DNA of 64,000 nucleotides, from the NCBI RefSeq assembly GCF_039729145.1, contig NZ_CP155793.1:3348001-3412000 (forward strand), written 5' to 3'. The notes beneath the pieces are model-generated. The model worked only from the letters and a program-made list of their open reading frames with translations. It made no database searches and was not told the DNA's origin. Position 1 is the first letter of the stretch. Every line of letters starts with the position of its first letter. This document shows positions 1 to 64,000 of the stretch, one piece after another. The position numbers and the translations under genes are program-made. This stretch comes from Microbacterium sp. SY138 (GTDB lineage: Bacteria > Actinomycetota > Actinomycetes > Actinomycetales > Microbacteriaceae).

Positions 1-443
1 AGGCCCAGCTCGCGGGCGCTCTGCAGTGTCGCGACAGGGTCGGCCGTCACATCGATCGCACGGTGCAGCGTGGCGGGCGCTCCCCCGGCCGCATCACGCA
101 GACGCGCCATCGCGAACAGGTCGAGACGCCCGTCGGCATCCAGGGCACCGATGACCACACCGGAGGCACCGGAGGCGATCGCACGGCGCACGTCGAGCTC
201 GGCGACCGCCAGCTCGTCGTCGTCGTAGTGGAATCCACCCGCGCGTGGGCGGATCAGCACGTGCACCTCGGGGCCGTCGGCTCCTGCCGCCTCGACGGCG
301 AGTTCGAGCGTCGCCGGCGACGGGGTCAGTCCGCCGAGGGCGAGGGCGGTGGCGAGTTCGACGCGTGCAGCGCCGACCTCCTTGGCGATCCGCACTCCGG
401 CGGGGTCCTGCACGGCGATTTCCAAGGCGAGCGATCGGGTCAC
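1..443 (-). CDS. cutC: Copper homeostasis protein CutC family (3' end outside window)
   Basis: The gene runs off the left edge, so only 147 N-terminal residues are visible. They fit the CutC family (PF03932, a TIM barrel): the opening LALEIAVQDPAGVRIAKE, GGLTPS at residues 37-42, RPRAGGF at 65-71 and LHRAID at 126-131. The start is a GTG at 443, because this is where the family-like sequence begins. The family is linked to copper tolerance, but its biochemical activity is not settled. It is divergent from the MarR gene at 503; the 59-bp gap holds the MarR palindrome, so that regulator could affect this gene too (inference). Confidence 0.85.
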   Translation of the reverse strand, partial: MTRSLALEIAVQDPAGVRIAKEVGAARVELATALALGGLTPSPATLELAVEAAGADGPEVHVLIRPRAGGFHYDDDELAVAELDVRRAIASGASGVVIGALDADGRLDLFAMARLRDAAGGAPATLHRAIDVTADPVATLQSARELG

Positions 444-482
444 CCCTCCATTGTGCCCGCTCCCCTGCCGGCATCCGGAAAA

Positions 483-499
483 TTAGATAGGCTATCTAA
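483..499. promoter_or_regulatory. MarR operator palindrome overlapping the promoter
   Basis: A perfect 8-bp inverted repeat, TTAGATAG and CTATCTAA around a single G, ends 4 bp before the marR start codon. A -10-like TAGGCT (488-493) lies inside it, so a bound repressor would block transcription. It is AT-rich in a GC-rich background and has the size of typical MarR sites. Autoregulation is inferred. Confidence 0.8.
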
Positions 500-502
500 G
501 TA

Positions 503-943
503 ATGTCTGCGTCTGATGAATCCCTCGACCTCACCGCCACAGACCTTCGCATGGCCACGTTCCGGCTGGCCCGCCGCCTTCGCTGCGCCCGCGCCGCCGA
601 CTCGATGAGCGACGCGCAGCTGGCGGTGCTCGCCGACCTGCGCATGAACGGACGCCGTACGATCTCGACCCTCGCCCAGCGCGAGCGCGTCACCGCACCG
701 TCGATGACCAGCACGATCAACGGCCTCGAAGAGCAGGGCTTCGTCGTGCGCACCCCCGATGAGGACGATCGCCGCCGCGTGCAGGTCGACATCACCGAGG
801 CCGGGAGCGAGATCGTCGTCGAGACCATCCGCCGTCGCGACGAGCTGCTCGCCGACATGCTGCGCGAGGTCGACTACTCCGAGGCCGAGCTGACCACGCT
901 GCGTGAAGCCAGCGCCCTGATGAGGCGGGTGGTGGAGCGATGA
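503..943 (+). CDS. MarR family transcriptional regulator
   Basis: A 146-residue winged-helix protein of MarR length. The recognition region RRTISTLAQRERVTAPSMTS is followed by the wing DEDDRRRVQVDITEAG (about residues 84-99), the typical MarR DRR wing with a following alpha-helical dimerisation end. No Shine-Dalgarno sequence precedes the ATG and the putative -10 lies 9 bp upstream, so the mRNA probably has almost no leader. The stop overlaps the next start as ATGA, coupling it to the MFS exporter. The likely role is a ligand-responsive repressor of itself and that exporter; the ligand is unknown. Confidence 0.9.
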   Translation: MSASDESLDLTATDLRMATFRLARRLRCARAADSMSDAQLAVLADLRMNGRRTISTLAQRERVTAPSMTSTINGLEEQGFVVRTPDEDDRRRVQVDITEAGSEIVVETIRRRDELLADMLREVDYSEAELTTLREASALMRRVVER

Positions 944-2283
944 GCGCCATGTTCCGCTCCTTCGCGAACATCAACTACCGGATCTGGTTCGCGGGCGCCC
1001 TGATCTCCAACGTCGGCGGGTGGATGCAGGCCACGGCGCAGGACTGGGTGGTGCTCACCGAGCTCACCGACAACGACGCCACCGCGATGGGCGTCACGAT
1101 GGCCCTGCAGTTCGGGCCCCCGCTCGTGCTCGTGAGCCTGACCGGGTGGGTGGCCGACCGCTTCGACCGGCGGCACATCCTGTTCGCCACCCAGTCGGCG
1201 CTGCTCGCCCTCGCGATCGCGGTCGGCGCGCTGCTGCTCGGCGGCCTCATGACCCTGCCGATGATGTTCGGCTTCGCCCTCGGATTCGGCATCGTGAACG
1301 CGTTCGACGCTCCGGCTCGACAGGCGTTCGTCTCCGACATGGTCTCCACCGGCGACACCTCCAACGCGGTGGCCCTCAACTCCGCGTCGTTCAACCTCGC
1401 CCGTATGGTCGGACCCGCCGTCGGCGGCCTGCTGATCGTGGCGATCGGCTCGGGCTGGGTGTTCATCGTGAACGCGGCGACGTTCCTGGCGATGCTGCTC
1501 GCCCTGCTGCTCATGCGCCGCAGCCTGCTCGCCCCGCGTCTGAAGAACCGCAATCGCGGCGGGCTCGCCGACGGGTTCCGGTATGTGTGGGGGCGCAGCG
1601 ACCTGCGCGTGGTGTTCGTGACGGTCTTCCTGATCGGCGCCTTCGGCATGAACTTCCCGATCTTCGCCTCGACCATGGCGCTCGAGTTCGGCGCGGGCGC
1701 CGACGGCTACGGCGTGCTCAGCTCGGTGCTCGCGATCGGATCCCTCATCGGGGCGCTCCTCGCCGCCCGGCGCGATCGCGCCAGAGTGCGCGTGGTGATC
1801 CTCGCTGCCGGAGGTTTCGGCATCGCCGCGTTCGTGTCGTCGGCCATGCCCACGTATGCCTCCTACGCCGTCACTTTGACCTTCACCGGCTTCATGATCG
1901 TGACGCTGCTCACCACCGCCAACGGCTACGTGCAGATCACGACCGACCCCGCTCTGCGCGGACGCGTGCTCGCCCTGTATATGGCCGTCATCATGGGTTC
2001 GACCCCCATCGGGGCCCCCATCGCGGGATGGGTCGCCGACACGTTCGGCCCGCGGGCCGCGATCATGCTCGGTGGCACGGCCGGGTTCGTGGCCTGCGCG
2101 ATCGGGGTGATCTGGGTCGCGACCTCCGGCCGACTCCGCCGGGACGAGAACCGCCGGTTCCTGCTCACGCTCGACGAGACCCGCCCGCTTCGCGTGATCG
2201 AGGTCGACCCGATCGAGTTCAGCGACGAGGCCGCCGTGACCACGCCGATCCGCACCGCCGAGAAGCGCGACCTCGGAGACTGA
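940..2283 (+). CDS. MFS transporter, DHA3/EntS-like efflux family
   Basis: A 447-residue membrane protein with about twelve hydrophobic segments. MFS motif A is visible as GWVADRFDRRHIL after the second segment, and FDAPARQAFVSDMV, characteristic of the EntS/DHA3 exporters, follows in the first half. The C-terminal tail of about 40 residues is charged and cytoplasmic. The start overlaps the MarR stop by 4 bp, so the two form one operon. The marR-exporter pairing suggests drug or siderophore-like efflux; no substrate can be read from the sequence. Confidence 0.9.
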   Translation: MSAMFRSFANINYRIWFAGALISNVGGWMQATAQDWVVLTELTDNDATAMGVTMALQFGPPLVLVSLTGWVADRFDRRHILFATQSALLALAIAVGALLLGGLMTLPMMFGFALGFGIVNAFDAPARQAFVSDMVSTGDTSNAVALNSASFNLARMVGPAVGGLLIVAIGSGWVFIVNAATFLAMLLALLLMRRSLLAPRLKNRNRGGLADGFRYVWGRSDLRVVFVTVFLIGAFGMNFPIFASTMALEFGAGADGYGVLSSVLAIGSLIGALLAARRDRARVRVVILAAGGFGIAAFVSSAMPTYASYAVTLTFTGFMIVTLLTTANGYVQITTDPALRGRVLALYMAVIMGSTPIGAPIAGWVADTFGPRAAIMLGGTAGFVACAIGVIWVATSGRLRRDENRRFLLTLDETRPLRVIEVDPIEFSDEAAVTTPIRTAEKRDLGD

Positions 2284-2334
2284 CCCTCGTCGCGGGATTT
2301 GTCAACGCCCTGCACGACCCGGGGCGACCGGTCG

Positions 2335-2340
2335 TACCGT
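2335..2340 (+). promoter_or_regulatory. -10 box of a leaderless promoter
   Basis: TACCGT lies exactly 6 bp before the ATG at 2347, with no ribosome-binding site between. Transcription would begin at or next to the start codon. The same TANNNT-N6-ATG arrangement recurs at several genes in this window. Confidence 0.5.
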
Positions 2341-2346
2341 CTGTGC

Positions 2347-2634
2347 ATGGACGAGAACACGGAACGCACCCCCCATCCGCAGGATCCGGCAGAGGGCGCG
2401 CCCGGCGTCGGAGCACCGGACGAAGACTCCGGCCAGGGCGACGGCACCGGCGGCGCCATCCAGGGCGACAGCTCGCGCGGCGAATCCACGGGCGGCGCCA
2501 TCCAGGGCGACGCCGGCCAGGGCCATCGCGCAGCGCTCGGTGGCGACGAGCACACCGAGGATCAGCTCGACGCGGACAACGCCGCCGAAGAGGACACCCT
2601 CAAGACGCTCGATCCGGATTCCCCGCCCGCCTGA
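2347..2634 (+). CDS. Small acidic low-complexity protein, function unknown
   Basis: A 95-residue protein rich in Asp, Glu, Gly and Gln with no hydrophobic core, so probably disordered and cytosolic. It contains GGAIQGD twice, 14 residues apart, encoded by a near-identical 21-bp DNA repeat at 2449 and 2491 (period 42 bp). The ATG at 2347 was chosen because a -10 box lies 6 bp upstream. A GTG further upstream is possible but would add a basic segment unlike the rest. It is followed by a convergent terminator. I do not recognise a family. Confidence 0.6.
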   Translation: MDENTERTPHPQDPAEGAPGVGAPDEDSGQGDGTGGAIQGDSSRGESTGGAIQGDAGQGHRAALGGDEHTEDQLDADNAAEEDTLKTLDPDSPPA

Positions 2635-2646
2635 GCGTGCACGAGG

Positions 2647-2704
2647 GCAACGCCACCGCCAGCCGTCCATCCCCAGAGACGGCCCTCCCCTGCGGTGGCG
2701 TTGC
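2647..2704. terminator. Bidirectional hairpin terminator
   Basis: The perfect 13-bp arms GCAACGCCACCGC (2647-2659) and GCGGTGGCGTTGC (2692-2704) lie between the convergent small acidic gene and rocD. There is no clear U-tract, as is usual in high-GC actinobacteria. Confidence 0.65.
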
Positions 2705-2748
2705 TCGTGTCGCGTCGAGCCGCGCGGGTAGGGTTCTGCGCATCGGGC

Positions 2749-3990
2749 CTAGGCGCCCAGCACGAGCTTGAGCTGCTCCACCGCCCAGTCGAGCTCGGTC
2801 GCGCGGATCACGAGCGGCGGAGCGATGCGCACCGTCTGTCCGTGCGTGTCCTTGACGAGCACGCCCCGTTCGAGCAGCTTCTCGGCGATCTGACGCCCGG
2901 TGCCCTTCGCGGGATCGATGTCGACGCCGGCCCAGAGCCCGGCGATGCGCACGGCCGTGACGCCGTGCCCGATCAGCGGCTGCAGCGCCTGCTCCAGGTG
3001 GGCGCCGAGTGCGCGCGCCCGCTCCTGGAACTCACCGGTCTGCAGCATCTCGACCACGCGCAGGCCCACGGCCGCGGCCAGCGGGTTGCCGCCGAACGTC
3101 GACCCGTGCTCGCCCGGTCGGATGACGCCCAGCACGTCGGCGTCGCCGACCACGGCGGATACCGGGAGGATGCCGCCGCCGAGCGCCTTGCCCAGGAGGT
3201 ACAGGTCGGGCACGACGCCTTCACGATCGCACGCGAAGGTCTCGCCCACGCGGCCGAGCCCCGCCTGGATCTCGTCGGCGATGAACAGCACGTTCTTCTC
3301 GTCGCAGATCTCGCGGATGCGGCGGAGGTAGCCCTCCGGCGGGATCACGACACCGGCCTCACCCTGGATCGGCTCGACCAGCACGGCCGCCGTGTCGTCG
3401 GTGATGGCCGCGGCGATGGCATCCGCATCTCCGTACGGCACCACATCGAAGCCCGGCGTGTAGGGGCCGAAGTCGTCACGCGCCGTGTCGTCGTCGCTGA
3501 AGCTGACGATCGTCGTCGTGCGGCCGTGGAAGTTGCCGGCCGCGACGATGATGCGCGCCTTGCCCTCGGGGATGCCCTTGACGCGATAGCCCCAGGCGCG
3601 GGCGACCTTGATGCCGGTCTCGACGGCCTCGGCGCCGGTGTTCATCGGCAGCACGAGATCCTTGCCCGCCAGCTCCGCGAGCGCCGCGGCGAACGGCTCC
3701 AGCCGGTCGCTCTGGAACGCACGGCTGACGAGCGTGACCCGGCCGAGCTGCTCGGTGAGCGCGGCGACGAGGGCCGGATGCCGGTGGCCGAAGTTCACGG
3801 CCGAGTACGCCGCGAGCAGGTCGAGGTAACGCTTGCCCTCGACGTCGGTCACCCACGCACCCTCCGCGCGGGCGATGTTCACCGGCAGCGGGTGGTAGTT
3901 GTGGGCGACGTGCGGCTCGGTGCCCGCCTCTCCCGCCGTGGCCGCTGTACCCGGGGTCGCTGTTCCCGTGGTCTCGTCGACCGCGGTCAC
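2749..3990 (-). CDS. rocD: Ornithine aminotransferase
   Basis: A 413-residue class-III PLP aminotransferase. It transfers the delta-amino group of ornithine to 2-oxoglutarate, giving glutamate semialdehyde (in equilibrium with P5C). Visible motifs are NTGAEA (117-122) and FHGRT (154-158) for cofactor binding, ADE-IQ (238-242), and LLGKALGGG with the Schiff-base lysine at K268. The start is the GTG at 3990, which overlaps the ddaH stop (GTGA). An upstream ATG would lie inside ddaH. With ddaH before it and putA nearby it forms an arginine/ornithine to glutamate route. Confidence 0.9.
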   Translation of the reverse strand: MTAVDETTGTATPGTAATAGEAGTEPHVAHNYHPLPVNIARAEGAWVTDVEGKRYLDLLAAYSAVNFGHRHPALVAALTEQLGRVTLVSRAFQSDRLEPFAAALAELAGKDLVLPMNTGAEAVETGIKVARAWGYRVKGIPEGKARIIVAAGNFHGRTTTIVSFSDDDTARDDFGPYTPGFDVVPYGDADAIAAAITDDTAAVLVEPIQGEAGVVIPPEGYLRRIREICDEKNVLFIADEIQAGLGRVGETFACDREGVVPDLYLLGKALGGGILPVSAVVGDADVLGVIRPGEHGSTFGGNPLAAAVGLRVVEMLQTGEFQERARALGAHLEQALQPLIGHGVTAVRIAGLWAGVDIDPAKGTGRQIAEKLLERGVLVKDTHGQTVRIAPPLVIRATELDWAVEQLKLVLGA

Positions 3991-4865
3991 TTCGCACCCC
4001 GCAGCTCGAGCGTGCAGCACTTGATGCCGCCGCCGCCGAGCAGCAGCTCGGACAGGTCCACCATGATCGGGTTGTAGCCGCGCTCGCGCAGCTGCTTCTC
4101 GAAGCCCTTCGCCCGCGGCGAGATGACCACGTTGTAGCCGTCGCTCGCCGAGTTCAGGCCGAACACCGAACCGTCCTCGTCAGAGACCAGGATCGCGTCG
4201 GGGAAGCGCTCCTCGAGGATCGCACGGCTGGCGTCGTCGAAGGCACCGGGGAGGTAGGCGATGTTCGCGCGCTCCGGGCCGCCGTTCTCGACACCCTGCA
4301 CCGGATCGAGCACGGCGATCGCGGTGTCGAGGTGGTAGAAACGCGGGTCGACCAGGTTGAGCGACACGACCTCGCGCCCGAAGACCTCGCCGACCTCGCG
4401 GTGGCTGTCGCCCGTGGAGCGGAAGCCGGTTCCTGCCAGGATCACGTCGCCGACGAGAAGGAAGTCACCCTCGCCCTCGTTGACCTCCTTCGGCATCACC
4501 GTGTCGTAGCCCGCAGCACGGAACCAGTCGGCGAAGGCCGGCGACTCGCCCTGACGCTCGACGAAACGGAACTCGGGCACGTAGGCGCGACCGTCGATGA
4601 GGAATCCGCCGTTGGCCGTGTAGACCATGTCGGGGTAGCCGGGAAGCGGCTCGATGAGCTCGACCTCGTGGCCCAGCTCGATGTACAGGTCGTGGAGCTT
4701 CTGCCACTGCGCGACCGCGTTGGCGGTGTCGGTGGGCTTGGTCGGCTCCATCCACGGGTTGATGGAGTAGTTGACCGTGAAGTGCTCCGGCTTGCACATG
4801 AGATAGCGACGGTGGTGCGCGGTGCGGGCGGGGGCGGTGGAGACGGCGGCTTCAGGCGTCGACAT
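3987..4865 (-). CDS. ddaH: Dimethylarginine dimethylaminohydrolase / arginine-deiminase-type hydrolase
   Basis: A 292-residue protein of the guanidino-group-modifying superfamily (pentein fold), which hydrolyses methylated arginines to citrulline plus amine. Motifs: YTANGGF (82-88), EGEGDF (130-135), GTGFRST (145-151), catalytic His in FYHLDTA (H178), and the C-terminal GGGGIKCCTLELR with the nucleophile at C283 or C284. The ATG at 4865 is followed by a short Ala/Thr-rich stretch before the conserved MCKPEHF. It is translationally coupled to rocD. Some actinobacterial members next to rocD may instead act on arginine or related guanidino compounds, so the exact substrate is not certain. Confidence 0.85.
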   Translation of the reverse strand: MSTPEAAVSTAPARTAHHRRYLMCKPEHFTVNYSINPWMEPTKPTDTANAVAQWQKLHDLYIELGHEVELIEPLPGYPDMVYTANGGFLIDGRAYVPEFRFVERQGESPAFADWFRAAGYDTVMPKEVNEGEGDFLLVGDVILAGTGFRSTGDSHREVGEVFGREVVSLNLVDPRFYHLDTAIAVLDPVQGVENGGPERANIAYLPGAFDDASRAILEERFPDAILVSDEDGSVFGLNSASDGYNVVISPRAKGFEKQLRERGYNPIMVDLSELLLGGGGIKCCTLELRGAK

Positions 4866-5029
4866 GGGTGCTCTCCTCGTGGGACGGGCGCGGCGGACGC
4901 TGTCCAGGGGCCCGGCGGTCCTTCGACCCTTCGCTCGATCGAGCGGGCGTCGGGGAAGATGCGACTCGGGCACGCCGAGGTCCATTCTGTCACCCGCCCC
5001 CTGTACGCCGCCAGAGCGCCGCCCGTTCC

Positions 5030-5160
5030 CCTCCACCCCCGCCCCTGCCCCATCTCCGTCCCATCTCCGTCCCATCTCCGTCCCCGTCCCATCTCCCGAC
5101 CCCGTCCCCCGACCGCCGGCCCCCCGATCCCCCGGCCCCCGATCCCCGGCCCCCGATCGC
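5030..5160. repeat. C-rich tandem repeats (G-runs on the minus strand)
   Basis: An extremely C-rich tract. The unit CATCTCCGTCC repeats with an 11-bp period from 5051, 5062 and 5073, with a further CATCTCC at 5090. It is followed by GATC-flanked runs of four to six C (GATC at 5126, 5141, 5155). The minus strand, the transcribed sense of ddaH and the oxidoreductase, therefore carries at least four closely spaced G-runs and could form a G-quadruplex. Together with the next repeat it fills the 423-bp gap between 4866 and 5288; no gene is visible there. Confidence 0.7.
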
Positions 5161-5285
5161 TCCGGTCGCACTTTCTGCCGCCGAAAGCGTCTGAAGGCGG
5201 CAGGAAGTGCGACCGGAACAACGCAGAGGGTGCGACCGGAACAATGCAGAGGGTGCGACCGGAACACGCAGAGGGTGCGACCGGA
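5161..5285. repeat. Intergenic hairpin plus tandem array (repeat family, copy 1)
   Basis: Arms of 22 bp (5161-5182 and 5196-5217), beginning TCCGGTCGCACTT, pair with one mismatch around a 13-nt loop. To the right, GTGCGACCGG recurs at 5207, 5230, 5253 and 5275 (period 22-23 bp) with GCAGAGG spacers. The same design, hairpin then array in the same orientation, occurs near 36868 and 53814. The hairpin is also well placed to terminate the oxidoreductase operon ending at 5289. Confidence 0.8.
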
Positions 5286-5288
5286 GGA

Positions 5289-6302
5289 TCAGAGGGCGGA
5301 GCCGGTGACCACCAGCTTGCCGACGGTGTGGCCCGCTTCCAGACGGGCGAGAGCGGCGGATGCCTCGGCGAAGGGGTACTCCCGCTCGATCACGGGAACC
5401 ACGCGGCCATCGGCGACGAGTTCGAGGAGCTTCGCCAGCACCTCGGGACGCGGCGTCGCGGCGAGTGGTCGGATGCTCCGCGAGCCGATCGACAGGAACA
5501 CCGCGCGGAGCATCCGCGGGATCGGGCCGAGCACGTGTCCCCCGTCGCCCGTGACGAGCACGACCGTGCCGCCGGGCACCACGAGGCGCTTCAGCTCCCG
5601 CAACGGCATCCCTCCGGCGATGTCGACGATCGCATCGAATCGGCCGTCCGGCAGCGCACTCAGGGGCGACGTCCGGTGGTCGAAGGTGCGCACGGCACCC
5701 AGCTGCTCGATCAGCGGTGCGTTGCGGTCACGGCAGGACGCCCAGACCTCGGCGCCGCGAAGAGCTGCGAGCTGCACCGCGAACGTGCCCACCCCTCCGG
5801 AGGCACCGATGATCAGCACTCTCGGCGCGCCATCGGCGCGAGCACGTTGCGTGAGGCCGACGCCCGCGAGGTCGAGCGCCTGCCAGGCGGTTCCCCCGGC
5901 CACCGGGAGGCACGCGGCGGTCTCCGGGACGATATCGATCGGGACGGGAACGAGCCGCGCGGCGGGAACGCTCACGTACTCGCCGAGACCTCCGCCGCCG
6001 ACGAGCTCACCCACCACGTCTTCGCCGATCTCCGCGCCCACGACGTCGGGTCCGACGGCGACCACGGTGCCCGCGACCTCCATCCCGCGCACCGGGTGCT
6101 TCGGGCGGGTCATGCCGAACACCGGACGCACGAGCAGCGGATCGCCGAGCAGGAGGCGCACATCGCCCGCGTTCAACGCCGTGGCGCGCACCCGCAGCAG
6201 CACCTCGCCGCGGCCGGGCGTCGGAACCGGGATGCGCTCGAGGGCGACGCCGTCGGCCGGACCGTACGTCTCCCGACGCCACGCCTTCATCGAACGGCTC
6301 AT
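5289..6302 (-). CDS. NAD(P)-dependent alcohol dehydrogenase / quinone oxidoreductase (MDR superfamily)
   Basis: A 337-residue medium-chain dehydrogenase/reductase. The N-terminal catalytic half has LLRVRATALNAGDVRLL and the GMEVAGTVVAVG segment. The Rossmann motif VLIIGASGGVGTFAVQLA follows in the second half, and the end KLVVTG is typical. The zinc-binding Cys and His residues of true alcohol dehydrogenases are not evident, so a zinc-free quinone or enone reductase is more likely. The ATG overlaps the XRE gene stop by 4 bp (ATGA). It is last in a three-gene operon with a small regulator and a membrane protein. Confidence 0.85.
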   Translation of the reverse strand: MSRSMKAWRRETYGPADGVALERIPVPTPGRGEVLLRVRATALNAGDVRLLLGDPLLVRPVFGMTRPKHPVRGMEVAGTVVAVGPDVVGAEIGEDVVGELVGGGGLGEYVSVPAARLVPVPIDIVPETAACLPVAGGTAWQALDLAGVGLTQRARADGAPRVLIIGASGGVGTFAVQLAALRGAEVWASCRDRNAPLIEQLGAVRTFDHRTSPLSALPDGRFDAIVDIAGGMPLRELKRLVVPGGTVVLVTGDGGHVLGPIPRMLRAVFLSIGSRSIRPLAATPRPEVLAKLLELVADGRVVPVIEREYPFAEASAALARLEAGHTVGKLVVTGSAL

Positions 6303-6529
6303 GATGATGCTCCTGACGTGTCGGGGTATTCGAAGATGTCGTCGAGCCCCACGCCGAACGCGCGGGCGATCTGGAAGGCGAGTTCGAGTGTCGGCGAGTA
6401 CTTCTGCTGCTCGATCGCGATGAGGGTCTGGCGCGTCACGCCGACCGTGCGCGCGAGCTCGGCCTGGGTGAGTCCGGCCTGTTCGCGATGCGCGCGGATG
6501 GTGTTCGAGACGCGGGTGGGCTTGACCAT
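6299..6529 (-). CDS. Small XRE-type helix-turn-helix regulator
   Basis: A 76-residue protein that is essentially one Cro/CI domain: NTIRAHREQAGLTQAELART, then VGVTRQTLIAIEQQKYSPTL and FQIARAFGVGLDDIFEYP. This is the compact YozG-like type that usually controls the operon it sits in. It overlaps both neighbours: its ATG at 6529 overlaps the upstream stop (TGATG), and its stop overlaps the next start. Autoregulation from the promoter at 6998-7026 is inferred. Confidence 0.85.
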   Translation of the reverse strand: MVKPTRVSNTIRAHREQAGLTQAELARTVGVTRQTLIAIEQQKYSPTLELAFQIARAFGVGLDDIFEYPDTSGASS

Positions 6530-6963
6530 CAGACGAGGCCCCGCCGGTAGGCGACCACCCGGGCGATGCCGCCGATGAACGCCGACACCGCGAAGCCCGC
6601 GAACATGGTGTTCGCGATCCAGAAGACATCGGCGCCGACGGCGCACAGCGCGATGACCCCGAGACCGGAGATCACGACGAAAGCCTGCTCCACTCGGCCG
6701 CCCATGCGGCTGATGTCGCGGTCGCGGATGTCGGAACGGCCGACACCGTCGGGGTCTCTCAGCCCCGCGATGATGCCCCACCCGACGCTGAGGATGATCG
6801 TCGCGACGATGCCGCCGCCGATCACCCACAGCATGAGCGGGAACCAGTCGACAGCGGTGAGCGGCCCTCCCCCGGCCTGCTGGAGCACCAGCACGACGTA
6901 GACGACCATCACGATCGGGCTGACGATGAGTCCCGCCCAGGCATTGCGCTCTTCGTAGACCAT
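6529..6963 (-). CDS. Four-helix integral membrane protein, function unknown
   Basis: A 144-residue protein with about four transmembrane segments: around 13-30 (LIVSPIVMVVYVVLVL), 44-66 (LMLWVIGGGIVATIILSVGW), 95-110 (AFVVISGLGVIALCAVGA) and 117-137. A charged loop, LRDPDGVGRSDIRDRDISRM, lies between the second and third. Small proteins of this type are often found beside YozG-like regulators in actinobacteria. It is the first gene of the operon, with a near-consensus promoter upstream. I chose the ATG at 6963; an earlier start would overlap the promoter. Confidence 0.75.
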   Translation of the reverse strand: MVYEERNAWAGLIVSPIVMVVYVVLVLQQAGGGPLTAVDWFPLMLWVIGGGIVATIILSVGWGIIAGLRDPDGVGRSDIRDRDISRMGGRVEQAFVVISGLGVIALCAVGADVFWIANTMFAGFAVSAFIGGIARVVAYRRGLV

Positions 6964-6997
6964 GACGACTCCGATGTAAAAGATTATTGACACGCTC

Positions 6998-7026
6998 AGC
7001 GTACGTCCGTCGGTGAGGTGTGTCAA
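6998..7026 (-). promoter_or_regulatory. Sigma70-type promoter of the membrane protein-XRE-oxidoreductase operon
   Basis: On the minus strand TTGACA (7026-7021) is followed by a 17-bp spacer and TACGCT (7003-6998). A second AT-rich TGTCAATAATCTTTTACAT stretch lies just downstream and could be an operator for the XRE protein. Confidence 0.75.
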
Positions 7027-7044
7027 GAATTCTTTACACCAGGC

Positions 7045-10000
7045 TCAGATCACGTCGCTGCTCCACGGGTCGAGGTTGCCGTAGCGGTGGGCGGTGATCG
7101 AGATCGACTGCTCGTGCACGAACGGCAGCAACTCGATGCGGGCGGCGGCCGTCACCTCGCCGTCGTACACCGCCAGGTCGGGGTCGCCGGCGGAAGCCGT
7201 GGCGAGCTTCGCGCGAAGGGCGGCGACACCGTCCCGCCCGCCGACCAGCCGCACCCGATCGCTCACCGGCAGCGCGACGCCCTCGGGTGCATCGTCCTGT
7301 CGCAGCAGCCGCTGCAGCCACTCGTCGTCGCTCTCCAGGAACACCGGGGCATCCAGGTCACCGAGAGCGCGACGCACCTCGCCGGGCACCCCGACCGGGG
7401 TCGAGATGACGAACTTCGCCCCTGACCGCACACCTGCGATCACGACGCGCAGCAGATCCTGCAGTGCCGCATCGTCGGTCGCGCGGACCTCGACCGGCAC
7501 CGGGCGATAGCGGAACAGGTTGCGCTCGACGCCGAGACGCGAGACATCACGGACCTGCCCGAACTCGCGGTCCCAGGCCAGCGCATCCGACAAGGCCGAG
7601 CGCCGCAACCACTCGAACGACTCGTAGGCGAGCGACGACTGGGCCGCCTCGATGAGGGCGGTGATGCGGGAGTCGAGCCCCCGCAGATGCAGCGTGCTGG
7701 AGGCCGGCCCACCCGGCAGGGAACGCCAGGATCCCAGACCGATGAGGTAGTTCGGGCCGCCCGCCTTGGCACCGGGGCCGACGGAGGAGCGCTTCCACCC
7801 TCCGAACGGCTGGCGCTGCACGATGGCTCCGGTGATGCCACGGTTCACGTAGAGGTTGCCCGCCTGCACACGGCCGAGCCAGAACGCGAGCTCCTCCGGG
7901 TCCTGGGTGTGGAGTCCTGCGGTGAGGCCGTAGGCGACGGCGTTCTGCATCTCGACGGCGCGCGCGAGCGTCGGCGCATGCATCACGCCGAGCACCGGCC
8001 CGAAGAACTCCTCGGTATGGAAACGCGACCCCGGCTGGACCCCGACCCGCACCCCGGGCCGCCACAGGCGTCGGCTGCCGTCGTCCCCCGCCGCGAGCGA
8101 CGGTTCGATCAGCCATTGCTCGTCGCCCTCCAGCTCGCTCAGCGCCCACGCGAGCTTTCCGGTCGGCTGGTCGATCACCGGGCCCACCTCGGCCAGCGGA
8201 TCGGTGGGCTGCCCGACGTGCAGCGACCGCACGGCGTCGGCCAGCTGACGCGCGAACCGGGCGGAGCGTCCGACCGGTCCCACGAGGATGGCGAGCGAGG
8301 CCGCCGAGCACTTCTGCCCGGCGTGTCCGAAAGCGCTCTTGACGAGGTCGGCGACCGCGAGATCGAGATCCGCCGAGGGGGTGATGATGATCGCGTTCTT
8401 GCCGCTGGTCTCCGCGAGAAGCGGCAGATCGGAGCGCCAGGAGCGGAACAGCGCCGCCGTGTCCCACGCGCCGGTGAGGATCACCCGGTCGACGGCGTCG
8501 TGCGTGATGAGCTCGCGGCCGAGCTCCCCCTCCTCTATGTCGACGAGCGCGAGCAGGTCGCGCGGCACCCCCGCCTGCCACAGGGTCTCGGCGATGACGG
8601 CGGCGCAGCGGCGGGCCTGCGGAGCGGGCTTGAAGACGACACCCGAACCTGCGGCGAGCGCGGCGAGCACCCCACCCGCGGGGATCGCGAGGGGGAAGTT
8701 CCAGGGCGGCGTGACGACGGTGACGGATGCCGGAACGAACACGGCGCCGGCGATCGCGTCGAGCTCGCGCGCCTTGGCGGCGTAGTAGCGGGCGAAGTCG
8801 ACGGCTTCGCTGACCTCGACGTCGGCTTCCGCCAAGACCTTGCCCGTCTCGGAGGCCGCGACCTCGATGAGGTCCCCTCGCCGCGACTCGAGTGCGGCCG
8901 CCGCACGCAGCAGCACCTCGGCCCGCTCGGCAGCCGGCCGTCCACCCCATGATGGAGCGGCCCGGCGCACGCCCTGCACGATCCGCTCGAGATCCTCGGG
9001 ATCGGACACCCGGGCAGATGCGATCGTGGCGTCTCCCAGATCGGAGGCGGCGATGCGCTCGCGCACCTCGCGTGCCCACTCCCGGTTCGCGGGGAGAGCA
9101 GGATCGGTGTCGACCGTGTTCGAGAAGCCCGGAGCGCCACCGGCATCCTGGTCCAGCTCGCGCGCCGAGTACACGGCGGTCTCGAGGAACGCCTCGCGCC
9201 CGCCGTCGTCGGATCCGCGCGAGATGCCGAGCACCGCCTTGGTGAGGTCGGTCTCGGGCACCGGGGCTGCGGGTGCCGTCCGCACGGACTCGTGCACGGG
9301 CGCGCTGCGGTCCTGCGTGCGACGCGGGCCGATGCGGAGCGTGGCGTCGGCCGACCTGTCGAGCGCATCGAGGAAGCGATCCTGCTCGCGCACGAACAGC
9401 GCCTCGTCCTCTCCGAGCCGGAACGCGGCGGAGAGGAAGTTGTCCGACGAGGCGTTCTCCTCGAGCCGGCGCACCAGATAGCTGATCGCCACATCGAACT
9501 CGGCGGGCTCGACCACCGGCACGTAAAGCAGCACAGGGCCGACCTCGCGCGACACCGCCTGCACCTGCCCCTGCGCCATGCCCAGGAGCATCTCGAACTC
9601 GACGGCCTCGCGCACCCCCCGTTCTCCGGCGAGCAGCCAGGCATACGCGATGCCGAAGAGGTTGTGCCCTGCGATGCCGAGCTTCACGGCCGCGGTGTGC
9701 TCGGGCTGCAGAGCCCAATCCAGACAGCGCAGGTAGTTCGCATCGGTGTCGAGCTTGGTGTCGTAAGTCGCAGGCGTCCACCCGTGCATCCGGGCCTCGA
9801 CGTTCTCCATCGCGAGGTTCGCCCCCTTCACGAGGCGTACCTTGATGCGGGCGCCGCCGTGCGCGACGCGGTCCTGCGACCAGGCGGTGAGCTCCTGCAG
9901 GGCGGGCAGGGCGTCGGGCAGGTAGGCCTGCAGCACGATGCCCGCTTCGAGCCCGGCCAGGCGCGGGTCCTCGAGGATGCGCGTGAAGACCGCGATCGTG

Positions 10001-10695
10001 AGGTCGAGGTCGCGGTACTCCTCCATGTCGAGGTTCAGGAAGGTGCCGTCGGCCGCCGCCGTCAAGTACAGCGGGAGGAGCCTTTCGACCACCTCGTCGA
10101 CGACCTCGTCGAACGCCCACATCGAGAGGTGGCTGATGATCGCCGAGACCTTGACGGAGACGTAGTCGACATCGGGACGCCGGATGAGCCCGTGGATGCC
10201 GTCGAGCCGTCGCCGCGCCTCCGCCTCCCCGAGCACGGCCTCGCCGAGCAGGTTCAGGTTGAGACGGGAGCCGCTCTCCCGGATCCGCTCGATCGCCGCC
10301 CCGAGCTTCGCAGGTCGCGCATCCACCACGAGATGCCCGACCATGTCACGGAGCACCCGACGGGCGATCGGCACGACGGGTGACGGCAGAACCTGCGCGA
10401 CACCGCCGCCGAGACGCACGGCCGAGCGCAGGTACCAGGGCAGGAACTCCGGCACGATCGGGGCGATCCGGTGCAGCTGCGAGGCTGCGGCGGTCAGGCT
10501 CTCCGGGCGCATGACGCCGTCGACGAAGCCGAGCGTGAACGGCAGCCCGTTCGCGTCCTGCAGCACGCCCGCGAGCCGTGCGGCCGCGGGGTCGGGTTCG
10601 ATCGCCGCGGCCTCGATCGCCCACCGCCGAGCCAGCTCGACGGCACGGTCTGCGAGGGGTGCGGATGCCACGGCATCCGGCGGGAGGTCTGCCAT
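7045..10695 (-). CDS. putA: Bifunctional proline dehydrogenase / L-glutamate-gamma-semialdehyde dehydrogenase
   Basis: A 1216-residue protein oxidising proline to glutamate in two steps: an FAD-dependent step, then an NAD-dependent step. The N-terminal proline dehydrogenase barrel includes KVRLVKGANLAMENVEARMH (near residue 290). The aldehyde dehydrogenase domain starts near 560, with TPPWNFPLAIPAGG and catalytic C796 in GHAGQKCSAASL. The last 170-odd residues form an extra C-terminal domain. There is no N-terminal ribbon-helix-helix, so unlike E. coli PutA it should not bind DNA. The start is the ATG at 10695; the frame remains open upstream but is not family-like. Confidence 0.93.
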   Translation of the reverse strand: MADLPPDAVASAPLADRAVELARRWAIEAAAIEPDPAAARLAGVLQDANGLPFTLGFVDGVMRPESLTAAASQLHRIAPIVPEFLPWYLRSAVRLGGGVAQVLPSPVVPIARRVLRDMVGHLVVDARPAKLGAAIERIRESGSRLNLNLLGEAVLGEAEARRRLDGIHGLIRRPDVDYVSVKVSAIISHLSMWAFDEVVDEVVERLLPLYLTAAADGTFLNLDMEEYRDLDLTIAVFTRILEDPRLAGLEAGIVLQAYLPDALPALQELTAWSQDRVAHGGARIKVRLVKGANLAMENVEARMHGWTPATYDTKLDTDANYLRCLDWALQPEHTAAVKLGIAGHNLFGIAYAWLLAGERGVREAVEFEMLLGMAQGQVQAVSREVGPVLLYVPVVEPAEFDVAISYLVRRLEENASSDNFLSAAFRLGEDEALFVREQDRFLDALDRSADATLRIGPRRTQDRSAPVHESVRTAPAAPVPETDLTKAVLGISRGSDDGGREAFLETAVYSARELDQDAGGAPGFSNTVDTDPALPANREWAREVRERIAASDLGDATIASARVSDPEDLERIVQGVRRAAPSWGGRPAAERAEVLLRAAAALESRRGDLIEVAASETGKVLAEADVEVSEAVDFARYYAAKARELDAIAGAVFVPASVTVVTPPWNFPLAIPAGGVLAALAAGSGVVFKPAPQARRCAAVIAETLWQAGVPRDLLALVDIEEGELGRELITHDAVDRVILTGAWDTAALFRSWRSDLPLLAETSGKNAIIITPSADLDLAVADLVKSAFGHAGQKCSAASLAILVGPVGRSARFARQLADAVRSLHVGQPTDPLAEVGPVIDQPTGKLAWALSELEGDEQWLIEPSLAAGDDGSRRLWRPGVRVGVQPGSRFHTEEFFGPVLGVMHAPTLARAVEMQNAVAYGLTAGLHTQDPEELAFWLGRVQAGNLYVNRGITGAIVQRQPFGGWKRSSVGPGAKAGGPNYLIGLGSWRSLPGGPASSTLHLRGLDSRITALIEAAQSSLAYESFEWLRRSALSDALAWDREFGQVRDVSRLGVERNLFRYRPVPVEVRATDDAALQDLLRVVIAGVRSGAKFVISTPVGVPGEVRRALGDLDAPVFLESDDEWLQRLLRQDDAPEGVALPVSDRVRLVGGRDGVAALRAKLATASAGDPDLAVYDGEVTAAARIELLPFVHEQSISITAHRYGNLDPWSSDVI

Positions 10696-10733
10696 GGATT
10701 TCAGCCTAGGTCTGGAGCAGGATCCTCCCGCCG

Positions 10734-10792
10734 TTCGAATCGCGCAAATGGTCGCTTTTCCCGCTCGGATGCAGTCATCTGCGCGATTCGAA
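10734..10792. terminator. Hairpin downstream of pntB
   Basis: The perfect 13-bp arms TTCGAATCGCGCA (10734-10746) and TGCGCGATTCGAA (10780-10792) flank a 33-nt loop, between the pntB stop and the putA start. It is probably the pntAB terminator. Part of it, CGAATCGCGCAAATGG, recurs with one change downstream of prpC. Confidence 0.6.
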
Positions 10793-10798
10793 ACGGAT

Positions 10799-12196
10799 TC
10801 AGAGCGCCGCGATGATGTCCTCCACCCGCTGTTTCGCATCTCCGAACAGCATCGACGCGTTGTCGCGGAAGAACAGCGGGTTCTGCACCCCTGCGTACCC
10901 GGCGGCCATCGAGCGCTTGAACACGATGACGCTCTCGGCCTCCCACACCTTCAGCACCGGCATCCCGGCGATCGGGCTCCCCGGGTCCTCGGCGGCGGCC
11001 GGGTTCACGGTGTCGTTCGCGCCGATGACCAGCACCACCGAGGTGGAGGCGAGGTCGTCGTTGATCTCGTCCATGCTCAGGACGATGTCGTACGGCACCT
11101 TGGCTTCGGCCAGCAGCACGTTCATGTGACCGGGCAGCCGTCCCGCGACCGGATGGATGCCGAACCGCACATCGACGCCCCGCTCGCGGAGCCGCCGGAC
11201 CAGATCGGCGACGGGGTACTGCGCCTGTGCGACGGCCATGCCGTAGCCAGGGGTGATGACGACGCTGTCGGCGGCGACGAGCATCTCCGCCGCGCCCTCG
11301 GCGGTGATCTCGCGGTGCTCGCCGTATTCGGTGTCGTCGGAGGTCGGCGCCGCGACCCCGAATCCCCCGGCGATGACGGAGAGGAACGAGCGGTTCATGG
11401 CCTTGCACATCACGTACGAGAGGTACGCACCCGACGATCCGACGAGCGCGCCCGTGACGATCAGCAGGTCGTTGTTCAGGAGGAACCCCGCCGCGGCGGC
11501 GGCCCAACCCGAATAGCTGTTGAGCATCGAGACGACGACCGGCATGTCTCCGCCGCCGATCGAGGCGACCAGGTGCCAGCCCAGGGCGAAGGCGAGCACG
11601 GTGACCGCGATCAGGAGCCACAGCTGCTGGTCGTTCACGAACCACACGGTCAGGGCGACGAACGCGATGAGAGCCCCGATGTTGAGCCCGTTCTTGCCCG
11701 GGAGCATGAGCGGCTTCGACGACATCTTCGCCGAGAGCTTGAGGTACGCCACGATCGACCCGGTGAAGGTGACGCCGCCGATGAAGATCCCGATGAACAC
11801 CTCGGCGTTGTGGATGCCGACGAGCTCGGGGGCGATCTCCGGGTGCGCGAGGTAGCCGTTCCAGCCGACGAGCACCGCGGCGAGGCCGACGAAGCTGTGC
11901 AGGAGCGCGATGAGCTCGGGCATGCCGGTCATCTCCACGACCCGCGCTCGCCAGAGCCCGATGGCCGCCCCGATCAGCACCGCGGCCACGAGCAGGCCCA
12001 GCCCGAGGAAGGCACCGGTGCTCCATGCGTCGGCCATGGTGAGGGCGACCGTCGCGACCAGCGCGATCGCCATGCCCGCGATGCCGTAGACCACACCGGA
12101 GCGGGCGGATTCATGGCGACTGAGGCCGGCGAGGCTGAGGATGAACAGCAGGGCGGCGACGATGTAGGCCGCCCCGGCGAGCGCGTCGACGGTCAT
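10799..12196 (-). CDS. pntB: NAD(P) transhydrogenase subunit beta
   Basis: A 465-residue integral membrane subunit. Multiple hydrophobic helices fill the first 270 residues; the C-terminal NADP-binding domain III has [17 protein letters not shown], the [22 protein letters not shown] stretch and the end [15 protein letters not shown]. Together with PntA it couples proton flow to hydride transfer from NADH to NADP+. Its ATG overlaps the pntA stop by 4 bp, so the two are translated together. The length equals the E. coli subunit. Confidence 0.95.
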
Positions 12197-13746
12197 TTCC
12201 GGCCGCCCTTCGCCGATGTCCCGAGTGTGAACATCGCGAGCATTCGTCGGGTCACCGCGAACCCTCCGAAGATGTTGATGGAGGCCAGCAGCACCGCGAT
12301 CGCGGCGAGCACCTGAACCACCGGCAGCGGCGACGTGATCTGCAGCATCGCGCCGACCACGATCACTCCCGAGATGGCGTTGGTCACCGACATGAGCGGG
12401 GTGTGCAGCGCGTGATGCACCTTGCCGATCACGTAGAAGCCGATCACCACCGACAGCACGAGCACCGTGAAGTGCTGCGGCAGCGGGGCCGGGGCGAACG
12501 CGTTCACGGCGAACAGCGCGGCGACGCCCACCATGATCAGCGTGACCTTGCGGGCGGCGGACATCTTCTTCGGCGGTGCGACCTCGACCGGCGCCGCCGC
12601 GGCCTTCGGGGCGGGAGCGGCGGCGACCTGCACGGCAGGCGGGGGCCAGGTGACCTCGCCGTCGCGCACGACCGTGACCGAGCGCTGCACGACATCGTCG
12701 AAGTCGATCACCAACCGCCCGTCCTTCGCAGGCGTCAGCAGCGCCACGAGGTTGGCGAGGTTCGTGCCGTAGAGCTGGGAGGCCTGTGCGGCCAGACGCG
12801 AGGCCAGGTCGGTGTAGCCCAGGATGATCACACCGTTGTCCGTGACGACGCGCTCGCCCGCGACCGAGCCCTCGACGTTGCCGCCCTGGCCCGCGGCCAT
12901 GTCGACGATCACGCTGCCCGGCTTCATCTGTGCGACATCGGATGCCGTGATCAGGCGCGGCGCCGCGCGTCCGGGGATCAGCGCAGTGGTGATGATGATG
13001 TCCACGTCGGCGGCCTGCTCGGTGTAGATCTCGGCGGCCCTGCGGTCATAGTCCGCGCTGGTCGCCTTGGCATAGCCGTCGGTGGAGGCCGCGACCTCGA
13101 CGTCGACCGGGAGGTAGCTGCCACCGATCGAGGTGACCTGGTCGGCGACCTCGGGGCGCGGATCCGTGGCGCGGACGATCGCACCGAGACTCGATGCCGC
13201 GCCGATGGCCGCAAGCCCCGCGACTCCGGCTCCCGCGACCAGCACCTTCGCCGGCGGCACCTTGCCCGCGGCGGTCACCTGCCCCGTGAAGAAGCGGCCG
13301 AACTCGTGCGCGGCCTCGACGACGGCCCGGTACCCGGCGATGTTCGCCATCGAGCTGAGCACGTCCATCGACTGCGCCCGCGAGATGCGCGGCACCGCAT
13401 CGAGCGCGAGCGCCGTGATGCCGCGCTGCGCGAGCGACTGGACGAGATCGGGGCGCAGTGCCGGTGAGAGCAGGGCGATGAGGGTGGCGTCATCGGAGAG
13501 GAGGGCGATCTCCTCCGCCCCGGGAGCTGTGATCGCGAGGACGATCTCGCTCCCCCAGGCCTCCGCGCGATCCACCAGCGCCGCACCCGCCGCCGCGTAC
13601 TCGGCGTCGGGGTACGAGGCCGCAGCGCCCGCTCCCCGCTCGACTCTGACCGTGTGGCCCAGCTTCCCGAGCGACGCGATCGTCGCCGGGGTGGCCGAGA
13701 CCCGCGCTTCGCCCGCAGGCTCCCGCACGATGCCGATGACTGCCAC
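12193..13746 (-). CDS. pntA: NAD(P) transhydrogenase subunit alpha (fused alpha1-alpha2 form)
   Basis: A 517-residue protein with the NAD-binding domain I first ([19 protein letters not shown] at the N-terminus, [20 protein letters not shown]ossmann motif). A Pro/Ala-rich linker (about 370-395) leads to three or four membrane helices (400-505). Many actinobacteria split this gene in two; here it is one polypeptide, as in E. coli. The start is a GTG at 13746 behind a strong GGAGGAGGA ribosome-binding site. The 198 bp upstream carry its promoter region, with no other gene visible. Confidence 0.95.
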
Positions 13747-13944
13747 TACTTCCTCCTCCGCCCGTCTGCGTCGACGGGATCACCGGGGCGTCTGCGCCCC
13801 TGACTTCCCGCTCAGAGTACTGAGGAGCGCTCCGGAAGCGCCCCTCCTTCGGCTCTGTGACAGGGAAAGAAGCGGGGTTCTTACGGAAAGCGGAGGAGGA
13901 AGATCTCGGGGCGCTCCCCCGGCGGCGAAGCGATCGTGTTCGGA

Positions 13945-14367
13945 TCAGGAGGTTTCGACGAGCGCGGCCTGCGGAATCGGTCGGCCGCGAAACCACCTCC
14001 GCGATGGCGGAAGGAACAGCAGCACCGATTGACCGCCGCAGACCAGCACCGCCCAGAGTCCGAACGGCGTCGCGATCAGCAGCGCCATCATCGCCAGCGC
14101 CTGCACCACGACGACCCACCGCATCCACGCGGTGCGTCGGGCGAGCCCGATGAGGATCGTCATGTTCACCAGAAGGCCGAGCAGCACCACGACGCCCCAG
14201 AGAATCGACGATGTCCCGTTCGCCGGCGTGGGGAAGGCGCGGAAGAGCCAGACCAGGATGAACCCGGCCGCGATCCACGCCGCGACGAGAGTCGCCGAGA
14301 GCAGCATCGGGAGGACGATCGTCACGGGCATCCATTCCCGATCTGCTCGCGGGCGCTCCTGCGGCAT
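13945..14367 (-). CDS. Integral membrane protein, function unknown
   Basis: A 140-residue protein with four hydrophobic segments, roughly 14-35, 48-68, 75-93 and 97-115, followed by a basic tail (PPSRRWFRGR). I chose the ATG at 14367 because GGGAGG lies 4 bp upstream; two in-frame ATGs slightly further up lack such a site. It lies downstream of a thioesterase on the same strand, separated by 94 bp. No family is recognisable. Confidence 0.75.
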   Translation of the reverse strand: MPQERPRADREWMPVTIVLPMLLSATLVAAWIAAGFILVWLFRAFPTPANGTSSILWGVVVLLGLLVNMTILIGLARRTAWMRWVVVVQALAMMALLIATPFGLWAVLVCGGQSVLLFLPPSRRWFRGRPIPQAALVETS

Positions 14368-14461
14368 GGATCCTCCCGACGTCATCGCGCTCAACCGTGC
14401 TCGTCTCGCGCGACACCCACCACCCTAAGGTCCGCCCGCCCGGGGTGTCGAGAACCGCTGC

Positions 14462-15022
14462 TCAGCCCCAGACGCTCGGGGCCTTCACCCGCACGGGAGG
14501 GAGGGCGGATGCCGCGGCCCAGTCGTGCACCCACGCATCGATCTCCGGCACGCCCTCGGGCTTGCCGACGGCGGCGAACAGCTCTTCGTTGCTGACGGTG
14601 CCGCCGGTACGGCGCAACATGCGCGAGCGCACGATCACCCGCGCGTAGATCTCTCCGTCGACGACGGCCCTGTGCTCGAGGAACACCGCCTTGTCGTCGT
14701 GCCCGATGAAGCGCGACTGCACCTCGAACCGCTGCCAGAGCTGGAGCGACTTGCGGAACGTGACCGTCTCGCTGGAGACGACCGCGTACCAGCCGCGGTC
14801 CTTCATCGCGTCGAACAGCCCGGTGCGTATCAGCAGATCCCAGCGTCCGAGGTCGAAGAGCGACAGATAGCGCCCGTTGTTCATGTGGCGCAGGATGTCG
14901 ATGTCGGTCGGCAGCGTGGTCAGGTGGATGCTGCTGACCGACGACGCATCGAGAGTCCTCCCCCGTCGCACGCGGCGGCGAGCGCCGAGGATCACCAGGA
15001 GGGTCCGCCAGATCACGTTCAC
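14462..15022 (-). CDS. Thioesterase family protein (4HBT hotdog fold)
   Basis: A 186-residue protein whose centre carries the hotdog signature DILRHMNNGRYLSLFDLGRW, as in FcoT/4-hydroxybenzoyl-CoA-type thioesterases, followed by TVTFRKSLQLWQRFEVQSRF. It probably hydrolyses an acyl-CoA; the substrate is unknown. I prefer the GTG at 15022 (MNVIWRTLL), which has a TACGAT -10-like box 8 bp upstream. An in-frame GTG at 15049 would add nine residues. It is divergent from the GNAT gene. Confidence 0.75.
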   Translation of the reverse strand: MNVIWRTLLVILGARRRVRRGRTLDASSVSSIHLTTLPTDIDILRHMNNGRYLSLFDLGRWDLLIRTGLFDAMKDRGWYAVVSSETVTFRKSLQLWQRFEVQSRFIGHDDKAVFLEHRAVVDGEIYARVIVRSRMLRRTGGTVSNEELFAAVGKPEGVPEIDAWVHDWAAASALPPVRVKAPSVWG

Positions 15023-15140
15023 GAAGAATGATCGTAGCCAGGCGTGCACGATTCGCGAACATCATTGTGCGAACCCTCCATGCCCGCGTATCGGGCGTCA
15101 TCGAACATCCCCTCGATTTCCTCTTCGTGGACGCCGCGCG

Positions 15141-15146
15141 TAGAGT
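15141..15146 (+). promoter_or_regulatory. -10 box of a leaderless promoter
   Basis: TAGAGT ends 7 bp before the ATG at 15154, and there is no ribosome-binding site in between. Transcription would start at or just before the start codon. Confidence 0.5.
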
Positions 15147-15153
15147 CACGAAC

Positions 15154-15663
15154 ATGAGCGCCGAAGCCCAGCCTGAAGTCATCGTCCGTCCGGTCCGTGA
15201 TGTGGATGCGGAAGCCCTCGGTCGCGTGCATGCGCAGTGCTGGCACGAGACCTACGACCACCTGATCAGCAAGGCGGCACTGGAGAAGGTCTCGCCCCGC
15301 CGCATGGCCGAGCTGTGGACGCACTGGGCCTCGCAGGGCCCCGAGTTCAAGATGAACGCCGCGCTCGTCGACGGCGAGATCGTCGGCTTCGTCGGCTCCG
15401 GTCCTGCCCGCGACAAGGATGCCCCCGCGTTCCGCGAGCTGTACTTCATCTACCTGCTCGACGCGTGGCACTCGACCGGCATCGGTCAGAAGCTGTTCGA
15501 CGCGGCCGTCGAGAAGGACGAGCCGCTGTACCTGTGGGTGGCCGAGGACAACCCCCGCGCGCACCGTTTCTACACGCGCAACGGATTCCACCTCGACGGA
15601 GCATCGCACACGGAGCCGTTCCTCGGCGAGACGCTGACCGAAGTGCGCTTCGTCCGCCCCTGA
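15154..15663 (+). CDS. GNAT family N-acetyltransferase
   Basis: A 169-residue single-domain GNAT protein. The acetyl-CoA pyrophosphate loop appears as [17 protein letters not shown], preceded by the beta-4 strand [10 protein letters not shown]. The C-terminal [20 protein letters not shown] is the classical RimI-like finish. The start is fixed by the nearby -10 box and by where homology begins. The substrate (antibiotic, amine or protein N-terminus) cannot be told from the sequence. A strong terminator follows. Confidence 0.88.
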
Positions 15664-15685
15664 CACACCGCCGCGCACGCACGCA

Positions 15686-15719
15686 GAACGGGCCGTCTCC
15701 CCTCGGAGGCGGCCCGTTC
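15686..15719. terminator. Bidirectional hairpin terminator
   Basis: Fifteen-base arms beginning GAACGGGCCG (15686-15700) and ending CGGCCCGTTC (15705-15719) pair with one mismatch around a 4-nt loop. It separates the convergent GNAT and thiolase genes. Confidence 0.85.
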
Positions 15720-15745
15720 TCGCTGTCGGTTCCGGTCGCTCCGGC

Positions 15746-16897
15746 TCAGAGGCGCTCGATGATGGTCACGTTCGCGATGCCGCCACCCTCGCACATCGCC
15801 TGCAGGCCGTACCTGCCGCCGGTGCGCTCGAGTTCGTTCAGCATGGTCGTGAGCAGTCTGGTGCCGGTCGCACCGATGGGGTGCCCGAGGGCGATGGCCC
15901 CGCCGTTGACGTTGACCTTCTCGTGCGGGGCATCGAGTTCGCGCATCCAGGCGAGCACGACGGGCGCGAAGGCCTCGTTCACCTCGAACAGATCGATGTC
16001 GGCGACACTGAGTCCCGCGCGCTCCAGAGCATGCCGGGTCGCCGGGATGGGCGCGGTGAGCATGAGCACCGGACTGGCACCGCGAACGGTCATCCGATGG
16101 ATGCGCGCGCGGGGCGTGAACCCGTGCTCGCGCACCGCCCGTTCGCTGGCGACGAGCACGGCGCTGGAGGCATCGCTGATCTGCGACGACACGGCAGCGG
16201 TGATCCGTCCCCCCTCCCGCAGCGGTGCGAGTCCGGCCATCCGCTCCAGGGACGTGTCCCGCCGCACCCCCTCGTCGTTGGCGAGGCCGTTCAGGGGCGC
16301 GATCTCGTTCGCGAAACGCCCCTCGTCCTGAGCGACGGCCGCACGACGGTGGCTCTCCAGGGCGAACTGCTCCATCTCCGCACGGGAGATGTCCCATTTC
16401 TCGGCGATCATCTCCGCACCGGCGAACTGCGAGATCTCCTGATCGCCGTAGCGCTCGCGCCAGCCGGGAGACTCCGCGTACGGGGTCGTGAAACCGTACT
16501 GCTCCCCGACGGTCGCGGCCGCGGTCAAAGGCACCTGGGACATGTTCTGCAGACCGCCCGCGATGACGAGGTCGTTCACACCGCTCATCACGGCCTGCGC
16601 CGCGAAGTGCACGGCCTGCTGGCTCGATCCGCACTGACGGTCGATCGTGACGCCGGGCACGTGCTCGGGGAATCCGGCGACCAGAGCGGCGGTGCGTGCG
16701 ACATTGCCCGACTGCCCGCCGATCGCGTCGATCGCGCCGAGCACGACGTCGTCGATCGCGGCGGGATCGACACCGACGCGGTCGACCAGCGCCCGCAGAC
16801 TGTGCGCCCCGAGATCAGCGGGATGGATGCCGGAGAGCGATCCCCCACGCCGCCCCACCGGGGAACGGACCGCGTCGATGATGTATGCCTCGACCAT
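15746..16897 (-). CDS. Thiolase family acetyl-CoA acyltransferase
   Basis: A 383-residue thiolase. The nucleophile is C89 in [11 protein letters not shown]; the catalytic His lies in [14 protein letters not shown] and the second Cys in QAMCEGGG near the end. The enzyme catalyses thiolytic cleavage of 3-ketoacyl-CoA or its reverse. It lies 33 bp downstream of the cytochrome b-type gene and the ETF genes on the same strand, suggesting a role in fatty-acid or related beta-oxidation feeding electrons to ETF. The chain-length preference is unknown. Confidence 0.92.
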
Positions 16898-16930
16898 GAT
16901 CTTCCTTCCGTCGCGGGAGACGCGGTGACG

Positions 16931-18619
16931 TCAGCGGCCCGAGACCTTGCCGAACGCCTTCGCGATGGGCGCGAGCACGAGGGGCCGGGCGGCCACCCAG
17001 CCGATCGCGATCACCACGAGCGAGAGGATGAACACCCAGAATCCGGTCCAGGTGACCGCGTCCTGCGAAGCGAACATGTGGTTCAGGTTGCGCAGGAAGC
17101 CGGTGAGCATCACGAGAGCGACGTGGGCGATGATGAACGCCACGAAGTAGAGCATGATCGGGAAGTGCAGCGCGCGCGCCCACTCGACCGGGTAGGCCTT
17201 CGACAGCTTCTCGGCCTTCTTCGGCCAGAGCCCCGACATGCGGAATCCGGTGATCGCCGCCAGCGGTGCGGCGATGAACACGGTCGCGAAGTAGGCGAGC
17301 TGCTGCAGGCTGTTGTAGTTGTTCCAGCCGTTCTCGTGCGGCCAGTCGAACGAGACGTACTGGAGGGCCGCCGACAGCGCGTTCGGGAAGACCTCCCAGC
17401 TCGTCGGCACGATGCGCACCCAGTGACCGGTCACGAACAGCAGCACCACGAAGATCACGCCGTTCACGAGCCACAGGATGTCGAGCGACTGGTGGAACCA
17501 GAGGTTCAGGCTGATCTTGCCCTTGGCGTTGCCGCGGGGCGTCCAGAAGACGGTCGGCCGCTTCTCGGTACGCACCTGGAGCCCGGAACGGATGATCAGC
17601 ACCATCAGGAACATGTTGAAGAAGTGCTGCCAGCCGACCCAGGGCGAGAATCCGGGTTCGACCGCGATCCCCGGCTCGTACTCGCCCGGGAAGGCTGCGA
17701 GGAAGTCCTGCATGAACGGGAAGCTCAGGAGTGCGCGCACGAACGCGATGGCGGCGCCCGCGAGGACTCCGAGCGCGGCGGCGCCGAACAGCACGGCGAT
17801 GGCCTGGGGCCACGTCGGACGGCGTCGACCGGTCGCAGCGGCGGGTGCCTCGGCGATGCGACGTGGCGCGCGCCCGTTCCAGACCGTGCGCGTCCACGGC
17901 AGCGGGGTCGCGACGTCGGCGATGGCAGGTGCAGTCTCGGCCACGGCCACCGCGGTCACGGGCGCCGCGACGACGGGGGTGCTCCTCGGCCCGGTGCTCT
18001 CAGGAGCGACCGGCGCCGGAGCAACGGGCTCGACGGATGCCGCGACAGCAGGTGCGAGCGGGACGGTGTCTGCGGGGGGCCACGGCTCGCCGCCGACCAC
18101 GCGGGGCAGGCCACGACGGACACCGCCTGCGGCAGCGATCGGCGCTTCGCGTGCGCTGACGGCGGGCGAGGGTGCGGTCGCGGCAGCGGTCGAGGCACGA
18201 GCCGTCGCCGCCGTACTGCCGGTCGCCGAAGATGCGGGAACTGCTGCCGCGACGCCCGATACCGGCTGCGTCGCCTGCGGAGCGGGGGTCGCCGCGGCGG
18301 CGGCGGGAACGGCGGCGGCCGATGGCGGCCAGGGCTCCCCGCCCGACACACGTGGCAGGCCGCGACGGATTCGCGCAGCTCCGGCGGTCGTCACGGGAGC
18401 AGGGCTCCCGGTCGGCGCTGCGGTGGCCACGGCTGCCGACTCCAGCTCAACGGCGGAATCGGCGACATCCGGCGTCGCCGCAGGCTCAGCCTCGGTCGAC
18501 GTCGGAGCCTCGGTTGCCACGACAACCGTCGGCTCCTCCACAGCCGCCGCATCAGCGGGGGGCCAGGGCTCCCCGCCCGGTACACGCGGCAGACCGCGTC
18601 GCAGCATCCGCGTCGCCAT
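16931..18619 (-). CDS. Cytochrome b561-like membrane protein with three N-terminal RRGLPRVxGGEPWPP repeats
   Basis: A 562-residue protein. The first 265 residues are Ala/Pro/Val-rich and disordered-looking but contain RRGLPRVxGGEPWPP at residues 7-21, 85-99 and 168-182. From about 274 a membrane domain of the cytochrome b/b6 (PF01292-like) type begins; candidate haem histidines lie in [32 protein letters not shown] and [10 protein letters not shown]. It lies 2 bp from etfA and upstream of a thiolase. A plausible role is passing electrons from reduced ETF to the quinone pool in the membrane (inference). The repeats could be the docking sites. There is no signal peptide. Confidence 0.8.
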
Positions 18620-18621
18620 GG

Positions 18622-19593
18622 CTACTTCTTCCGCGCCTCGAGGGCGGCGATCACCTGCGGCACCACCGCGAACACGTCGCCGACGATCCCGAAGTCCGCC
18701 ACGTCGAAGATCGGCGCCTCGGGGTCCTTATTGATCGCGACGATGTTCTTCGACGTCTGCATGCCGGCACGATGCTGGATGGCGCCGGATATGCCGAGGG
18801 CGACATACAGCTGCGGCGACACCGAGACACCGGTCTGGCCGACCTGATGCGACTGCGGGATGTACCCCGCGTCGACGGCGGCCCTGGAGGCACCCACCGC
18901 GGCACCGAGCGCATCGGCGAGCTCTTCGACGAGTACGAACTTCTCCTTCGAGGCGAGACCTCGACCGCCGGAGACCACACGCGTGGCTCCGCGCAGGTCG
19001 GGACGGGACGAGGCGACCTCGACCGCCTCGACCGGACCGGCCGTCGCCGCGACCGCACCGGACGGGGTGACGTCGAGCACCTCGACCGAGTGCGACGGCA
19101 CGGCCTCGGCGCGCGCGTCCACCGCGCCCTGGCGCACCGTGATCACCGGAGTGCCGAACGTGGGTGCCGAATCGACGAGGTAGGCCCCGCCGTAGACCGA
19201 GTGGTGGGCGACGACACCCTCGTCATCGCGCGACACTCCGACCGCGTCGACCGACAGTGCGCTCTTCGTGCGCACCGCGAATCGTCCGGCCACGTCGCGT
19301 CCGGAGATCGAGTTCGAGATCAGCACGGCGTCGGGGCGCACCTGGGCGGCGGCCGCCTGCAGGGCGTCCACGATCGGCACGGTCAATGCCGTCGGCTCAC
19401 CGTCGGCGGTCAGCACCACCGATGCACCCGCCGCGGCGGCCTGATCCACCGCGGCCGGACTGCCGCCCACGATCAGCGCGACCGGCGTGCCGATCGTCGA
19501 AGCCGCGCCGATGAGCGCCGCCGTGCTGCTCGCGACGTAGCCGGAGGGGTCGACGTCGACGAGGACGAGGATCGGGTTCTCGGAGGATGTCAT
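18622..19593 (-). CDS. etfA: Electron transfer flavoprotein subunit alpha
   Basis: A 323-residue ETF alpha subunit. The FAD-binding C-terminal domain is clear: [20 protein letters not shown], then [29 protein letters not shown] and [19 protein letters not shown]. With EtfB it accepts electrons from acyl-CoA dehydrogenases, such as the one at 23752. The ATG at 19593 sits 1 bp after the etfB stop; upstream codons in frame overlap etfB and are not conserved. Same transcription unit as etfB, the cytochrome b-like gene and the thiolase. Confidence 0.95.
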
Positions 19594-19594
19594 C

Positions 19595-20371
19595 TCACAC
19601 CAGCCTGTTCTGCACGAGGTAGTCGACGAGCTTGTCGGCCGCGTCACCCTCATCGGTGATCTTCACGCCGGCCGCCCGCGGGGGCTTCTCCGACACAGTG
19701 GTCATGATGGTGCGCGGAGCGACGGACGGATCCGCCGAAACGTCGAGGTCGGCGAGCGCGAGCACCTCGAGCGGCTTCTTCTTGGCCGCCATGATGCCCT
19801 TGAAGTTGGGGAACCGCGCGTCGGGAAGCGCCTCGGTGATCGAGATCACGGCGGGCAGCGGCGCCGAGACCGGCTGGCTGCCGGCATCCGAGCCACGGAC
19901 GCCCGAGACGCCGTCGGCGGTGATCTCGACCGACGTGAGCGCGGTGGCCTGCGCGAATCCGAGGTGTTCGGCCAACATCGCGGGAATGACGCCGCCGGAA
20001 CCGTCGGTCGACAGGTTGCCCGTGATCACGAGGTCGGGGGCGCCGCGGCGGATCGCGGCGGCGAGGACCTCGGCGGTGAGACCGAGGTCGGCGCCGGCGA
20101 GCTGCTCGTCGGCGATGTGCACGGCCGAGCCCGCACCGATCGCGAGCGCCCGGCGCACGGACGCGGTCGAGCCCTCCGGAGCCATCGAGACCGCCACCAC
20201 CTCGGTGCCGTCGTTCTTGTCGGCGTAGCTGAGCGCCACTTCGAGCGCCCGCTCCGTGATCTCGTCGAGGACCACGTCACCCGCCGCACGATCGGCGAGG
20301 CCGGTCTCGAGATTCAGCTTGCGATCGCCATAGGTGTCCGGCACTTCTTTGACCAGGACGAAGATCTTCAT
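19595..20371 (-). CDS. etfB: Electron transfer flavoprotein subunit beta
   Basis: A 258-residue ETF beta subunit of standard length. It starts MKIFVLVKEVPDTYG and has the AMP-binding region with VITGNLSTDGSGGVIPAMLAE, LPAVISITEALPDARFPNFKGIMAAKKKPL and ADLD near 221-224. First gene of the etfBA-cytochrome b-thiolase unit. A TGAGGAG ribosome-binding site lies just upstream of the ATG and a TAGAAT -10-like box slightly further. Confidence 0.95.
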   Translation of the reverse strand: MKIFVLVKEVPDTYGDRKLNLETGLADRAAGDVVLDEITERALEVALSYADKNDGTEVVAVSMAPEGSTASVRRALAIGAGSAVHIADEQLAGADLGLTAEVLAAAIRRGAPDLVITGNLSTDGSGGVIPAMLAEHLGFAQATALTSVEITADGVSGVRGSDAGSQPVSAPLPAVISITEALPDARFPNFKGIMAAKKKPLEVLALADLDVSADPSVAPRTIMTTVSEKPPRAAGVKITDEGDAADKLVDYLVQNRLV

Positions 20372-20395
20372 CGATTGCTCCTCACGACTGCTGTA

Positions 20396-20401
20396 ATTCT
20401 A
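20396..20401 (-). promoter_or_regulatory. Putative -10 box of etfB
   Basis: TAGAAT on the minus strand lies 24 bp upstream of the etfB ATG, ahead of its ribosome-binding site. No convincing -35 box is visible. Confidence 0.4.
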
Positions 20402-20499
20402 GACCGCGATACTGAGTTCCAGCTCACCTGCGACTGAGACTCATGGATGTCCACGGCGGATGCGTCGCGCGCCGTCGCCGCCCCCCGCGCTCGCGCCAC

Positions 20500-20505
20500 T
20501 ACCGT
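20500..20505 (+). promoter_or_regulatory. -10 box of a leaderless promoter
   Basis: TACCGT ends 6 bp before the ATG at 20512, matching the leaderless arrangement seen at other genes here. Confidence 0.5.
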
Positions 20506-20511
20506 AGAGAA

Positions 20512-21048
20512 ATGGCCCGACCCCGTCCGCTCCCCATCGATCCGCTCGCCGAGGCGAAGCGGCAGTGGCTCGCGCACGGCTGGACGGATGCCGCGGACGG
20601 CATGGCCCTGGTCACTTCGGTCATGCGGGCCCAGCAGCTGCTGCTCGCCCGTGTCGACGCGGCCCTGAAGCCCTTCGCTCTGAGCTTCGCCCGCTACGAG
20701 GTGCTGCGTCTTCTGGCTTTCAGCCGCGCCGGCAGCCTGCCCCTGTCGAGCGTGGTCGCCCGCCTCCAGGTGCACCCGACCACCGTGACGAGCACGGCGG
20801 AGCGCCTGGTGCGCGACGGTCTGGTCGCGCGCGAGCCGCACCCCCATGACGGACGCGCGGCGCTGCTCGTGCTGACGGAGTCCGGCCGGGAACTGGTCGA
20901 GCGCGCCACACAGGCTCTCAACGCCGACGTGTTCGCCGAGCCCGGTCTGAGCCGCGACGACGCCGCCGAGCTCGTCGCGATCGTCGCCCGGCTGCGCAAG
21001 GACGCCGGCGACTTCGCCGATCCGCGTCCGCAGCCCGAAGCCCTCTGA
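20512..21048 (+). CDS. MarR family transcriptional regulator
   Basis: A 178-residue winged-helix protein. The core LSSVVARLQVHPTTVTSTAE recognition region and wing EPHPHDGRAALLVLTESGRE are typical MarR, and a 55-residue N-terminal extension precedes them. The ATG at 20512 is chosen over an upstream ATG because of the -10 box placement and the Arg-rich, unconserved upstream sequence. It is first in a tight operon with an SRPBCC protein and a YdeI-like protein, and divergent from etfB. Confidence 0.88.
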   Translation: MARPRPLPIDPLAEAKRQWLAHGWTDAADGMALVTSVMRAQQLLLARVDAALKPFALSFARYEVLRLLAFSRAGSLPLSSVVARLQVHPTTVTSTAERLVRDGLVAREPHPHDGRAALLVLTESGRELVERATQALNADVFAEPGLSRDDAAELVAIVARLRKDAGDFADPRPQPEAL

Positions 21049-21049
21049 C

Positions 21050-21520
21050 ATGCCCCGGTTCGCGCTCGAGACGATCATCAGCGCGCCTCCTGCCGAGGTG
21101 TTCGCCGCATCGCTCGACCCGGCACTGCACGTGAAGAGCATGGCCCGGTTCAGCGAGACCATGGTCGAGGCGCCGGCCGGCGGCGTGTTCACCGAGGGGA
21201 CCACCGCGACCTGGCGGGCACGCCACTTCGGCATCCCCTTCCGCCTGCGCTCGATCGTCTTCGACATCGATCCTCCCCACGCGTTCTCGGATCGGCAGAT
21301 CTCCGGTCCGTTCGCGGCATTCCTGCACGAGCACCGTTTCGAGGAGCATCCGGCCGGCACGCTCATGCACGACACCGTGACCTTCCGCTCGCCGTTCGGC
21401 CCGCTCGGCCGAATCGTCGACGCGATGTTCCTCGGCGGGTACATGCGCCGCCTCATCATGGAGCGCAACGCGATTCTCGCCGCGGAATTCGAGGAGCCCG
21501 GGCGTACCCTTTCGGCATGA
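21050..21520 (+). CDS. SRPBCC family protein (START-like ligand-binding fold)
   Basis: A 156-residue protein starting FALETIISAPPAEVFAASLD, the beta1-alpha1-alpha2 opening of polyketide-cyclase/START-like folds. It ends with a long helix, GRIVDAMFLGGYMRRLIMER. HEHRFEEHPAGTLMHDTVTF resembles the COG4276 type. These proteins bind small hydrophobic ligands; none can be named here. It begins 1 bp after the MarR stop and overlaps the next gene by 4 bp. Confidence 0.82.
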   Translation: MPRFALETIISAPPAEVFAASLDPALHVKSMARFSETMVEAPAGGVFTEGTTATWRARHFGIPFRLRSIVFDIDPPHAFSDRQISGPFAAFLHEHRFEEHPAGTLMHDTVTFRSPFGPLGRIVDAMFLGGYMRRLIMERNAILAAEFEEPGRTLSA

Positions 21521-21960
21521 GCGAACTGCGCCTGCACACCGTCCTCACCGGCCGCGGCCCCGCTGCGGCGATCCTCCTCAGCGACGAGCAGGTGGCCTCT
21601 CTCGGCGCCGGCAAGGCGTTCCCGGTCGCCGTCACGATCGGCGGACGCACCGCCCGCCTGCGTCTGGCGCGGATGGGCAGCGAGAACATGATCGGTTTCA
21701 GCAAGGCCGTGCGCGCCGACCTCGGACTCGAGATCGACCAGGAGATCGACGCCGTGATCCGGGTGGACTCCGCCGAGCGCACGGTCGACGTTCCGGCCGA
21801 GCTCGCCGCGGCCCTGGACGCCGACCCCGCGCTGCGCACCGCCTTCGACGCCCTGTCGTACACCGCACGCAAAGAGCACGCGAGGAGCGTGGCCGAAGCG
21901 AAGCAGGAGGCGACTCGCGAACGTCGCATCACGAAGATCGTCGACGCGCTCCGCGGCTGA
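21517..21960 (+). CDS. YdeI/OmpD-associated family protein (DUF1905 + OmdA domains)
   Basis: A 147-residue protein in two parts. The N-terminal half is a DUF1905-like beta barrel (residues about 5-90, with GKAFPVAVTIGGRTARLRLARM). The C-terminal half has the OmdA-type helix AFDALSYTARKEHARSVAEA followed by RERRITKIVDAL. Proteins of this family are widespread but poorly characterised. It overlaps the SRPBCC gene (ATGA). A TACCCT box 6 bp before its ATG could also start a separate leaderless transcript. Confidence 0.82.
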   Translation: MSELRLHTVLTGRGPAAAILLSDEQVASLGAGKAFPVAVTIGGRTARLRLARMGSENMIGFSKAVRADLGLEIDQEIDAVIRVDSAERTVDVPAELAAALDADPALRTAFDALSYTARKEHARSVAEAKQEATRERRITKIVDALRG

Positions 21961-21983
21961 CTGCTCCCCGATTCCGGCAGACA

Positions 21984-22040
21984 TCTCGTCAGGCACTCGT
22001 CTCGTCAGGCACTCGTCTCATCAGGCACTCGTCTCGTCAC
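21984..22040. repeat. 16-bp tandem repeat between convergent genes
   Basis: TCTCGTCAGGCACTCG repeats at 21984, 22000 and 22016 (one base changed in the third), with a partial copy from 22032. It fills the gap between the YdeI-like gene and the enoyl-CoA hydratase gene. Confidence 0.85.
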
Positions 22041-22044
22041 ACGC

Positions 22045-22821
22045 TCAGCGGTTCTGGAAGTCGGGCGCCCGCTTCTCCCGGAAGGCCGACATGCCCTCCT
22101 TCTGGTCCGCGGTGTCGAACAGCGCGGCGAACGCCTGCTTCTCGTGAGCCAGCCCCTCGGCGAGGGTCGTCTCCATCGCGGTATCTAGCGCGGCCTTCGC
22201 GGCGTACACCGACGGCAACGACTTGGAAGCGATGGTGTCGGCGAGCTTCGTCGCCTCGGCGAGGAGATCGGATGCCGGCACCACGCGCGACACGAGCCCG
22301 GAACGCTCCGCCTCCTCTGCGCCCATGAAGCGCCCGGACAGCACCAACTCGGCCGCCTTGTAGTATCCGACCGCACGGATCAGGCGCTGCGTACCGCCCA
22401 TCCCGGGGATCACTCCGAGGTTGATCTCGGGCTGCCCGAACTTGGCGTTGTCGGCCGCGAGGATGATGTCGCACATCATCGCCAGCTCGCATCCCCCGCC
22501 CAGGGCGAAGCCGGAGACCGCGGCGATCACGGGAGTGCGCACGGCCGCGAAGTCGTGCCAGACACCGAAGTGATCGGTCTCCAGCATCTGCGCCGCGGAC
22601 ATGCCCTCCATCTCCTTGATGTCGGCACCGGCGGCGAAGGCCTTCTCGGAGCCGGTGACGACGATCGCACCGACGCCCTCGTCCGCATCGAAGGCGAGCG
22701 CCGCTGCGGTGACCTCCTCCGCGAGCCGACTATTCAACGCGTTCAGCGCTTCCGGGCGGTTCAGGGTGATCCACCCCACCCGTCCGCGCTGCTCGACCAG
22801 GATCGTCTCGTACTCGGTCAT
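22045..22821 (-). CDS. Enoyl-CoA hydratase
   Basis: A 258-residue crotonase. The oxyanion-hole segments are [11 protein letters not shown] and [16 protein letters not shown]; the catalytic-glutamate region is [19 protein letters not shown]. It adds water to 2-enoyl-CoA, here most likely methacrylyl-CoA in valine degradation, since it is last in the mmsA-acyl-CoA dehydrogenase-mmsB operon. It could also serve general beta-oxidation. No separate 3-hydroxyisobutyryl-CoA hydrolase is seen in the cluster. The start is the ATG at 22821; upstream frame codons overlap mmsB. Confidence 0.92.
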
Positions 22822-22849
22822 GTCGCCCTCTCCGTCGAAGTACCGATCA

Positions 22850-23755
22850 TCACACGCGGTCGTCGCGGATGTCGGTGATGATGCCGGAGAAGTCTCGCGT
22901 CGCGCCGTCGCCGGCCGCGAAGACGGCGTAGATCTCCTGGGCGAGCCGGCCCATGCGCGCATCGGTCGAGGTCTGCTCGATCGCCTGCAACGCGAGCCCG
23001 AGATCCTTGGCCATCAGCGCGCCGGCGAAGCCCGGCTGGTAGTCGCGATTGGCCGGGCTCGTGGGCACCGTGCCCGGCACGGGGCAGTTCGTGGTGATCG
23101 ACCAGCACTGGCCCGAGGCCTGCGAGACGACGTCGAAGAGCGCCTGATGCTCGAGTCCGAGCCGCTCCCCCAGCACGAACGCTTCGGCGACCGCGATCTG
23201 CGAGACCGCGAGCACCATGTTGTTGCAGACCTTGGCCGCCTGTCCGAGTCCGGGACCGCCGCAGTGCACGATGCGCTTTCCCATGATCTCGAGCAGCGGC
23301 AACGCCGCGGCGAAGTCCTCGTCCGAGCCGCCGACCATGAACGCGAGCGTGCCGTTCTCCGCACCGACCACTCCGCCCGACACCGGAGCATCGACGTTGC
23401 GGTGACCGGCGGCGAGCGCGAGAGCGTGTGCAGCGCGCGCCTCGTCGACGGCGATCGTGGAGGATTCGATGAAGAGGGTGCCGGGTCGGGCCGCCGCCAG
23501 CAGTTCCGTGCGATAGGCCTCGATGACGTGCTTTCCGGCGGGGAACATCGTGATGACGACGTCGGCCTCGGACACCGCGTCCGCGCCGCTCGGGGCCACG
23601 CGGATGCCGGCCACCCGCGCCGCCTCGACGGCGGCGGGGACGAGGTCGAAGCCGTGCACCTCGTGACCGGCTTCGACGAGGTTCTTCGCCATCGGCAGTC
23701 CCATATGGCCCAGGCCGAGGAACGCGACGACCGCCGTCGACGAGGAGGCGTTCAT
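22850..23755 (-). CDS. mmsB: 3-hydroxyisobutyrate dehydrogenase
   Basis: A 301-residue beta-hydroxyacid dehydrogenase. The N-terminal NAD-binding motif is [40 protein letters not shown] is the substrate-binding signature and the catalytic lysine is in [12 protein letters not shown]. It oxidises 3-hydroxyisobutyrate to methylmalonate semialdehyde, the substrate of MmsA upstream. Its ATG overlaps the acyl-CoA dehydrogenase stop by 4 bp. Confidence 0.93.
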
Positions 23756-24957
23756 GATGCGCTCCGCGTCTGATCCCCGCCGCTGCGCTGGACCGACGCG
23801 GAACCCGCAGGTCGCAGCATCTCGCGTCCGACGATCAGTCGCATGATCTCGTTCGTCCCTTCCAGGATCTGGTGCACGCGCAGATCGCGGACCACCTTCT
23901 CGATCCCGTAGTCCTGCAGGTAGCCGTAGCCGCCGTGCAGCTGGAGGGCGCGGTTGGCGACGTCGAACCCGGCATCGGTCGCGAAGCGCTTGGCCATGGC
24001 GCAGCGCATCGTCGCATCGGGAGCGTGCTCGTCGACCGCCTGCGCGCCGTCACGCACCATGAGGCGTGCGGCGTGCAGGTCGGTGCGCATGTCGGCGATC
24101 GCGAACAGGATCGACTGCTTCTCGGCCAACGGCTCTCCGAACGCCATCCGCTCGTGCACGTACTGCACGGCCTTGTCGAGCGCCCACTGCGCGCCGCCCA
24201 GCGAGCAGGCGGCGATGTTGAGCCGTCCGCCGTTGAGCGCCGACATCGCGATCGCGAAGCCGCGGCCCTCATCACCGAGCATGGCGGACGCCGGAACCCG
24301 GACACCGTCGAGGATCACCTGACGGGTGGGCTGAGCGTGCCAGCCCATCTTCTTCTCCGGTGCGCCGAAGCTCAGCGCTTCGGAATCGCCCGGGACGAGG
24401 AACGCGCTGATGCCGCGTGCTCCCGGCTCCCCCGTGCGCGCCATCACGACGTAGACGGCGGCCTCCCCGGCTCCGGAGATGAACTGCTTCACCCCGGTGA
24501 GCACGAAATGGTCGCCGTCGCGCACCGCGCTGGTCGCGATGTTCGCGGCATCCGACCCCGCGCCCGGCTCGGTGAGGCAGTAGCCGCCGAACTCGGACAT
24601 GGCGGTGAGCTTCGGCAGCCATTCGCCGCGCTGTGTGTCGTCGCCGTAGGTGTCGATCATCCAGACCACCATGTTGTGGATGGAGATGTAGGCCGCGACG
24701 GCGGGGTCGCCCTTCGCGAGCTCCTCGAAGATCGCCACGGTGTCGAGGCGGCTGAGGCCGCTGCCACCGAACTCCTCGTCGACGTAGATGCCGCCGAGGC
24801 CGAGCTCGCCGGCACGGTTCAGCGACTCCCTCGGGAACAGGTGCTTCTCATCGCGCTCGGCGGCGTAGGGGGCGAGCTCGGTCTCGGCGAACTCGCGCAC
24901 GGCGCCGATGATCGCCTCGCGCTCCTCGGCGGTGGTGGTGACGGTGGTCATGGTCAT
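23752..24957 (-). CDS. Acyl-CoA dehydrogenase (isobutyryl-CoA dehydrogenase type)
   Basis: A 401-residue flavoprotein. FAD and substrate motifs YCLTEPGAGSDAANI and GVKQFISGAG lie in the middle domain; LHGGYGYLQDYGIEKVVRDL and HQILEGTNEIMRLIVGR, carrying the probable catalytic glutamate, lie in the C-terminal domain. The operon context points to isobutyryl-CoA oxidation in valine catabolism, with electrons passed to ETF. The first ATG (24957) follows AAGGA; the ATG 6 bp later is an alternative. Confidence 0.92.
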   Translation of the reverse strand: MTMTTVTTTAEEREAIIGAVREFAETELAPYAAERDEKHLFPRESLNRAGELGLGGIYVDEEFGGSGLSRLDTVAIFEELAKGDPAVAAYISIHNMVVWMIDTYGDDTQRGEWLPKLTAMSEFGGYCLTEPGAGSDAANIATSAVRDGDHFVLTGVKQFISGAGEAAVYVVMARTGEPGARGISAFLVPGDSEALSFGAPEKKMGWHAQPTRQVILDGVRVPASAMLGDEGRGFAIAMSALNGGRLNIAACSLGGAQWALDKAVQYVHERMAFGEPLAEKQSILFAIADMRTDLHAARLMVRDGAQAVDEHAPDATMRCAMAKRFATDAGFDVANRALQLHGGYGYLQDYGIEKVVRDLRVHQILEGTNEIMRLIVGREMLRPAGSASVQRSGGDQTRSAS

Positions 24958-24985
24958 CGTGATTCCTTGTGGGAGGTGTCCGGGG

Positions 24986-26488
24986 CTAGTGCATGGTCGG
25001 GATGACGAAGCTGGCTCCATCGCGGATGCCTGCCGCGGGCCACCGGCTCGTCACCGTCTTGGTCTTCGTGTAGAACCGGAAGGCGTCGGTTCCGTGCTGG
25101 TTGAGGTCGCCGAATCCGCTGCGCTTCCAGCCGCCGAACGTGTAGTACGCGATCGGGACCGGGATCGGCACGTTCACGCCGACCATCCCGACCTCGACAC
25201 GGGCCGCGAAGTCGCGGGCGGCGTCACCGTCGCGCGTGAAGATCGCGACGCCGTTGCCGTACTCGTGCTCCGAGGCCATCCGCAGCGCCTCCTCGTAGTC
25301 GGCGGCGCGGGCGATCACCAGGACAGGGCCGAAGATCTCCTCGCGGTAGATCGCCATGTCGGTGGTGACGTGGTCGAACAGGGTCGGGCCGAGGTAGAAG
25401 CCCTCCTCGTGCCCGTCGACCGTGAAGCCCCGGCCGTCGGCGAGGAGCGTCGCCCCCTCGTCGACCCCCTGCTGGATGTAGCCTTCGACCCGTTCGACGG
25501 CGGCTCGCGTGACCAGGGGCCCGTAGTCGACGTCGGGTGCGAGAGAGGGGCCGACCCGGAGCTGGGCGACACGTTCGGTGAGCTTGGCCGCGAGGGCGTC
25601 CGCCGTCTCCTGCCCCACCGGCACCGCGACCGAGATGGCCATGCAGCGCTCACCCGCCGAGCCGTAGCCGGAGCCGATCAGTGCGTCGACGGCCTGGTCG
25701 AGGTCGGCATCGGGCATCACGATCATGTGGTTCTTCGCTCCGCCGAAGCACTGCGCCCGCTTGCCGTGAGCCGCGGCCGTCGCGTAGATGTACTCGGCGA
25801 TCGGGGTCGAACCGACGAAGCCGACCGCGCGGATGCGGTCGTCCGTGAGCAGGGTGTCGACGGCCTCCTTGTCGCCGTGGACCACATTGAGGACGCCGGC
25901 GGGGAGGCCCGCCTCGAGGAACAGCTCGGCGATGCGCACCGGCACCGAGGGATCGCGCTCGCTGGGCTTGAGCACCACCGCATTGCCGGCGGCGAGAGCG
26001 GGCCCCGCCTTCCACAGCGGGATCATCGCGGGGAAGTTGAAGGGGGTGATCGCGGCGACGACCCCGAGCGGCTGGCGCATCGAATAGACGTCGATGCCGG
26101 TTCCGGCGCCGGTGGAGTACTCGCCCTTGAGCAGGTGCGGAGCGCCGGCGGAGAATTCGATGACCTCGAGACCCCGCTGGATGTCGCCCTTCGCGTCGTC
26201 GACCGTCTTGCCGTGCTCGCTCGCGAGCAGCTCGGCCAGCGACGTCATCTCCTGCTGCACCAGGTCGAGGAACCGCAACAGCACACGAGCGCGCTTCTGC
26301 GGATTGGTCGCCGCCCATGCGACCTGCGCCTCTTCGGCGTTCGCGATAACGCGACGCACCTCGTCGGCCGAGGCCAGGGGCACACGGGCCTGCACCGCTC
26401 CGGTGCTCGGATCGAACACGTCGGCGAAGCGACCCGAGTCGGGAGTGAGAAGCGATCCGCCCACGAAGTGCGGGATAGTACGAGTCAT
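24986..26488 (-). CDS. mmsA: Methylmalonate-semialdehyde dehydrogenase (CoA-acylating)
   Basis: A 500-residue aldehyde dehydrogenase. AITPFNFPAMIPLWKAGPAL and the cysteine motif GSGYGSAGERCMAIS (nucleophile Cys) match MmsA rather than ordinary ALDHs, as does the GGAKNHMIVMPDADL stretch. It converts methylmalonate semialdehyde plus CoA and NAD+ to propionyl-CoA. First gene of the valine operon. The propionyl-CoA produced can enter the methylcitrate cycle encoded at 30.9-34.4 kb. Confidence 0.94.
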   Translation of the reverse strand: MTRTIPHFVGGSLLTPDSGRFADVFDPSTGAVQARVPLASADEVRRVIANAEEAQVAWAATNPQKRARVLLRFLDLVQQEMTSLAELLASEHGKTVDDAKGDIQRGLEVIEFSAGAPHLLKGEYSTGAGTGIDVYSMRQPLGVVAAITPFNFPAMIPLWKAGPALAAGNAVVLKPSERDPSVPVRIAELFLEAGLPAGVLNVVHGDKEAVDTLLTDDRIRAVGFVGSTPIAEYIYATAAAHGKRAQCFGGAKNHMIVMPDADLDQAVDALIGSGYGSAGERCMAISVAVPVGQETADALAAKLTERVAQLRVGPSLAPDVDYGPLVTRAAVERVEGYIQQGVDEGATLLADGRGFTVDGHEEGFYLGPTLFDHVTTDMAIYREEIFGPVLVIARAADYEEALRMASEHEYGNGVAIFTRDGDAARDFAARVEVGMVGVNVPIPVPIAYYTFGGWKRSGFGDLNQHGTDAFRFYTKTKTVTSRWPAAGIRDGASFVIPTMH

Positions 26489-26529
26489 TGTGTGACATCC
26501 CTCCGTGCCGTCGTTGGCACATTGGGGAG

Positions 26530-26564
26530 TTTACTCGGAGTACCGGATATTTACTAGGATATCC
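26530..26564. promoter_or_regulatory. AT-rich control region of the valine operon with repeated half-sites
   Basis: TTTACTCGGAGTA (26530-26542) and TTTACTAGGATAT (26550-26562) form a direct repeat with 20-bp period. GGATAT and ATATCC (26545-26550 and 26559-26564) form an inverted repeat. It lies about 45-75 bp upstream of mmsA and is far more AT-rich than its surroundings. The binding protein is unknown. Confidence 0.5.
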
Positions 26565-26777
26565 TTGTATCGCCCCGCGCCCGCCGCTCGACTCGTGATC
26601 GAGGTTGTTCGCGTCTCGTTCACCATCGCGTCATCTCGCCCGGGTACAACTGCAGGTGCGCGGACAGAGACTCAGACCGGATCGGGTGTCACGTCTACCG
26701 CGCGCACGGTGAGCGCTCTCGCTCCCGTCGCGGCTCCCACGCCGCGAGACCCCCGCCGAATCGGGTCGGCGGGGGTC
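26565..26777 (+). ncRNA. Candidate small RNA or leader ending in a strong terminator
   Basis: No recognisable protein gene fills the 417-bp gap 26489-26905. A strong plus-strand terminator hairpin closes at 26777, although no plus-strand gene precedes it. The AT-rich region at 26530-26570 could supply a promoter, giving an RNA of about 200 nt. The region has no resemblance that I can see to tmRNA, SRP RNA or RNase P RNA. It is a weak candidate based only on the orphan terminator. Confidence 0.25.
26748..26777 (+). terminator. Strong hairpin terminator without an obvious upstream gene
   Basis: The perfect 12-bp arms GACCCCCGCCGA (26748-26759) and TCGGCGGGGGTC (26766-26777) surround a 6-nt loop. 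It lies between the divergent mmsA promoter and the gene at 26906. Confidence 0.7.
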
Positions 26778-26905
26778 CTCCTCGTTCGGGCGGCGACGGC
26801 CTGGACCACGCCGCATCCGAATTAGAATCGACGGTGCGCTGCCACCCCTGGCGCATCCGCTTCGGCGTCCTCACCCCGGACGCCCGTTCCCCCGAGGACC
26901 GCACC

Positions 26906-27490
26906 ATGTCCGAACCCCTCACCGTGTCCATCCGCCGCGAAGTCGACCCCGAGCGCATCGTCGAGGCGACCGCCTGGGTGCAGACGGGGGTGAACCTCGC
27001 GACGAAGTATCCGGGCTTCCTCGGCTCGGGCTGGGTGCGCGCCGGCGAGGACTCGCAGGTCTGGCACATGCTCTACCGCTTCGCGAGCGAGGATTCGCTC
27101 ACCGCCTGGGAGCAGTCGGCCGAGCGGGCATGGTGGTTGTCGATGGGCGAGGGCTTCGTGCGCAGCGAGCGCTCCAAGCGTCGCACCGGAATCGAGGGGT
27201 GGTTCGACGAGCCGACGACCGGGACGATCACGCTCCCCGCGTCCGACGGCAGCACCGAGACCGTCACGGTCGCGCCCGCTCCGCCGCGCTGGAAGCAGGC
27301 CACCTCGATCTGGCTCGGTTTCTTCCCCGTGAACCTGGCCTTCACCTACGCGATGAGCCCTGTGCCGGGCTGGAACGAGCTGCCGATCTGGCTGCGCGTG
27401 CTCGTCACCACTCTCGTGCTCACGCCGATCATGGCCTACTGGGTGCTGCCGTTCGTGACCCGTTCGCTGCGGAGCTGGCTCACCCGCTGA
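26906..27490 (+). CDS. Antibiotic biosynthesis monooxygenase-like protein with C-terminal membrane segments
   Basis: A 194-residue protein. Residues about 4-100 form an ABM-type dimeric alpha/beta domain (TVSIRREVDPERIVEATAWV, KYPGFLGSGWVR, WHMLYRFASEDSLTAWE). The tail holds two hydrophobic segments, about 132-148 (SIWLGFFPVNLAFTYAM) and 160-182. It is thus a membrane-anchored member of the COG3224 type; the reaction is unknown. The ATG at 26906 begins the conserved part; an earlier in-frame start would add an unconserved basic stretch. Confidence 0.78.
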   Translation: MSEPLTVSIRREVDPERIVEATAWVQTGVNLATKYPGFLGSGWVRAGEDSQVWHMLYRFASEDSLTAWEQSAERAWWLSMGEGFVRSERSKRRTGIEGWFDEPTTGTITLPASDGSTETVTVAPAPPRWKQATSIWLGFFPVNLAFTYAMSPVPGWNELPIWLRVLVTTLVLTPIMAYWVLPFVTRSLRSWLTR

Positions 27491-27514
27491 GGCGCCGCAC
27501 CTCTTCCGCATCCG

Positions 27515-28408
27515 TCACGCGACGGCTGCCCGCAGCGCCCGATCGATCTCGGCCACCGCAGCCGTGAGCGGACCTGGCCGGCGCACCAGGTAGAGGGTGT
27601 TGATCGGCGGATCGTCGGTCTCGCGCAGCACGACCAGCCGACCGTCGGCGAGCTCCTCGGCGATCAGATAGGTCGGCAGCACCGTGATTCCCGCTCCGGC
27701 GACGGCTGCGGCGGCGAGCGCCCGGAGGTCGGACACGATCAGCGCGGGCTCGCGCTCGAGTCGAATGCCGAACGCATGCCGCCAGTACCGCCGCAGGATC
27801 GGTACGTCGTGGGCGTAGGCGAGAAGGGGGACGGCGTCGAGGTCGCCCGGTGCGAGCGCGGACGAAGGAGCGAGACCGAGGGAAGGGGCCGCGACGAGCA
27901 CGAAGTCCTCATCGACGAGGGCCGCAGAAGGAAGGGCGCGGCCCTTCGGTCGGACGGCGGAGATCACGAGGTCGAGGCTTCCGGCACGGAGCTGATCGAG
28001 CAGGTCTTCCGCGAGCCCCGCGGCGACCGTGATCCGTTGCCCCTCCGCGATCATCGACGCCAGCGCGGGCATCAGCACCCGCTCGACGAACTCCGCTGCG
28101 CCGCCGATTCGCATCGGGGGCGCCTCGGTCGGCGACGGGCTTCCGAGGGCGAGGGCGAGCGCGTCGAGCGGACCGGACAGGCGCGCAGCCAGGTCATCGG
28201 CGCGAGGGGTCGGGAGGATCCCCCGCGCGTGACGGACGAAGAGAGGCTCCCCGATGCTCCGCTCCAGAGCCTGCAACTGCGTCGTCACCGAGGACTGGGC
28301 GACTCCCAGCGTGCGCGCCGCCGCCGACACGGACCCGGAGCGGTGCGCGGCGAGGAAGGTGCGCCACAGTGCGAGGTCACGCAACCCATCGCCATTCCGA
28401 TCACTCAT
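27515..28408 (-). CDS. LysR family transcriptional regulator
   Basis: A 297-residue LysR protein. The N-terminal helix-turn-helix reads ALWRTFLAAHRSGSVSAAAR then LGVAQSSVTTQLQALERSIG, and the effector-binding domain follows from about residue 95. It is divergently transcribed from the DJ-1/PfpI gene at 28504, with repeated ATCGGAA half-sites between them, so control of that gene and of itself is likely. Confidence 0.92.
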   Translation of the reverse strand: MSDRNGDGLRDLALWRTFLAAHRSGSVSAAARTLGVAQSSVTTQLQALERSIGEPLFVRHARGILPTPRADDLAARLSGPLDALALALGSPSPTEAPPMRIGGAAEFVERVLMPALASMIAEGQRITVAAGLAEDLLDQLRAGSLDLVISAVRPKGRALPSAALVDEDFVLVAAPSLGLAPSSALAPGDLDAVPLLAYAHDVPILRRYWRHAFGIRLEREPALIVSDLRALAAAAVAGAGITVLPTYLIAEELADGRLVVLRETDDPPINTLYLVRRPGPLTAAVAEIDRALRAAVA

Positions 28409-28427
28409 ATCGGAAATCTATCGGAAT
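28394..28427. promoter_or_regulatory. LysR-type operator, three ATCGGAA half-sites
   Basis: ATTCCGAT (28394-28401) faces ATCGGAAA (28409-28416), and a third half-site ATCGGAAT (28420-28427) follows in the same direction. The first overlaps the start region of the LysR gene, which suggests autoregulation. Confidence 0.6.
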
Positions 28428-28503
28428 CGGATGCGAGAGCTGTCCGTTGTCCTCGATATCGCATCCTGCACGGCGTCTGCCGTCCGACCCCTCTGGAGCA
28501 CGC

Positions 28504-29169
28504 ATGTCCTCTGTTCTCTTCGTCGTCACCGCCGCCCGCACCTGGACCCTCACCGACGGCACCGCGCACCCGACCGGTTACTGGGCCGAGGAGCTGCTCA
28601 CTCCCTATCGCGCGCTGCGCGACGCGGGTCACTCGGTGTCGTTCGCGACCCCGGGCGGCGTCGCCCCCGTCGCCGATGCGTCCAGCCTCTCCGAGGGCGA
28701 CGCCGAAGCGATCGCCGCGATCCATCAGCTCGCCGCCCCGCTGATCCTGGCCGACGTCGACCCCGCGGACTACGACGCCGTCTACTACCCCGGCGGGCAC
28801 GGTCCGATGCAGGACCTCGCGGTCGACGAGGACTCGGCCGCGCTGATCACGGCGACGCTCGCCGCCGGCCGCCCGCTCGCGGCCGTCTGCCACGGACTGG
28901 CCGCCCTGCTTCCTGCCCGCACCGCAGCCGGAGAATCGGTCGTGGCCGGACGCCGCATCACCGGGTTCACCGATGAGGAGGAGCGCATCGGCGGCCTCGC
29001 CGACCGCGCACCCTTCCTGCTCGAGAGCGAACTGCGGGCACGGGGCGCCGAGCTCGACATCGCCGCCCCGTGGAGCGACAACACCGTGATCGACGGCCTG
29101 CTCATCACCGGTCAGAACCCGCAGTCATCGGCATCCGCCGCCCGCGCGCTCATCGCGGCGCTCTCCTGA
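28504..29169 (+). CDS. DJ-1/PfpI family protein (type 1 glutamine amidotransferase-like)
   Basis: A 221-residue Hsp31/YajL-like protein. The nucleophile elbow is AVCHGLAALL, with Cys in the AxCHG motif; YYPGGHGPMQDL gives the oxyanion and His side. The extended form with a GYWAEELLTPY segment near the N-terminus matches the Hsp31-like glyoxalase III/deglycase subgroup. It probably protects against reactive carbonyls. It is divergent from, and likely controlled by, the LysR protein at 27515. Confidence 0.88.
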   Translation: MSSVLFVVTAARTWTLTDGTAHPTGYWAEELLTPYRALRDAGHSVSFATPGGVAPVADASSLSEGDAEAIAAIHQLAAPLILADVDPADYDAVYYPGGHGPMQDLAVDEDSAALITATLAAGRPLAAVCHGLAALLPARTAAGESVVAGRRITGFTDEEERIGGLADRAPFLLESELRARGAELDIAAPWSDNTVIDGLLITGQNPQSSASAARALIAALS

Positions 29170-29209
29170 GCCGTCGCCGGCGCCGCGATCATCGCGGCGC
29201 CGGTTCTGC

Positions 29210-30697
29210 TCAGGCCCCCGATTCCCTGCCGCTCGTCTTCGCCTTCCCTCCGGACTCCACCAGCGAGAGCGGATCCGCGATGTCTTCCAGCGACTTCCCC
29301 GCGGCGCTGACCCCGAAGACCCCGCAGACGATACCTCCGAACATCATGATCGCCGCGCCGAGCACGTAGCCCCAGAACAGCGGACCCCGGTCCCCGCTCT
29401 CGGCGCTCTGACCGATCAGGGCGCCGTAGAGCACCGGCGCGATCGCTCCGACCAGCTGCCCGATCGAGAAGATGTACGAGATGACCTGGCTCCGGAGCTC
29501 CAGCGGGAAGATCTCGCTGACCGTCAGGTAGGCCGCGGAGGCGCCGGCCGAGGCGAAGAAGAACGAGGCGCACCAGAATGCCGTGTGCGTCGCGGCGTTG
29601 AGCACTCCGGCGTTGAACAGGAAGGCGCTCACGAGAAGGATGAGGCCGGCGAGCATGTACGTGCCGAACAGCATCCGCCGCCGACCCCAGGTGTCGAAGA
29701 AGTGCCCGAGGATGAGCGCACCGGCGAGGTTTCCGACCGCGAACACGATGAAGTACTGCGATGCCGACGCCGGCGGGGTGTCGTAGAAGTTCTCGAGCAC
29801 CAGCGCGTACGTGAAGAAGATCGCGTTGTACAGGAACGACTGCGTCACCATCATCGTGATGCCCACCAGCGTGCGCCGGGGATACTTGCGGAACAGCACC
29901 TTCGCGATGACGAGGAACGGGACACGGCCGTACTCCTTGACCGTGATCGCCTTGCTCTCGTCGACCGGAGGGATCGTCTTCCCCTCCTTGCGGATGCGCT
30001 CCTCGATCTCGTCGACGTTGCGCTCCGCCGCTTCCTCGCGCCCGTGGGTCATCTGCCATCTCGGGCTCTCCGGGATGTGTCGGCGCATCCAGATGAGCAG
30101 AATCCCGAGAACCGGACCGAGGAAGAAGCTGAGTCGCCAGCCGATGTCCTCAGGGAGGATGTCGGTGTTCAGGAAGAACACGTTCGCCACGGCGCCGAGC
30201 GCCGCGCCGCCCCAATAGGTGCCGTTGATCGCGATGTCGACGCGGCCCCGGTACTTCGCCGGGATGATCTCGTCGATCGCCGAGTTGATCGCCGCATACT
30301 CGCCGCCGATGCCAGCACCCGCGACGAACCGCCAGATGTAGAAGAACCAGGGCGCGAAGGCGAGACCGGCCACCGCGGATCCGACGAGGTACACCGCGAG
30401 CGAGACGAGGAACAGCTTCTTGCGTCCGAGGCGATCGGTGAGGCGTCCGAAGAAGAGCGCTCCGAACACCTGCCCGAGCAGGTAGCACGTACCGGCGAGT
30501 CCCACCTCGGCCGGTCCCATCCCGAGCGTCGCGGCGTAGCCGTTAGCGGCGACGATCTGCACTTCGAGGCCGTCGAGGATCCACGAGAATCCGAGTCCCA
30601 CGACGATCAGCCAGTGGAATCGCGACCAGGGCAGCCGGTCCATGCGTGCGGGAACGAGCGAGCGGACCTCCTTGACGGTGGTGTCGGATGCGGACAT
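29210..30697 (-). CDS. MFS transporter, sugar/metabolite:H+ symporter type
   Basis: A 495-residue, twelve-helix transporter. Motif A is GRLTDRLGRKKLFLVSLA; RFVAGAGIGGEYAAINSAID (helix 4-5) and the RYRGR-like KYRGRVD are typical of the metabolite:H+ and sugar porter families. A long cytoplasmic loop (about residues 215-275) is rich in charged residues. The ATG at 30697 has GAAGGAGGG 3 bp upstream. It lies downstream of prpC but beyond a terminator, so it is probably independent. The substrate is unknown; an organic acid or aromatic acid is possible. Confidence 0.88.
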   Translation of the reverse strand: MSASDTTVKEVRSLVPARMDRLPWSRFHWLIVVGLGFSWILDGLEVQIVAANGYAATLGMGPAEVGLAGTCYLLGQVFGALFFGRLTDRLGRKKLFLVSLAVYLVGSAVAGLAFAPWFFYIWRFVAGAGIGGEYAAINSAIDEIIPAKYRGRVDIAINGTYWGGAALGAVANVFFLNTDILPEDIGWRLSFFLGPVLGILLIWMRRHIPESPRWQMTHGREEAAERNVDEIEERIRKEGKTIPPVDESKAITVKEYGRVPFLVIAKVLFRKYPRRTLVGITMMVTQSFLYNAIFFTYALVLENFYDTPPASASQYFIVFAVGNLAGALILGHFFDTWGRRRMLFGTYMLAGLILLVSAFLFNAGVLNAATHTAFWCASFFFASAGASAAYLTVSEIFPLELRSQVISYIFSIGQLVGAIAPVLYGALIGQSAESGDRGPLFWGYVLGAAIMMFGGIVCGVFGVSAAGKSLEDIADPLSLVESGGKAKTSGRESGA

Positions 30698-30813
30698 GGA
30701 CCCTCCTTCGTCCGGGACGCGCGTTCGTCCCGGATACGGTCTTACTCCGGTCGCGCTCCCCGGCGCATCCGCTTGACCCCGGGCTGCCGGCACGCTACAG
30801 CCCCGAATCGCGC

Positions 30814-30848
30814 GAATGGCTCCATCCCGGGCGGAGACGGAGCCATTC
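30814..30848. terminator. Hairpin terminator downstream of prpC
   Basis: The perfect 10-bp arms GAATGGCTCC (30814-30823) and GGAGCCATTC (30839-30848) lie 21 bp past the prpC stop. The left flank CGAATCGCGCGAATGG is nearly the same as at 10736. Confidence 0.7.
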
Positions 30849-30868
30849 AGGCGATGGGAACGCGGAGG

Positions 30869-32008
30869 TCAGGCGGGGACGTGCCGCTCGTCGGGACCGT
30901 CGTAGAAGGACAGCGGACGGATCAACGCGTTCGCCCCGGCCTGCTCGATCACGTGAGCCGTCCACCCCGTCACCCGCGCCGCGACGAACAGCGGCGTGAA
31001 GGTCAGGGTGTCGAAGCCGATCAGGTTGTACGCGGGCCCTGAGGGGTAGTCGAGGTTCGGGTAGATGCCCTTGCGCGCGACGAACTCCGACTCGAGCGCA
31101 TCGTAGAGAGCGGCGACCTCGGGGCGGTCGTAGTGCTCCACGAGGGTGTCGAGCGCGGCCTTCATGGTCGGCACCCGAGAGTCGCCCTTCTTGTAGACGC
31201 GGTGCCCGAAGCCCATGATCTTGCGCTTCTCGGCGAGCGCTTTGTCGAGCCACGGCACCACGTTGTCGGCCGTGCCGATGTCATCGAAGATGTGCAGCAC
31301 GGCTTCGTTGGCGCCACCGTGCAGCGGGCCCTTGAGAGCGCCGATCGCACCGACCACCGCCGAGTAGATGTCGCTCAGGGTCGAGGTGATCACGCGCGCC
31401 GTGAACGTCGAGGCGTTGAAGGAGTGCTCGGCGTACAGGATCATCGAGCGGTTGAACGCGTCGACCACCACGTCGCCCGCCTCTTCGCCGAAGGTCATCC
31501 AGAGGAAGTTCGCCGAGTAGTCGAGGTCGTCGCGCGGCGCGATGAGCTCCTGGCCACGACGGCGCCGCTGACCGTAGGCGACGATCGCCGGGAGGGCGGC
31601 GAACAGGCGGATGCTGCGCTCGAGGTTCTGCTCCGGACTGCCGCCTGCATCGAGCACCGAGCCGCCGGCACCGGGATCGGAGGCGCCGATCAGGCTGACC
31701 GCGGTGCGCACTTCGTCCATCGGGTGCGCGTCCAACGGCACCAGATCGATCGCGGTCTTGACGTTGTCGGCCAGCGCACGGTGCTTCCGCTCCTCCAACC
31801 GGAACGCCGCGAGCTCCTCGGGCGTGGGCAGCTCACCGTTCCACAACAGGTACGCGACGGCTTCGAACGGCTGCGTGTCGGCCAGCTCCTGCACCGGGTA
31901 GCCGCGGTACAGCAGGCTGTTCGTCTCGGGGTTGACCTTCGAGATCGCGGTCGTGTCGACGACGACTCCCGCGAGGCCCTTCTTGATGTCCGGCTCGGTC
32001 ATGGTCAC
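30869..32008 (-). CDS. prpC: 2-methylcitrate synthase / citrate synthase
   Basis: A 379-residue type-II-like citrate synthase that condenses propionyl-CoA with oxaloacetate. Catalytic residues lie in GALKGPLHGGANEAV (His), IMGFGHRVYKKGDSR (His) and the Asp region near LIGFDTLTFTPLF. The DSR after the HRVYK motif and the operon with prpB and prpD favour the methylcitrate role. Its start overlaps the prpB stop by 4 bp. Confidence 0.94.
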   Translation of the reverse strand: MTMTEPDIKKGLAGVVVDTTAISKVNPETNSLLYRGYPVQELADTQPFEAVAYLLWNGELPTPEELAAFRLEERKHRALADNVKTAIDLVPLDAHPMDEVRTAVSLIGASDPGAGGSVLDAGGSPEQNLERSIRLFAALPAIVAYGQRRRRGQELIAPRDDLDYSANFLWMTFGEEAGDVVVDAFNRSMILYAEHSFNASTFTARVITSTLSDIYSAVVGAIGALKGPLHGGANEAVLHIFDDIGTADNVVPWLDKALAEKRKIMGFGHRVYKKGDSRVPTMKAALDTLVEHYDRPEVAALYDALESEFVARKGIYPNLDYPSGPAYNLIGFDTLTFTPLFVAARVTGWTAHVIEQAGANALIRPLSFYDGPDERHVPA

Positions 32009-32907
32009 TCCTTCGTGATGGTGAAGTTGAAGACGCCGGAGTCGAAGTGGTTGTACGACTCGTAGTCGATCAGATCGTAGAGATCGGCGCGATGCTGCAT
32101 CTCGCCGAGCTTCGAGGTCAGATGCCCCTCCTCGTTCAGAGTATCCAGTGCGCGGCCCGCAGCCCCCATCGAGATGCGCAGCAGCGACACCGGCCAGATG
32201 ACCAGGTTCACTCCCGCGTCGCGCAGCTGGTCGACCGAGAAGAGCTCGCTCTTGCCGAACTCGGTCATGTTCGCCAGGATCGGCACGTCGAGCGCCTCGG
32301 CCATGGCCTCGAACTCGGCGAGCGTGCGCATCGCCTCGGGGAACACCGCGTCGGCACCGGCATCCACCAGGGCCTTCGCGCGGTCGATCGCCGCGTCCAG
32401 CCCCTCGACCGCCCGGATGTCGGTGCGCGCCATGATGAGGAAGTTCTCGTCACGACGGGCGTCGGCGGCGGCACGGATGCGCTTGATCGCGGTGTTCTCG
32501 TCGACCACGGCCTTGCCGTCGAGGTGGCCGCAGCGCTTCGGGTTGATCTGGTCCTCGATGTGCGTGCCGGCCAGGCCCGCGTCCTCGAGCTCCTGGATCG
32601 TGCGGGCGACGTTCATCGGCTCGCCGAAGCCGGTGTCGGCGTCGACGATCGCGGGGAGGTCGGTCATGCGGGCGATCTGCTTCGCGCGTCCGGCGACCTC
32701 GGTCAGCGTGGTCAGGCCGATGTCGGGCAGCCCCAGGTCGGCGGAGAGCACGGCGCCGGAGATGTAGACGCCGTCGAAGCCCTTCTGCTCGATCAGACGG
32801 GCGCTCAGGGGGTTGAACGCGCCGGGGAAGCGCAGCAGTTCACCGCTCGCGAGCCGCTCACGGAACAGCCGCCGCTTCTCGGCGGGGGTGACGGTGGAAT
32901 ACAGCAT
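32005..32907 (-). CDS. prpB: Methylisocitrate lyase
   Basis: A 300-residue member of the isocitrate lyase/PEP mutase superfamily, splitting 2-methylisocitrate into pyruvate and succinate. The catalytic loop is DQINPKRCGHLDGKAVV, with the KRCGH active-site cysteine motif; metal-binding acids are in IVDADTGFGEPMNV. It is translationally coupled to prpD upstream (1-bp overlap) and prpC downstream. Confidence 0.95.
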   Translation of the reverse strand: MLYSTVTPAEKRRLFRERLASGELLRFPGAFNPLSARLIEQKGFDGVYISGAVLSADLGLPDIGLTTLTEVAGRAKQIARMTDLPAIVDADTGFGEPMNVARTIQELEDAGLAGTHIEDQINPKRCGHLDGKAVVDENTAIKRIRAAADARRDENFLIMARTDIRAVEGLDAAIDRAKALVDAGADAVFPEAMRTLAEFEAMAEALDVPILANMTEFGKSELFSVDQLRDAGVNLVIWPVSLLRISMGAAGRALDTLNEEGHLTSKLGEMQHRADLYDLIDYESYNHFDSGVFNFTITKE

Positions 32908-34433
32908 CAGAACAGTCCTGCCGGCGTGGGTGCGGCCTCGAGCAGGCCGGGCTTCGCGACGATCGACAGCTCACCGACCTCGGCAGCCGTCAGCTCGGGC
33001 AGACGCTGCACGAGGGCGAGGAACCGCTCGATCTCGGCCGGCTCGAGCACGGGCTCTGCCAGCAGACGGAACTTCGCGATGTAGTTCTCGCGGGCGAACG
33101 GGCGTGCTCCCAGCGGGTGCGCGTCGGCCACGGCGATCTCGTCGACCACTGTCGAGCCGTCGGTCAGGCGGATCTCGACGCGACCGCCGAACGCCTTCTC
33201 TGCCGGGTCCTCCGAGTGGTAGCGGCGGGTCCACTCGGCGTCTTCGGCCGTGGTGATCTTGTGCCACAGCGCGACGGTGTCGGCGCGGCCCGCGCGCTCG
33301 GGGGCGTAGGAGTCGACGTGGTGCCACCCGCCATCCTGCAGCGCCACCGCGAAGATGTACGGCACCGAGTGGTCGAGCGTCTCGCGCGAAGCGGTCGGGT
33401 CGTACTTCTGCGGGTCGTTCGCGCCGGAGCCGATCACGTTGTGGGTGTGGTGGCTGGTGTGGATCACGATCTGATCGATGTTCGCGGGGTCGCGCAGCGC
33501 CGGGTTCTCGATGCCGAGCTTGCGGGCGAGGTCGATGAGCGCCTGCGCCTGGTACTCGGCCGAGTGCTCCTTCGTGTACGAGTCGAGGATCGCGCGCTTG
33601 GGCTCGCCGGCGGCGGGCAGCGGCACGTCGTACGCCGCGTCCTTGCCGTCGAGCATCCAGGCGATCACACCGTCTTCGCCCTCATAGATCGGCGCGGGAC
33701 TGGTCTGTCCGCGCATCGCACGGTCGACGGCTTCGACGGCCATCTTGCCGGCGAAGGCCGGAGCGTGCGCCTTCCAGGTCGAGATCTCGCCCTTGCGGCT
33801 CTGACGCGTCGCGGTCGTGGTGTGCAGCGCCTGGCCGACGGCCTGGTAGATGGTCTCGACGTCGAGTCCGAGGAGGGTGCCGATGCCGGCCGCGGCAGAC
33901 GGGCCGAGGTGGGCGACGTGATCGATCTTGTGCTTGTGCAGGCAGATCGCGCGTACCAGGTCCATCTGGATCTCGTAGCCGGTGGCGATGCCGCGCACGA
34001 GCGCCCGGCCGTCCTTGCCGGTGTGCTGTGCGACCGCGAGGATCGGCGGAATGTTGTCGCCGGGGTGCGAGTACTCCGCCGCGAGGAAGGTGTCGTGATA
34101 GTCGAGCTCGCGCACGGCCACACCGTTGGCCCAGGCCGCCCACTCGGGGCTGGTGCGGTGGTCGAGGGCGGCACCGAAGAGGTTCGCTCCGACGCCGCCG
34201 GTGGAGACAGGATGGCTGAACGCCTGCGCGCGGGCCGCGTTGATCGGGCCGCGGGTGAGGGAGGCCGCCGCCACCGAGGCGTTGTCGATGATGCGGTTGA
34301 TGATCATGTCGACGACGTCCTGCTCGACCTCGACCTGATCGGCGGCGACCTGGGCGATCTTCCAGGCGAGCTGGTCTTCCCTGGCGAGGTTCTCGTCGCT
34401 GCGGTGCACGCGGACGTGGTGGGTGACAGTCAT
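32907..34433 (-). CDS. prpD: 2-methylcitrate dehydratase
   Basis: A 508-residue MmgE/PrpD family protein of the expected length. N-terminal [20 protein letters not shown], central [20 protein letters not shown] and [16 protein letters not shown] are family-typical. It dehydrates 2-methylcitrate to 2-methylaconitate; as usual for this route, an aconitase elsewhere would do rehydration. First enzyme gene of the prpDBC operon, 3 bp after the GntR regulator. Confidence 0.95.
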
Positions 34434-34436
34434 TTC

Positions 34437-35138
34437 TTATCCTTCACTGGTGCGGGGGTCGACGGTGGTGCGGGGGTCGACGGTGGTGCGGGGGTCGAGC
34501 GAATCGAGGATGCCGGCGAGCGCGTTGTGCAGGTGCACGTGCGTGGCGTGGGCGGCGAGGTCGCCGTCGCGCGCGGCGAGCGCCTCGGCGATGGTGCGGT
34601 GCTCTGCGGCGGAGGCGGCGAGGCGGGCGGGCTTGTCGCGGGCCATCCGACGCACGCGCACGAGGTGCGTGCGCACGGTGCGCAGCGCCGAGGCGATGTA
34701 GTCGTTGGCGACGGCCGCATCGAGCGCGGCATCGAAGCGGGCGATCAGGGCGTAGTACGCGTCGCGTCCCTCGACGGCGTCGAGATCGACGTGTGCGAAC
34801 TCGTCCGCGAGTGCCGCGAAGAGCTGCGCGTCTCCTCTGGCGGCGGCGAGACGGGCGGAGCTCTCCTCGAGGGCGCGGCGGATCTCGAAGAGGGAACGAA
34901 TGTCGTCGGCATCGAGACCCGCCACCACAGTGACCCGCGGCGACTGCTGCACGACGAGCCCGTCGGCGATGAGGCGCCGGAGCGCTTCGCGCATCGGCGT
35001 GCGGCTGACGCCCAGCCGCTCGGCCTGCTCGACCTCGCCGAGCACGACGCCGGCTGCCAGCGTGCCGGACTGGATGTCGTCGAGCAGGGCCGCGTACGCA
35101 CGATCACTCGCGGAGGTGCGTTCGACGGCGATGGTCAT
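34437..35138 (-). CDS. GntR family regulator (FCD type) of the methylcitrate operon
   Basis: A 233-residue FadR-subfamily regulator. The winged helix spans about residues 8-75, with LGEVEQAERLGVSRTPMREA, and an all-helical FCD-like ligand domain follows. The C-terminus ends in DPRTTVDPRTTVDPRTSEG, produced by a tandem DNA repeat, an unusual tail. The gene appears leaderless: TACACT ends 6 bp before the ATG. It heads the prp operon, so it is probably both autoregulator and propionate-responsive controller (inference). Confidence 0.88.
   Translation of the reverse strand: MTIAVERTSASDRAYAALLDDIQSGTLAAGVVLGEVEQAERLGVSRTPMREALRRLIADGLVVQQSPRVTVVAGLDADDIRSLFEIRRALEESSARLAAARGDAQLFAALADEFAHVDLDAVEGRDAYYALIARFDAALDAAVANDYIASALRTVRTHLVRVRRMARDKPARLAASAAEHRTIAEALAARDGDLAAHATHVHLHNALAGILDSLDPRTTVDPRTTVDPRTSEG
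34447..34499. repeat. 18-bp tandem repeat inside the 3' end of the prp GntR gene
   Basis: GGTGCGGGGGTCGACGGT, or a close variant, occurs three times in succession. In the minus reading frame it encodes DPRTTV repeats at the protein C-terminus. Copy number may vary between strains. Confidence 0.8.
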
Positions 35139-35144
35139 GCCCTC

Positions 35145-35207
35145 AGTGTATACATAAAGCCAGGCTGCGGGTTCAGAACTCTTCCTCAGCCCGCTTCCCG
35201 TATACAT
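35145..35207. promoter_or_regulatory. prp operon promoter with two TGTATACAT-like operators
   Basis: TGTATACAT (35147-35155) and CGTATACAT (35199-35207) share a palindromic GTATAC core 52 bp apart. The first overlaps the -10 box of the GntR gene (TACACT on the minus strand, 35150-35145). The second lies within the last codons of the EamA gene. They fit the GT-N-TA-N-AC pattern of GntR operators. Confidence 0.6.
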
Positions 35208-36210
35208 TATCGGCCGCGGACATCGGCTCCACAGGCACCGGCCCCACAGGCACCGGCTCCACGAACTCCGGCGCCGCGGGTTCGCCCAGCTTGACGACCA
35301 CCACACCCACGAGCACCAGCACGCCACCGAGAGCCTGCAGCAGGTCGGGGAGCTGTCCGAGCAGCAGCCAGCCGAACAGGAGCGCGGCGACCACCTCGGC
35401 GAGCGCCACGAACGAGGCGAGTCGCGACCCCAGCATCCGCGTCGAGGCGATGCCGAGCAGGTACGCGAGCGCGGTCGCGACGACGCCCATCGCCAGCACC
35501 GGCACGAACCAGGGCACACTGCCGAACCGGTAGGCGATGTCGTCGGTCGTCCACCGGATCGGCAGCACACCGATCGCGCCGGCCACGGTGAGCCCGAGCG
35601 CGCCGAGCAGCAGACCGCTGCCGGCGAGAGCGATCGGCGGCAGCCCCGTGTCGGCTTTGGCCGAGAGCACGAAGTACGTCGCCGCCCCCACCATGGCCCC
35701 GAGCGCCCACAGGATACCGGCCACGTTGACGTCGGCGCCGGTGAGGATGTCGAGCATGAGCACCAGTCCGACGAAGGCGATGGCCGCACCGATGATGCTC
35801 CGTCGTGTCGGACGCTCCCCCCGCCGCAACCAGAGCCACAGCAGCACCGCGATCGGAGCGGTGTACTCGATGAGCAGCGCCAGTCCGACATCCATGACCG
35901 CGACGGCCTGGAAGTAGAAGAGCTGGGTCGCGGCGACTGCCAGCAGTCCATAGGCGAGGATCATGCCCGCGTTGCGCCGCAGCAGCCCCCACCGTCCGCG
36001 CAGGGACAGGATCGCGGGGATCAGCAGTACGAGCGCGGCGACCCAGATGCGCGCGGTGACCGCGGCACCGGGCGTCCATCCCGCATCGATGAGCCCGCGC
36101 GCCCATCCACCCGACATTCCGAAGGCGAAAGCCGCGGCGATCGCCAGCGGCAGCCCGAGGCGCACCCCGCGGGCGGAAGCGACCGCCGTGTCACTGCTCA
36201 CCGTGCTCAT
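35173..36210 (-). CDS. EamA family (drug/metabolite) transporter
   Basis: A 345-residue protein with ten predicted transmembrane helices in two EamA repeats (roughly 15-150 and 160-305). It ends in a Pro/Val/Glu-rich cytoplasmic tail (EPVPVGPVPVEP). GFSWARGL-like and EYTAPIAVLLWLWLRRGE segments match the RhaT/EamA type. The ATG at 36210 is divergent from the CGNR gene with only 39 bp between. Substrates cannot be predicted. Confidence 0.88.
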   Translation of the reverse strand: MSTVSSDTAVASARGVRLGLPLAIAAAFAFGMSGGWARGLIDAGWTPGAAVTARIWVAALVLLIPAILSLRGRWGLLRRNAGMILAYGLLAVAATQLFYFQAVAVMDVGLALLIEYTAPIAVLLWLWLRRGERPTRRSIIGAAIAFVGLVLMLDILTGADVNVAGILWALGAMVGAATYFVLSAKADTGLPPIALAGSGLLLGALGLTVAGAIGVLPIRWTTDDIAYRFGSVPWFVPVLAMGVVATALAYLLGIASTRMLGSRLASFVALAEVVAALLFGWLLLGQLPDLLQALGGVLVLVGVVVVKLGEPAAPEFVEPVPVGPVPVEPMSAADNVYGKRAEEEF

Positions 36211-36237
36211 GATCGATGACGCTACTCGCGCGCGCTG

Positions 36238-36243
36238 TAAGAT
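36238..36243 (+). promoter_or_regulatory. -10 box of a leaderless promoter
   Basis: TAAGAT ends 6 bp before the ATG at 36250. Confidence 0.55.
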
Positions 36244-36249
36244 GTCAAC

Positions 36250-36786
36250 ATGATCTTCACCGATGACACGGAGGAGGCGCTGCGGTCCGCCGTCTGGCTG
36301 GTGAACTCCGCCGAACAGCCGGACACACTGACCGACCTCGACGATGAAGACACGTTCCTCCGCGAGTTCCCGTACACCGGGCGCCTCGACCGCGACGAGC
36401 TCGAGGTGGCGTCGCTGCGCGAGCTGCGTCCACGCCTGCGCACCATGCTGCTGGCACCGCGCGACGAGATGGCCGCCCACGTCAACGACGCCCTCGCGGA
36501 ATCACGCCTCACCCCGGCTCTGCGCCGGCATGACGGCGTGGACTGGCACCTGCACGCCGTCGCCGACGAGCAGCCGTTCGCCGAGCGCATCCTGATCGAG
36601 ACCGCGATGGCCCTGATCGACGTCATCCGCGCCGACGAGGGGTCGCGTCTCACCGTGTGCGAGGACGACACCTGCCGGTCGATCGCCCTCGACCTCTCGC
36701 GCAACCGCTCGAAGCGGTACTGCTCGACGACGTGCGCGAACCGCAACGCCGTCGCCGCCTACCGAGCGAGGCTCGCGGCCGAGTGA
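36250..36786 (+). CDS. CGNR zinc finger domain protein (ABATE/DUF1470 family)
   Basis: A 178-residue protein. An N-terminal ABATE-like helical region is followed by a C-terminal zinc finger: CEDDTCRSIALDLSRNRSKR then YCSTTCANRNAVAAYRAR (residues about 136-174). It has the family's conserved four cysteines and the variant CANR in place of CGNR. Such proteins are presumed DNA-binding regulators. It is divergent from the EamA transporter, which it may control (inference). Confidence 0.88.
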   Translation: MIFTDDTEEALRSAVWLVNSAEQPDTLTDLDDEDTFLREFPYTGRLDRDELEVASLRELRPRLRTMLLAPRDEMAAHVNDALAESRLTPALRRHDGVDWHLHAVADEQPFAERILIETAMALIDVIRADEGSRLTVCEDDTCRSIALDLSRNRSKRYCSTTCANRNAVAAYRARLAAE

Positions 36787-36843
36787 CCCGGCACTGACTC
36801 CGACGCCTTCCCCCCGGCTGCGCGCTCCGGCCCCGGCTGACCC

Positions 36844-37035
36844 CGCGTTCCGGTCCGGCTGGCCCCCGCGTTCCGGTCGCACTTCCTGCCGGGTTCTTCC
36901 CGATCAGGCGGCACCAACTGCGACCGCAGCAGCAGCAACCAGCGCCACCTGCGCCCGGAGCAGCAGCAACCGGCACCACCTGCGCCCGGAGGACCAGCAG
37001 CCGGCACCAACTGCGACCGGAGGACCGCCGCCGAC
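36844..37035. repeat. Intergenic hairpin plus tandem array (repeat family, copy 2)
   Basis: GCGTTCCGGTC occurs at 36845 and 36868. The second begins a stem (TTCCGGTCGCACTTCCTGCC, 36871-36890) that pairs imperfectly with 36908-36925. An array with 31-bp period follows: GCACCAACTGCGACCG-type units at 36911, 36942, 36973 and 37004. It occupies most of the 385-bp gap between the CGNR gene and the pgi gene; no gene is visible there. Confidence 0.8.
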
Positions 37036-37097
37036 CGCCGCACCGCGCGCAGATGCGCGCCGCGGATCGCGCGCGGGAGCGATCCGCTCTGGACGCC

Positions 37098-37136
37098 ACC
37101 TGTCATAACAGGTACAGTGAACCTGTCATTACAGGT
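37098..37136. promoter_or_regulatory. Tandem palindromic operators of the sugar operon
   Basis: ACCTGTCATAACAGGT (37098-37113) and ACCTGTCATTACAGGT (37121-37136) are near-identical palindromes 23 bp apart. A TACAGT -10-like box (37113-37118) lies between them. The pattern GT-N4-AC suits a GntR-family protein. Related sites lie at 47.1 and 56.4 kb, next to other sugar genes; the HutC-type GntR at 57885 is the best candidate binder. Confidence 0.8.
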
Positions 37137-37171
37137 TGCGCAGCGCCGCAGCACCGTTACGAGGAGCACCG

Positions 37172-37747
37172 ATGCCCGAGTTCCACACCCCGCCGATCTC
37201 TCCGATGGCGATCGCCTTCGACGCCGAGAAGCTCACGCTCTCCCCCGAAGGCCCGACCCTCACCCGGCGGATGTCCGACCTCGAGGGGCTCTTCCTCGAC
37301 GCAGATGCCTGGGCTGCAGCATCGGCTGGCGAGAACCCCGTGGTCTACACGGTCGTCAGCTCCCCCGTGCCCGAAATCGACCGCGAGCTGCCGCAGTCGA
37401 TCACCACGATCATGCCCGGCGACACCTCGGGCGAGCTGTGGATGACCAAGGGCCACCAGCACCCGGACCACCAGGGCGAGATCTACCTGGCGTTGAAGGG
37501 CAGGGGCGGACTGCTGATGTTCGACGGCGAGCGCACCGAGTGGCTCGACATGCTCCCCGGCACGATCGGCTACATCCCCCCGGGCTGGGCTCACCGTTCC
37601 GTCAACACCGGCGACGAGCCCTACGCCTTCCTCGCGGTGTACCCGGGTGGAGCGGGGCACGACTACGGCTGGGTGCTGGAGCACGGCATGGGCTCGCGCG
37701 CCTACCGCGGAGCCTCCGGCGTCGACCTGCGTTCCTACGCGGAATAG
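37172..37747 (+). CDS. Cupin-type glucose-6-phosphate isomerase family protein
   Basis: A 191-residue cupin of the archaeal-type phosphoglucose isomerase family (PF06560). The metal motif GHQHPDHQGEIYLALKG gives H95, H97 and E103, and IPPGWAHRSVNTG supplies the fourth ligand. A GAGGAG site precedes the ATG. First gene of a six-gene operon under the double operator. In this context it may isomerise a sugar phosphate made by the downstream kinase rather than serve glycolysis (inference). Confidence 0.85.
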   Translation: MPEFHTPPISPMAIAFDAEKLTLSPEGPTLTRRMSDLEGLFLDADAWAAASAGENPVVYTVVSSPVPEIDRELPQSITTIMPGDTSGELWMTKGHQHPDHQGEIYLALKGRGGLLMFDGERTEWLDMLPGTIGYIPPGWAHRSVNTGDEPYAFLAVYPGGAGHDYGWVLEHGMGSRAYRGASGVDLRSYAE

Positions 37748-37756
37748 GCTCCGGCC

Positions 37757-39247
37757 ATGATCATCGCGCACGACCTGGGCACCACCGGGAACAAGGCGTC
37801 GCTGCACCACGACGACGGCCGTCTCGTCGCCTCGGTCACCGTCCCCTACCCCGCGCACTTCGCCGCGGGCGGGGTCGCCGAGCAGGATCCCGCCGACTGG
37901 TGGGATGCGGTCGTCGCCGCCACGCGCGATCTGATCGCCCGCACCGGCACGGCCCCGACCGACATCGCCGGACTCGTGGTGAGCGGCCAGATGATGGGTG
38001 CCGTGCTGCTCGATGCCCATGGTGAACCCGCACGCCCGGCGATCATCTGGGCCGACACCAGGGCCGGCGCGCAGCAGCGCGAGCTCGAGGCCGCGATCGG
38101 CGCCGAACGCGCCTACGACATCCTGGGCCACCGACTCAACCCCACATACTCCGTCGAGAAGGTCATGTGGGTGCGCGACAACGAGCCCGACACCTGGGCG
38201 CGCGTGCGACGCGTCTGCGTCGCGAAGGACTTCATCGTGCTGCGCCTGACCGGGCGCCTCGCGACCGATCGCTCCGACGCGTCGGGCACGAACGCCTACG
38301 ACCAGGCCGCGGGCACGTGGTCGGACGAGGTGCTGCAGGCTGCGCGCCTCGACCCGGCGTTGTTCCCCGAGATCCTGGAATCCACGCAGATCGCCGGCAC
38401 GTTGACGGATGCCGCAGCCGACGTCCTCGGCCTCCCCGCGAGCGTGCGTGTGGTGATGGGCGGCGGCGACGGCCCGATGGCCGCCGTCGGCTCGGGTGTC
38501 GTCGCGCCGGAGGACGGCCCCTACGTCTGCCTGGGCACATCGTCGTGGATCTCGTTCGCGGCCGACGCCCCGCTGCACGACCCCGCGATGCGTACCTTCA
38601 CATTCGACAACGTCGTGCCAGGCTCGTTCGTGCCGACCGCCACCATGCAGGCCGGCGGCGCCTCGGTGCAGTGGATCGCCGAGGCCCTCTCCCCCGATCC
38701 GGCGCACCCCGAGACCGGACGACTGACGGCCGAGGCCTCCGCCGACGTCGACACCGACGATCTCTACTTCCTCCCTTATCTGCTCGGCGAGCGCTCTCCG
38801 ATGTGGGATCCGGAGGCGCGGGGCGCATTCGTCGGTCTCGCCCGCCACCACGCCAGGGCGCACCTCGTGCGGGCCGTGCTGGAGGGCACCGCGTTCAACC
38901 TGCTCAGCTGCATCCAGGCGTTCCGCGAAGCCGGCGCCGTGATCGACCGCATCGACGCGGTCGGCGGCGGAGCCCAGAGCGACGTGTACCTCTCGGTGCT
39001 CGCCGACGTGTGGGGTGTGCCCGTGCGCCGCCGGACGATCGTCGAAGAGGCGAACAGCCTCGGCGCCGCGGTGACCGCCGCGGTCGGGCTCGGCCTCACC
39101 GACTTCTCGGCCGCCCGCGCCCTGAGCGAGGTCACGGCCGAGTTCATTCCGGATGCGGCACGTCACGCCGTCTATGCCGAGCGGCACGCCCGCTTCGCCG
39201 ACGCCTACACGGCTCTCGCGCCGTGGTTCGCCGGACGGCCGCGCTGA
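37757..39247 (+). CDS. FGGY family carbohydrate kinase (xylulokinase-like)
   Basis: A 496-residue sugar kinase. The ATPase-fold phosphate-1 motif is IIAHDLGTTGNKASL at the N-terminus, with a GAGGAQSDV-like adenosine motif AVGGGAQSDVYLSVLADVWG near residue 400. The family phosphorylates ketoses, polyols or erythrulose-type sugars. This one is closest in look to xylulokinase-type members, but specificity cannot be read. It begins 9 bp after the isomerase gene and its stop overlaps the next ATG (TGATG). Confidence 0.9.
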   Translation: MIIAHDLGTTGNKASLHHDDGRLVASVTVPYPAHFAAGGVAEQDPADWWDAVVAATRDLIARTGTAPTDIAGLVVSGQMMGAVLLDAHGEPARPAIIWADTRAGAQQRELEAAIGAERAYDILGHRLNPTYSVEKVMWVRDNEPDTWARVRRVCVAKDFIVLRLTGRLATDRSDASGTNAYDQAAGTWSDEVLQAARLDPALFPEILESTQIAGTLTDAAADVLGLPASVRVVMGGGDGPMAAVGSGVVAPEDGPYVCLGTSSWISFAADAPLHDPAMRTFTFDNVVPGSFVPTATMQAGGASVQWIAEALSPDPAHPETGRLTAEASADVDTDDLYFLPYLLGERSPMWDPEARGAFVGLARHHARAHLVRAVLEGTAFNLLSCIQAFREAGAVIDRIDAVGGGAQSDVYLSVLADVWGVPVRRRTIVEEANSLGAAVTAAVGLGLTDFSAARALSEVTAEFIPDAARHAVYAERHARFADAYTALAPWFAGRPR

Positions 39248-40230
39248 TGGGCGTCATCCTCGTCACCAGCCGCTCGTTCTCCGATGGCGACCTCGACCTG
39301 GTCGAGCGCGCGGCGCAGGCGGGTCACCGCATCCTGCGCGGGCCTGCCCACCACGACCTCGACGAGCTGCGGTCGCTGCTGCACGGTGCCGACGCCTGGA
39401 TAGCCGGCACCGGGTCCGTCACCGACGCGCATCTCGCCGCGGCCCCGAAGCTCAAGGTCGTCGCCCGCTATGGTGTCGGCACCGAGTCCGTCGATCTCGA
39501 CGCCGCGCGCGACCGCGGCATCCCGGTGACCAACACCCCCGGTGCCAACGCCGACGCGGTCGCCGACCATGCGGTCGGACTGATGCTCGCGGCCCTCCGC
39601 TTCGTGCCCGACGGCGACCGCCGCGTGCGCGCGGGCGACTGGGGTGTGCGGCGTGGTCGCGAGCTCGGCGCCGCCACGGTCGGCATCGTCGGCTTCGGGC
39701 GCATCGGTCAGGGTGTCGCGGCACGGCTGAGCGGCTTCGGGCCGCGCGTGCTGGCGGCCGATCCGTTCCTTCCCGACGATGTCGTCCGGGAATGCGGTGC
39801 GGACCCCGTCTCGCTCGACGAGTTGTTCCGCGCCGCCGACGTGATCACGCTGCACGCTCCGGGTGGGCAGCGGCTCGTCGACGCCGAGCGCCTCGCCGGC
39901 ATGCGACCGGGAACCGTGCTGGTCAACACCGCCCGCGGCGACCTGATCGACGAGGCCGCCGTGGCGCAGGCGCTGCACGACCGCATCCTCGCCGGCTACG
40001 CGGCCGACACCCTCGACGGCGATACCGCGGCGCACGACAGCCCGCTGCTCGAGCCGGAACTCGCCGACCGCGTGATCGTCACCCCGCACCTGGGAGCGCA
40101 GACCACGCAGGCTGTCGACAACATGGGGTCCCTGTCGCTCGCCGACGTGATCGCGGTCCTCTCCGGCGCCGAGCCCGCCCACCCCGTCCCCAGCCCCGTC
40201 CCCGTCGCCGTCCCCGAGGAGACCCGATGA
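39247..40230 (+). CDS. D-2-hydroxyacid dehydrogenase (phosphoglycerate dehydrogenase-like)
   Basis: A 327-residue NAD-dependent D-isomer 2-hydroxyacid dehydrogenase. The nucleotide-binding motif is TVGIVGFGRIGQGVAARL (about 139-156). Catalytic residues are Arg in NTARGDLIDE, Glu about 30 residues on, and His in VTPHLGAQTTQ. It has no regulatory C-terminal domain, instead a short Pro/Val tail, so serine biosynthesis is unlikely. It is coupled to both neighbours by overlapping codons. The substrate is probably a sugar-derived hydroxyacid. Confidence 0.9.
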   Translation: MGVILVTSRSFSDGDLDLVERAAQAGHRILRGPAHHDLDELRSLLHGADAWIAGTGSVTDAHLAAAPKLKVVARYGVGTESVDLDAARDRGIPVTNTPGANADAVADHAVGLMLAALRFVPDGDRRVRAGDWGVRRGRELGAATVGIVGFGRIGQGVAARLSGFGPRVLAADPFLPDDVVRECGADPVSLDELFRAADVITLHAPGGQRLVDAERLAGMRPGTVLVNTARGDLIDEAAVAQALHDRILAGYAADTLDGDTAAHDSPLLEPELADRVIVTPHLGAQTTQAVDNMGSLSLADVIAVLSGAEPAHPVPSPVPVAVPEETR

Positions 40231-41186
40231 CCACCACCGCCGACGTCGTCGCCACCGCACACGCTCCGGCATCCGCCGACTACATGGGCTTCGTCGGGGT
40301 GACCACCGCGTCGTCGTCGATCATGAAGGTCTTCCCCCTGTGGGCCGACATCCTGGAGCTGCCGACGCGCACCCTGGTCGGCCACGACCTGCCGATGGAT
40401 GCCGAGCCCGCGCAGTACCGCGCCATGGTCGAGCAGATCCGCGACGACCCCCATCACCGCGGCGCGCTCGTCACCACGCACAAGATGAACGTGTACGCCG
40501 CGGCATCCGACCTGTTCGACGAGCTCGACCCGTTCGCGGTGTCGTGCTCCGAGATCTCCAGCATCTCGAAGCGCGGCACTGTCCTGTCGGGGCGGGCGAA
40601 GGATCCGATCACGGTCGACCTGGCGCTGAACGACTTCCTTCCCGCCGACCACTTCGCGCGCACGGGCGGTGCGGTCGTGATCCTCGGAGCCGGTGGATCG
40701 GGCACCGCGCTGAGCTGGGCGCTGGCCGAACGCGACGACGCCCCGTCGAAGATCACGGTGACCGCCCGCACACAGGACAAGCTCGACCACCTGCGCGAGG
40801 TGCACCGTCAGCACGGCACCCGCGAGGGCCTGATCGACTACGTCGTGACGGCGACCCCCGCAGACGCGGATGCCCTGGTGGCTGCGGCCCCCGCAGGATC
40901 GGTCATCGCGAACGCGACCGGACTCGGCAAGGACCGCCCCGGATCGCCCCTGACCGACGCCGTGGTGTTCCCCGAGGGGGCGTACGCATGGGAGTTCAAC
41001 TACCGCGGCTCGCTCGAGTTCCTGCACCAGGCCGAGGCTCAGGCATCCGCCCGCGGGCTGCACGTGGTCGACGGGTGGCGCTACTTCATCCATGGCTGGT
41101 CGCAGGTGGTGGCCGACGTGTTCGAGCTCGACCTCACGCCCGACGTCGTCGAACGGCTCGCCGAGGCCGCGGAGTCGGTGCGCTGA
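40227..41186 (+). CDS. Shikimate dehydrogenase-like NAD(P)-dependent oxidoreductase
   Basis: A 319-residue protein of the AroE fold. ALVTTHKMNVYAAASDLFDE carries the equivalent of AroE's catalytic lysine (TTHKxxV). AVVILGAGGSGTALSWALAE is the nucleotide-binding glycine motif, and NATGLGKDRPGSPL matches the AroE NATPLG-type loop. It lacks the SNVT start typical of true shikimate dehydrogenases, and lies in a sugar operon. It therefore probably oxidises a different polyol or hydroxy acid. Overlap with the previous gene is ATGA. Confidence 0.82.
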   Translation: MTTTADVVATAHAPASADYMGFVGVTTASSSIMKVFPLWADILELPTRTLVGHDLPMDAEPAQYRAMVEQIRDDPHHRGALVTTHKMNVYAAASDLFDELDPFAVSCSEISSISKRGTVLSGRAKDPITVDLALNDFLPADHFARTGGAVVILGAGGSGTALSWALAERDDAPSKITVTARTQDKLDHLREVHRQHGTREGLIDYVVTATPADADALVAAAPAGSVIANATGLGKDRPGSPLTDAVVFPEGAYAWEFNYRGSLEFLHQAEAQASARGLHVVDGWRYFIHGWSQVVADVFELDLTPDVVERLAEAAESVR

Positions 41187-42157
41187 TGCCCGCCGTCGTC
41201 CGGACCGTGCTCGGCGACATCGCCCCTGCGCTCCTCGGGCGGGTGGACTATCACGAGCACCTGTTCCAGGTGACTCCGCTGCTGCCGGGCGACGAACTCG
41301 ACGACGAGAAGGCCTCGGGCGAAGAAGCCGCCCTGCTGCAGGCGAGCGGGTTCGAGACGATGGTGGATGCCACGCCGTTCGGTCTCGCGCGCGACCCCGC
41401 AGCCCTCGCCCGGATCAGCGCCTCGACCGGGCTGCACATCGTCGCGACGACCGGACGACACCGGGAGGCCCACTACGGCGCGGACCATCCGATGCAGGTG
41501 TGGACCGCCGACCGTCTGGCCGCCCTCTTCATCGCCGACATCATGCGCGGCATGCCCGCCGACGACGGGGAGATCTTCGAGACACCCGAGGCGCCCCTCG
41601 CCGCGGCACCCGATGGCAGCCCCGTGCGCGCAGGTCTCCTCAAGGGCGGCGCCGACTACTGGCGCATCAGCCCGTTCGAGCGCACCACCCTGATCGCCGT
41701 GGCCGAGGCGCACCGCGCGACGGGCGCCCCGGTCATGGTGCATCTGGAGTTCGGCACGGCAGCCCACGAGGTGCTCGACCTGCTCGGGGCCGAGGGCGTG
41801 TCCGCCGACCGTGTCGTGCTGGCGCACGCCGACCGCGACCCCGACCCCGGGCTGCACGCGTCGCTCGCCGAACGCGGTGCCCACCTCGGGTACGACGGCT
41901 TCGCGCGTCCGCGCACCCGCTCCGACGCCGAACTGCTCGCCCTGACCGTCGCGGTGGTCGAGCGTGGTGCCGGCGACCGGATCGTGCTCGGCGGCGACGT
42001 CGCCCGGCGCACGAGGTACATCGCGTACGGCGGCATGCCCGGACTCGCCTACCTCGGCGACCGCTACCTCCCGCGCCTCCGCGCGGCCGTGGGAGACGAG
42101 GCCGTGCATCGAATGCTCGTGTCCACCCCGGCGCGGTTGCTGACCCTCTCGCCCTGA
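41186..42157 (+). CDS. Phosphotriesterase-family metal-dependent hydrolase
   Basis: A 323-residue amidohydrolase-superfamily TIM barrel. Metal ligands are visible in order: DYHEHLF (H-x-H), RAGLLKGGADY (bridging lysine), VMVHLEFGT, VLAHADRDPD and LGGDVARRT (Asp). Bacterial members in sugar operons usually hydrolyse sugar lactones or phospho-lactones. That would suit the preceding dehydrogenases. Its ATG overlaps the upstream stop (TGATG). Confidence 0.85.
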   Translation: MPAVVRTVLGDIAPALLGRVDYHEHLFQVTPLLPGDELDDEKASGEEAALLQASGFETMVDATPFGLARDPAALARISASTGLHIVATTGRHREAHYGADHPMQVWTADRLAALFIADIMRGMPADDGEIFETPEAPLAAAPDGSPVRAGLLKGGADYWRISPFERTTLIAVAEAHRATGAPVMVHLEFGTAAHEVLDLLGAEGVSADRVVLAHADRDPDPGLHASLAERGAHLGYDGFARPRTRSDAELLALTVAVVERGAGDRIVLGGDVARRTRYIAYGGMPGLAYLGDRYLPRLRAAVGDEAVHRMLVSTPARLLTLSP

Positions 42158-42239
42158 CCCTGCCGCCCTGATCCGCGCCCTGAGCACGAGCATGGCCATG
42201 AGCATCCGCTTCCACCCCCGACACCCCCGAGGAGACACC

Positions 42240-42536
42240 GTGTCCGAGCCGACCATCCTGCACGCCACGTTCACCGCCCAGCCCGGAGCCGGCGATCGCG
42301 TGGCCGCCCTGGTGCGTGACTTCGCCGAGGTCGTGCGCGCCGAGGAGGGCAACGTCGTCTTCGATGCGACCCGGCTCGTCGACGACCCCGACCGCTTCTT
42401 CGTCTACGAGGTCTACCGCGACGAGGCGGCCTTCCAGGCGCACATCGCCGCCCCCGCCGGAGTCCCCTTCAACGTGGCGTTGCAGGAGCTCATCGTCGAA
42501 CCGACGTCGCAGCTCACCTTCCTCCGCCGCCTCTGA
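42240..42536 (+). CDS. Antibiotic biosynthesis monooxygenase (ABM) domain protein
   Basis: A 98-residue dimeric alpha/beta-barrel protein: LHATFTAQPGAGDRVAALVR, then VVFDATRLVDDPDRFFVYEV and a final beta strand. The GTG at 42240 follows GAGGAGACACC; an upstream in-frame ATG would give an unconserved extension. It is last in the sugar operon. Similar small proteins in sugar operons act as mutarotases or oxidise small substrates; its role is not determined. Confidence 0.8.
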   Translation: MSEPTILHATFTAQPGAGDRVAALVRDFAEVVRAEEGNVVFDATRLVDDPDRFFVYEVYRDEAAFQAHIAAPAGVPFNVALQELIVEPTSQLTFLRRL

Positions 42537-42551
42537 CGGCTGCGACGCCGT

Positions 42552-43133
42552 TCAGCGATCGAGCCGGGGATCCCGCAGGGCTGCCATCGCCTCCACAAGG
42601 CTCTCGTGGATGTACTCGAGCTCTGGCGAGATGAAACTCGACCAGTCGTCTTCGGCGGCATCGTGCCCTTCGGCCTCTCCACCGTCCGTAGATCCGTTCC
42701 ACGTGGCAACGTCCGCTCCGTCGGCATCCCACGTCTGATCCTGCGGAACATGGGCGTAGACCCACCAGAGATTTTCCGAGGGGTCGGCGAAGCGCGAGAA
42801 CGTATCTCCGAAGAAGTCGGTCGGCCGGGTCACGATACGGGCGCCGAGTTCGACGGCTCGTGCGAGCGTTCCCTCGACGTCGTCGACGTACACCTGGAGG
42901 AATCCGGGAGTGAAGGGCCAGTCGGGCTTGCGGTCGGCGACAGTGATGACGGAATCGCCGATGCGCAACTCTGAGTGCAGGATCAGTCCGTCGGTGTCGA
43001 CGGTGCGGGCCTCGGGAACGTCGGTCGCCCCGAAGACCTCGATCACGAAGTCGATGATGCGGGCCGCGTCGTCGGTCATGAGGAAGGGGTTGATGGTGTT
43101 CGATCCTGCCGGGAGGGCGGGAGTGCTGCTCAT
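42552..43133 (-). CDS. VOC (glyoxalase/bleomycin resistance-like) superfamily protein
   Basis: A 193-residue protein with one vicinal-oxygen-chelate domain (residues about 12-125). It has INPFLMTDDAARIIDFVIEV, LQVYVDDVEGTLARAVELGA and FGDTFSRFADPSENLWWVYAH, typical of PhnB-like members. The last 60 residues are acidic and end in a predicted helix. Function unknown. It is convergent with the sugar operon and separated from the ABC transporter genes by a terminator. Confidence 0.82.
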   Translation of the reverse strand: MSSTPALPAGSNTINPFLMTDDAARIIDFVIEVFGATDVPEARTVDTDGLILHSELRIGDSVITVADRKPDWPFTPGFLQVYVDDVEGTLARAVELGARIVTRPTDFFGDTFSRFADPSENLWWVYAHVPQDQTWDADGADVATWNGSTDGGEAEGHDAAEDDWSSFISPELEYIHESLVEAMAALRDPRLDR

Positions 43134-43224
43134 GGTGTGTGTCCTTTCGTCGCGATCACTCTGACAGCCACCCCGGACAGATTCTGTCCTCGATCGTCGA
43201 ACGCCGCCCCATGCCGGCCCCGAA

Positions 43225-43266
43225 CGCGAAGAAGCCCCCCACCCGAAGGCGAGGGGCTTCTTCGCG
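43225..43266. terminator. Hairpin terminator of the sugar ABC operon
   Basis: The perfect 14-bp arms CGCGAAGAAGCCCC (43225-43238) and GGGGCTTCTTCGCG (43253-43266) lie 12 bp past the substrate-binding protein stop. Confidence 0.88.
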
Positions 43267-43277
43267 TCAGCGGGGTG

Positions 43278-44279
43278 TCACTCGTAGAGCACAGCGGCGA
43301 TCTTCGGGTCGTCGATGTTGCTCTTGTCGTACCAGTACGAACCGGTGTCGTAGAACTTCTCGACGTCCTTGCCGTTGGCGGCGTCGTAGGCCGCCTGCAC
43401 GACCTGGGCGCCGATGCCGATCGGGTCCTGCGTGATGGCACCGGCCATGGTGCCGTCCTTGATGGCGTTGATCTGTGCGGCACCGGAGTCGAAGCCGACG
43501 ATGGTGATCTTGCCCTTCTCGAGGCCCAGCTCGTTCACGGCGTTCACGACGCCGATGGCCGAGCCCTCGTTGGTGCCGTAGATGCCCTTGAGGTCGGGGT
43601 GTGCCGCGATCAGGGTCTTGGCGATGTCAGCCGACTTGAGGTGGTCGCCGTCGCCGTACTGGATGTCGACGATCTCGATGTCGGGGTAGTCCGCCTTGAT
43701 CTTGTCGACGAAGCCGTCGCGACGCTCGACACCGGTCGAGTTGATCTGCGAGTGGCCGACGATCGCGACCTGTCCTTCGCCGCCGATCAGGTCGGCCATG
43801 TGCTCGGCAGCGAGCGCACCGGCGACCTTGCTGTCGGTGGCCGACAGGCTGAGCCCGACGTCACCGTTGCAGGGGGCGTCGAAGTAGACGACGGGGATGT
43901 CCTTCGCCTTGGCCTGCTCGAGCGGAGCGACGCACGCCTCGGGGTCGAGGGCGGCGTAGGCGATGGCGTCCGGGTTCTTGTCGATCGCAGCGGTCAGCAT
44001 CTCGAGCTGGCCGGCGATCTCGGTCTCGGCTGCGGGGCCCTCGAACGTGATCTTCACGCCGAGCTCCTTCGCCTTGTCCTCTGCACCCTTCTTCACGGCC
44101 TGCCAGAACTGGTGCTGGAAGCCCTTCGAGACCATGGCGATGTACATCTCGCCGTCGTTGCTGCCGCCGCTGCTCGAGCCTTCCTCGATCACGTCGCCGC
44201 CACCGCCGGCACAGCCGGCGAACACCAGTGCGGATGCGGCCACGAGGGCCACGAGTGCGGTCTTCTTCCCGAATTTCAT
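43278..44279 (-). CDS. Sugar ABC transporter substrate-binding lipoprotein (RbsB-like)
   Basis: A 333-residue periplasmic-binding-protein-type lipoprotein. The signal peptide MKFGKKTALVALVAASALVF ends in the lipobox AGC (Cys23), then a Gly/Ser linker and a type-1 sugar-binding fold (MVSKGFQHQFWQAVKKGAED, AIAYAALDPEACVAPLEQAK, IVGFDSGAAQINAIKDG). It captures a sugar outside the membrane. The length and pattern match the ribose/galactose/allose class. Third gene of the transporter operon. The sugar is unknown; fucose-pathway and psicose-epimerase neighbours are candidates. Confidence 0.92.
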   Translation of the reverse strand: MKFGKKTALVALVAASALVFAGCAGGGGDVIEEGSSSGGSNDGEMYIAMVSKGFQHQFWQAVKKGAEDKAKELGVKITFEGPAAETEIAGQLEMLTAAIDKNPDAIAYAALDPEACVAPLEQAKAKDIPVVYFDAPCNGDVGLSLSATDSKVAGALAAEHMADLIGGEGQVAIVGHSQINSTGVERRDGFVDKIKADYPDIEIVDIQYGDGDHLKSADIAKTLIAAHPDLKGIYGTNEGSAIGVVNAVNELGLEKGKITIVGFDSGAAQINAIKDGTMAGAITQDPIGIGAQVVQAAYDAANGKDVEKFYDTGSYWYDKSNIDDPKIAAVLYE

Positions 44280-44434
44280 GAAAACTCCATTGTTTGGGTA
44301 CGGCTCGGTTTGTTCTGTGTGGATGCCGGACGGGCCGGCGCTGTGGACATTCCAGGTGCCTGTGCGGATGTCTCCGCGGAGCCGGCCGGAGCCGGAGGAC
44401 GACGACGGGCACGGGTTTCGCCGCCGCCCAGGTC

Positions 44435-45469
44435 TCAGGTGCGCTGTCGGTTGCGGAGCGAGTCGAGGAACACCGCGAGCAGCACGACCACGCCGACGAC
44501 GATGTTCTGCCACTCGGGCTGGATCGACATGATGCGCAGGCCGTTCACGAGCACGCTCATGATGAGCGCGCCGATCACGGTGCCGAGGATCGATCCGCGT
44601 CCGCCCAGCAGCGAGGTGCCGCCGATGATGACTGCGGCGATCGCCTGCAGTTCGTATCCGGTGCCGATCTGCGGCTGGGCCGAGTCGAGGCGGGAGGCGA
44701 TGACGATGCCCGCGACGCCGGTGAACGCCCCGGCGAACATGTAGATCAGGATCGTCCAGCGACGCGTGTTGACACCCGAGAGGCGCGTGGCCTCTTCGTT
44801 CGATCCGATCGCGAACGTGTAGCGGCCGAGCAGCGTCTTCGACAGCACCAGGTAGGCGATGATCGCGAGCACGGCGGTGACGAGCACGGCGTTCGGGATG
44901 CCGGGGATGATCACGCCGAGGGCGATCTTCTTGAAGTCGGGGGCCGAGGTGGAGAAGTAGATCGGTGCGACCCCCGAGATCACGAGGGCGAGGCCGCCGG
45001 CGATCATCATCATCGCGAGGGTGGCGATGAACGGAGGAAGCCGGAGGAACGTGATGTTCACGCCGTTGACGAGTCCCATCAGCACACCGGTCAGGATGCC
45101 GCCGATGACGCCGACCCACACCGGGAGCCCCATGTTCGTCACGAACACACCCGTCATCACGGCGCAGAGCGCCATCCCGGTGCCGATCGACAGGTCGATG
45201 CCGCCGGTGATGATGACGAAGGTGGTGCCGAGGGCGAGGATGCCGATGACGGCCGTCGACAGCAGCACGGTGGCGATGTTGCTGAAGGTGAAGAAGTTGG
45301 GGCTGGCGATCGAGAAGAAGATGATCAGCACGATGAGCGTGCCGAACGCCAGCGACTGCTGGAACTGACGCTTCAGGAACGCCCCGACGTCCCTCTTGTC
45401 CGTGTTCTCGTTCACGGCGGTCTGGATGATCGTCGTCGTCGACGATCCGGGCTGCTGCGGAGCGCTCAT
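44435..45469 (-). CDS. Sugar ABC transporter permease (RbsC-like)
   Basis: A 344-residue integral membrane protein with about eight to ten helices and the family signature IAAVIIGGTSLLGGRGSILGTVIGA in the second half. It starts MSAPQQPGSSTTTIIQ. Its ATG overlaps the ATPase stop by 1 bp. A 155-bp gap containing only GC-rich sequence separates it from the binding-protein gene. Confidence 0.92.
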   Translation of the reverse strand: MSAPQQPGSSTTTIIQTAVNENTDKRDVGAFLKRQFQQSLAFGTLIVLIIFFSIASPNFFTFSNIATVLLSTAVIGILALGTTFVIITGGIDLSIGTGMALCAVMTGVFVTNMGLPVWVGVIGGILTGVLMGLVNGVNITFLRLPPFIATLAMMMIAGGLALVISGVAPIYFSTSAPDFKKIALGVIIPGIPNAVLVTAVLAIIAYLVLSKTLLGRYTFAIGSNEEATRLSGVNTRRWTILIYMFAGAFTGVAGIVIASRLDSAQPQIGTGYELQAIAAVIIGGTSLLGGRGSILGTVIGALIMSVLVNGLRIMSIQPEWQNIVVGVVVLLAVFLDSLRNRQRT

Positions 45470-46971
45470 CAGTCTTCCTCCCCGTGGGCTGCGAGTTGCA
45501 TGATCTTCTCCTGGCTTGCTTCCTCGTTGCGGAGCGTCCCGGTGATGCGACCGTTGGCGAAGACCGCGATGCGGTTCGCCACACGGAGGATCTCCGGGAG
45601 CTCGGATGAGATGACGATGATGGATTTGCCTGCGTCAGCGAGCTGCTGCATGAGGCGGTAGATCTCCTCCTTCGCGCCGACGTCGATCCCTCTGGTCGGC
45701 TCGTCGAAGATGAGGATGTCGCAGTCGCGCATCAGCCACCGGGCGATGACGACCTTCTGCTGGTTCCCTCCGGAGAGGAGCTTGACGACCTGGTTGACCG
45801 ATGGCGTCTTCACGCGCAGTTGCTGCACGTACTCCTTGGTACGGTTCTTCGCCTTGCTGTCGCCCATCCAGCCGATCGCATTGGCGTAGGAGCCGAGCGA
45901 GGCGAGCACGGTGTTGAACGTCACGTCCTGCTCGAGCATGAGTCCGAGGAGCTTGCGGTCCTCCGAGAGGTATCCGACACCGTGGTGCACGGCATCCGCC
46001 GGCTGGGCGATGCGCACCGCGCGACCGTCGATGGCGATCGTGCCGCTGTCGCGGTGGTCGGCACCGATGACCGCACGGGCGGTCTCGGTGCGACCGGCGC
46101 CCATGAGCCCGGCGAAGCCGAGGATCTCGCCCTTGTGCAACTGGAACGAGACGTCTTTCAAGAGGCTCTTGGTCGACAGACCTTGCACTTCGAGGACCAC
46201 GGGGTCGTTCGCGTGCTCGCGGGCCTGGGGGCGGGTCCCCTCGTCGATCACACGTCCGACCATCATCTCGATGATCGTCGGGATGGTGATCTCGGACTTG
46301 TCGAGTGATCCGATGTATGTGCCGTCACGCAGGACGGTCACGCGGTCGGCCAGACGGCGCAGCTCGTCCATGCGGTGCGAGATGTAGACGATCCCGGTGC
46401 CGCGCGCCTTGAGCTGCTCGATCAGCACGAAGAGCGTCTCGACCTCGGTGTCGGTGAGGGCCGAGGTGGGCTCGTCCATGATGAGGACCTTGGCGTTGAA
46501 GGACAGCGCCTTGGCGATCTCGACCATCTGCTGCTCGGCCACCGTGAGCTCGCCGACGAGCTGACGGGGGTTCAGGTGGATGTCGAGGCGCTGCAGCAGG
46601 TCGGCGGTCTGCGCGTTGAGCTTGCGCTCCGACAGGAACGGCCCCGTGGTGGGCTCTCGCCCCACGTAGATGTTCTGCGCGACGGTCAGATCGGGCATCA
46701 GGTTGAGCTCCTGATGGATGATCGTGATGCCGAGCTCCTGCGCCTGGAGGGGGCTCGTGAGCTCGACCTCCTGACCCTCGAACGTGATCGTGCCCTCGTC
46801 CTTGGTGTAGATCCCGGAGAGGATCTTCATCAGGGTCGACTTTCCCGCGCCGTTCTCGCCCACGAGCACGAGCACCTCGCCGGCGTGCACCTCGAGGTGC
46901 ACGTCTTTCAGCGCCTGCACGCCGGGGAATCCTTTGCTGATCCCCTCGACCCGGAGGATGGGTCCACTCAT
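45469..46971 (-). CDS. Sugar ABC transporter ATP-binding protein (RbsA-like, two ATPase domains)
   Basis: A 500-residue protein with two fused ABC domains. The first has Walker A VGENGAGKSTLMKIL, signature LTVAEQQMVEIA and Walker B VLIMDEPTSALTD. The second has the degenerate FAGLMGAGRTETAR in place of Walker A, signature LLSGGNQQKVVIARWL and Walker B ILIFDEPTRGIDV, as usual for RbsA/XylG proteins. First gene of the transporter operon. The ATG at 46971 (MSGPILRVEG) is the conserved start. Confidence 0.93.
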   Translation of the reverse strand: MSGPILRVEGISKGFPGVQALKDVHLEVHAGEVLVLVGENGAGKSTLMKILSGIYTKDEGTITFEGQEVELTSPLQAQELGITIIHQELNLMPDLTVAQNIYVGREPTTGPFLSERKLNAQTADLLQRLDIHLNPRQLVGELTVAEQQMVEIAKALSFNAKVLIMDEPTSALTDTEVETLFVLIEQLKARGTGIVYISHRMDELRRLADRVTVLRDGTYIGSLDKSEITIPTIIEMMVGRVIDEGTRPQAREHANDPVVLEVQGLSTKSLLKDVSFQLHKGEILGFAGLMGAGRTETARAVIGADHRDSGTIAIDGRAVRIAQPADAVHHGVGYLSEDRKLLGLMLEQDVTFNTVLASLGSYANAIGWMGDSKAKNRTKEYVQQLRVKTPSVNQVVKLLSGGNQQKVVIARWLMRDCDILIFDEPTRGIDVGAKEEIYRLMQQLADAGKSIIVISSELPEILRVANRIAVFANGRITGTLRNEEASQEKIMQLAAHGEED

Positions 46972-47028
46972 GCGCTCACCTGCTTCCTTGAAGGTTCTGC
47001 TTCGACGTCGACGGATCATTCCGTCGCA

Positions 47029-47126
47029 AACATCGGATCAATTCTGCGTCCTACGCTACGGGCAGCGCAAGTTGTATCTAAATGTATCTAATGACGGCCG
47101 GATGGGGAAGACCTGTAATGACATCT
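47029..47126. promoter_or_regulatory. Control region of the sugar ABC operon with two operator types
   Basis: AACATCGGATCAATT (47029-47043) matches the FadR-type motif seen near 52.1 and 54.95 kb. ACCTGTAATGACAT (47111-47124, core TGTAATGACA 47114-47123) matches the reverse of the 37.1 kb operator. A weaker TAATGAC half-site is at 47089. A direct repeat TGTATCTAA lies between, and a minus-strand TTAGAT-17-TAGCGT promoter is plausible. Confidence 0.6.
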
Positions 47127-47159
47127 TGATCTTCCGATGCTCCCCCGGCCGGATTCCAC

Positions 47160-48029
47160 TCAGTGGAGGCGGATCGACTCGACCGCGACGAGCTTGTCGC
47201 GGATGTACGCGTTCGCGTGGGCGCCGAGTTCGACGTTGTCGTTCCAGAGGTTGCGCCAGATGCCGAGCATGCGGCTGAGGTCGGGGGCGACGACCGCCGA
47301 CGAGAACGACTCGAAGACGATCGGACCGTCGTAGCCGATGCGGCTGAGCGCCTTGAAGAACGTGTCGAAGTCGACCGTCCCGGTCCCGAGATAGCCACGG
47401 TGGCTCTCACCGATATGCACGTAGCGCAGGGCAGGGGCGGCATCGAGGACCGGCGCGAACATATCCGACTCCTCGATGTTCATGTGGTACGTGTCGATGT
47501 GGATCCCGAGGTTCGGCCGATCGACCTCGGCGACGTACTCCAGAGCCTGCCTCGCCGTGTTCAGCACGTTGGTCTCGTAGCGGTTCACGACCTCGAGCGC
47601 GACGGAGACCCCCCGTTCGGCGGCATGGTCGGCGACCCGCGCGATCGCGGCCTTGCTGCTCGCGAGCCCTTCGGCCGTCACCGGCGCCATGTACTTCTTC
47701 ATGGCGCTGTAGATCACCCCGCAGAAGTGCTGACCCCCCAGATCCGCGAGCACGTCGACGGCTTTCAGGAGCAGGGCTTCGCCGGCCGCGACGATCGCGG
47801 GGTCGGAGCTGGTGACGTCGGTCGCCTCGGAGAGTCCGAGCGAGGCGCTGACGGCGAGGTCGTATTCCTCCAACGCATCCTTCGCGACCGAGACGTCGAA
47901 CGAGAACGGGTCCATCAGCGGGAACTCGATGAGGTCGAAACCCGCCTCCTTGGTCTTGCGCACCGCCAGACGGATGCCCTCGGCATCGAAGTTCCCCGTC
48001 CAGACGAGCCCGTGGCAGCCGATGTTCAT
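47160..48029 (-). CDS. Sugar phosphate isomerase/epimerase (D-tagatose/D-psicose 3-epimerase-like)
   Basis: A 289-residue xylose-isomerase-like TIM barrel. It starts MNIGCHGLVWTGNF, and the metal site is seen in VALEVVNRYETN (Glu), LGIHIDTYHMNIEE (Asp, His), YVHIGESHRGYLG (His) and IVFESFSS (Glu), the pattern of ketose 3-epimerases. It would interconvert ketoses at C3. It lies upstream of the ABC transporter operon and divergent from the LacI regulator, which probably controls it. Confidence 0.85.
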   Translation of the reverse strand: MNIGCHGLVWTGNFDAEGIRLAVRKTKEAGFDLIEFPLMDPFSFDVSVAKDALEEYDLAVSASLGLSEATDVTSSDPAIVAAGEALLLKAVDVLADLGGQHFCGVIYSAMKKYMAPVTAEGLASSKAAIARVADHAAERGVSVALEVVNRYETNVLNTARQALEYVAEVDRPNLGIHIDTYHMNIEESDMFAPVLDAAPALRYVHIGESHRGYLGTGTVDFDTFFKALSRIGYDGPIVFESFSSAVVAPDLSRMLGIWRNLWNDNVELGAHANAYIRDKLVAVESIRLH

Positions 48030-48066
48030 GAGACCTCTCCCAGCGGGTGTGCGGCACCGTCGCCGT

Positions 48067-48154
48067 CCGGGGTTGGCACGTGCCAACCCCGGTGTGCGAG
48101 TCACGCTACGTCGGGCGGACGAGGCCTGTCAAGAACTTTCTTGGCACGTTGCAA
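48067..48154. promoter_or_regulatory. LacI-type operators between the epimerase and lacI-family genes
   Basis: A perfect 26-bp palindrome spans 48067-48092, with core GGTTGGCACGTGCCAACC. A second, imperfect site TTGGCACGTTGCAA lies at 48141-48154. The centres are about 68 bp apart, allowing looping between the two divergent promoters. Confidence 0.8.
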
Positions 48155-48223
48155 CTCCTCCGATATCCTGAGGCCGCCGACGTGGTCAGGAGCCCCGACC
48201 GCGCGGCCGGACGAAGGAGCCCC

Positions 48224-49225
48224 ATGCCCGCGAGCGTCAAGGACGTCGCCGCCCTCGCCGGAGTCTCCTCTTCCACTGTCTCCAACTACCTCAACCATCC
48301 GCACGTGCTCGGAGCCGCGACGCGGGAGCGGGTGCGCGCGGCGGTCGAACAACTCGGCTTCGTGCCGAACGAATCCGCCCGGCAGCTGCGTGCAGGATCG
48401 AGCAAGGCTCTCGCGCTCATCCTGCTCGACGCCTGGCTGCCCTATTTCCACGACCTCTCGCGTGGGGTCGAAGACGTGGCGCGAGAGGGCGGCTGGTCGC
48501 TGTTCTTCAGCAACAGCAATCGCGACGACGCGCAGGAGCGGCGCAACCTCGACATGTTCGAGGCGCACCGGGTGCAGGGCATCGTCATCTATCCGCTCGG
48601 CGACGTGGTGCCGCGCCTGGAGGGGCTCGCCGATCGCGGCATCCGTTCGGTCGTCGTGGGCCCGATCCCCGACTCGTCGAAGGTCGCCTCCGTGCTGTTC
48701 GACGACCGCGCCGGGGGGCGGCTCGCCGGCGAGCATCTCGTCGGACTCGGGCGAGAGCACATCCTGTTCCTCGGCAATCCGGCCGTGAGTCAGTCGAACG
48801 ACCGCCTGGCCGGGCTATGCGAAGCGGTGGCCGGCACCGACGTGACGGTATCCACGAGCGAGGTACCGCACCTGGCGACAGAGGACGGCCTGCAGGCCGG
48901 CGCGCAGATCATCGCGATGCCCGCCTCCGAACGACCCGACGCCGTGTTCGCGGCGAACGACATGGTGGCGCTCGGTGTGCTCACCACGCTGCTGCGCCAC
49001 GGCATCCGCGTGCCCGAGGAGATCGCGCTGGTCGGCTTCGACGACGTGGCGCAGGCCCATCAGAGCGTCGTACCGCTCACGAGCGTGCGGCAGCCCGGCT
49101 ACGAGATCGGCCGTGCCGCCGGGGCCGCCCTGCTGCAGCAGCTCGCCGATCCCTCGGCTCCCCCGCCTGCGACGACGCCGTTCCCTGCCGAGCTCATCGT
49201 GCGGGAATCGACCGTCGGTCGCTGA
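48224..49225 (+). CDS. LacI family transcriptional regulator
   Basis: A 333-residue LacI/GalR protein. The DNA-binding headpiece VKDVAALAGVSSSTVSNYLN and hinge region are followed by the sugar-binding domain (from about 60), ending near LVGFDDVAQAHQSVVPLTSV. The ATG at 48224 follows a GAAGGAGC site. It is divergent from the epimerase gene, with a strong palindrome between. Its effector is probably a sugar handled by that enzyme. Confidence 0.93.
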   Translation: MPASVKDVAALAGVSSSTVSNYLNHPHVLGAATRERVRAAVEQLGFVPNESARQLRAGSSKALALILLDAWLPYFHDLSRGVEDVAREGGWSLFFSNSNRDDAQERRNLDMFEAHRVQGIVIYPLGDVVPRLEGLADRGIRSVVVGPIPDSSKVASVLFDDRAGGRLAGEHLVGLGREHILFLGNPAVSQSNDRLAGLCEAVAGTDVTVSTSEVPHLATEDGLQAGAQIIAMPASERPDAVFAANDMVALGVLTTLLRHGIRVPEEIALVGFDDVAQAHQSVVPLTSVRQPGYEIGRAAGAALLQQLADPSAPPPATTPFPAELIVRESTVGR

Positions 49226-49310
49226 ACTCGGCGTTCACAACTCCCGGTGTTCGCAACTCCGGAGAAGAGAGCAGCTCAGAGTCGAAAAGGCCGATCCGGC
49301 CGCCTCCGCC

Positions 49311-49339
49311 GACGCCGTTCCCGGGTGGTGAACGGCGTC
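49311..49339. terminator. Hairpin terminator between convergent genes
   Basis: The perfect 10-bp arms GACGCCGTTC (49311-49320) and GAACGGCGTC (49330-49339) have a 9-nt loop between lacI and the mutarotase gene, overlapping the latter's stop codon. Confidence 0.7.
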
Positions 49340-49757
49340 ACGCCGACGCGTGCCCGACGACACCCTTGCGCAGCAGCGCGTTGCCGTACTTGCGGGTCTC
49401 GCCCGTGCGCACGAGCAGGTACGCGGCCTTCGCGACCTCGTAGTAGGCGAACCGCTCGACGAAAGCCGTCGTATCCACGGCCGTCCCCGCCGCGGCCATC
49501 AGCTCGTGCTGCACGTCGAGCACCTCGCCGTCAGCCGAGGTCATCAGGTCGATCCCGGGCGCATCATCCAGAGGGAGCACCGTGCGGATGGCCGCCACGA
49601 CCTCGGGCGTCGTCGTGCCGGGGAGGTCGATCACCCGTGCGCCCAGACCCCATGCCGGGAAATGCGCGTCGGCGACGACCACGGCATCGGAGTGTCCCAT
49701 GCGATCGAGGTGCAGCAGCAGCTCTCCGGTGAGCAGGGGATGGATTCCTTCGAGCAC
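49338..49757 (-). CDS. RbsD/FucU family sugar mutarotase
   Basis: A 139-residue protein of the RbsD/FucU family, which interconverts sugar anomers. GHSDAVVVADAHFPAWGLG holds the family His/Asp motif, and YYEVAKAAYLLVRTGETRKYGN is the conserved C-terminal part with the FucU-like ETRKYGN. The GTG at 49757 follows GAGAGGAG. With the fucose-type genes on both sides, L-fucose mutarotation (fucU) is the likely role. Confidence 0.88.
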   Translation of the reverse strand: MLEGIHPLLTGELLLHLDRMGHSDAVVVADAHFPAWGLGARVIDLPGTTTPEVVAAIRTVLPLDDAPGIDLMTSADGEVLDVQHELMAAAGTAVDTTAFVERFAYYEVAKAAYLLVRTGETRKYGNALLRKGVVGHASA

Positions 49758-49804
49758 GAGTGCTCCTCTCGGTGAGACGTCGGGTGATTCCGGGGACGGG
49801 TCGA

Positions 49805-50791
49805 TCAGGCGGGGATGAGCTCTTCCGCCGCCAGGTTCTCCCACAGGGCCGTCGGGATCTCGATCGCTGCGTACTCCGCATTCTGCCGCAGCTGCGCCGG
49901 GCGGCTGCCGCCCACCACGACCGATCGCACGACGTCGGACTGCAGCGGGAACTGGATCGCCGCCGCGGGGAGCGGCACGCCGTGGTCGGCGCACACGGCG
50001 GCGATGCGCACGAGCCGGTCCCACAGCTCGTCCGGCAGCTGCCCGTACTCGTAGCGTCCGTCGCGACGCGGTTCGCTCGACGCGAGCAGACCCGAGTTGA
50101 AGACGGATGCCGCCACGATCCCGGTCCCGGTCTCGCGGCATGCGGGCAGCACATCGACCGCAGCCGGCTGTTCGAGGAGCGTGTAGCGACCGGCCACCAT
50201 GACGAGGTCGAGGTCGGCCGCGCGCACGGCCGCCGCGAGCGCATCCGACACCATCGAGCCGATGCCGATCGCGGTCACCTCGCCATCGGCGCGCAACCCC
50301 TCCATCGCGGGCAGAGCCTCGGCGAGCGCGAGGTCGAGGTCGTGCCGCTCAGGGTCATGCAGGTAGAGAAGGTCGATGCGCTCGATGCCGAGGCGCTCGC
50401 GCGACTCGTCGACGCTCGTGCGGATACCCGCTTCCGAGAAGTCCCACACGCGCTGCAGGTCATCGGGAACGTGGAAGTCGTTCGCGGTGTCGAGACCGCC
50501 GCCGACGTGGTCGGGGTTCGGCCGCAGCAGGCGCCCGGCCTTGGTCGAGAGCACGTACTCGTCACGCGGCTTGGTCTGCAGGAAGGCCCCGAGCCGACGC
50601 TCGGAGAGTCCGAGCCCGTAATGCGGCGCCGTGTCGTAGAAGCGGATGCCGCTCTCCCACGCGGCATCCAGCACGGCCCAGGCCTCGTCATCGGTCAGCG
50701 GCCGAAACAGGTTGCCCACGTTCGCGGCACCGTAGCCGAGCGTCGGGACGGTCAGGCGGTCAGGCACTCCCGCGCGATCAGGCACCGACAT
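49805..50791 (-). CDS. Aldo/keto reductase, probable L-fucose (aldose) dehydrogenase
   Basis: A 328-residue aldo/keto reductase. The tetrad is visible as Asp/Tyr in [18 protein letters not shown], Lys in [11 protein letters not shown] and His in [13 protein letters not shown]. The family resembles D-threo-aldose 1-dehydrogenases that oxidise L-fucose to L-fuconolactone with NAD(P). The ATG at 50791 lies behind GGAAGG and overlaps the fucD stop region by 14 bp; a GTG two codons earlier is the alternative. Downstream of fucD in the same operon. Confidence 0.88.
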
Positions 50792-52073
50792 GCGCACCCT
50801 TCCAGGCGTAGGTCGCGATGCTGTCGGCCTTCATCTCCATGCCCGTTCCCGGCGCGGTGGGTGCCATGTACGAACCGCCCTGGATGTCGGTGGGCACGAC
50901 GAAGTGCTCGTGCAGGTGGTCGACGAACTCGATCATGCGGCCCTCGCGCGTGCCGGTGACGGCGACGAAGTCGAACATGGACAGGTGCTGCACAGCCTCG
51001 CACAGGCCCACACCGCCGGCGTGCGGGCAGACCGGCACGTCGAACTTCGCGGCGAGCAGCAGGTTGGCGATGTTCTCGTTCACGCCGGCGACGCGCACGG
51101 CGTCGATCTGCATGACGGAGATCGCCTCGGCCTGCAGCAGCTGCTTGAAGATGACGCGGTTCTGGGCGTGCTCGCCCGTCGCGACGCGGATCGGTGCGAC
51201 GCCGCGAGCGATCTCGGCGTGGCCGAGCACGTCGTCGGGGCTGGTGGGCTCCTCGATCCAGGCGGGGTGGAACTCGGCGAGCGCGTTGACCCACTCGATC
51301 GCTTCCGACACCTCCCAGCGCTGGTTCGCGTCGATCGCGATCGGGAAGTCGGGCCCGCACACCTCACGCGCCTTCCGGAAGCGGCGGATGTCGTCGTCGA
51401 GGTCGGCGCCGACCTTGAGCTTGATCTGGGTGAAGCCGTCGGCCATCGCTTCGCGGGCGAGGCGCTCGAGCTTCTCGTCGGAGTAGCCGAGCCATCCGGG
51501 GCTCGTGGTGTAGCCGGGATATCCGGAGGCGAGCAGTTGCTGTTCCCTCTCGGCCCGACCGGGCTCGGCGGCACGCAGGATCTCGAGGGCGTCGTCGCGG
51601 GTGAGGGCGTTGGTGAGGTACCGGAAGTCGACGAGGTCGACGAGCTCCTCCGGCGTCATACGGGCGAGCAGCTGCCAGAGCGGAAGGCCGGCGCGCTTGG
51701 CCTTGATGTCCCACAGCGCGTTGATGACCGCGCCGATGGCCATGTGCATGACGCCCTTCTCCGGCCCGAGCCAGCGCAGTTGCGAGTCGCCGATGATGTC
51801 GCGGAACGTGCCGCCCATGTCGTCGAGGAGGGGCTCGATCTCGCGACCCACCAGGTGACCTGCCAGCGCGTCGATGGCCGCGACCTGCACGTCGTTGCCG
51901 CGGCCGATCGTGAAGACGAACGCGTGGCCATCGATGTCGTCGTCGGCGTCGGTGCGCACGATGACGTACGCGGCCGAGTAGTCGGGGTCGGGGTTCATCG
52001 CGTCCGACCCGTCCAGGCTCAGGGACGTGGGAAAGCGGATGTCGGTGGTGTCGAGGGCGACGATACGGCTCAC
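50778..52073 (-). CDS. fucD: L-fuconate dehydratase (enolase superfamily)
   Basis: A 431-residue protein of the mandelate racemase/enolase superfamily. FTQIKLKVG gives catalytic lysines K218 and K220. Metal ligands are D248 (AIDANQRW) and the Glu pair at 274/275 ([11 protein letters not shown]). [13 protein letters not shown] and [12 protein letters not shown] follow. The sequence closely fits L-fuconate dehydratase (ENOSF1 type), making 2-keto-3-deoxy-L-fuconate. Divergent from the hydrolase and SDR genes of the same pathway, from overlapping promoters. Confidence 0.92.
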
Positions 52074-52117
52074 GGGATTCCTCTCGATGCGCGGCTGATT
52101 TCTTCCGCGCGGATCTC

Positions 52118-52151
52118 TTGGAGTGTAAACATCGGATGTCTATACTGTCAA
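52118..52151. promoter_or_regulatory. Overlapping divergent promoters of the fucose genes with a central operator
   Basis: Plus strand: TTGGAG (52118-52123), 17-bp spacer, TATACT (52141-52146). Minus strand: TTGACA (52151-52146), 18-bp spacer, TACACT (52127-52122). The palindrome ACATCGGATGT (52129-52139) sits in both spacers, so one bound repressor would shut off both directions. A second copy, ACATCCGATGT, lies at 52282-52292 inside the next gene. Confidence 0.82.
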
Positions 52152-52197
52152 CGAGACCGGCCGCCTCATCGCGGCCTCCCGACCGATCAGGAGAAAC

Positions 52198-53058
52198 ATG
52201 AAGTTCGCGCGGCTCGGCACCCCCGGGAATGAGATCCCCGTCCTCGTGGAGGGCGACCGATACCTCGACCTCCGCCCCGTAACATCCGATGTGAACGGCG
52301 ATTTCCTCGAGGGTGACTTCGTCGCCCGCGTCGTTGCCGCCCGCGATGCCGGAGACCTCCCCGAACTCGCGGGCGCCGCATCGCTGCGCGTCGGCGCCCC
52401 GATCGCCCGCCCGAGCGCCGTGATCTGCATCGGCATGAACTACGCGGCTCACGCCGCCGAGTCGGGGTCGGAGCCGCCCACCATCCCGATCCTCTTCCTC
52501 AAGACGCCGAACACGGTCGTGGGCCCGAACGATGCGGTCACGATCCCGCGCGGCAGCGAGAAGACCGACTGGGAGGTCGAGCTCGGCATCGTGATCGGCA
52601 CCCGCACCGCCTACCTCGACTCCCCCGACGAGTCGATGGCGCACGTGGCCGGCTTCGTCGCCGCGAACGACGTCTCCGAGCGCGACTTCCAGATGGCCGT
52701 CTCGGGCGGGCAGTGGTCGAAAGGCAAGATCGCGGCCGGCTTCAACCCCACCGGGCCCTGGCTCGTCACCCCCGACGAGGTGGATCACCACGCGCTCGGT
52801 CTTCGCAGCTTCGTGAACGGCGAGCCGCGGCAGGACTCGAACACGAGCGACATGATCTTCACCGTCGAGCACATCGTGCACCACCTCTCGCAGTACGTGA
52901 CGCTGGAGCCCGGTGACCTCATCCTCACCGGCACGCCGCAGGGCGTCGCCCTGTCGGGCAAGTACCCCTATCTCGCCGCGGGCGACGTGGTCGAGATCGA
53001 GATCGACGGCCTCGGCCGTCAACGGCAGGAGTTCGTGGCATGGGAGGCCCGGAAGTGA
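52198..53058 (+). CDS. Fumarylacetoacetate hydrolase family, probable 2,4-diketo-3-deoxy-L-fuconate hydrolase
   Basis: A 286-residue FAH-fold enzyme. The metal-binding acids are in TDWEVELGIVIGTRT (Glu, Glu) and GFVAANDVSERDFQ (Asp), with NPTGPWLVTPDE and ILTGTPQGVALSG typical of the family. In this operon it most likely cleaves the diketo acid to pyruvate and L-lactate, the last step of non-phosphorylating L-fucose degradation. A GGAGAAAC site precedes the ATG. It carries a second ACATCSGATGT operator within its 5' coding part. Confidence 0.88.
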   Translation: MKFARLGTPGNEIPVLVEGDRYLDLRPVTSDVNGDFLEGDFVARVVAARDAGDLPELAGAASLRVGAPIARPSAVICIGMNYAAHAAESGSEPPTIPILFLKTPNTVVGPNDAVTIPRGSEKTDWEVELGIVIGTRTAYLDSPDESMAHVAGFVAANDVSERDFQMAVSGGQWSKGKIAAGFNPTGPWLVTPDEVDHHALGLRSFVNGEPRQDSNTSDMIFTVEHIVHHLSQYVTLEPGDLILTGTPQGVALSGKYPYLAAGDVVEIEIDGLGRQRQEFVAWEARK

Positions 53059-53804
53059 GCGCATTGAACGGACTGGTGGCGATCGTCACCGGTGGAGCAT
53101 CAGGGATCGGCGCGGCGATCGCCCAGCGTCTGCACGCCGACGGAGCGAGCATCGCGCTCCTCGACCGGGACACCACGGCGGCCGACCCCGCCTTCGCCGC
53201 CTTCACAGCCGATGTCTCCGACCGCAAGAGTGTCGACGCGGCGGTGAGCGCCGTGGCCGAGCGGTTCGGGCGCATCGACATCGTCGTCAACAACGCCGGC
53301 ATCGGCGCCCAGGGCGACATCACCGCGAACGACGACGACGAGTGGGCGCGCGTGCTCTCGGTCAACGTCACGGGCATCGCCCGTGTCACCTCGGCAGCCC
53401 TCCCCTGGCTGCGGAAGTCTCCGTCCGCCGCGGTCTGCAACACGGCATCCATCGCCTCGACGACAGGGTTGCCGCAACGGGCGCTCTACAGCGCGTCGAA
53501 GGGAGCCGTCGCAGCCCTCACCCGCGCGATGGCCGCCGACCACCTGCGCGAGGGCATCCGTGTGAACGCGGTCAACCCCGGCACGGCCGACACCCCGTGG
53601 GTGGGCCGACTGCTCGATTCGGCAGCCGACCCCGCCGCCGAGCGCGCCGCCCTCGAAGCACGCCAGCCGCACGGACGCCTGGTCAGCCCCGACGAGGTCG
53701 CCGCTGCGGTCGCCTACCTCGTGAGCCCCGCAGCGGGATCGACCACAGGCACCTTCATCGAGGTCGACGGCGGTATGGCCCAGCTGCGCCTGCGCGCGGA
53801 GTAG
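53055..53804 (+). CDS. SDR oxidoreductase, probable 2-keto-3-deoxy-L-fuconate dehydrogenase
   Basis: A 249-residue classical short-chain dehydrogenase. The NAD motif is VTGGASGIGAAIAQRL, then NNAGIGAQGD; the catalytic Ser-Tyr-Lys are in ASIASTTGLPQRALYSASKG. The C-terminal TGTFIEVDGGMAQLRL is standard. It would oxidise the C4 hydroxyl of 2-keto-3-deoxy-L-fuconate before the hydrolase step. The start is GTG at 53055, overlapping the hydrolase stop (GTGA). Confidence 0.9.
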   Translation: MSALNGLVAIVTGGASGIGAAIAQRLHADGASIALLDRDTTAADPAFAAFTADVSDRKSVDAAVSAVAERFGRIDIVVNNAGIGAQGDITANDDDEWARVLSVNVTGIARVTSAALPWLRKSPSAAVCNTASIASTTGLPQRALYSASKGAVAALTRAMAADHLREGIRVNAVNPGTADTPWVGRLLDSAADPAAERAALEARQPHGRLVSPDEVAAAVAYLVSPAAGSTTGTFIEVDGGMAQLRLRAE

Positions 53805-53813
53805 CATCCGCCT

Positions 53814-53960
53814 GCGTTCCGGTCGCAGTTGACGCCGCCTCCGTCGCGCGAGGGCGGCAACAATTGCGACCGGAAGCGCAGAGAACGACGCCTGCGACCG
53901 GAACCGCAGAGACCGACGCCGGACGGCAGCAGCCGCGACCGGAACCACCGAGACCGACGC
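53814..53960. repeat. Intergenic hairpin plus tandem array (repeat family, copy 3)
   Basis: Arms from GCGTTCCGGTCGCA (53814) and TGCGACCGGAAGCGC (ending 53879) form a long stem that includes GCCGCC/GGCGGC and has a few mismatches. GCGACCGGAA then recurs near 53893 and 53936 with GCAGAGA or CCGAGA and GACGCC spacers. Same order and orientation as copies at 5161 and 36868. It lies between the convergent SDR and lactonase genes. Confidence 0.8.
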
Positions 53961-54935
53961 TCACCCGCGGTGACCGCGGAGCCAACCCCGGAGGCCCGAT
54001 CGCGGAGCAGCATCAGACGGGTTCTGCCGCGGCTGAGCGGTGCGATAGAACCGCTCGGCGTTGCCCCACAGGAGGGCGTCGAGGTCGTGGCCCCGCGACT
54101 CCGCCCACGCCACGACGGTGTCGGCCCAGCGCGACCGCGCGGTGGGCTGGTACGTCGCGGAGCCGTCCTCCGGCGTGTGCGGGTCGCCGGGCTCGGCGGG
54201 GCCGATGGCCGAGACCGGCCAGTCACTCCCCCACATCAGGCGCTCGATCCCGAAGGCATCCGCCGCCACGTCGAGGAACGGCTCCAGCTGCTCGGCGTTC
54301 CAGTCTCCGCCTGCCTCTCCCGGCAGGCCGGAGAGCTTGCAGAAGGTGTGCGGATGACGGGCTAGTTCGGCGAGGTCGCGAGCCCACTCCGCCGACGGCG
54401 GGAGCGGCGAGGCCGCCGTGCCGACGGCGGGCTTGCCGAGATGGTCGAGCACGATCCGCAGCTCCGGGATCGCACCGGCGAAACGGGCGATCTCCGGGAG
54501 CTGATCGGCGCGCACGCACGCGTCGAAGGTCAGATCGCGCGCGGCGACCTCACGCGCGCCGGTCACGAACGCGGCCGAGACGGCCAGTCCGTCCGGCTCG
54601 CCCTGCAGGTTGTGCCGCACTCCGACGACGAGGGGCTCGGCCATGAGCCCCTCCAGGTGCGCGACCGTGTCGGTTCCCCGGTCGAGACGGATGCCGGCGA
54701 CGATCCCGACGATGCCGAGCGCAGGCGCCAGCCCCGCGACCCACTGTACCTCGTCGAGGAAGTCGTCTTCGATGGTCTCCGCCTGCACGAACACCGATTT
54801 CTCCGGGTGCGCGGCGGACAGGCGGGCGAGCCCCAGCTCCCGGTCGGCGAACCGGTACGCCAGCGGCCCCTCGAGCCAGGTGTAGGTCAGCACCTCCGGA
54901 TCCCAGAGGTGCAGGTGTGAATCGAGAACGCGCAT
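53961..54935 (-). CDS. Amidohydrolase family, probable L-fuconolactone hydrolase
   Basis: A 324-residue amidohydrolase-2 (PF04909) protein. It has LDSHLHLWDPEVLTYTWL (the DxHxHxWDP start typical of L-fucono- and L-rhamnono-lactonases), GVRHNLQGEPD, IVLDHLGKPA and LMWGSDWPV (Asp). It opens the lactone formed by the aldo/keto reductase. The ATG at 54935 is followed by the conserved MRVLDSHLHLW. Divergent from the FadR-type regulator gene. Confidence 0.9.
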   Translation of the reverse strand: MRVLDSHLHLWDPEVLTYTWLEGPLAYRFADRELGLARLSAAHPEKSVFVQAETIEDDFLDEVQWVAGLAPALGIVGIVAGIRLDRGTDTVAHLEGLMAEPLVVGVRHNLQGEPDGLAVSAAFVTGAREVAARDLTFDACVRADQLPEIARFAGAIPELRIVLDHLGKPAVGTAASPLPPSAEWARDLAELARHPHTFCKLSGLPGEAGGDWNAEQLEPFLDVAADAFGIERLMWGSDWPVSAIGPAEPGDPHTPEDGSATYQPTARSRWADTVVAWAESRGHDLDALLWGNAERFYRTAQPRQNPSDAAPRSGLRGWLRGHRG

Positions 54936-54953
54936 GGCTCCATCCTGCCGGAG

Positions 54954-54975
54954 ACATCCGATCAATCGCTAGGAT
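54954..54975 (+). promoter_or_regulatory. Autoregulatory operator and -10 box of the FadR-type regulator
   Basis: GACATCCGATCAAT (from 54953) shares ACATCSGAT with sites at 47.0, 52.1 and 52.3 kb. TAGGAT (54970-54975) follows, ending 6 bp before the ATG. Bound protein would sit in the promoter spacer. Confidence 0.6.
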
Positions 54976-54981
54976 GACGCC

Positions 54982-55659
54982 ATGGCAGTCACCGACGAGG
55001 CGATCGAGAAGATCAAGGCGATGATCGTGGCGGGCGAGCTCGCCCCCGGCGATCGCCTTCCCCCCGAGAAGGAGCTGTCCGAGCGGCTCGGCCTCTCCCG
55101 CAGCTCGATGCGCGAGGCGGTCAAGGCGCTGGAGGTCATCCGGGTCCTCGACGTGCGACGCGGCGACGGCACCTACGTGACGAGCCTCGAACCGCATCTG
55201 CTGCTGGAGGCGATCGCGTTCGTCGTCGACATGCACGACGACGACTCGATGCTCGAGATCTTCGCGGTGCGCCGCATGCTGGAGTCGCAGGCGACAGGGC
55301 TGGCGGCCACCCTCGGCACGGAGGAGCAGATCGCCGAGCTGCAGGACGAGGTCGATTCGGTCGACGCGGCCGTGACCATCGAGTCTCTGGTCGACCACGA
55401 CATCCGGTTCCATCGCGAGATCGTCGCGATGTCCGGCAACGCGTACCTCGCGAGTCTGATCGAGCATCTGAGCAGCCAGACCGTGCGCGCCCGCGTGTGG
55501 CGCGGCCTCACCGAGGGCGGCGCGGTCGAGCGCACCCTGTCCGAGCACCGGGCCATCGCCGACGCGATCGCCCAGCACGACTCCGCCCTCGCGACCTCGC
55601 TCGCCACCGCGCATATCGCGGGCGTGGAGCGCTGGCTGCGCCAGGCCGCGGCGAGCTGA
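54982..55659 (+). CDS. GntR family regulator, FadR/FCD type (fucose genes)
   Basis: A 225-residue protein. The winged helix at residues 5-75 includes LPPEKELSERLGLSRSSMRE and VRRGDGTYV. A helical FCD domain follows, with metal-binding Asp/His in LVDHDIRFHREIVAMSGN and LSEHRAIADAIAQHD. It is surrounded by the fucose-pathway genes, and its probable operator occurs upstream of itself and of the fucD/hydrolase promoters. Probable repressor relieved by a pathway intermediate (inference). Confidence 0.9.
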   Translation: MAVTDEAIEKIKAMIVAGELAPGDRLPPEKELSERLGLSRSSMREAVKALEVIRVLDVRRGDGTYVTSLEPHLLLEAIAFVVDMHDDDSMLEIFAVRRMLESQATGLAATLGTEEQIAELQDEVDSVDAAVTIESLVDHDIRFHREIVAMSGNAYLASLIEHLSSQTVRARVWRGLTEGGAVERTLSEHRAIADAIAQHDSALATSLATAHIAGVERWLRQAAAS

Positions 55660-55687
55660 CCCGCCTGCGGACTTCAGCAGACCGCGC

Positions 55688-56350
55688 TCACGCCCCCAGG
55701 CGCACCATCGCGGCGTCGAACTCGGCGGCCGAGCTGTCGCTCACCTCATGGAAGAGCACCCGGTCGAGCACGTCCGGCGCAGCGGTGAAGTACGGCACTC
55801 CTGCAAGGCGCAGACCGGTGATGTCGTCCGGCGAGCGCAGCGATGCGGCGAGCACGTTCGAGTCGCTCCCCGCGCACACCTCCTGCATGCGGGCGATCGT
55901 CGCGTCGCCGTCGAGGCCCGCGTCGCGCATCCGTCCGAGGTATGGAGCGATGTACTGCGCACCGATCGAGGCGCACGCGAGGGCCTGCGCGACCGAGTAC
56001 ACGGCGGTGACCAGCACGGTGGCGCCGTCGCGCACGAGAGCGGATGCGGCGGCGAAGCCCGCCGCCGTGGCCGGGACCTTCACGGCCACGCGGTCGCCCA
56101 GTGCGCGGATGCCCTCGGCATTGCGGAGGAAGGACGCGGCGTCGCCGCCCCAGGTCTGGAAGAAGATCTCGCGCGCCCCCTCCGACTCCCACCGGGCGTA
56201 GAGCTCGGGGATCTCGGCGGCGGTGCGGCCTCCCCGTTCGAGGATGGTCGGGTTGGTGGTGACACCGTGCACCACGCCGGCGGCGAGCAGTCGGGAGACA
56301 CAGTCGACGTCGGCGCTGTCGACGTACAGGCGTGGCGCGATCGGGTTCAT
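55688..56350 (-). CDS. Transaldolase / fructose-6-phosphate aldolase family protein
   Basis: A 220-residue single-domain transaldolase-like TIM barrel of FSA length. The Schiff-base lysine is K91 in DRVAVKVPAT. RLYVDSADVDCVSRLLAAGV, GVTTNPTILERGG and AVYSVAQALACASIGAQYIA are family motifs. It would perform aldol cleavage or formation with a dihydroxyacetone-type donor. Divergent from the ribokinase operon, with shared operators between, so it belongs to the same regulon. Confidence 0.88.
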   Translation of the reverse strand: MNPIAPRLYVDSADVDCVSRLLAAGVVHGVTTNPTILERGGRTAAEIPELYARWESEGAREIFFQTWGGDAASFLRNAEGIRALGDRVAVKVPATAAGFAAASALVRDGATVLVTAVYSVAQALACASIGAQYIAPYLGRMRDAGLDGDATIARMQEVCAGSDSNVLAASLRSPDDITGLRLAGVPYFTAAPDVLDRVLFHEVSDSSAAEFDAAMVRLGA

Positions 56351-56369
56351 CAGGGTCTCCTCGCGGACA

Positions 56370-56409
56370 ACCTGTCGTTACAGGTGCGGTTTCGGCTAAT
56401 GTAATGACA
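56370..56409. promoter_or_regulatory. Operators between the transaldolase-like and ribokinase genes
   Basis: ACCTGTCGTTACAGGT (56370-56385) matches the 37.1 kb operators in 15 of 16 positions of the nearer one. TGTAATGACA (56400-56409) is a second, reversed core 27 bp away and is identical to the core at 47114. The spacing echoes the tandem layout at 37.1 kb. Confidence 0.8.
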
Positions 56410-56468
56410 GCCACCGCGGTCTGTCAAAGCGTCGGCTACGCCTGCCGTCGAGGAAGATCAGGAGCGAG

Positions 56469-57443
56469 ATGACCCCCGCACACCCCGAGGACCGTACCGG
56501 CGTCGTCATCGTCGGCAGCGTCACGGCCGATGTGACCACCTTCTCCGGGCGTCTGCCCGCCAGGGGCGAGACGATTCTCGGGGACGAGTTCACGCTCATG
56601 CTGGGCGGCAAGGGCGCGAACCAGGCTGTCGCCGCCGGGCGCTCCGGTGCGCGCACGAGCTTCGTCGGCTGCGTCGGAGACGACCTGTTCCACGACCTGG
56701 TCGTCGACGGGCTGACCGCGGCCGGAGTCGACCTCGCGCACCTGCGCACGGTCCCCGGCCCGACAGGCGTGGCGCACATCCGCGTCGACTCGTCGGCGCA
56801 GAACGACATCGTCATGGTTCCGCTCGCCAATGCCGCCCTCAGCGCCGCGCAGATCGACGAGGCGCTCGCAGCCCTCGCCCCCACGACCTCGGTGCTGCTC
56901 ACCCAGCTCGAGACGCCCTCCGCGCTCACCGCCCACATCACCGCGCGCGGTCGCGAGCACGGCATGACCGTGATCCTCGATCCCGCCCCGGCCGCCGAGC
57001 TCGACGCCGAGATCTGGCGGAGCATCGACATCGTCACCCCCAACGAGACCGAGGCGACGCTGATCAGCGGTATCGAGGTGACGGATGCCGCGTCGGCCGA
57101 GCAGGCCGGACGCTGGTTCCTCGCCCAGGGGGTCGGCGCCGCCGTGATCACCCTCGCGGGCCAGGGCTCGTGCGTCGTGACGGCCGAGGGCGCATCCGTG
57201 ATCCCGCCGTTCCCCGTGGATGCGGTCGACACGACCGCCGCGGGCGACGCCTACGCCGGCTATCTCGGCGCGGCGCTCGCGAGCGGCAGCACCCTGGCGG
57301 ATGCCGTGCGCCTGGCCACCGCGGCCGGCGCGCTGGCGGTCACGAAGCAGGGGGCATCGCCGAGCCTCCCCCACCGCGCCGATGTCGACGCGTTCCTGGC
57401 GGAGCGCAGCTCAGCGCACGCCCCCGCACCCGTCGCGAGCTGA
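56469..57443 (+). CDS. rbsK: Ribokinase (PfkB family)
   Basis: A 324-residue PfkB kinase. MLGGKGANQAVAAGRSGA is the sugar-binding signature near the N-terminus, and AVDTTAAGDAYAGYLGAAL carries the catalytic aspartate. The Ala-Ala-Gly-Asp form of the anion hole is normal for ribokinases. A GATCAGGAGCG site precedes the ATG. With rbsD next, it probably phosphorylates D-ribose or a related sugar; the flanking operators put it with the 37-42 kb operon. Confidence 0.9.
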   Translation: MTPAHPEDRTGVVIVGSVTADVTTFSGRLPARGETILGDEFTLMLGGKGANQAVAAGRSGARTSFVGCVGDDLFHDLVVDGLTAAGVDLAHLRTVPGPTGVAHIRVDSSAQNDIVMVPLANAALSAAQIDEALAALAPTTSVLLTQLETPSALTAHITARGREHGMTVILDPAPAAELDAEIWRSIDIVTPNETEATLISGIEVTDAASAEQAGRWFLAQGVGAAVITLAGQGSCVVTAEGASVIPPFPVDAVDTTAAGDAYAGYLGAALASGSTLADAVRLATAAGALAVTKQGASPSLPHRADVDAFLAERSSAHAPAPVAS

Positions 57444-57480
57444 ACCTGCGAACCGAGCATCCGGAGAACCGAGGAGACAC

Positions 57481-57885
57481 ATGCGCAAGACGGCCACCAC
57501 GATCAATCCCGCGCTGTCCCGCGTGATCAGCGAGACCGGGCACACCGATCTGATCGTCGTCACCGACGCAGGCCTGCCCATCCCCCCGGGATCCGAGCGC
57601 ATCGACCTGGCGTATCGCCCGGGGGCTCCGGCCTTCCTCGACGTGCTCGACACCGTGCTCGCCGAGCTGGTGGTCGAGGGGGCGACGGTCTCGACCGAGG
57701 TCGCCGAGAAGAGCCCGAAGGTGCTGGCCGCACTGCGCGAGCGGTTCGCCGGCATGGGGTTCGAGATCGACCTCGTGCCGCATGTGGAGTTCAAGAAGCT
57801 CAGTCACGGCGCACGGGCGTTCGTGCGGTCCGGCGAGTTCACCCCCTACGCGAACGTGATCCTGCACGCGGGGGTGGCGTACTGA
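57481..57885 (+). CDS. rbsD: D-ribose pyranase
   Basis: A 134-residue RbsD of standard length. SETGHTDLIVVTDAGLPIPP contains the active-site His and Asp; FKKLSHGARAFVRSGEFTPYANVIL is the conserved end. It converts beta-pyranose to furanose forms for the kinase encoded upstream. A GAGGAGAC site precedes the ATG. Its stop overlaps the next start (TGATG). Confidence 0.93.
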   Translation: MRKTATTINPALSRVISETGHTDLIVVTDAGLPIPPGSERIDLAYRPGAPAFLDVLDTVLAELVVEGATVSTEVAEKSPKVLAALRERFAGMGFEIDLVPHVEFKKLSHGARAFVRSGEFTPYANVILHAGVAY

Positions 57886-58697
57886 TGGCCATCGTCGACG
57901 ACGCGATCGACCGGCACTCCGCCGCGCCCATGTACGACCAGCTGCGCCAGCTGATCATCGACGGCATCGCCCGCGACGGTCTGCAGCCCGGCGACCCGCT
58001 GCCCGGCGAGCACCGCCTGTGCGAGCGCTACGGCATCTCGCGCACCGTCGTGCGCCAGGCGCTCGCCCAGCTGGAGCACGAGGGGCTCGTCGAACGGGTG
58101 AAGGGCAAGGGCACGTTCGTCTCCCGCCCCCGCACCAGCGAGAGCCTGGTGCACACGCTCGTCGGTCTGTACGACGACGTCGAGCGCCGCGGCGGACATG
58201 TGCACAGCGACGTACTGCGGCACGAGCAGACGACGGCTGACGAGGAGGTCGCACTCGCCCTGGAGATGCCGGTCGGATCCCCGGTCGTCGTGCTCGAGCG
58301 TCTGCGCCACGTCGACGGCGAACCGTGGTCGCTCTCGACGACCTGGATGCCGGAGGCCGTCGGATCCGTCACCCTCGGCGCCGACCTCTCCGAGGGATCG
58401 CTCTATCGACTGCTCGCCGACAACGACATCGTCGCGACGCACGGTGTGCGCTCGGCGGAGGCGACCGTGGCCACGCACGAGCAGGCTCAGCACCTGGGCG
58501 TGAGCGCCGGTTCGGCACTGCTGCGTCTACGCAGCGTCAGCCGCAGCGCCGACGGCACGCCCATCGAGTACTTCATCGCGTATCACCGCGGCGACCGTTC
58601 GCGTTTCGAGTTCCAGTTGCAGCAGGAGCAGTCTCAGGCATCGCTCCTGCACGTCGACGGCGACGGCGGGGCCTCCCCGGCCGGAACGGTCGGCTGA
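57885..58697 (+). CDS. GntR family regulator, HutC/UTRA type
   Basis: A 270-residue protein. The winged helix (about 8-80) includes PLPGEHRLCERYGISRTVVR and VKGKGTFV, followed by a UTRA effector domain (about 95-240) ending with GTPIEYFIAYHRGDRSRFEF. It ends the rbsK-rbsD operon, so it is likely regulated by the operators at 56370-56409 that it is proposed to bind. It is the only HutC-type GntR here and the best match to the ACCTGTCNTWACAGGT sites (inference). Confidence 0.92.
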   Translation: MAIVDDAIDRHSAAPMYDQLRQLIIDGIARDGLQPGDPLPGEHRLCERYGISRTVVRQALAQLEHEGLVERVKGKGTFVSRPRTSESLVHTLVGLYDDVERRGGHVHSDVLRHEQTTADEEVALALEMPVGSPVVVLERLRHVDGEPWSLSTTWMPEAVGSVTLGADLSEGSLYRLLADNDIVATHGVRSAEATVATHEQAQHLGVSAGSALLRLRSVSRSADGTPIEYFIAYHRGDRSRFEFQLQQEQSQASLLHVDGDGGASPAGTVG

Positions 58698-58728
58698 GGA
58701 GACCCTGTCGACGGTACCGCGCCGGGTG

Positions 58729-58734
58729 TACCTT
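58729..58734 (+). promoter_or_regulatory. -10 box of a leaderless promoter
   Basis: TACCTT ends 6 bp before the ATG at 58741. Confidence 0.5.
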
Positions 58735-58740
58735 CACCGC

Positions 58741-59097
58741 ATGATCACCGACGATCCCACCCTCACCGACCCCGACCACTACCGCACGCTCTGGGAGAAC
58801 GAGCACGTCCGCGTGCTCGACTACACCGATGAGCCCGGCGACAAGACGACGCCGCACGATCATCCGAACAGTGTTCTGGTCACCCTCAGCGGCTTCTCCC
58901 GCCGCCTCAGCCTGGGCGACCGCTCCTTCGACACCGTCCTCGCCGCGGGACAGGCCGTGTGGTTGCCCGCGCAGCGTCATTCCGGCGAGAACACCGGAAC
59001 GACGCCGACGCACACCATCCTCATCGAGCTCAAGGGCGATGCGGCAGGCGAGCCGACCTCCACCCACCTCGGCCCCGAGCGTCCCGCCGCCGCGTGA
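58741..59097 (+). CDS. Cupin domain protein
   Basis: A 118-residue single cupin. GDKTTPHDHPNSVLVTLSG holds the first metal-binding histidines, and LPAQRHSGENTG the last one. Such small cupins are of unknown function; they may bind a metal or a cytoplasmic sugar derivative. The ATG at 58741 is chosen because of the -10 box spacing; a GTG 15 bp upstream is possible. It is separated from the GntR gene by 43 bp. Confidence 0.8.
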   Translation: MITDDPTLTDPDHYRTLWENEHVRVLDYTDEPGDKTTPHDHPNSVLVTLSGFSRRLSLGDRSFDTVLAAGQAVWLPAQRHSGENTGTTPTHTILIELKGDAAGEPTSTHLGPERPAAA

Positions 59098-59126
59098 TCG
59101 ACCAGGGCGCCCGGCCGAGTGGCAGG

Positions 59127-59132
59127 TAGTGT
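59127..59132 (+). promoter_or_regulatory. -10 box of a leaderless or nearly leaderless promoter
   Basis: TAGTGT ends 7 bp before the ATG at 59140. A GAGGG follows it but is too close to the start to act well as a ribosome-binding site. Confidence 0.45.
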
Positions 59133-59139
59133 CGAGGGC

Positions 59140-60198
59140 ATGAGCGACTGGACCAGCACCGCGATCGCCCTGCTGGAAGCCGATGCCAACCGCAGCGCCG
59201 ACACGCACCTGCACCTCTTCCCGCTGCCGCCCGAGTGGGGCATCGACCTGTACCTCAAGGACGAGTCCGTGCACCCGACGGGCTCCCTCAAACACCGCCT
59301 CGCGCGTTCGCTGATCCTCTACGGCCTGGTCAACGGACGCATCCGCGAAGACACCACGCTCGTCGAGTCGTCGAGCGGATCGACCGCCGTGTCCGAGGCG
59401 TACTTCGCCCGCATGCTCGGGTTGCCGTTCATCACGGTCGTGCCCCGTTCGACCGTGCAGGAGAAGATCGACCTCATCGAGTTCTACGGCGGCACGTGCC
59501 ACTTCGTCGACCGTGCGGAGGACATGTCGCCCGAGGCCCAACGTCTGGCCTCCGACTGCACCGGCCACTACCTCGACCAGTTCACGTTCGCCGAGCGCGC
59601 GACCGACTGGCGCGGCAACAACAACATCGCCGAGAGCGTGTTCAGCCAGCTCGCTCAGGAGCGGCATCCGATCCCCACCTGGATCGTCACGGGTGCCGGA
59701 ACCGGCGGCACGAGTGCCACGTTCGGCCGGTACGTGAAGTATCGCCGACATGACACGAAGGTCGCGGTCGTCGACCCCGAGGGCTCGGCCTTCTACGACG
59801 GCTGGGCAGGGACCGTGGATCCGCCGGCCGGGCGCCCGAGCCGCATCGAGGGCATCGGCCGCCCCCGGGTCGAGGCCTCGTTCGTGCCGACCGTGATCGA
59901 CGAGATGATCCAGGTGCCGGATGCCGGGTCGATCGCCGCAATCCGCCTGCTGCGCGAGCGCACCCTGCACTGGGCCGGCGGCTCGACCGGCACCAACCTC
60001 TACGGTGCGTTCCAGCTCATCGCCCGGATGCGGGCCGAGGGCGAGACCGGCAGTGTCGTGACCCTGATCTGCGACAGCGGCGTCCGCTACGCCGGCACCT
60101 ACTACTCCGACGAGTGGGTCGCCGCCCAAGGCTGGGACCTCGCCCCGCACCGCGCGCGCCTCGATACGTTCCTGGAGTCCGGGGTCTGGGGGGACTGA
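59140..60198 (+). CDS. PLP-dependent cysteine synthase family protein
   Basis: A 352-residue fold-type-II PLP enzyme. The Schiff-base lysine is K51 in [13 protein letters not shown]. The substrate loop [20 protein letters not shown] replaces the usual SGNTG, and [16 protein letters not shown] is the phosphate-binding glycine loop. The C-terminal half carries an unusual long segment around [20 protein letters not shown]. It acts on cysteine, serine or related amino acids (beta-replacement or elimination); actinobacterial homologues are called cysteine synthase family or L-cysteine desulfhydrase Cds1. It is followed by the left 13-bp repeat. Confidence 0.85.
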
Positions 60199-60228
60199 GG
60201 GCTGCGGGCTACGCTGGCCGCAGAGCCC
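60199..60228. terminator. Possible hairpin at the PLP gene / NTPase gene junction
   Basis: GGGCTGCGG (60199-60207) can pair with CCGCAGAGCCC (60218-60228), with a 2-nt bulge, around TACGCT. It could end transcription from both sides. It spans the left copy of the 13-bp repeat. Confidence 0.4.
60210..60222. repeat. 13-bp direct repeat, left copy
   Basis: TACGCTGGCCGCA is identical to 63759-63771. The two copies bracket the STAND NTPase gene. The right copy contains the -10 box and first base of the start codon of the ACT-domain gene. Confidence 0.9.
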
Positions 60229-63200
60229 TACTGCACGGGTCTGCTCACCGTCACAATCACTGGGGAATCCTCATCAGACTCCGGTGCGACGAGGACGAAG
60301 CGAACTGTCTCGGCATGCTGAGGTGAGTGGAGTATTTGCTCAAGTCGCCGGGTTGCGGGAGCCGGCGATTTTTTGACGACCGCCTCGTCGATGCCAAGCC
60401 ACCCCGATTCCAAGCGCGGAAAGACTACGAGCACGGCAGGCTCGCAGTCGACGCGAAGAAGAACAGCATCGTCCTCGAGCAGCCACGATCCTTCCAGCCT
60501 TTTCGAGGCTCCCCGGAACTGTTGCGCCTGTTCTTTGCTGATGAACACGCGCAACGCACGAAGTTGGAAAGGCAGCCGCACGAGCGCCCACCCTTGCCCC
60601 GGAACGACGCGAGCATTCCGATGCCTACGGCGCAGGGCCACTAACCTGCCGCAAGCCTCGATGAGTGTCCATAGTGGGCGGTCGGATCGCACACCACGGC
60701 CGCCGGAAACACGATTCCCACTCAGTCCTTCGAGCGCGGCCAACATCTCGTCGTCGATGTCGCCCTCATGAACTGCGGTAGCCAAGCGACAGACGTCCAG
60801 GCGAGACTGGCTCTGCCTCTGCGATAGCTCGATGTCGGCAAAGGCCTGATACAGGCTGCCGACTAGGTCATGGTGAAACGGCACGTCTCCGAGAAACCGA
60901 TGTGTCAGTACCGCCAACCAGGCATTAATCAGGACGTCGGCGACTTCCTCGATCCCGAAGGCGCCGTCAGCAGCGCTCCTCGTTTCTTCCACCGCACGCG
61001 TCGCAGCTTCGAAGCGTCCGAGATAGACGAGGGTTTCCACACGCAGCGCCAACGCAGCACGCCTGAGAAAGTCGGGCGCCGTCGAGTCCGCGATGACTCT
61101 CTCGATACGCACGAGCGCGTCGCCGTCCCGCTCAGCAAGATCGAGAAGCTCGCGCGCGGCCCTGATGTCCTCGAACGCAGGGTGGCCGGCGCGGGAGAGC
61201 TGCCGTTCTAAGGCGCTGTAGGCGACGTCGATCAGTGTCCTGTGCGAAGGATCCTCCCGCGGATTTCGCCTGAGGAGATTGAGCACGGTCTCGAGCTGAT
61301 ACAAGACCGCTGTGCGATCCGACTCGGCGTCATCGACGGGCCACTGATCGAGCATCAGCACGCATTTCGATACGGCGTCGAGAATCTCCGGAGTCGGTCG
61401 TTCCAGCGTCGCCAAGTTAGACGCAATGGCAGCGTGAATCTTCGCTCGCAGTACGGGCGCGTGCTGACCCAGCGTGTTCAACACGTGAAGCTCGAGCTCG
61501 AAGTACTCGAGGCTAATCTCGGGCTGATTCAGCGCGCTCCACAGCACCGCCAGATTTCCCGCGAGGAGCGTGCCATACATCGACGCATAGCCCGATTCCA
61601 GGAGCCATCTCAGCGCAGATGTCGCTGAAGGCGCGACAAGTTCTGCATCCGCCCGAGCCCGCTCGTCGATCGCGCGAGTGACGTGCCCGTATGCAGACTC
61701 GATGACGCTGCGGAGCACCTCAGCGCGTCTGCGCACCGAGTGCCGCGCACGGACCACATGGAGCACGACTTCGTTGACTCGGAAGGTGCTCTGCAGAGAT
61801 CGCGATTGTGCATCCATCCTCCGAGAGGCAAGCGAGAACTCGGCCAAAGCGAAGGCGACCGCGTCCACCACGGCGTCTGGATCGTCCTGAAGCTCCTCGT
61901 CCAGCAGATCGACAGCTGCGGTCACTGCGAGGTTCGCATGGGCGCTTCGCCCTGGGAGATAGGCCATCGTTTCCATGGTCGCGCTCGCCACGCCGTGCCG
62001 CCGGCTTCCCGGACCGGGCGATGACTTCGCTCTCGACTCCAGACCCTCGAGGGCAACCACAACGGCGCGGAGGAGCGTGCTGTGAGTCTTGTATCCCTCC
62101 GGCATCAGCACCTCTTCATCGATGATCTTGCTCATCAAGAGACTCACGTACTGAGGGGCGAACTCGATCCCCCGCCCGGAGGCGCTCAGGTACGCGCAAG
62201 CTAGATCGAGGGTGAGGGGCCAATCATCCAGATCCGCCGAAAGCTGACTCGCCTTCCTCCGCCAATCGGCGCTCGGCGCCGAAACCCCCATTCGCATCTC
62301 TAACAAGGCAATGGAATCGGTACGAGCGAGATGTGGTACCCCATGCGCCCGCCACCCGGACCACGCAACGGCGTTGGTCGACGTCGCGACGATATCCACG
62401 TGTCCGACCAGAGGACGCCACGGCTGAACTTCCTTCGCCGAGGCCGCATTGTCGAACACCAGCAGCCAAGTGTCCGAACTGGCAGCGAAGAGGTCTCGGA
62501 AGGATGCCGCGAGCTCAGCGCCGTCCGTTCTCTCGTCGCCGATCCCCTCGGCCTGCTCTGACTCGCCGAGGATTCGCCGGACCGACTGTCGAATCGTGCT
62601 CAGATCGTGAGCGTCGATCCACAGGATGTGGTCGTATGACGCAGCGCGATCTCTAGCGAAGGAGGCAGCGATAGTCGATTTTCCCGCCCCCGAGAAGCCT
62701 GTCAGAACCGCTCGTCGCGGCTGCCTCGTAGGCATTCCTCGCAGAGCCTCGTCCAGGAAAGCGCGAGCTTCGACACGGGGTATTGCTTCGATGTTGGGGA
62801 TGGGTCCAGCCACAACACCCCAGTCATACGCGCCTCTAGCCTGCGCCACGACATGATCGGCGGGATAGAGCATCCGCTCGATCTGTTCGGCGGGAATCTC
62901 ACAACCTGGGGTGGTCGCAGAACGCTCGAGCAGCCTCATCGCCACGCTGTAGACGAGGATCTCGGACGACTCCCGGCCGGTTCCCCAACCGAAGGACTGG
63001 CGGAGCGCACGAATACGAGCGGCGAGAAACTCGAACGCATCGGGGAGTTGCCAGGCATCGACCACGACTTCGCATCGCGCGATGCGCCCGAGAACCTCGC
63101 TCGTGCTTTCGACGTTGAGAACGGCGCCCGCAGCCTCGAGAGCACCCTGTATCTCTCGCATGACGTCCGTCCCACCCAGAAGCTGCTGACGGGCAGCGTC

Positions 63201-63548
63201 CAGTGCAGCCCCGAGTTGCAGCAATGCTGATGCGACCGGGCGGTTAGTGCGAAAAGTGAATGTGGTGGAGGGCTCTCCTTGGACCATTCGTTCGAACACC
63301 CGAAGCGCTTCGGCGACGGTTACTCGGCGACCTGCAGAGCCAGAGACGCTCGACTTCGCTTGAACGACCCGAACGAACCTGCCCTCCTTGCGAAACGCGT
63401 AGTCGACGATGTCGTCGTCCGCACTCTCGAGGGACAAGGTCCAGTCACGCTCGCCCTGCTCCAAGAGACCGATGACCTCTTCCAGTACGGCAAGGTGCTG
63501 GTACCCAATCCCATACGCCGTCGCAGCCCCACCGCCCCTTCCCACCAT
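60228..63548 (-). CDS. STAND NTPase with N-terminal Cap4/DUF4297-like nuclease domain, candidate antiphage sensor
   Basis: A 1106-residue protein. Residues about 10-200 look like a PD-(D/E)xK nuclease of the DUF4297/Cap4 type: GIGYQHLAVLEEVIGLLEQG, then E41 and the D44-D46 cluster in SLESADDDIVDY and QAK (63-65). An NB-ARC-like ATPase follows: Walker A GFSGAGKST (284-292), Walker B WLLVFDNA (361-368), VDIVATS (384-390) and a GLPL-like WPLTLDLACAYL (443-454). Residues about 540-980 are helical, TPR-like, and the end is beta-rich. The architecture matches Avs-type phage sensors, but is much shorter. GC is clearly lower than the flanks. The 222 bp upstream hold no gene; GAGGA precedes the ATG. 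Confidence 0.85.
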   Translation of the reverse strand: MVGRGGGAATAYGIGYQHLAVLEEVIGLLEQGERDWTLSLESADDDIVDYAFRKEGRFVRVVQAKSSVSGSAGRRVTVAEALRVFERMVQGEPSTTFTFRTNRPVASALLQLGAALDAARQQLLGGTDVMREIQGALEAAGAVLNVESTSEVLGRIARCEVVVDAWQLPDAFEFLAARIRALRQSFGWGTGRESSEILVYSVAMRLLERSATTPGCEIPAEQIERMLYPADHVVAQARGAYDWGVVAGPIPNIEAIPRVEARAFLDEALRGMPTRQPRRAVLTGFSGAGKSTIAASFARDRAASYDHILWIDAHDLSTIRQSVRRILGESEQAEGIGDERTDGAELAASFRDLFAASSDTWLLVFDNAASAKEVQPWRPLVGHVDIVATSTNAVAWSGWRAHGVPHLARTDSIALLEMRMGVSAPSADWRRKASQLSADLDDWPLTLDLACAYLSASGRGIEFAPQYVSLLMSKIIDEEVLMPEGYKTHSTLLRAVVVALEGLESRAKSSPGPGSRRHGVASATMETMAYLPGRSAHANLAVTAAVDLLDEELQDDPDAVVDAVAFALAEFSLASRRMDAQSRSLQSTFRVNEVVLHVVRARHSVRRRAEVLRSVIESAYGHVTRAIDERARADAELVAPSATSALRWLLESGYASMYGTLLAGNLAVLWSALNQPEISLEYFELELHVLNTLGQHAPVLRAKIHAAIASNLATLERPTPEILDAVSKCVLMLDQWPVDDAESDRTAVLYQLETVLNLLRRNPREDPSHRTLIDVAYSALERQLSRAGHPAFEDIRAARELLDLAERDGDALVRIERVIADSTAPDFLRRAALALRVETLVYLGRFEAATRAVEETRSAADGAFGIEEVADVLINAWLAVLTHRFLGDVPFHHDLVGSLYQAFADIELSQRQSQSRLDVCRLATAVHEGDIDDEMLAALEGLSGNRVSGGRGVRSDRPLWTLIEACGRLVALRRRHRNARVVPGQGWALVRLPFQLRALRVFISKEQAQQFRGASKRLEGSWLLEDDAVLLRVDCEPAVLVVFPRLESGWLGIDEAVVKKSPAPATRRLEQILHSPQHAETVRFVLVAPESDEDSPVIVTVSRPVQ

Positions 63549-63758
63549 GGTCTCAGTCCTCTGGAGGGCAGCAAAGGTTGGTCGTGAAGGCGTACGCACC
63601 GAGCCGCGCGGTGCAGCCCGCCGCCGACGGGCACGAGAGTCTCATTGCGCTCTTCCGTACCCTAAGGGTCTGGAGACGCTCCGAATGCACATCGAACATG
63701 CGTCGACAGTATCGAACGGGCAGACAGAAGCAATCGCCAACTCTGCCAATACTCCCCG

Positions 63759-63771
63759 TACGCTGGCCGCA
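63759..63771. repeat. 13-bp direct repeat, right copy, overlapping a leaderless promoter
   Basis: TACGCTGGCCGCA again, here serving as -10 box (TACGCT, 63759-63764) plus the 6-bp gap and the first base of the ATG of the ACT gene. Confidence 0.9.
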
Positions 63772-64000
63772 TGACTACTCTGATCCTCACCGTCGCGGGT
63801 GCAGACCGTCCTGGCCTCGTGGCCGCCGTCGCCGATGTCGTGGATGCGCACGGCGGCAACTGGGAGAACAGCTCACTGGCCGAGCTCGCCGGCACGTTCG
63901 CCGGCGTGATCGAGGTCTCGGTCGCGGATGACCGGGAGGCCGAGCTGTCGTCCGCGCTGCGCGGCCTGCAGGGTCAGGGACTCCTCACGCTCGCCGTGCT
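63771..64000 (+). CDS. ACT domain protein (glycine cleavage regulator GcvR-like), 3' end outside window
   Basis: Only 76 complete codons are present. The start TTLILTVAGADRPGLVAAVADVVDAHGGNW is a clear ACT-domain opening, with the DRPGL ligand-loop motif. It continues with ENSSLAELAGTFAGVIEVSV, as in the two-ACT-domain GcvR-like family. Such proteins bind amino acids and modulate other proteins. The gene appears leaderless. It would have lain about 30 bp downstream of the PLP gene if the NTPase segment were absent. Confidence 0.82.
   Translation, partial: MTTLILTVAGADRPGLVAAVADVVDAHGGNWENSSLAELAGTFAGVIEVSVADDREAELSSALRGLQGQGLLTLAV

Follow-up and report, generated by a model that had tools for sequence, protein, structure and literature searches.

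The question raised by this locus is what a single gene, lying between two ordinary genes of Microbacterium sp. SY138, encodes, how it came to be there, and whether its product takes part in defence. The window, that is, the whole analysed stretch of 64,000 bp from contig NZ_CP155793.1, had earlier received a first-pass annotation which proposed a compact Cap4-like nuclease fused to a STAND NTPase as a candidate antiphage protein. Here we followed up that proposal by profile comparison, structure modelling, comparison of same-genus sites and a survey of relatives.

The gene and its insertion site

The gene lies on the minus strand at exactly the proposed coordinates (60228..63548) and is read from an ATG as an intact frame of 1106 aa, open throughout; 5′ of this ATG, on the 63548 side, stands AGAGGA, which was taken by eye as a ribosome-binding site. 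Starting at the GTG at 63599 instead would give 1123 aa; the ATG is favoured because most relatives begin near the same GG motif. When the insert was shuffled (n = 200) the longest ORF was 360 aa, against the real 1106 aa, and the third-position GC of the gene is 70%, against 90–92% in three nearby genes.

The inserted DNA was delimited by comparison with same-genus sites at 60223..63758 (3536 bp), and the nuclease-STAND gene is the only gene recognised in it. The same two neighbour genes are 18–172 bp apart at 21 of 23 comparable sites and here have 3.5 kb between them, which points to a one-gene insertion. The GC content of the insert is 62.5%, compared with 70.1% and 69.5% in the two 4-kb flanks. 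An exact 13-bp direct repeat, TACGCTGGCCGCA, marks the left junction (60210..60222) and the right one (63759..63771), where its final base, an A, opens the ATG of the right neighbour; no other copy exists anywhere in the genome. Terminal inverted repeats were sought at the insert ends and were not found (best 7/12), so a classical transposon is unsupported. No defence gene adjoining the window gene was recognised when the ORF lists were read by eye. The gene is a foreign one-gene insert between two ordinary genes, and the low-GC, single-gene insert of the first-pass annotation is confirmed by base composition, site comparison and repeats.

Domain architecture of the protein

From sequence and model, the protein appears to have three parts: an N-terminus resembling Cap4-type nucleases, a STAND NTPase, and a TPR-like superhelix followed by a beta-rich end. 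The proposed succession of nuclease, NTPase and helical repeats agrees with the hhalign result, the FxSxx_TPR match and the AlphaFold2 model, respectively, and the motifs listed for it (E41, D46, Q63, K65, the P-loop GFSGAGKST, the Walker B and a GLPL-like motif) are all present.

Residues 1–110 (63219..63548, minus strand) form a PD-(D/E)XK-like core with a GG-x5-G-x2-YQ start, D49/Q63/K65 and TN at 101–102, as judged by hhalign to Cap4 members, by the LmuA and AbpA matches and by the invariant columns; residues 111–252 (62793..63218, minus strand) make up, from alignments and predicted secondary structure, the second, helical half of the nuclease region together with a linker. A profile of nine family N-termini was aligned by hhalign with eight sequences found with the Cap4 model (PF14130), six of which exceed that model's cut-off, and gave a probability of 95.35 (E 2e-8), whereas reversed decoys gave 0.32 and 0.41% and 50 column-shuffled ones at most 0.28%. 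With the profile of the three closest sequences alone the probability was 89% against the eight sequences and 53% against the six, and single Cap4 sequences reached 0.2–30%, except one (G319) at 84%. The Pfam Cap4 model itself had no match in the window protein's families and matched 0 of 10 members, among 25 of 30 families listed, and no nuclease family came up when the protein by itself was scanned with Pfam, PADLOC and NCBIfam. The Lamassu effector model LmuA matches the N-terminus in 7 of 10 family members (E 0.05 to 5e-5), with no match for the window's own protein at E 0.1.

Over the nuclease core, AbpA is the PDB entry that matches best (E 0.084), and in this alignment D49 faces the Asp that lies 13 residues before the triad Gln of AbpA, whose D45/Q58/K60 are described as corresponding to Cap4 D50/E67/K69 (PMC10732053). 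D49, Q63 and K65 are invariant in all 10 members, so that the catalytic D...(E/Q)xK pattern is present. The first-pass annotation had listed D46 among the nuclease residues; this position varies (D/E/N), and position 41 is acidic in 8 of the 9 rows of the alignment. Being invariant where D46 is not, D49 is the probable metal-binding acid. At the profile level, then, the N-terminus resembles a Cap4-type DNase with a triad like that of AbpA. In the AlphaFold2 model, at modest confidence, it folds as helix-strand-strand-strand-helix, an order that fits a PD-(D/E)XK fold and that places D49 in the second strand and Q63/K65 in the third; modelled alone, the domain reached a pLDDT of 40.6 and its structural matches were no better than noise, so that the modelling speaks neither for nor against a non-nuclease fold. 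Two further PDB matches, 2jxp (E 0.014) and 9yab (E 0.53), fall on the helical second half and were considered chance. Separately, 9n00, a 1523-aa AAA protein, aligned over profile positions 7–234 at E 8.9, which is a lead and not a match.

Residues 253–480 (62109..62792, minus strand) carry the P-loop GFSGAGKST (284–292, including K290), the Walker B LLVFDN with D366, TST at 389–391 and WPL at 443–445 in the GLPL position. These core motifs, the P-loop lysine included, are invariant in 10 of 10 members. The NCBIfam model FxSxx_TPR (NF040586) matches residues 266–616 at 5.8e-31 (107.8 bits, below its cut-off of 300) and is matched by 9 of 10 members (best 1e-46); Pfam AAA_16 gives 4.5e-6 (27.7 bits, below cut-off). 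NB-ARC reaches only E 0.019, below cut-off, and NACHT 11.8 bits (E 0.22), below the Pfam cut-off of 26.7, with a NACHT match of some kind in 4 of 10 members (best 5.3e-5). A phmmer search of the whole protein against PDB returned only P-loop matches to FtsE, which were set aside. By its sequence the central domain is a STAND NTPase of AP-ATPase-like type, closest to actinobacterial FxSxx TPR proteins.

The segment that follows, residues 481–630 (61659..62108, minus strand), is helical and by its position would be the winged-helix/MHD region; in the nine-row alignment, position 592 is Asn (N592) in 4 rows and His in 5. Residues 631–960 (60669..61658, minus strand) are modelled as a TPR-like superhelix, the presumed sensor, of which the beta-rich end at residues 961–1106 (60231..60668, minus strand; alignment and model) would be a part. 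The AlphaFold2 model of the full protein has a mean pLDDT of 61.3 and a pTM of 0.38, with low confidence over 436–603; its C-terminal half shows helices at 605–975 and then strands. A C-terminal sensor different from that of Avs3 had been proposed, and the modelled one is not plainly unlike a TPR sensor. Between the three clades that were compared the NTPase is comparable (99.86%, 99.57%), whereas residues 481–1106 give at most 1.25%, and this undetectable similarity is the pattern expected of exchanged sensors.

Relatives and their neighbourhoods

Eight relatives carry both nuclease and NTPase, and in a tree of 48 NTPase domains, hand-chosen by the analyst, the NTPases of all nine nuclease-bearing proteins group together (support 98/91). 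Conserved synteny across the genus, named at the outset as speaking against a defence role, was not found: the architecture occurs in 2 of 198 same-genus genomes, sporadically and at non-syntenic positions. The relatives lie in six independent contexts, two of which are beside or less than 2 kb from known defence systems, as a raw count. One relative (G197) adjoins SIR2 (3.4e-95) and HerA (7.6e-222), and that of M. arabiense sits on a plasmid, 1.8 kb from Pycsar genes (PycC 1.2e-82 and 8.4e-73; PycTM 3.7e-25). SIR2-HerA is an antiphage system. Pycsar is described as another (PMC9117128). In one further context an HNH/AAA protein is near the relative (G1138). The G332 relative, to which the G1220 protein is near-identical, is found on a plasmid-like element, next to genes of primase, ParB, M23 and ArdC type, and the G1148 relative, as seen by eye, amid core-looking genes. 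The expectation of defence neighbours held for some relatives. Nothing in the phage collection matched at the protein level; two loci on viral contigs matched over the NTPase only, and three on genome contigs matched over the NTPase, with the nuclease start absent from their ORFs by eye. Most of the homologue list is made up of FxSxx and AfsR/SARP proteins.

Comparison with known systems

Avs3 has a repeat sensor as its C-terminus and is longer than the 1106-aa window protein. Its STAND ATPase dimerises the N-terminal nuclease upon recognition of a phage protein (PMC12198126); the window protein is alike in its N-terminal nuclease and STAND ATPase and unlike in its NTPase, which is of FxSxx/AP-ATPase type. 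The earlier description as a short relative of Avs3 is supported as a likeness rather than as a kinship, the NTPase being closest to the FxSxx_TPR group. No Avs-named PADLOC match was obtained for the 10 members at E ≤0.1, a result bounded by whichever Avs models the library holds. bNACHT25 and bNACHT32 share the layout, with an N-terminal PD-(D/E)XK DNase that requires its Asp (D48A abolishes defence), a STAND module and a C-terminal sensor, as described in PMC12169576; their NTPase is of the NACHT clade, for which the window protein gives only the E of 0.22. The Cap4, AbpA and LmuA nucleases are alike in the GxxYQ helix, the D...QxK core and profile-level kinship (PMC10732053), but Cap4 is coupled to a SAVED domain, AbpA has a helicase partner and LmuA an SMC-like one, whereas the window nuclease is fused to a STAND switch. 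The TPR proteins of FxSxx-COOH systems (NF040586) have an NTPase of the same type over residues 266–616, and the relatives among the matches listed bear different domains, with TIR, DUF4062 and alpha/beta hydrolase among them, going by names or Pfam columns. Among the matches listed from the open-licence PMC literature, none describes a Cap4-like nuclease fused to an AP-ATPase/NB-ARC protein. REase and other effectors with STAND/AP-ATPase proteins are already predicted in PMC7159879 and PMC8195603, so the general theme is not new, and systems of E. coli that carry PD-(D/E)XK and P-loop domains are described as well (PMC13092281).

Proposed function and alternative explanations

The best reading, drawn from sequence and analogy, is an undescribed and sparse actinobacterial nuclease-STAND defence family that would work like Avs3 or bNACHT25, the claimed resemblance being one of mechanism and not of membership; we put the probability of a single-gene STAND defence receptor that was acquired horizontally and is probably antiphage at roughly 0.73. 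At rest the NTPase would hold the protein inactive, and the TPR-like and beta-rich C-terminus would respond to an infection product of a phage or other mobile element. By the precedent of Avs3, bNACHT25 and AbpA, the ATP-bound NTPase domains would then oligomerise and gather the N-terminal Cap4-like domains, whose D49/Q63/K65 site would cut DNA and kill the cell, or arrest it, before phages are released.

The affinity of the NTPase could instead suggest an AP-ATPase of FxSxx-COOH/RiPP or SARP type with a role in signalling or regulation, and with an N-terminus that regulates something outside defence. FxSxx_TPR is indeed the best named family, for the protein and for 9 of 10 members, and such proteins dominate the homologue list; yet the score reaches only some third of the cut-off, the nuclease-fused NTPases group apart, no precursor-peptide or SPASM-type genes were recognised by eye in the surrounding ORF lists, the D-Q-K triad is conserved, and some relatives have defence or mobile neighbourhoods, so that we hold this explanation to be unlikely. 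It is likewise improbable that the main targets of the protein are plasmids or conjugative elements, or rivals from which it guards its own element, and not phages: some relatives are themselves on a plasmid or plasmid-like element, and Lamassu, in which LmuA frequently contains a Cap4 domain, is described as acting against both plasmids and phages (PMC10586767), but the neighbouring SIR2-HerA and Pycsar are antiphage systems. The failure of the domain to match the Pfam Cap4 model would also fit a remnant or a non-enzymatic sensor whose nuclease is no longer catalytic; with D49, Q63, K65 and the P-loop lysine intact and invariant, and the frame open throughout, this is very improbable.

A wider form of the defence-receptor reading is offered tentatively, as a conjecture that we consider somewhat doubtful. 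These proteins may be a separate actinobacterial family of nuclease-STAND pattern-recognition receptors, distinct from Avs1–5 and bNACHT, whose members keep one chassis of Cap4-like DNase and AP-ATPase, differ from clade to clade in sensors suited to different phage proteins, and move as one-gene cassettes; in the present case the move would have left the 13-bp direct repeat through an integration route without a gene of its own.

Significance

The AP-ATPase/FxSxx switch, named for a peptide system, is now linked both with a DNase-type effector and with defence neighbourhoods, and in D49, K65 and K290 there are three residues on which the whole proposed mechanism can be probed. The clean one-gene insertion suggests that nuclease-STAND receptors can travel outside defence islands, where they would escape neighbourhood-based searches. 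The family is also a natural series of receptors that share effector and switch but have apparently unrelated sensors, and it may be informative on the actinophage products that are sensed.

Gene and insertion site

The gene of the 1106-aa window protein (60228-63548, minus strand) begins with ATG, stays open for 1106 codons up to its stop and is preceded by AGAGGA, and it has only one match in the 3.92-Mb one-contig genome; the longest open frame among 200 shuffles of the inserted DNA reached 360 aa. It lies between a PALP enzyme gene on the left (59119-60198; PF00291, 9e-53) and, on the right, a gene from 63771 with two ACT stretches by Pfam, both neighbours sharing one orientation.

The site was compared in 79 genomes of the genus, the window genome among them, and the left gene was found in 30 (E <= 1e-60) and the right gene in 72 (E <= 1e-20). 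The two are adjacent on one contig in 24 genomes including the window genome, as read by eye from the place lists, and in the remaining six with the left gene the right one is absent or elsewhere. The gap between them is 18-172 bp in 21 of the 23 other genomes and 3575 bp in the window genome. Genome G071 has 1402 bp between the same neighbours, with an ORF resembling an IS30-type transposase by eye (L042), and in G004 the gap of 517 bp contains a small ORF (L043), flavin/PPOX-like by eye; the intergenic site is perhaps a small hot spot which takes up other DNA in these two genomes.

Against the empty sites of G002, G040, G060 and G077 the matches end at 60222 and restart at 63759 with an overlap of 13 bases, which is the exact direct repeat TACGCTGGCCGCA (60210-60222 and 63759-63771). 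This repeat is single at the empty-site junctions and has no further copy elsewhere in the window genome, and its right copy preserves the start codon of the right neighbour. The insert has a GC content of 62.5%, the DNA on either side 70.1% and 69.5%, and third-position GC is 70% in the gene against 90-92% in three nearby genes. No terminal inverted repeats were found at the insert ends, and no second gene or mobility gene was recognised within the insert. A second GC dip of the window (43000-47100; 0.64-0.66) holds an ordinary sugar ABC transporter, by eye, with an epimerase-like gene adjacent.

Nuclease domain

The Pfam scan gave no Cap4_nuclease (PF14130) match for the window protein, this model is absent from the 25 of 30 families listed for ten members, and one member has a weak Mrr_cat match (0.09). 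A profile of nine family N-termini was compared with eight sequences found with PF14130, six of them above its cut-off, and scored 95.35% (E 2e-8), 94.8% without the weakest sequence and 95.6% with the six only. Decoys gave 0.32 and 0.41% (reversed) and at most 0.28% (50 column-shuffled); with only the three closest sequences the value fell to 89% for the set of eight and to 53% for the six, and Cap4 sequences taken singly gave between 0.2% and 84%. The PADLOC model LmuA matches the N-terminus of 7/10 members (E 0.05 to 5e-5), best over residues 25-242 of the G1138 protein, with no match for the window protein itself; many Lamassu systems are described as containing a Cap4 domain (PMC10586767). 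Among PDB entries AbpA matches the nuclease core best (E 0.084); its D45, Q58 and K60 are reported to occupy the positions of Cap4 D50, E67 and K69, and Q58A or K60A to abolish defence (PMC10732053). The Cap4 profile, LmuA and AbpA comparisons point one way, and at profile level the N-terminus appears to be kin to Cap4-type nucleases.

Residues D49, Q63 and K65 are unchanged in 10/10 members, and in the alignment with AbpA D49 stands opposite an Asp 13 residues ahead of the Gln, the spacing of AbpA D45. The first-pass annotation had listed D46 in its nuclease-like motif; that column is variable, while E23 is acidic in 9/9 and E41 in 8/9. The full-length model, whose mean pLDDT of 61.3 drops in places within the nuclease region, has an alpha-beta-beta-beta-alpha run with D49 in strand two and Q63/K65 in strand three. 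The nuclease fold is putative because a model of the domain alone was poor (pLDDT 40.6) and its structure matches were useless.

Possibly another distant relative is PDB 9n00_A, the structure of a 1523-aa 'AAA family ATPase', whose first 231 residues can be aligned to the nuclease profile at E 8.9 only. Matches to the Cap4 model also occur in long frames of G319 (L025, 1395 aa), G387 (L026, 1054 aa) and G641 (L048, 1319 aa), which by eye hold a P-loop NTPase as well and look like further nuclease-NTPase variants.

NTPase domain

Residues G287, G289, K290, D366, P444 and L445 are among those constant in 10/10 members. The closest named family is FxSxx_TPR (5.8e-31, yet at 107.8 bits where the cut-off is 300), matched by 9/10 members. 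In a tree of 48 domains hand-chosen from the matches, the nine nuclease-bearing domains form one group (98/91), which fits a nuclease-NTPase fusion passed on as a whole. Elsewhere in the wider group, names and Pfam annotations point to TIR, DUF4062 or hydrolase domains in some of the proteins.

Distribution and gene contexts

With the window protein as query two relatives were obtained, P0003 (42% identical) and P0004 (30%), and later searches added P0006 from Mycolicibacterium chubuense, one on a Mycolicibacterium arabiense plasmid, and others in G197 (same genus), G332 (same family) and G1148, G1138 and G1220 (same order), with G769 as a looser match. The G332 (L022, 6563-9760) and G1220 (L033) proteins are nearly identical, their neighbours are alike and the two genomes belong to different families, which suggests recent transfer.

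The architecture is rare. Counting the window genome each time, it occurs in at least 2/198 genomes of the genus (matches at E 0.001 in five, three of them NTPase alone), 2/398 of the family (at 1e-12 there were four matches, of which two covered just the NTPase), 4/396 of the order and 2/396 of the phylum, where the second is G769; these are lower bounds because few candidates were scored per genome.

Gene contexts were examined in seven cases, which amount to six independent ones and do not include P0003, P0004 or P0006. In G197 a SIR2 gene lies 216 bp away (PADLOC SIR2, 3.4e-95), followed by HerA (7.6e-222), and the M. arabiense plasmid copy has PycTM (3.7e-25) and a pair of PycC cyclases (8.4e-73, 1.2e-82) at a distance of 1.8 kb. 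The G1138 relative, on a 9.8-kb contig, has an HNH/AAA-type protein 0.7 kb away (PDC-M68A, 2.1e-16) and two further ORFs with no match. The setting in G332 is plasmid-like, with an M23 peptidase, ParB, a primase-polymerase and an ArdC-type protein, and three more neighbours had no Pfam match; the one neighbour scanned for each of the G1148 and G769 relatives had no defence match.

Proposed function

The domain order and residues of the window protein come from computation, and we consider it, at roughly three chances in four, a nuclease-STAND defence receptor acquired as one gene; the estimate is not higher because the relation to Avs is uncertain and several comparisons are weaker for this protein than for the whole family. 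The first-pass annotation, which saw a candidate antiphage protein and short relative of Avs3, had picked the right object and had probably judged its kind of function correctly; it chose the wrong aspartate and tied the protein too closely to Avs3.

The STAND domain of Avs3 is described as dimerising the N-terminal nuclease upon recognition of a phage protein (PMC12198126), Avs1-4 nucleases as cleaving phage and host genomes (PMC12931631), and bNACHT25 and bNACHT32 as having an N-terminal PD-(D/E)XK DNase dependent on D48 (PMC12169576). By analogy with Avs3 and these two bNACHT proteins, we infer that the C-terminus would sense an infection product, that the protein would assemble via its NTPase, and that the assembled form may cut DNA and stop the infected cell, so providing protection. 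The family, for which no description was found in the libraries and the portion of the literature searched, is sparse and mobile, and is a variation on a known theme.
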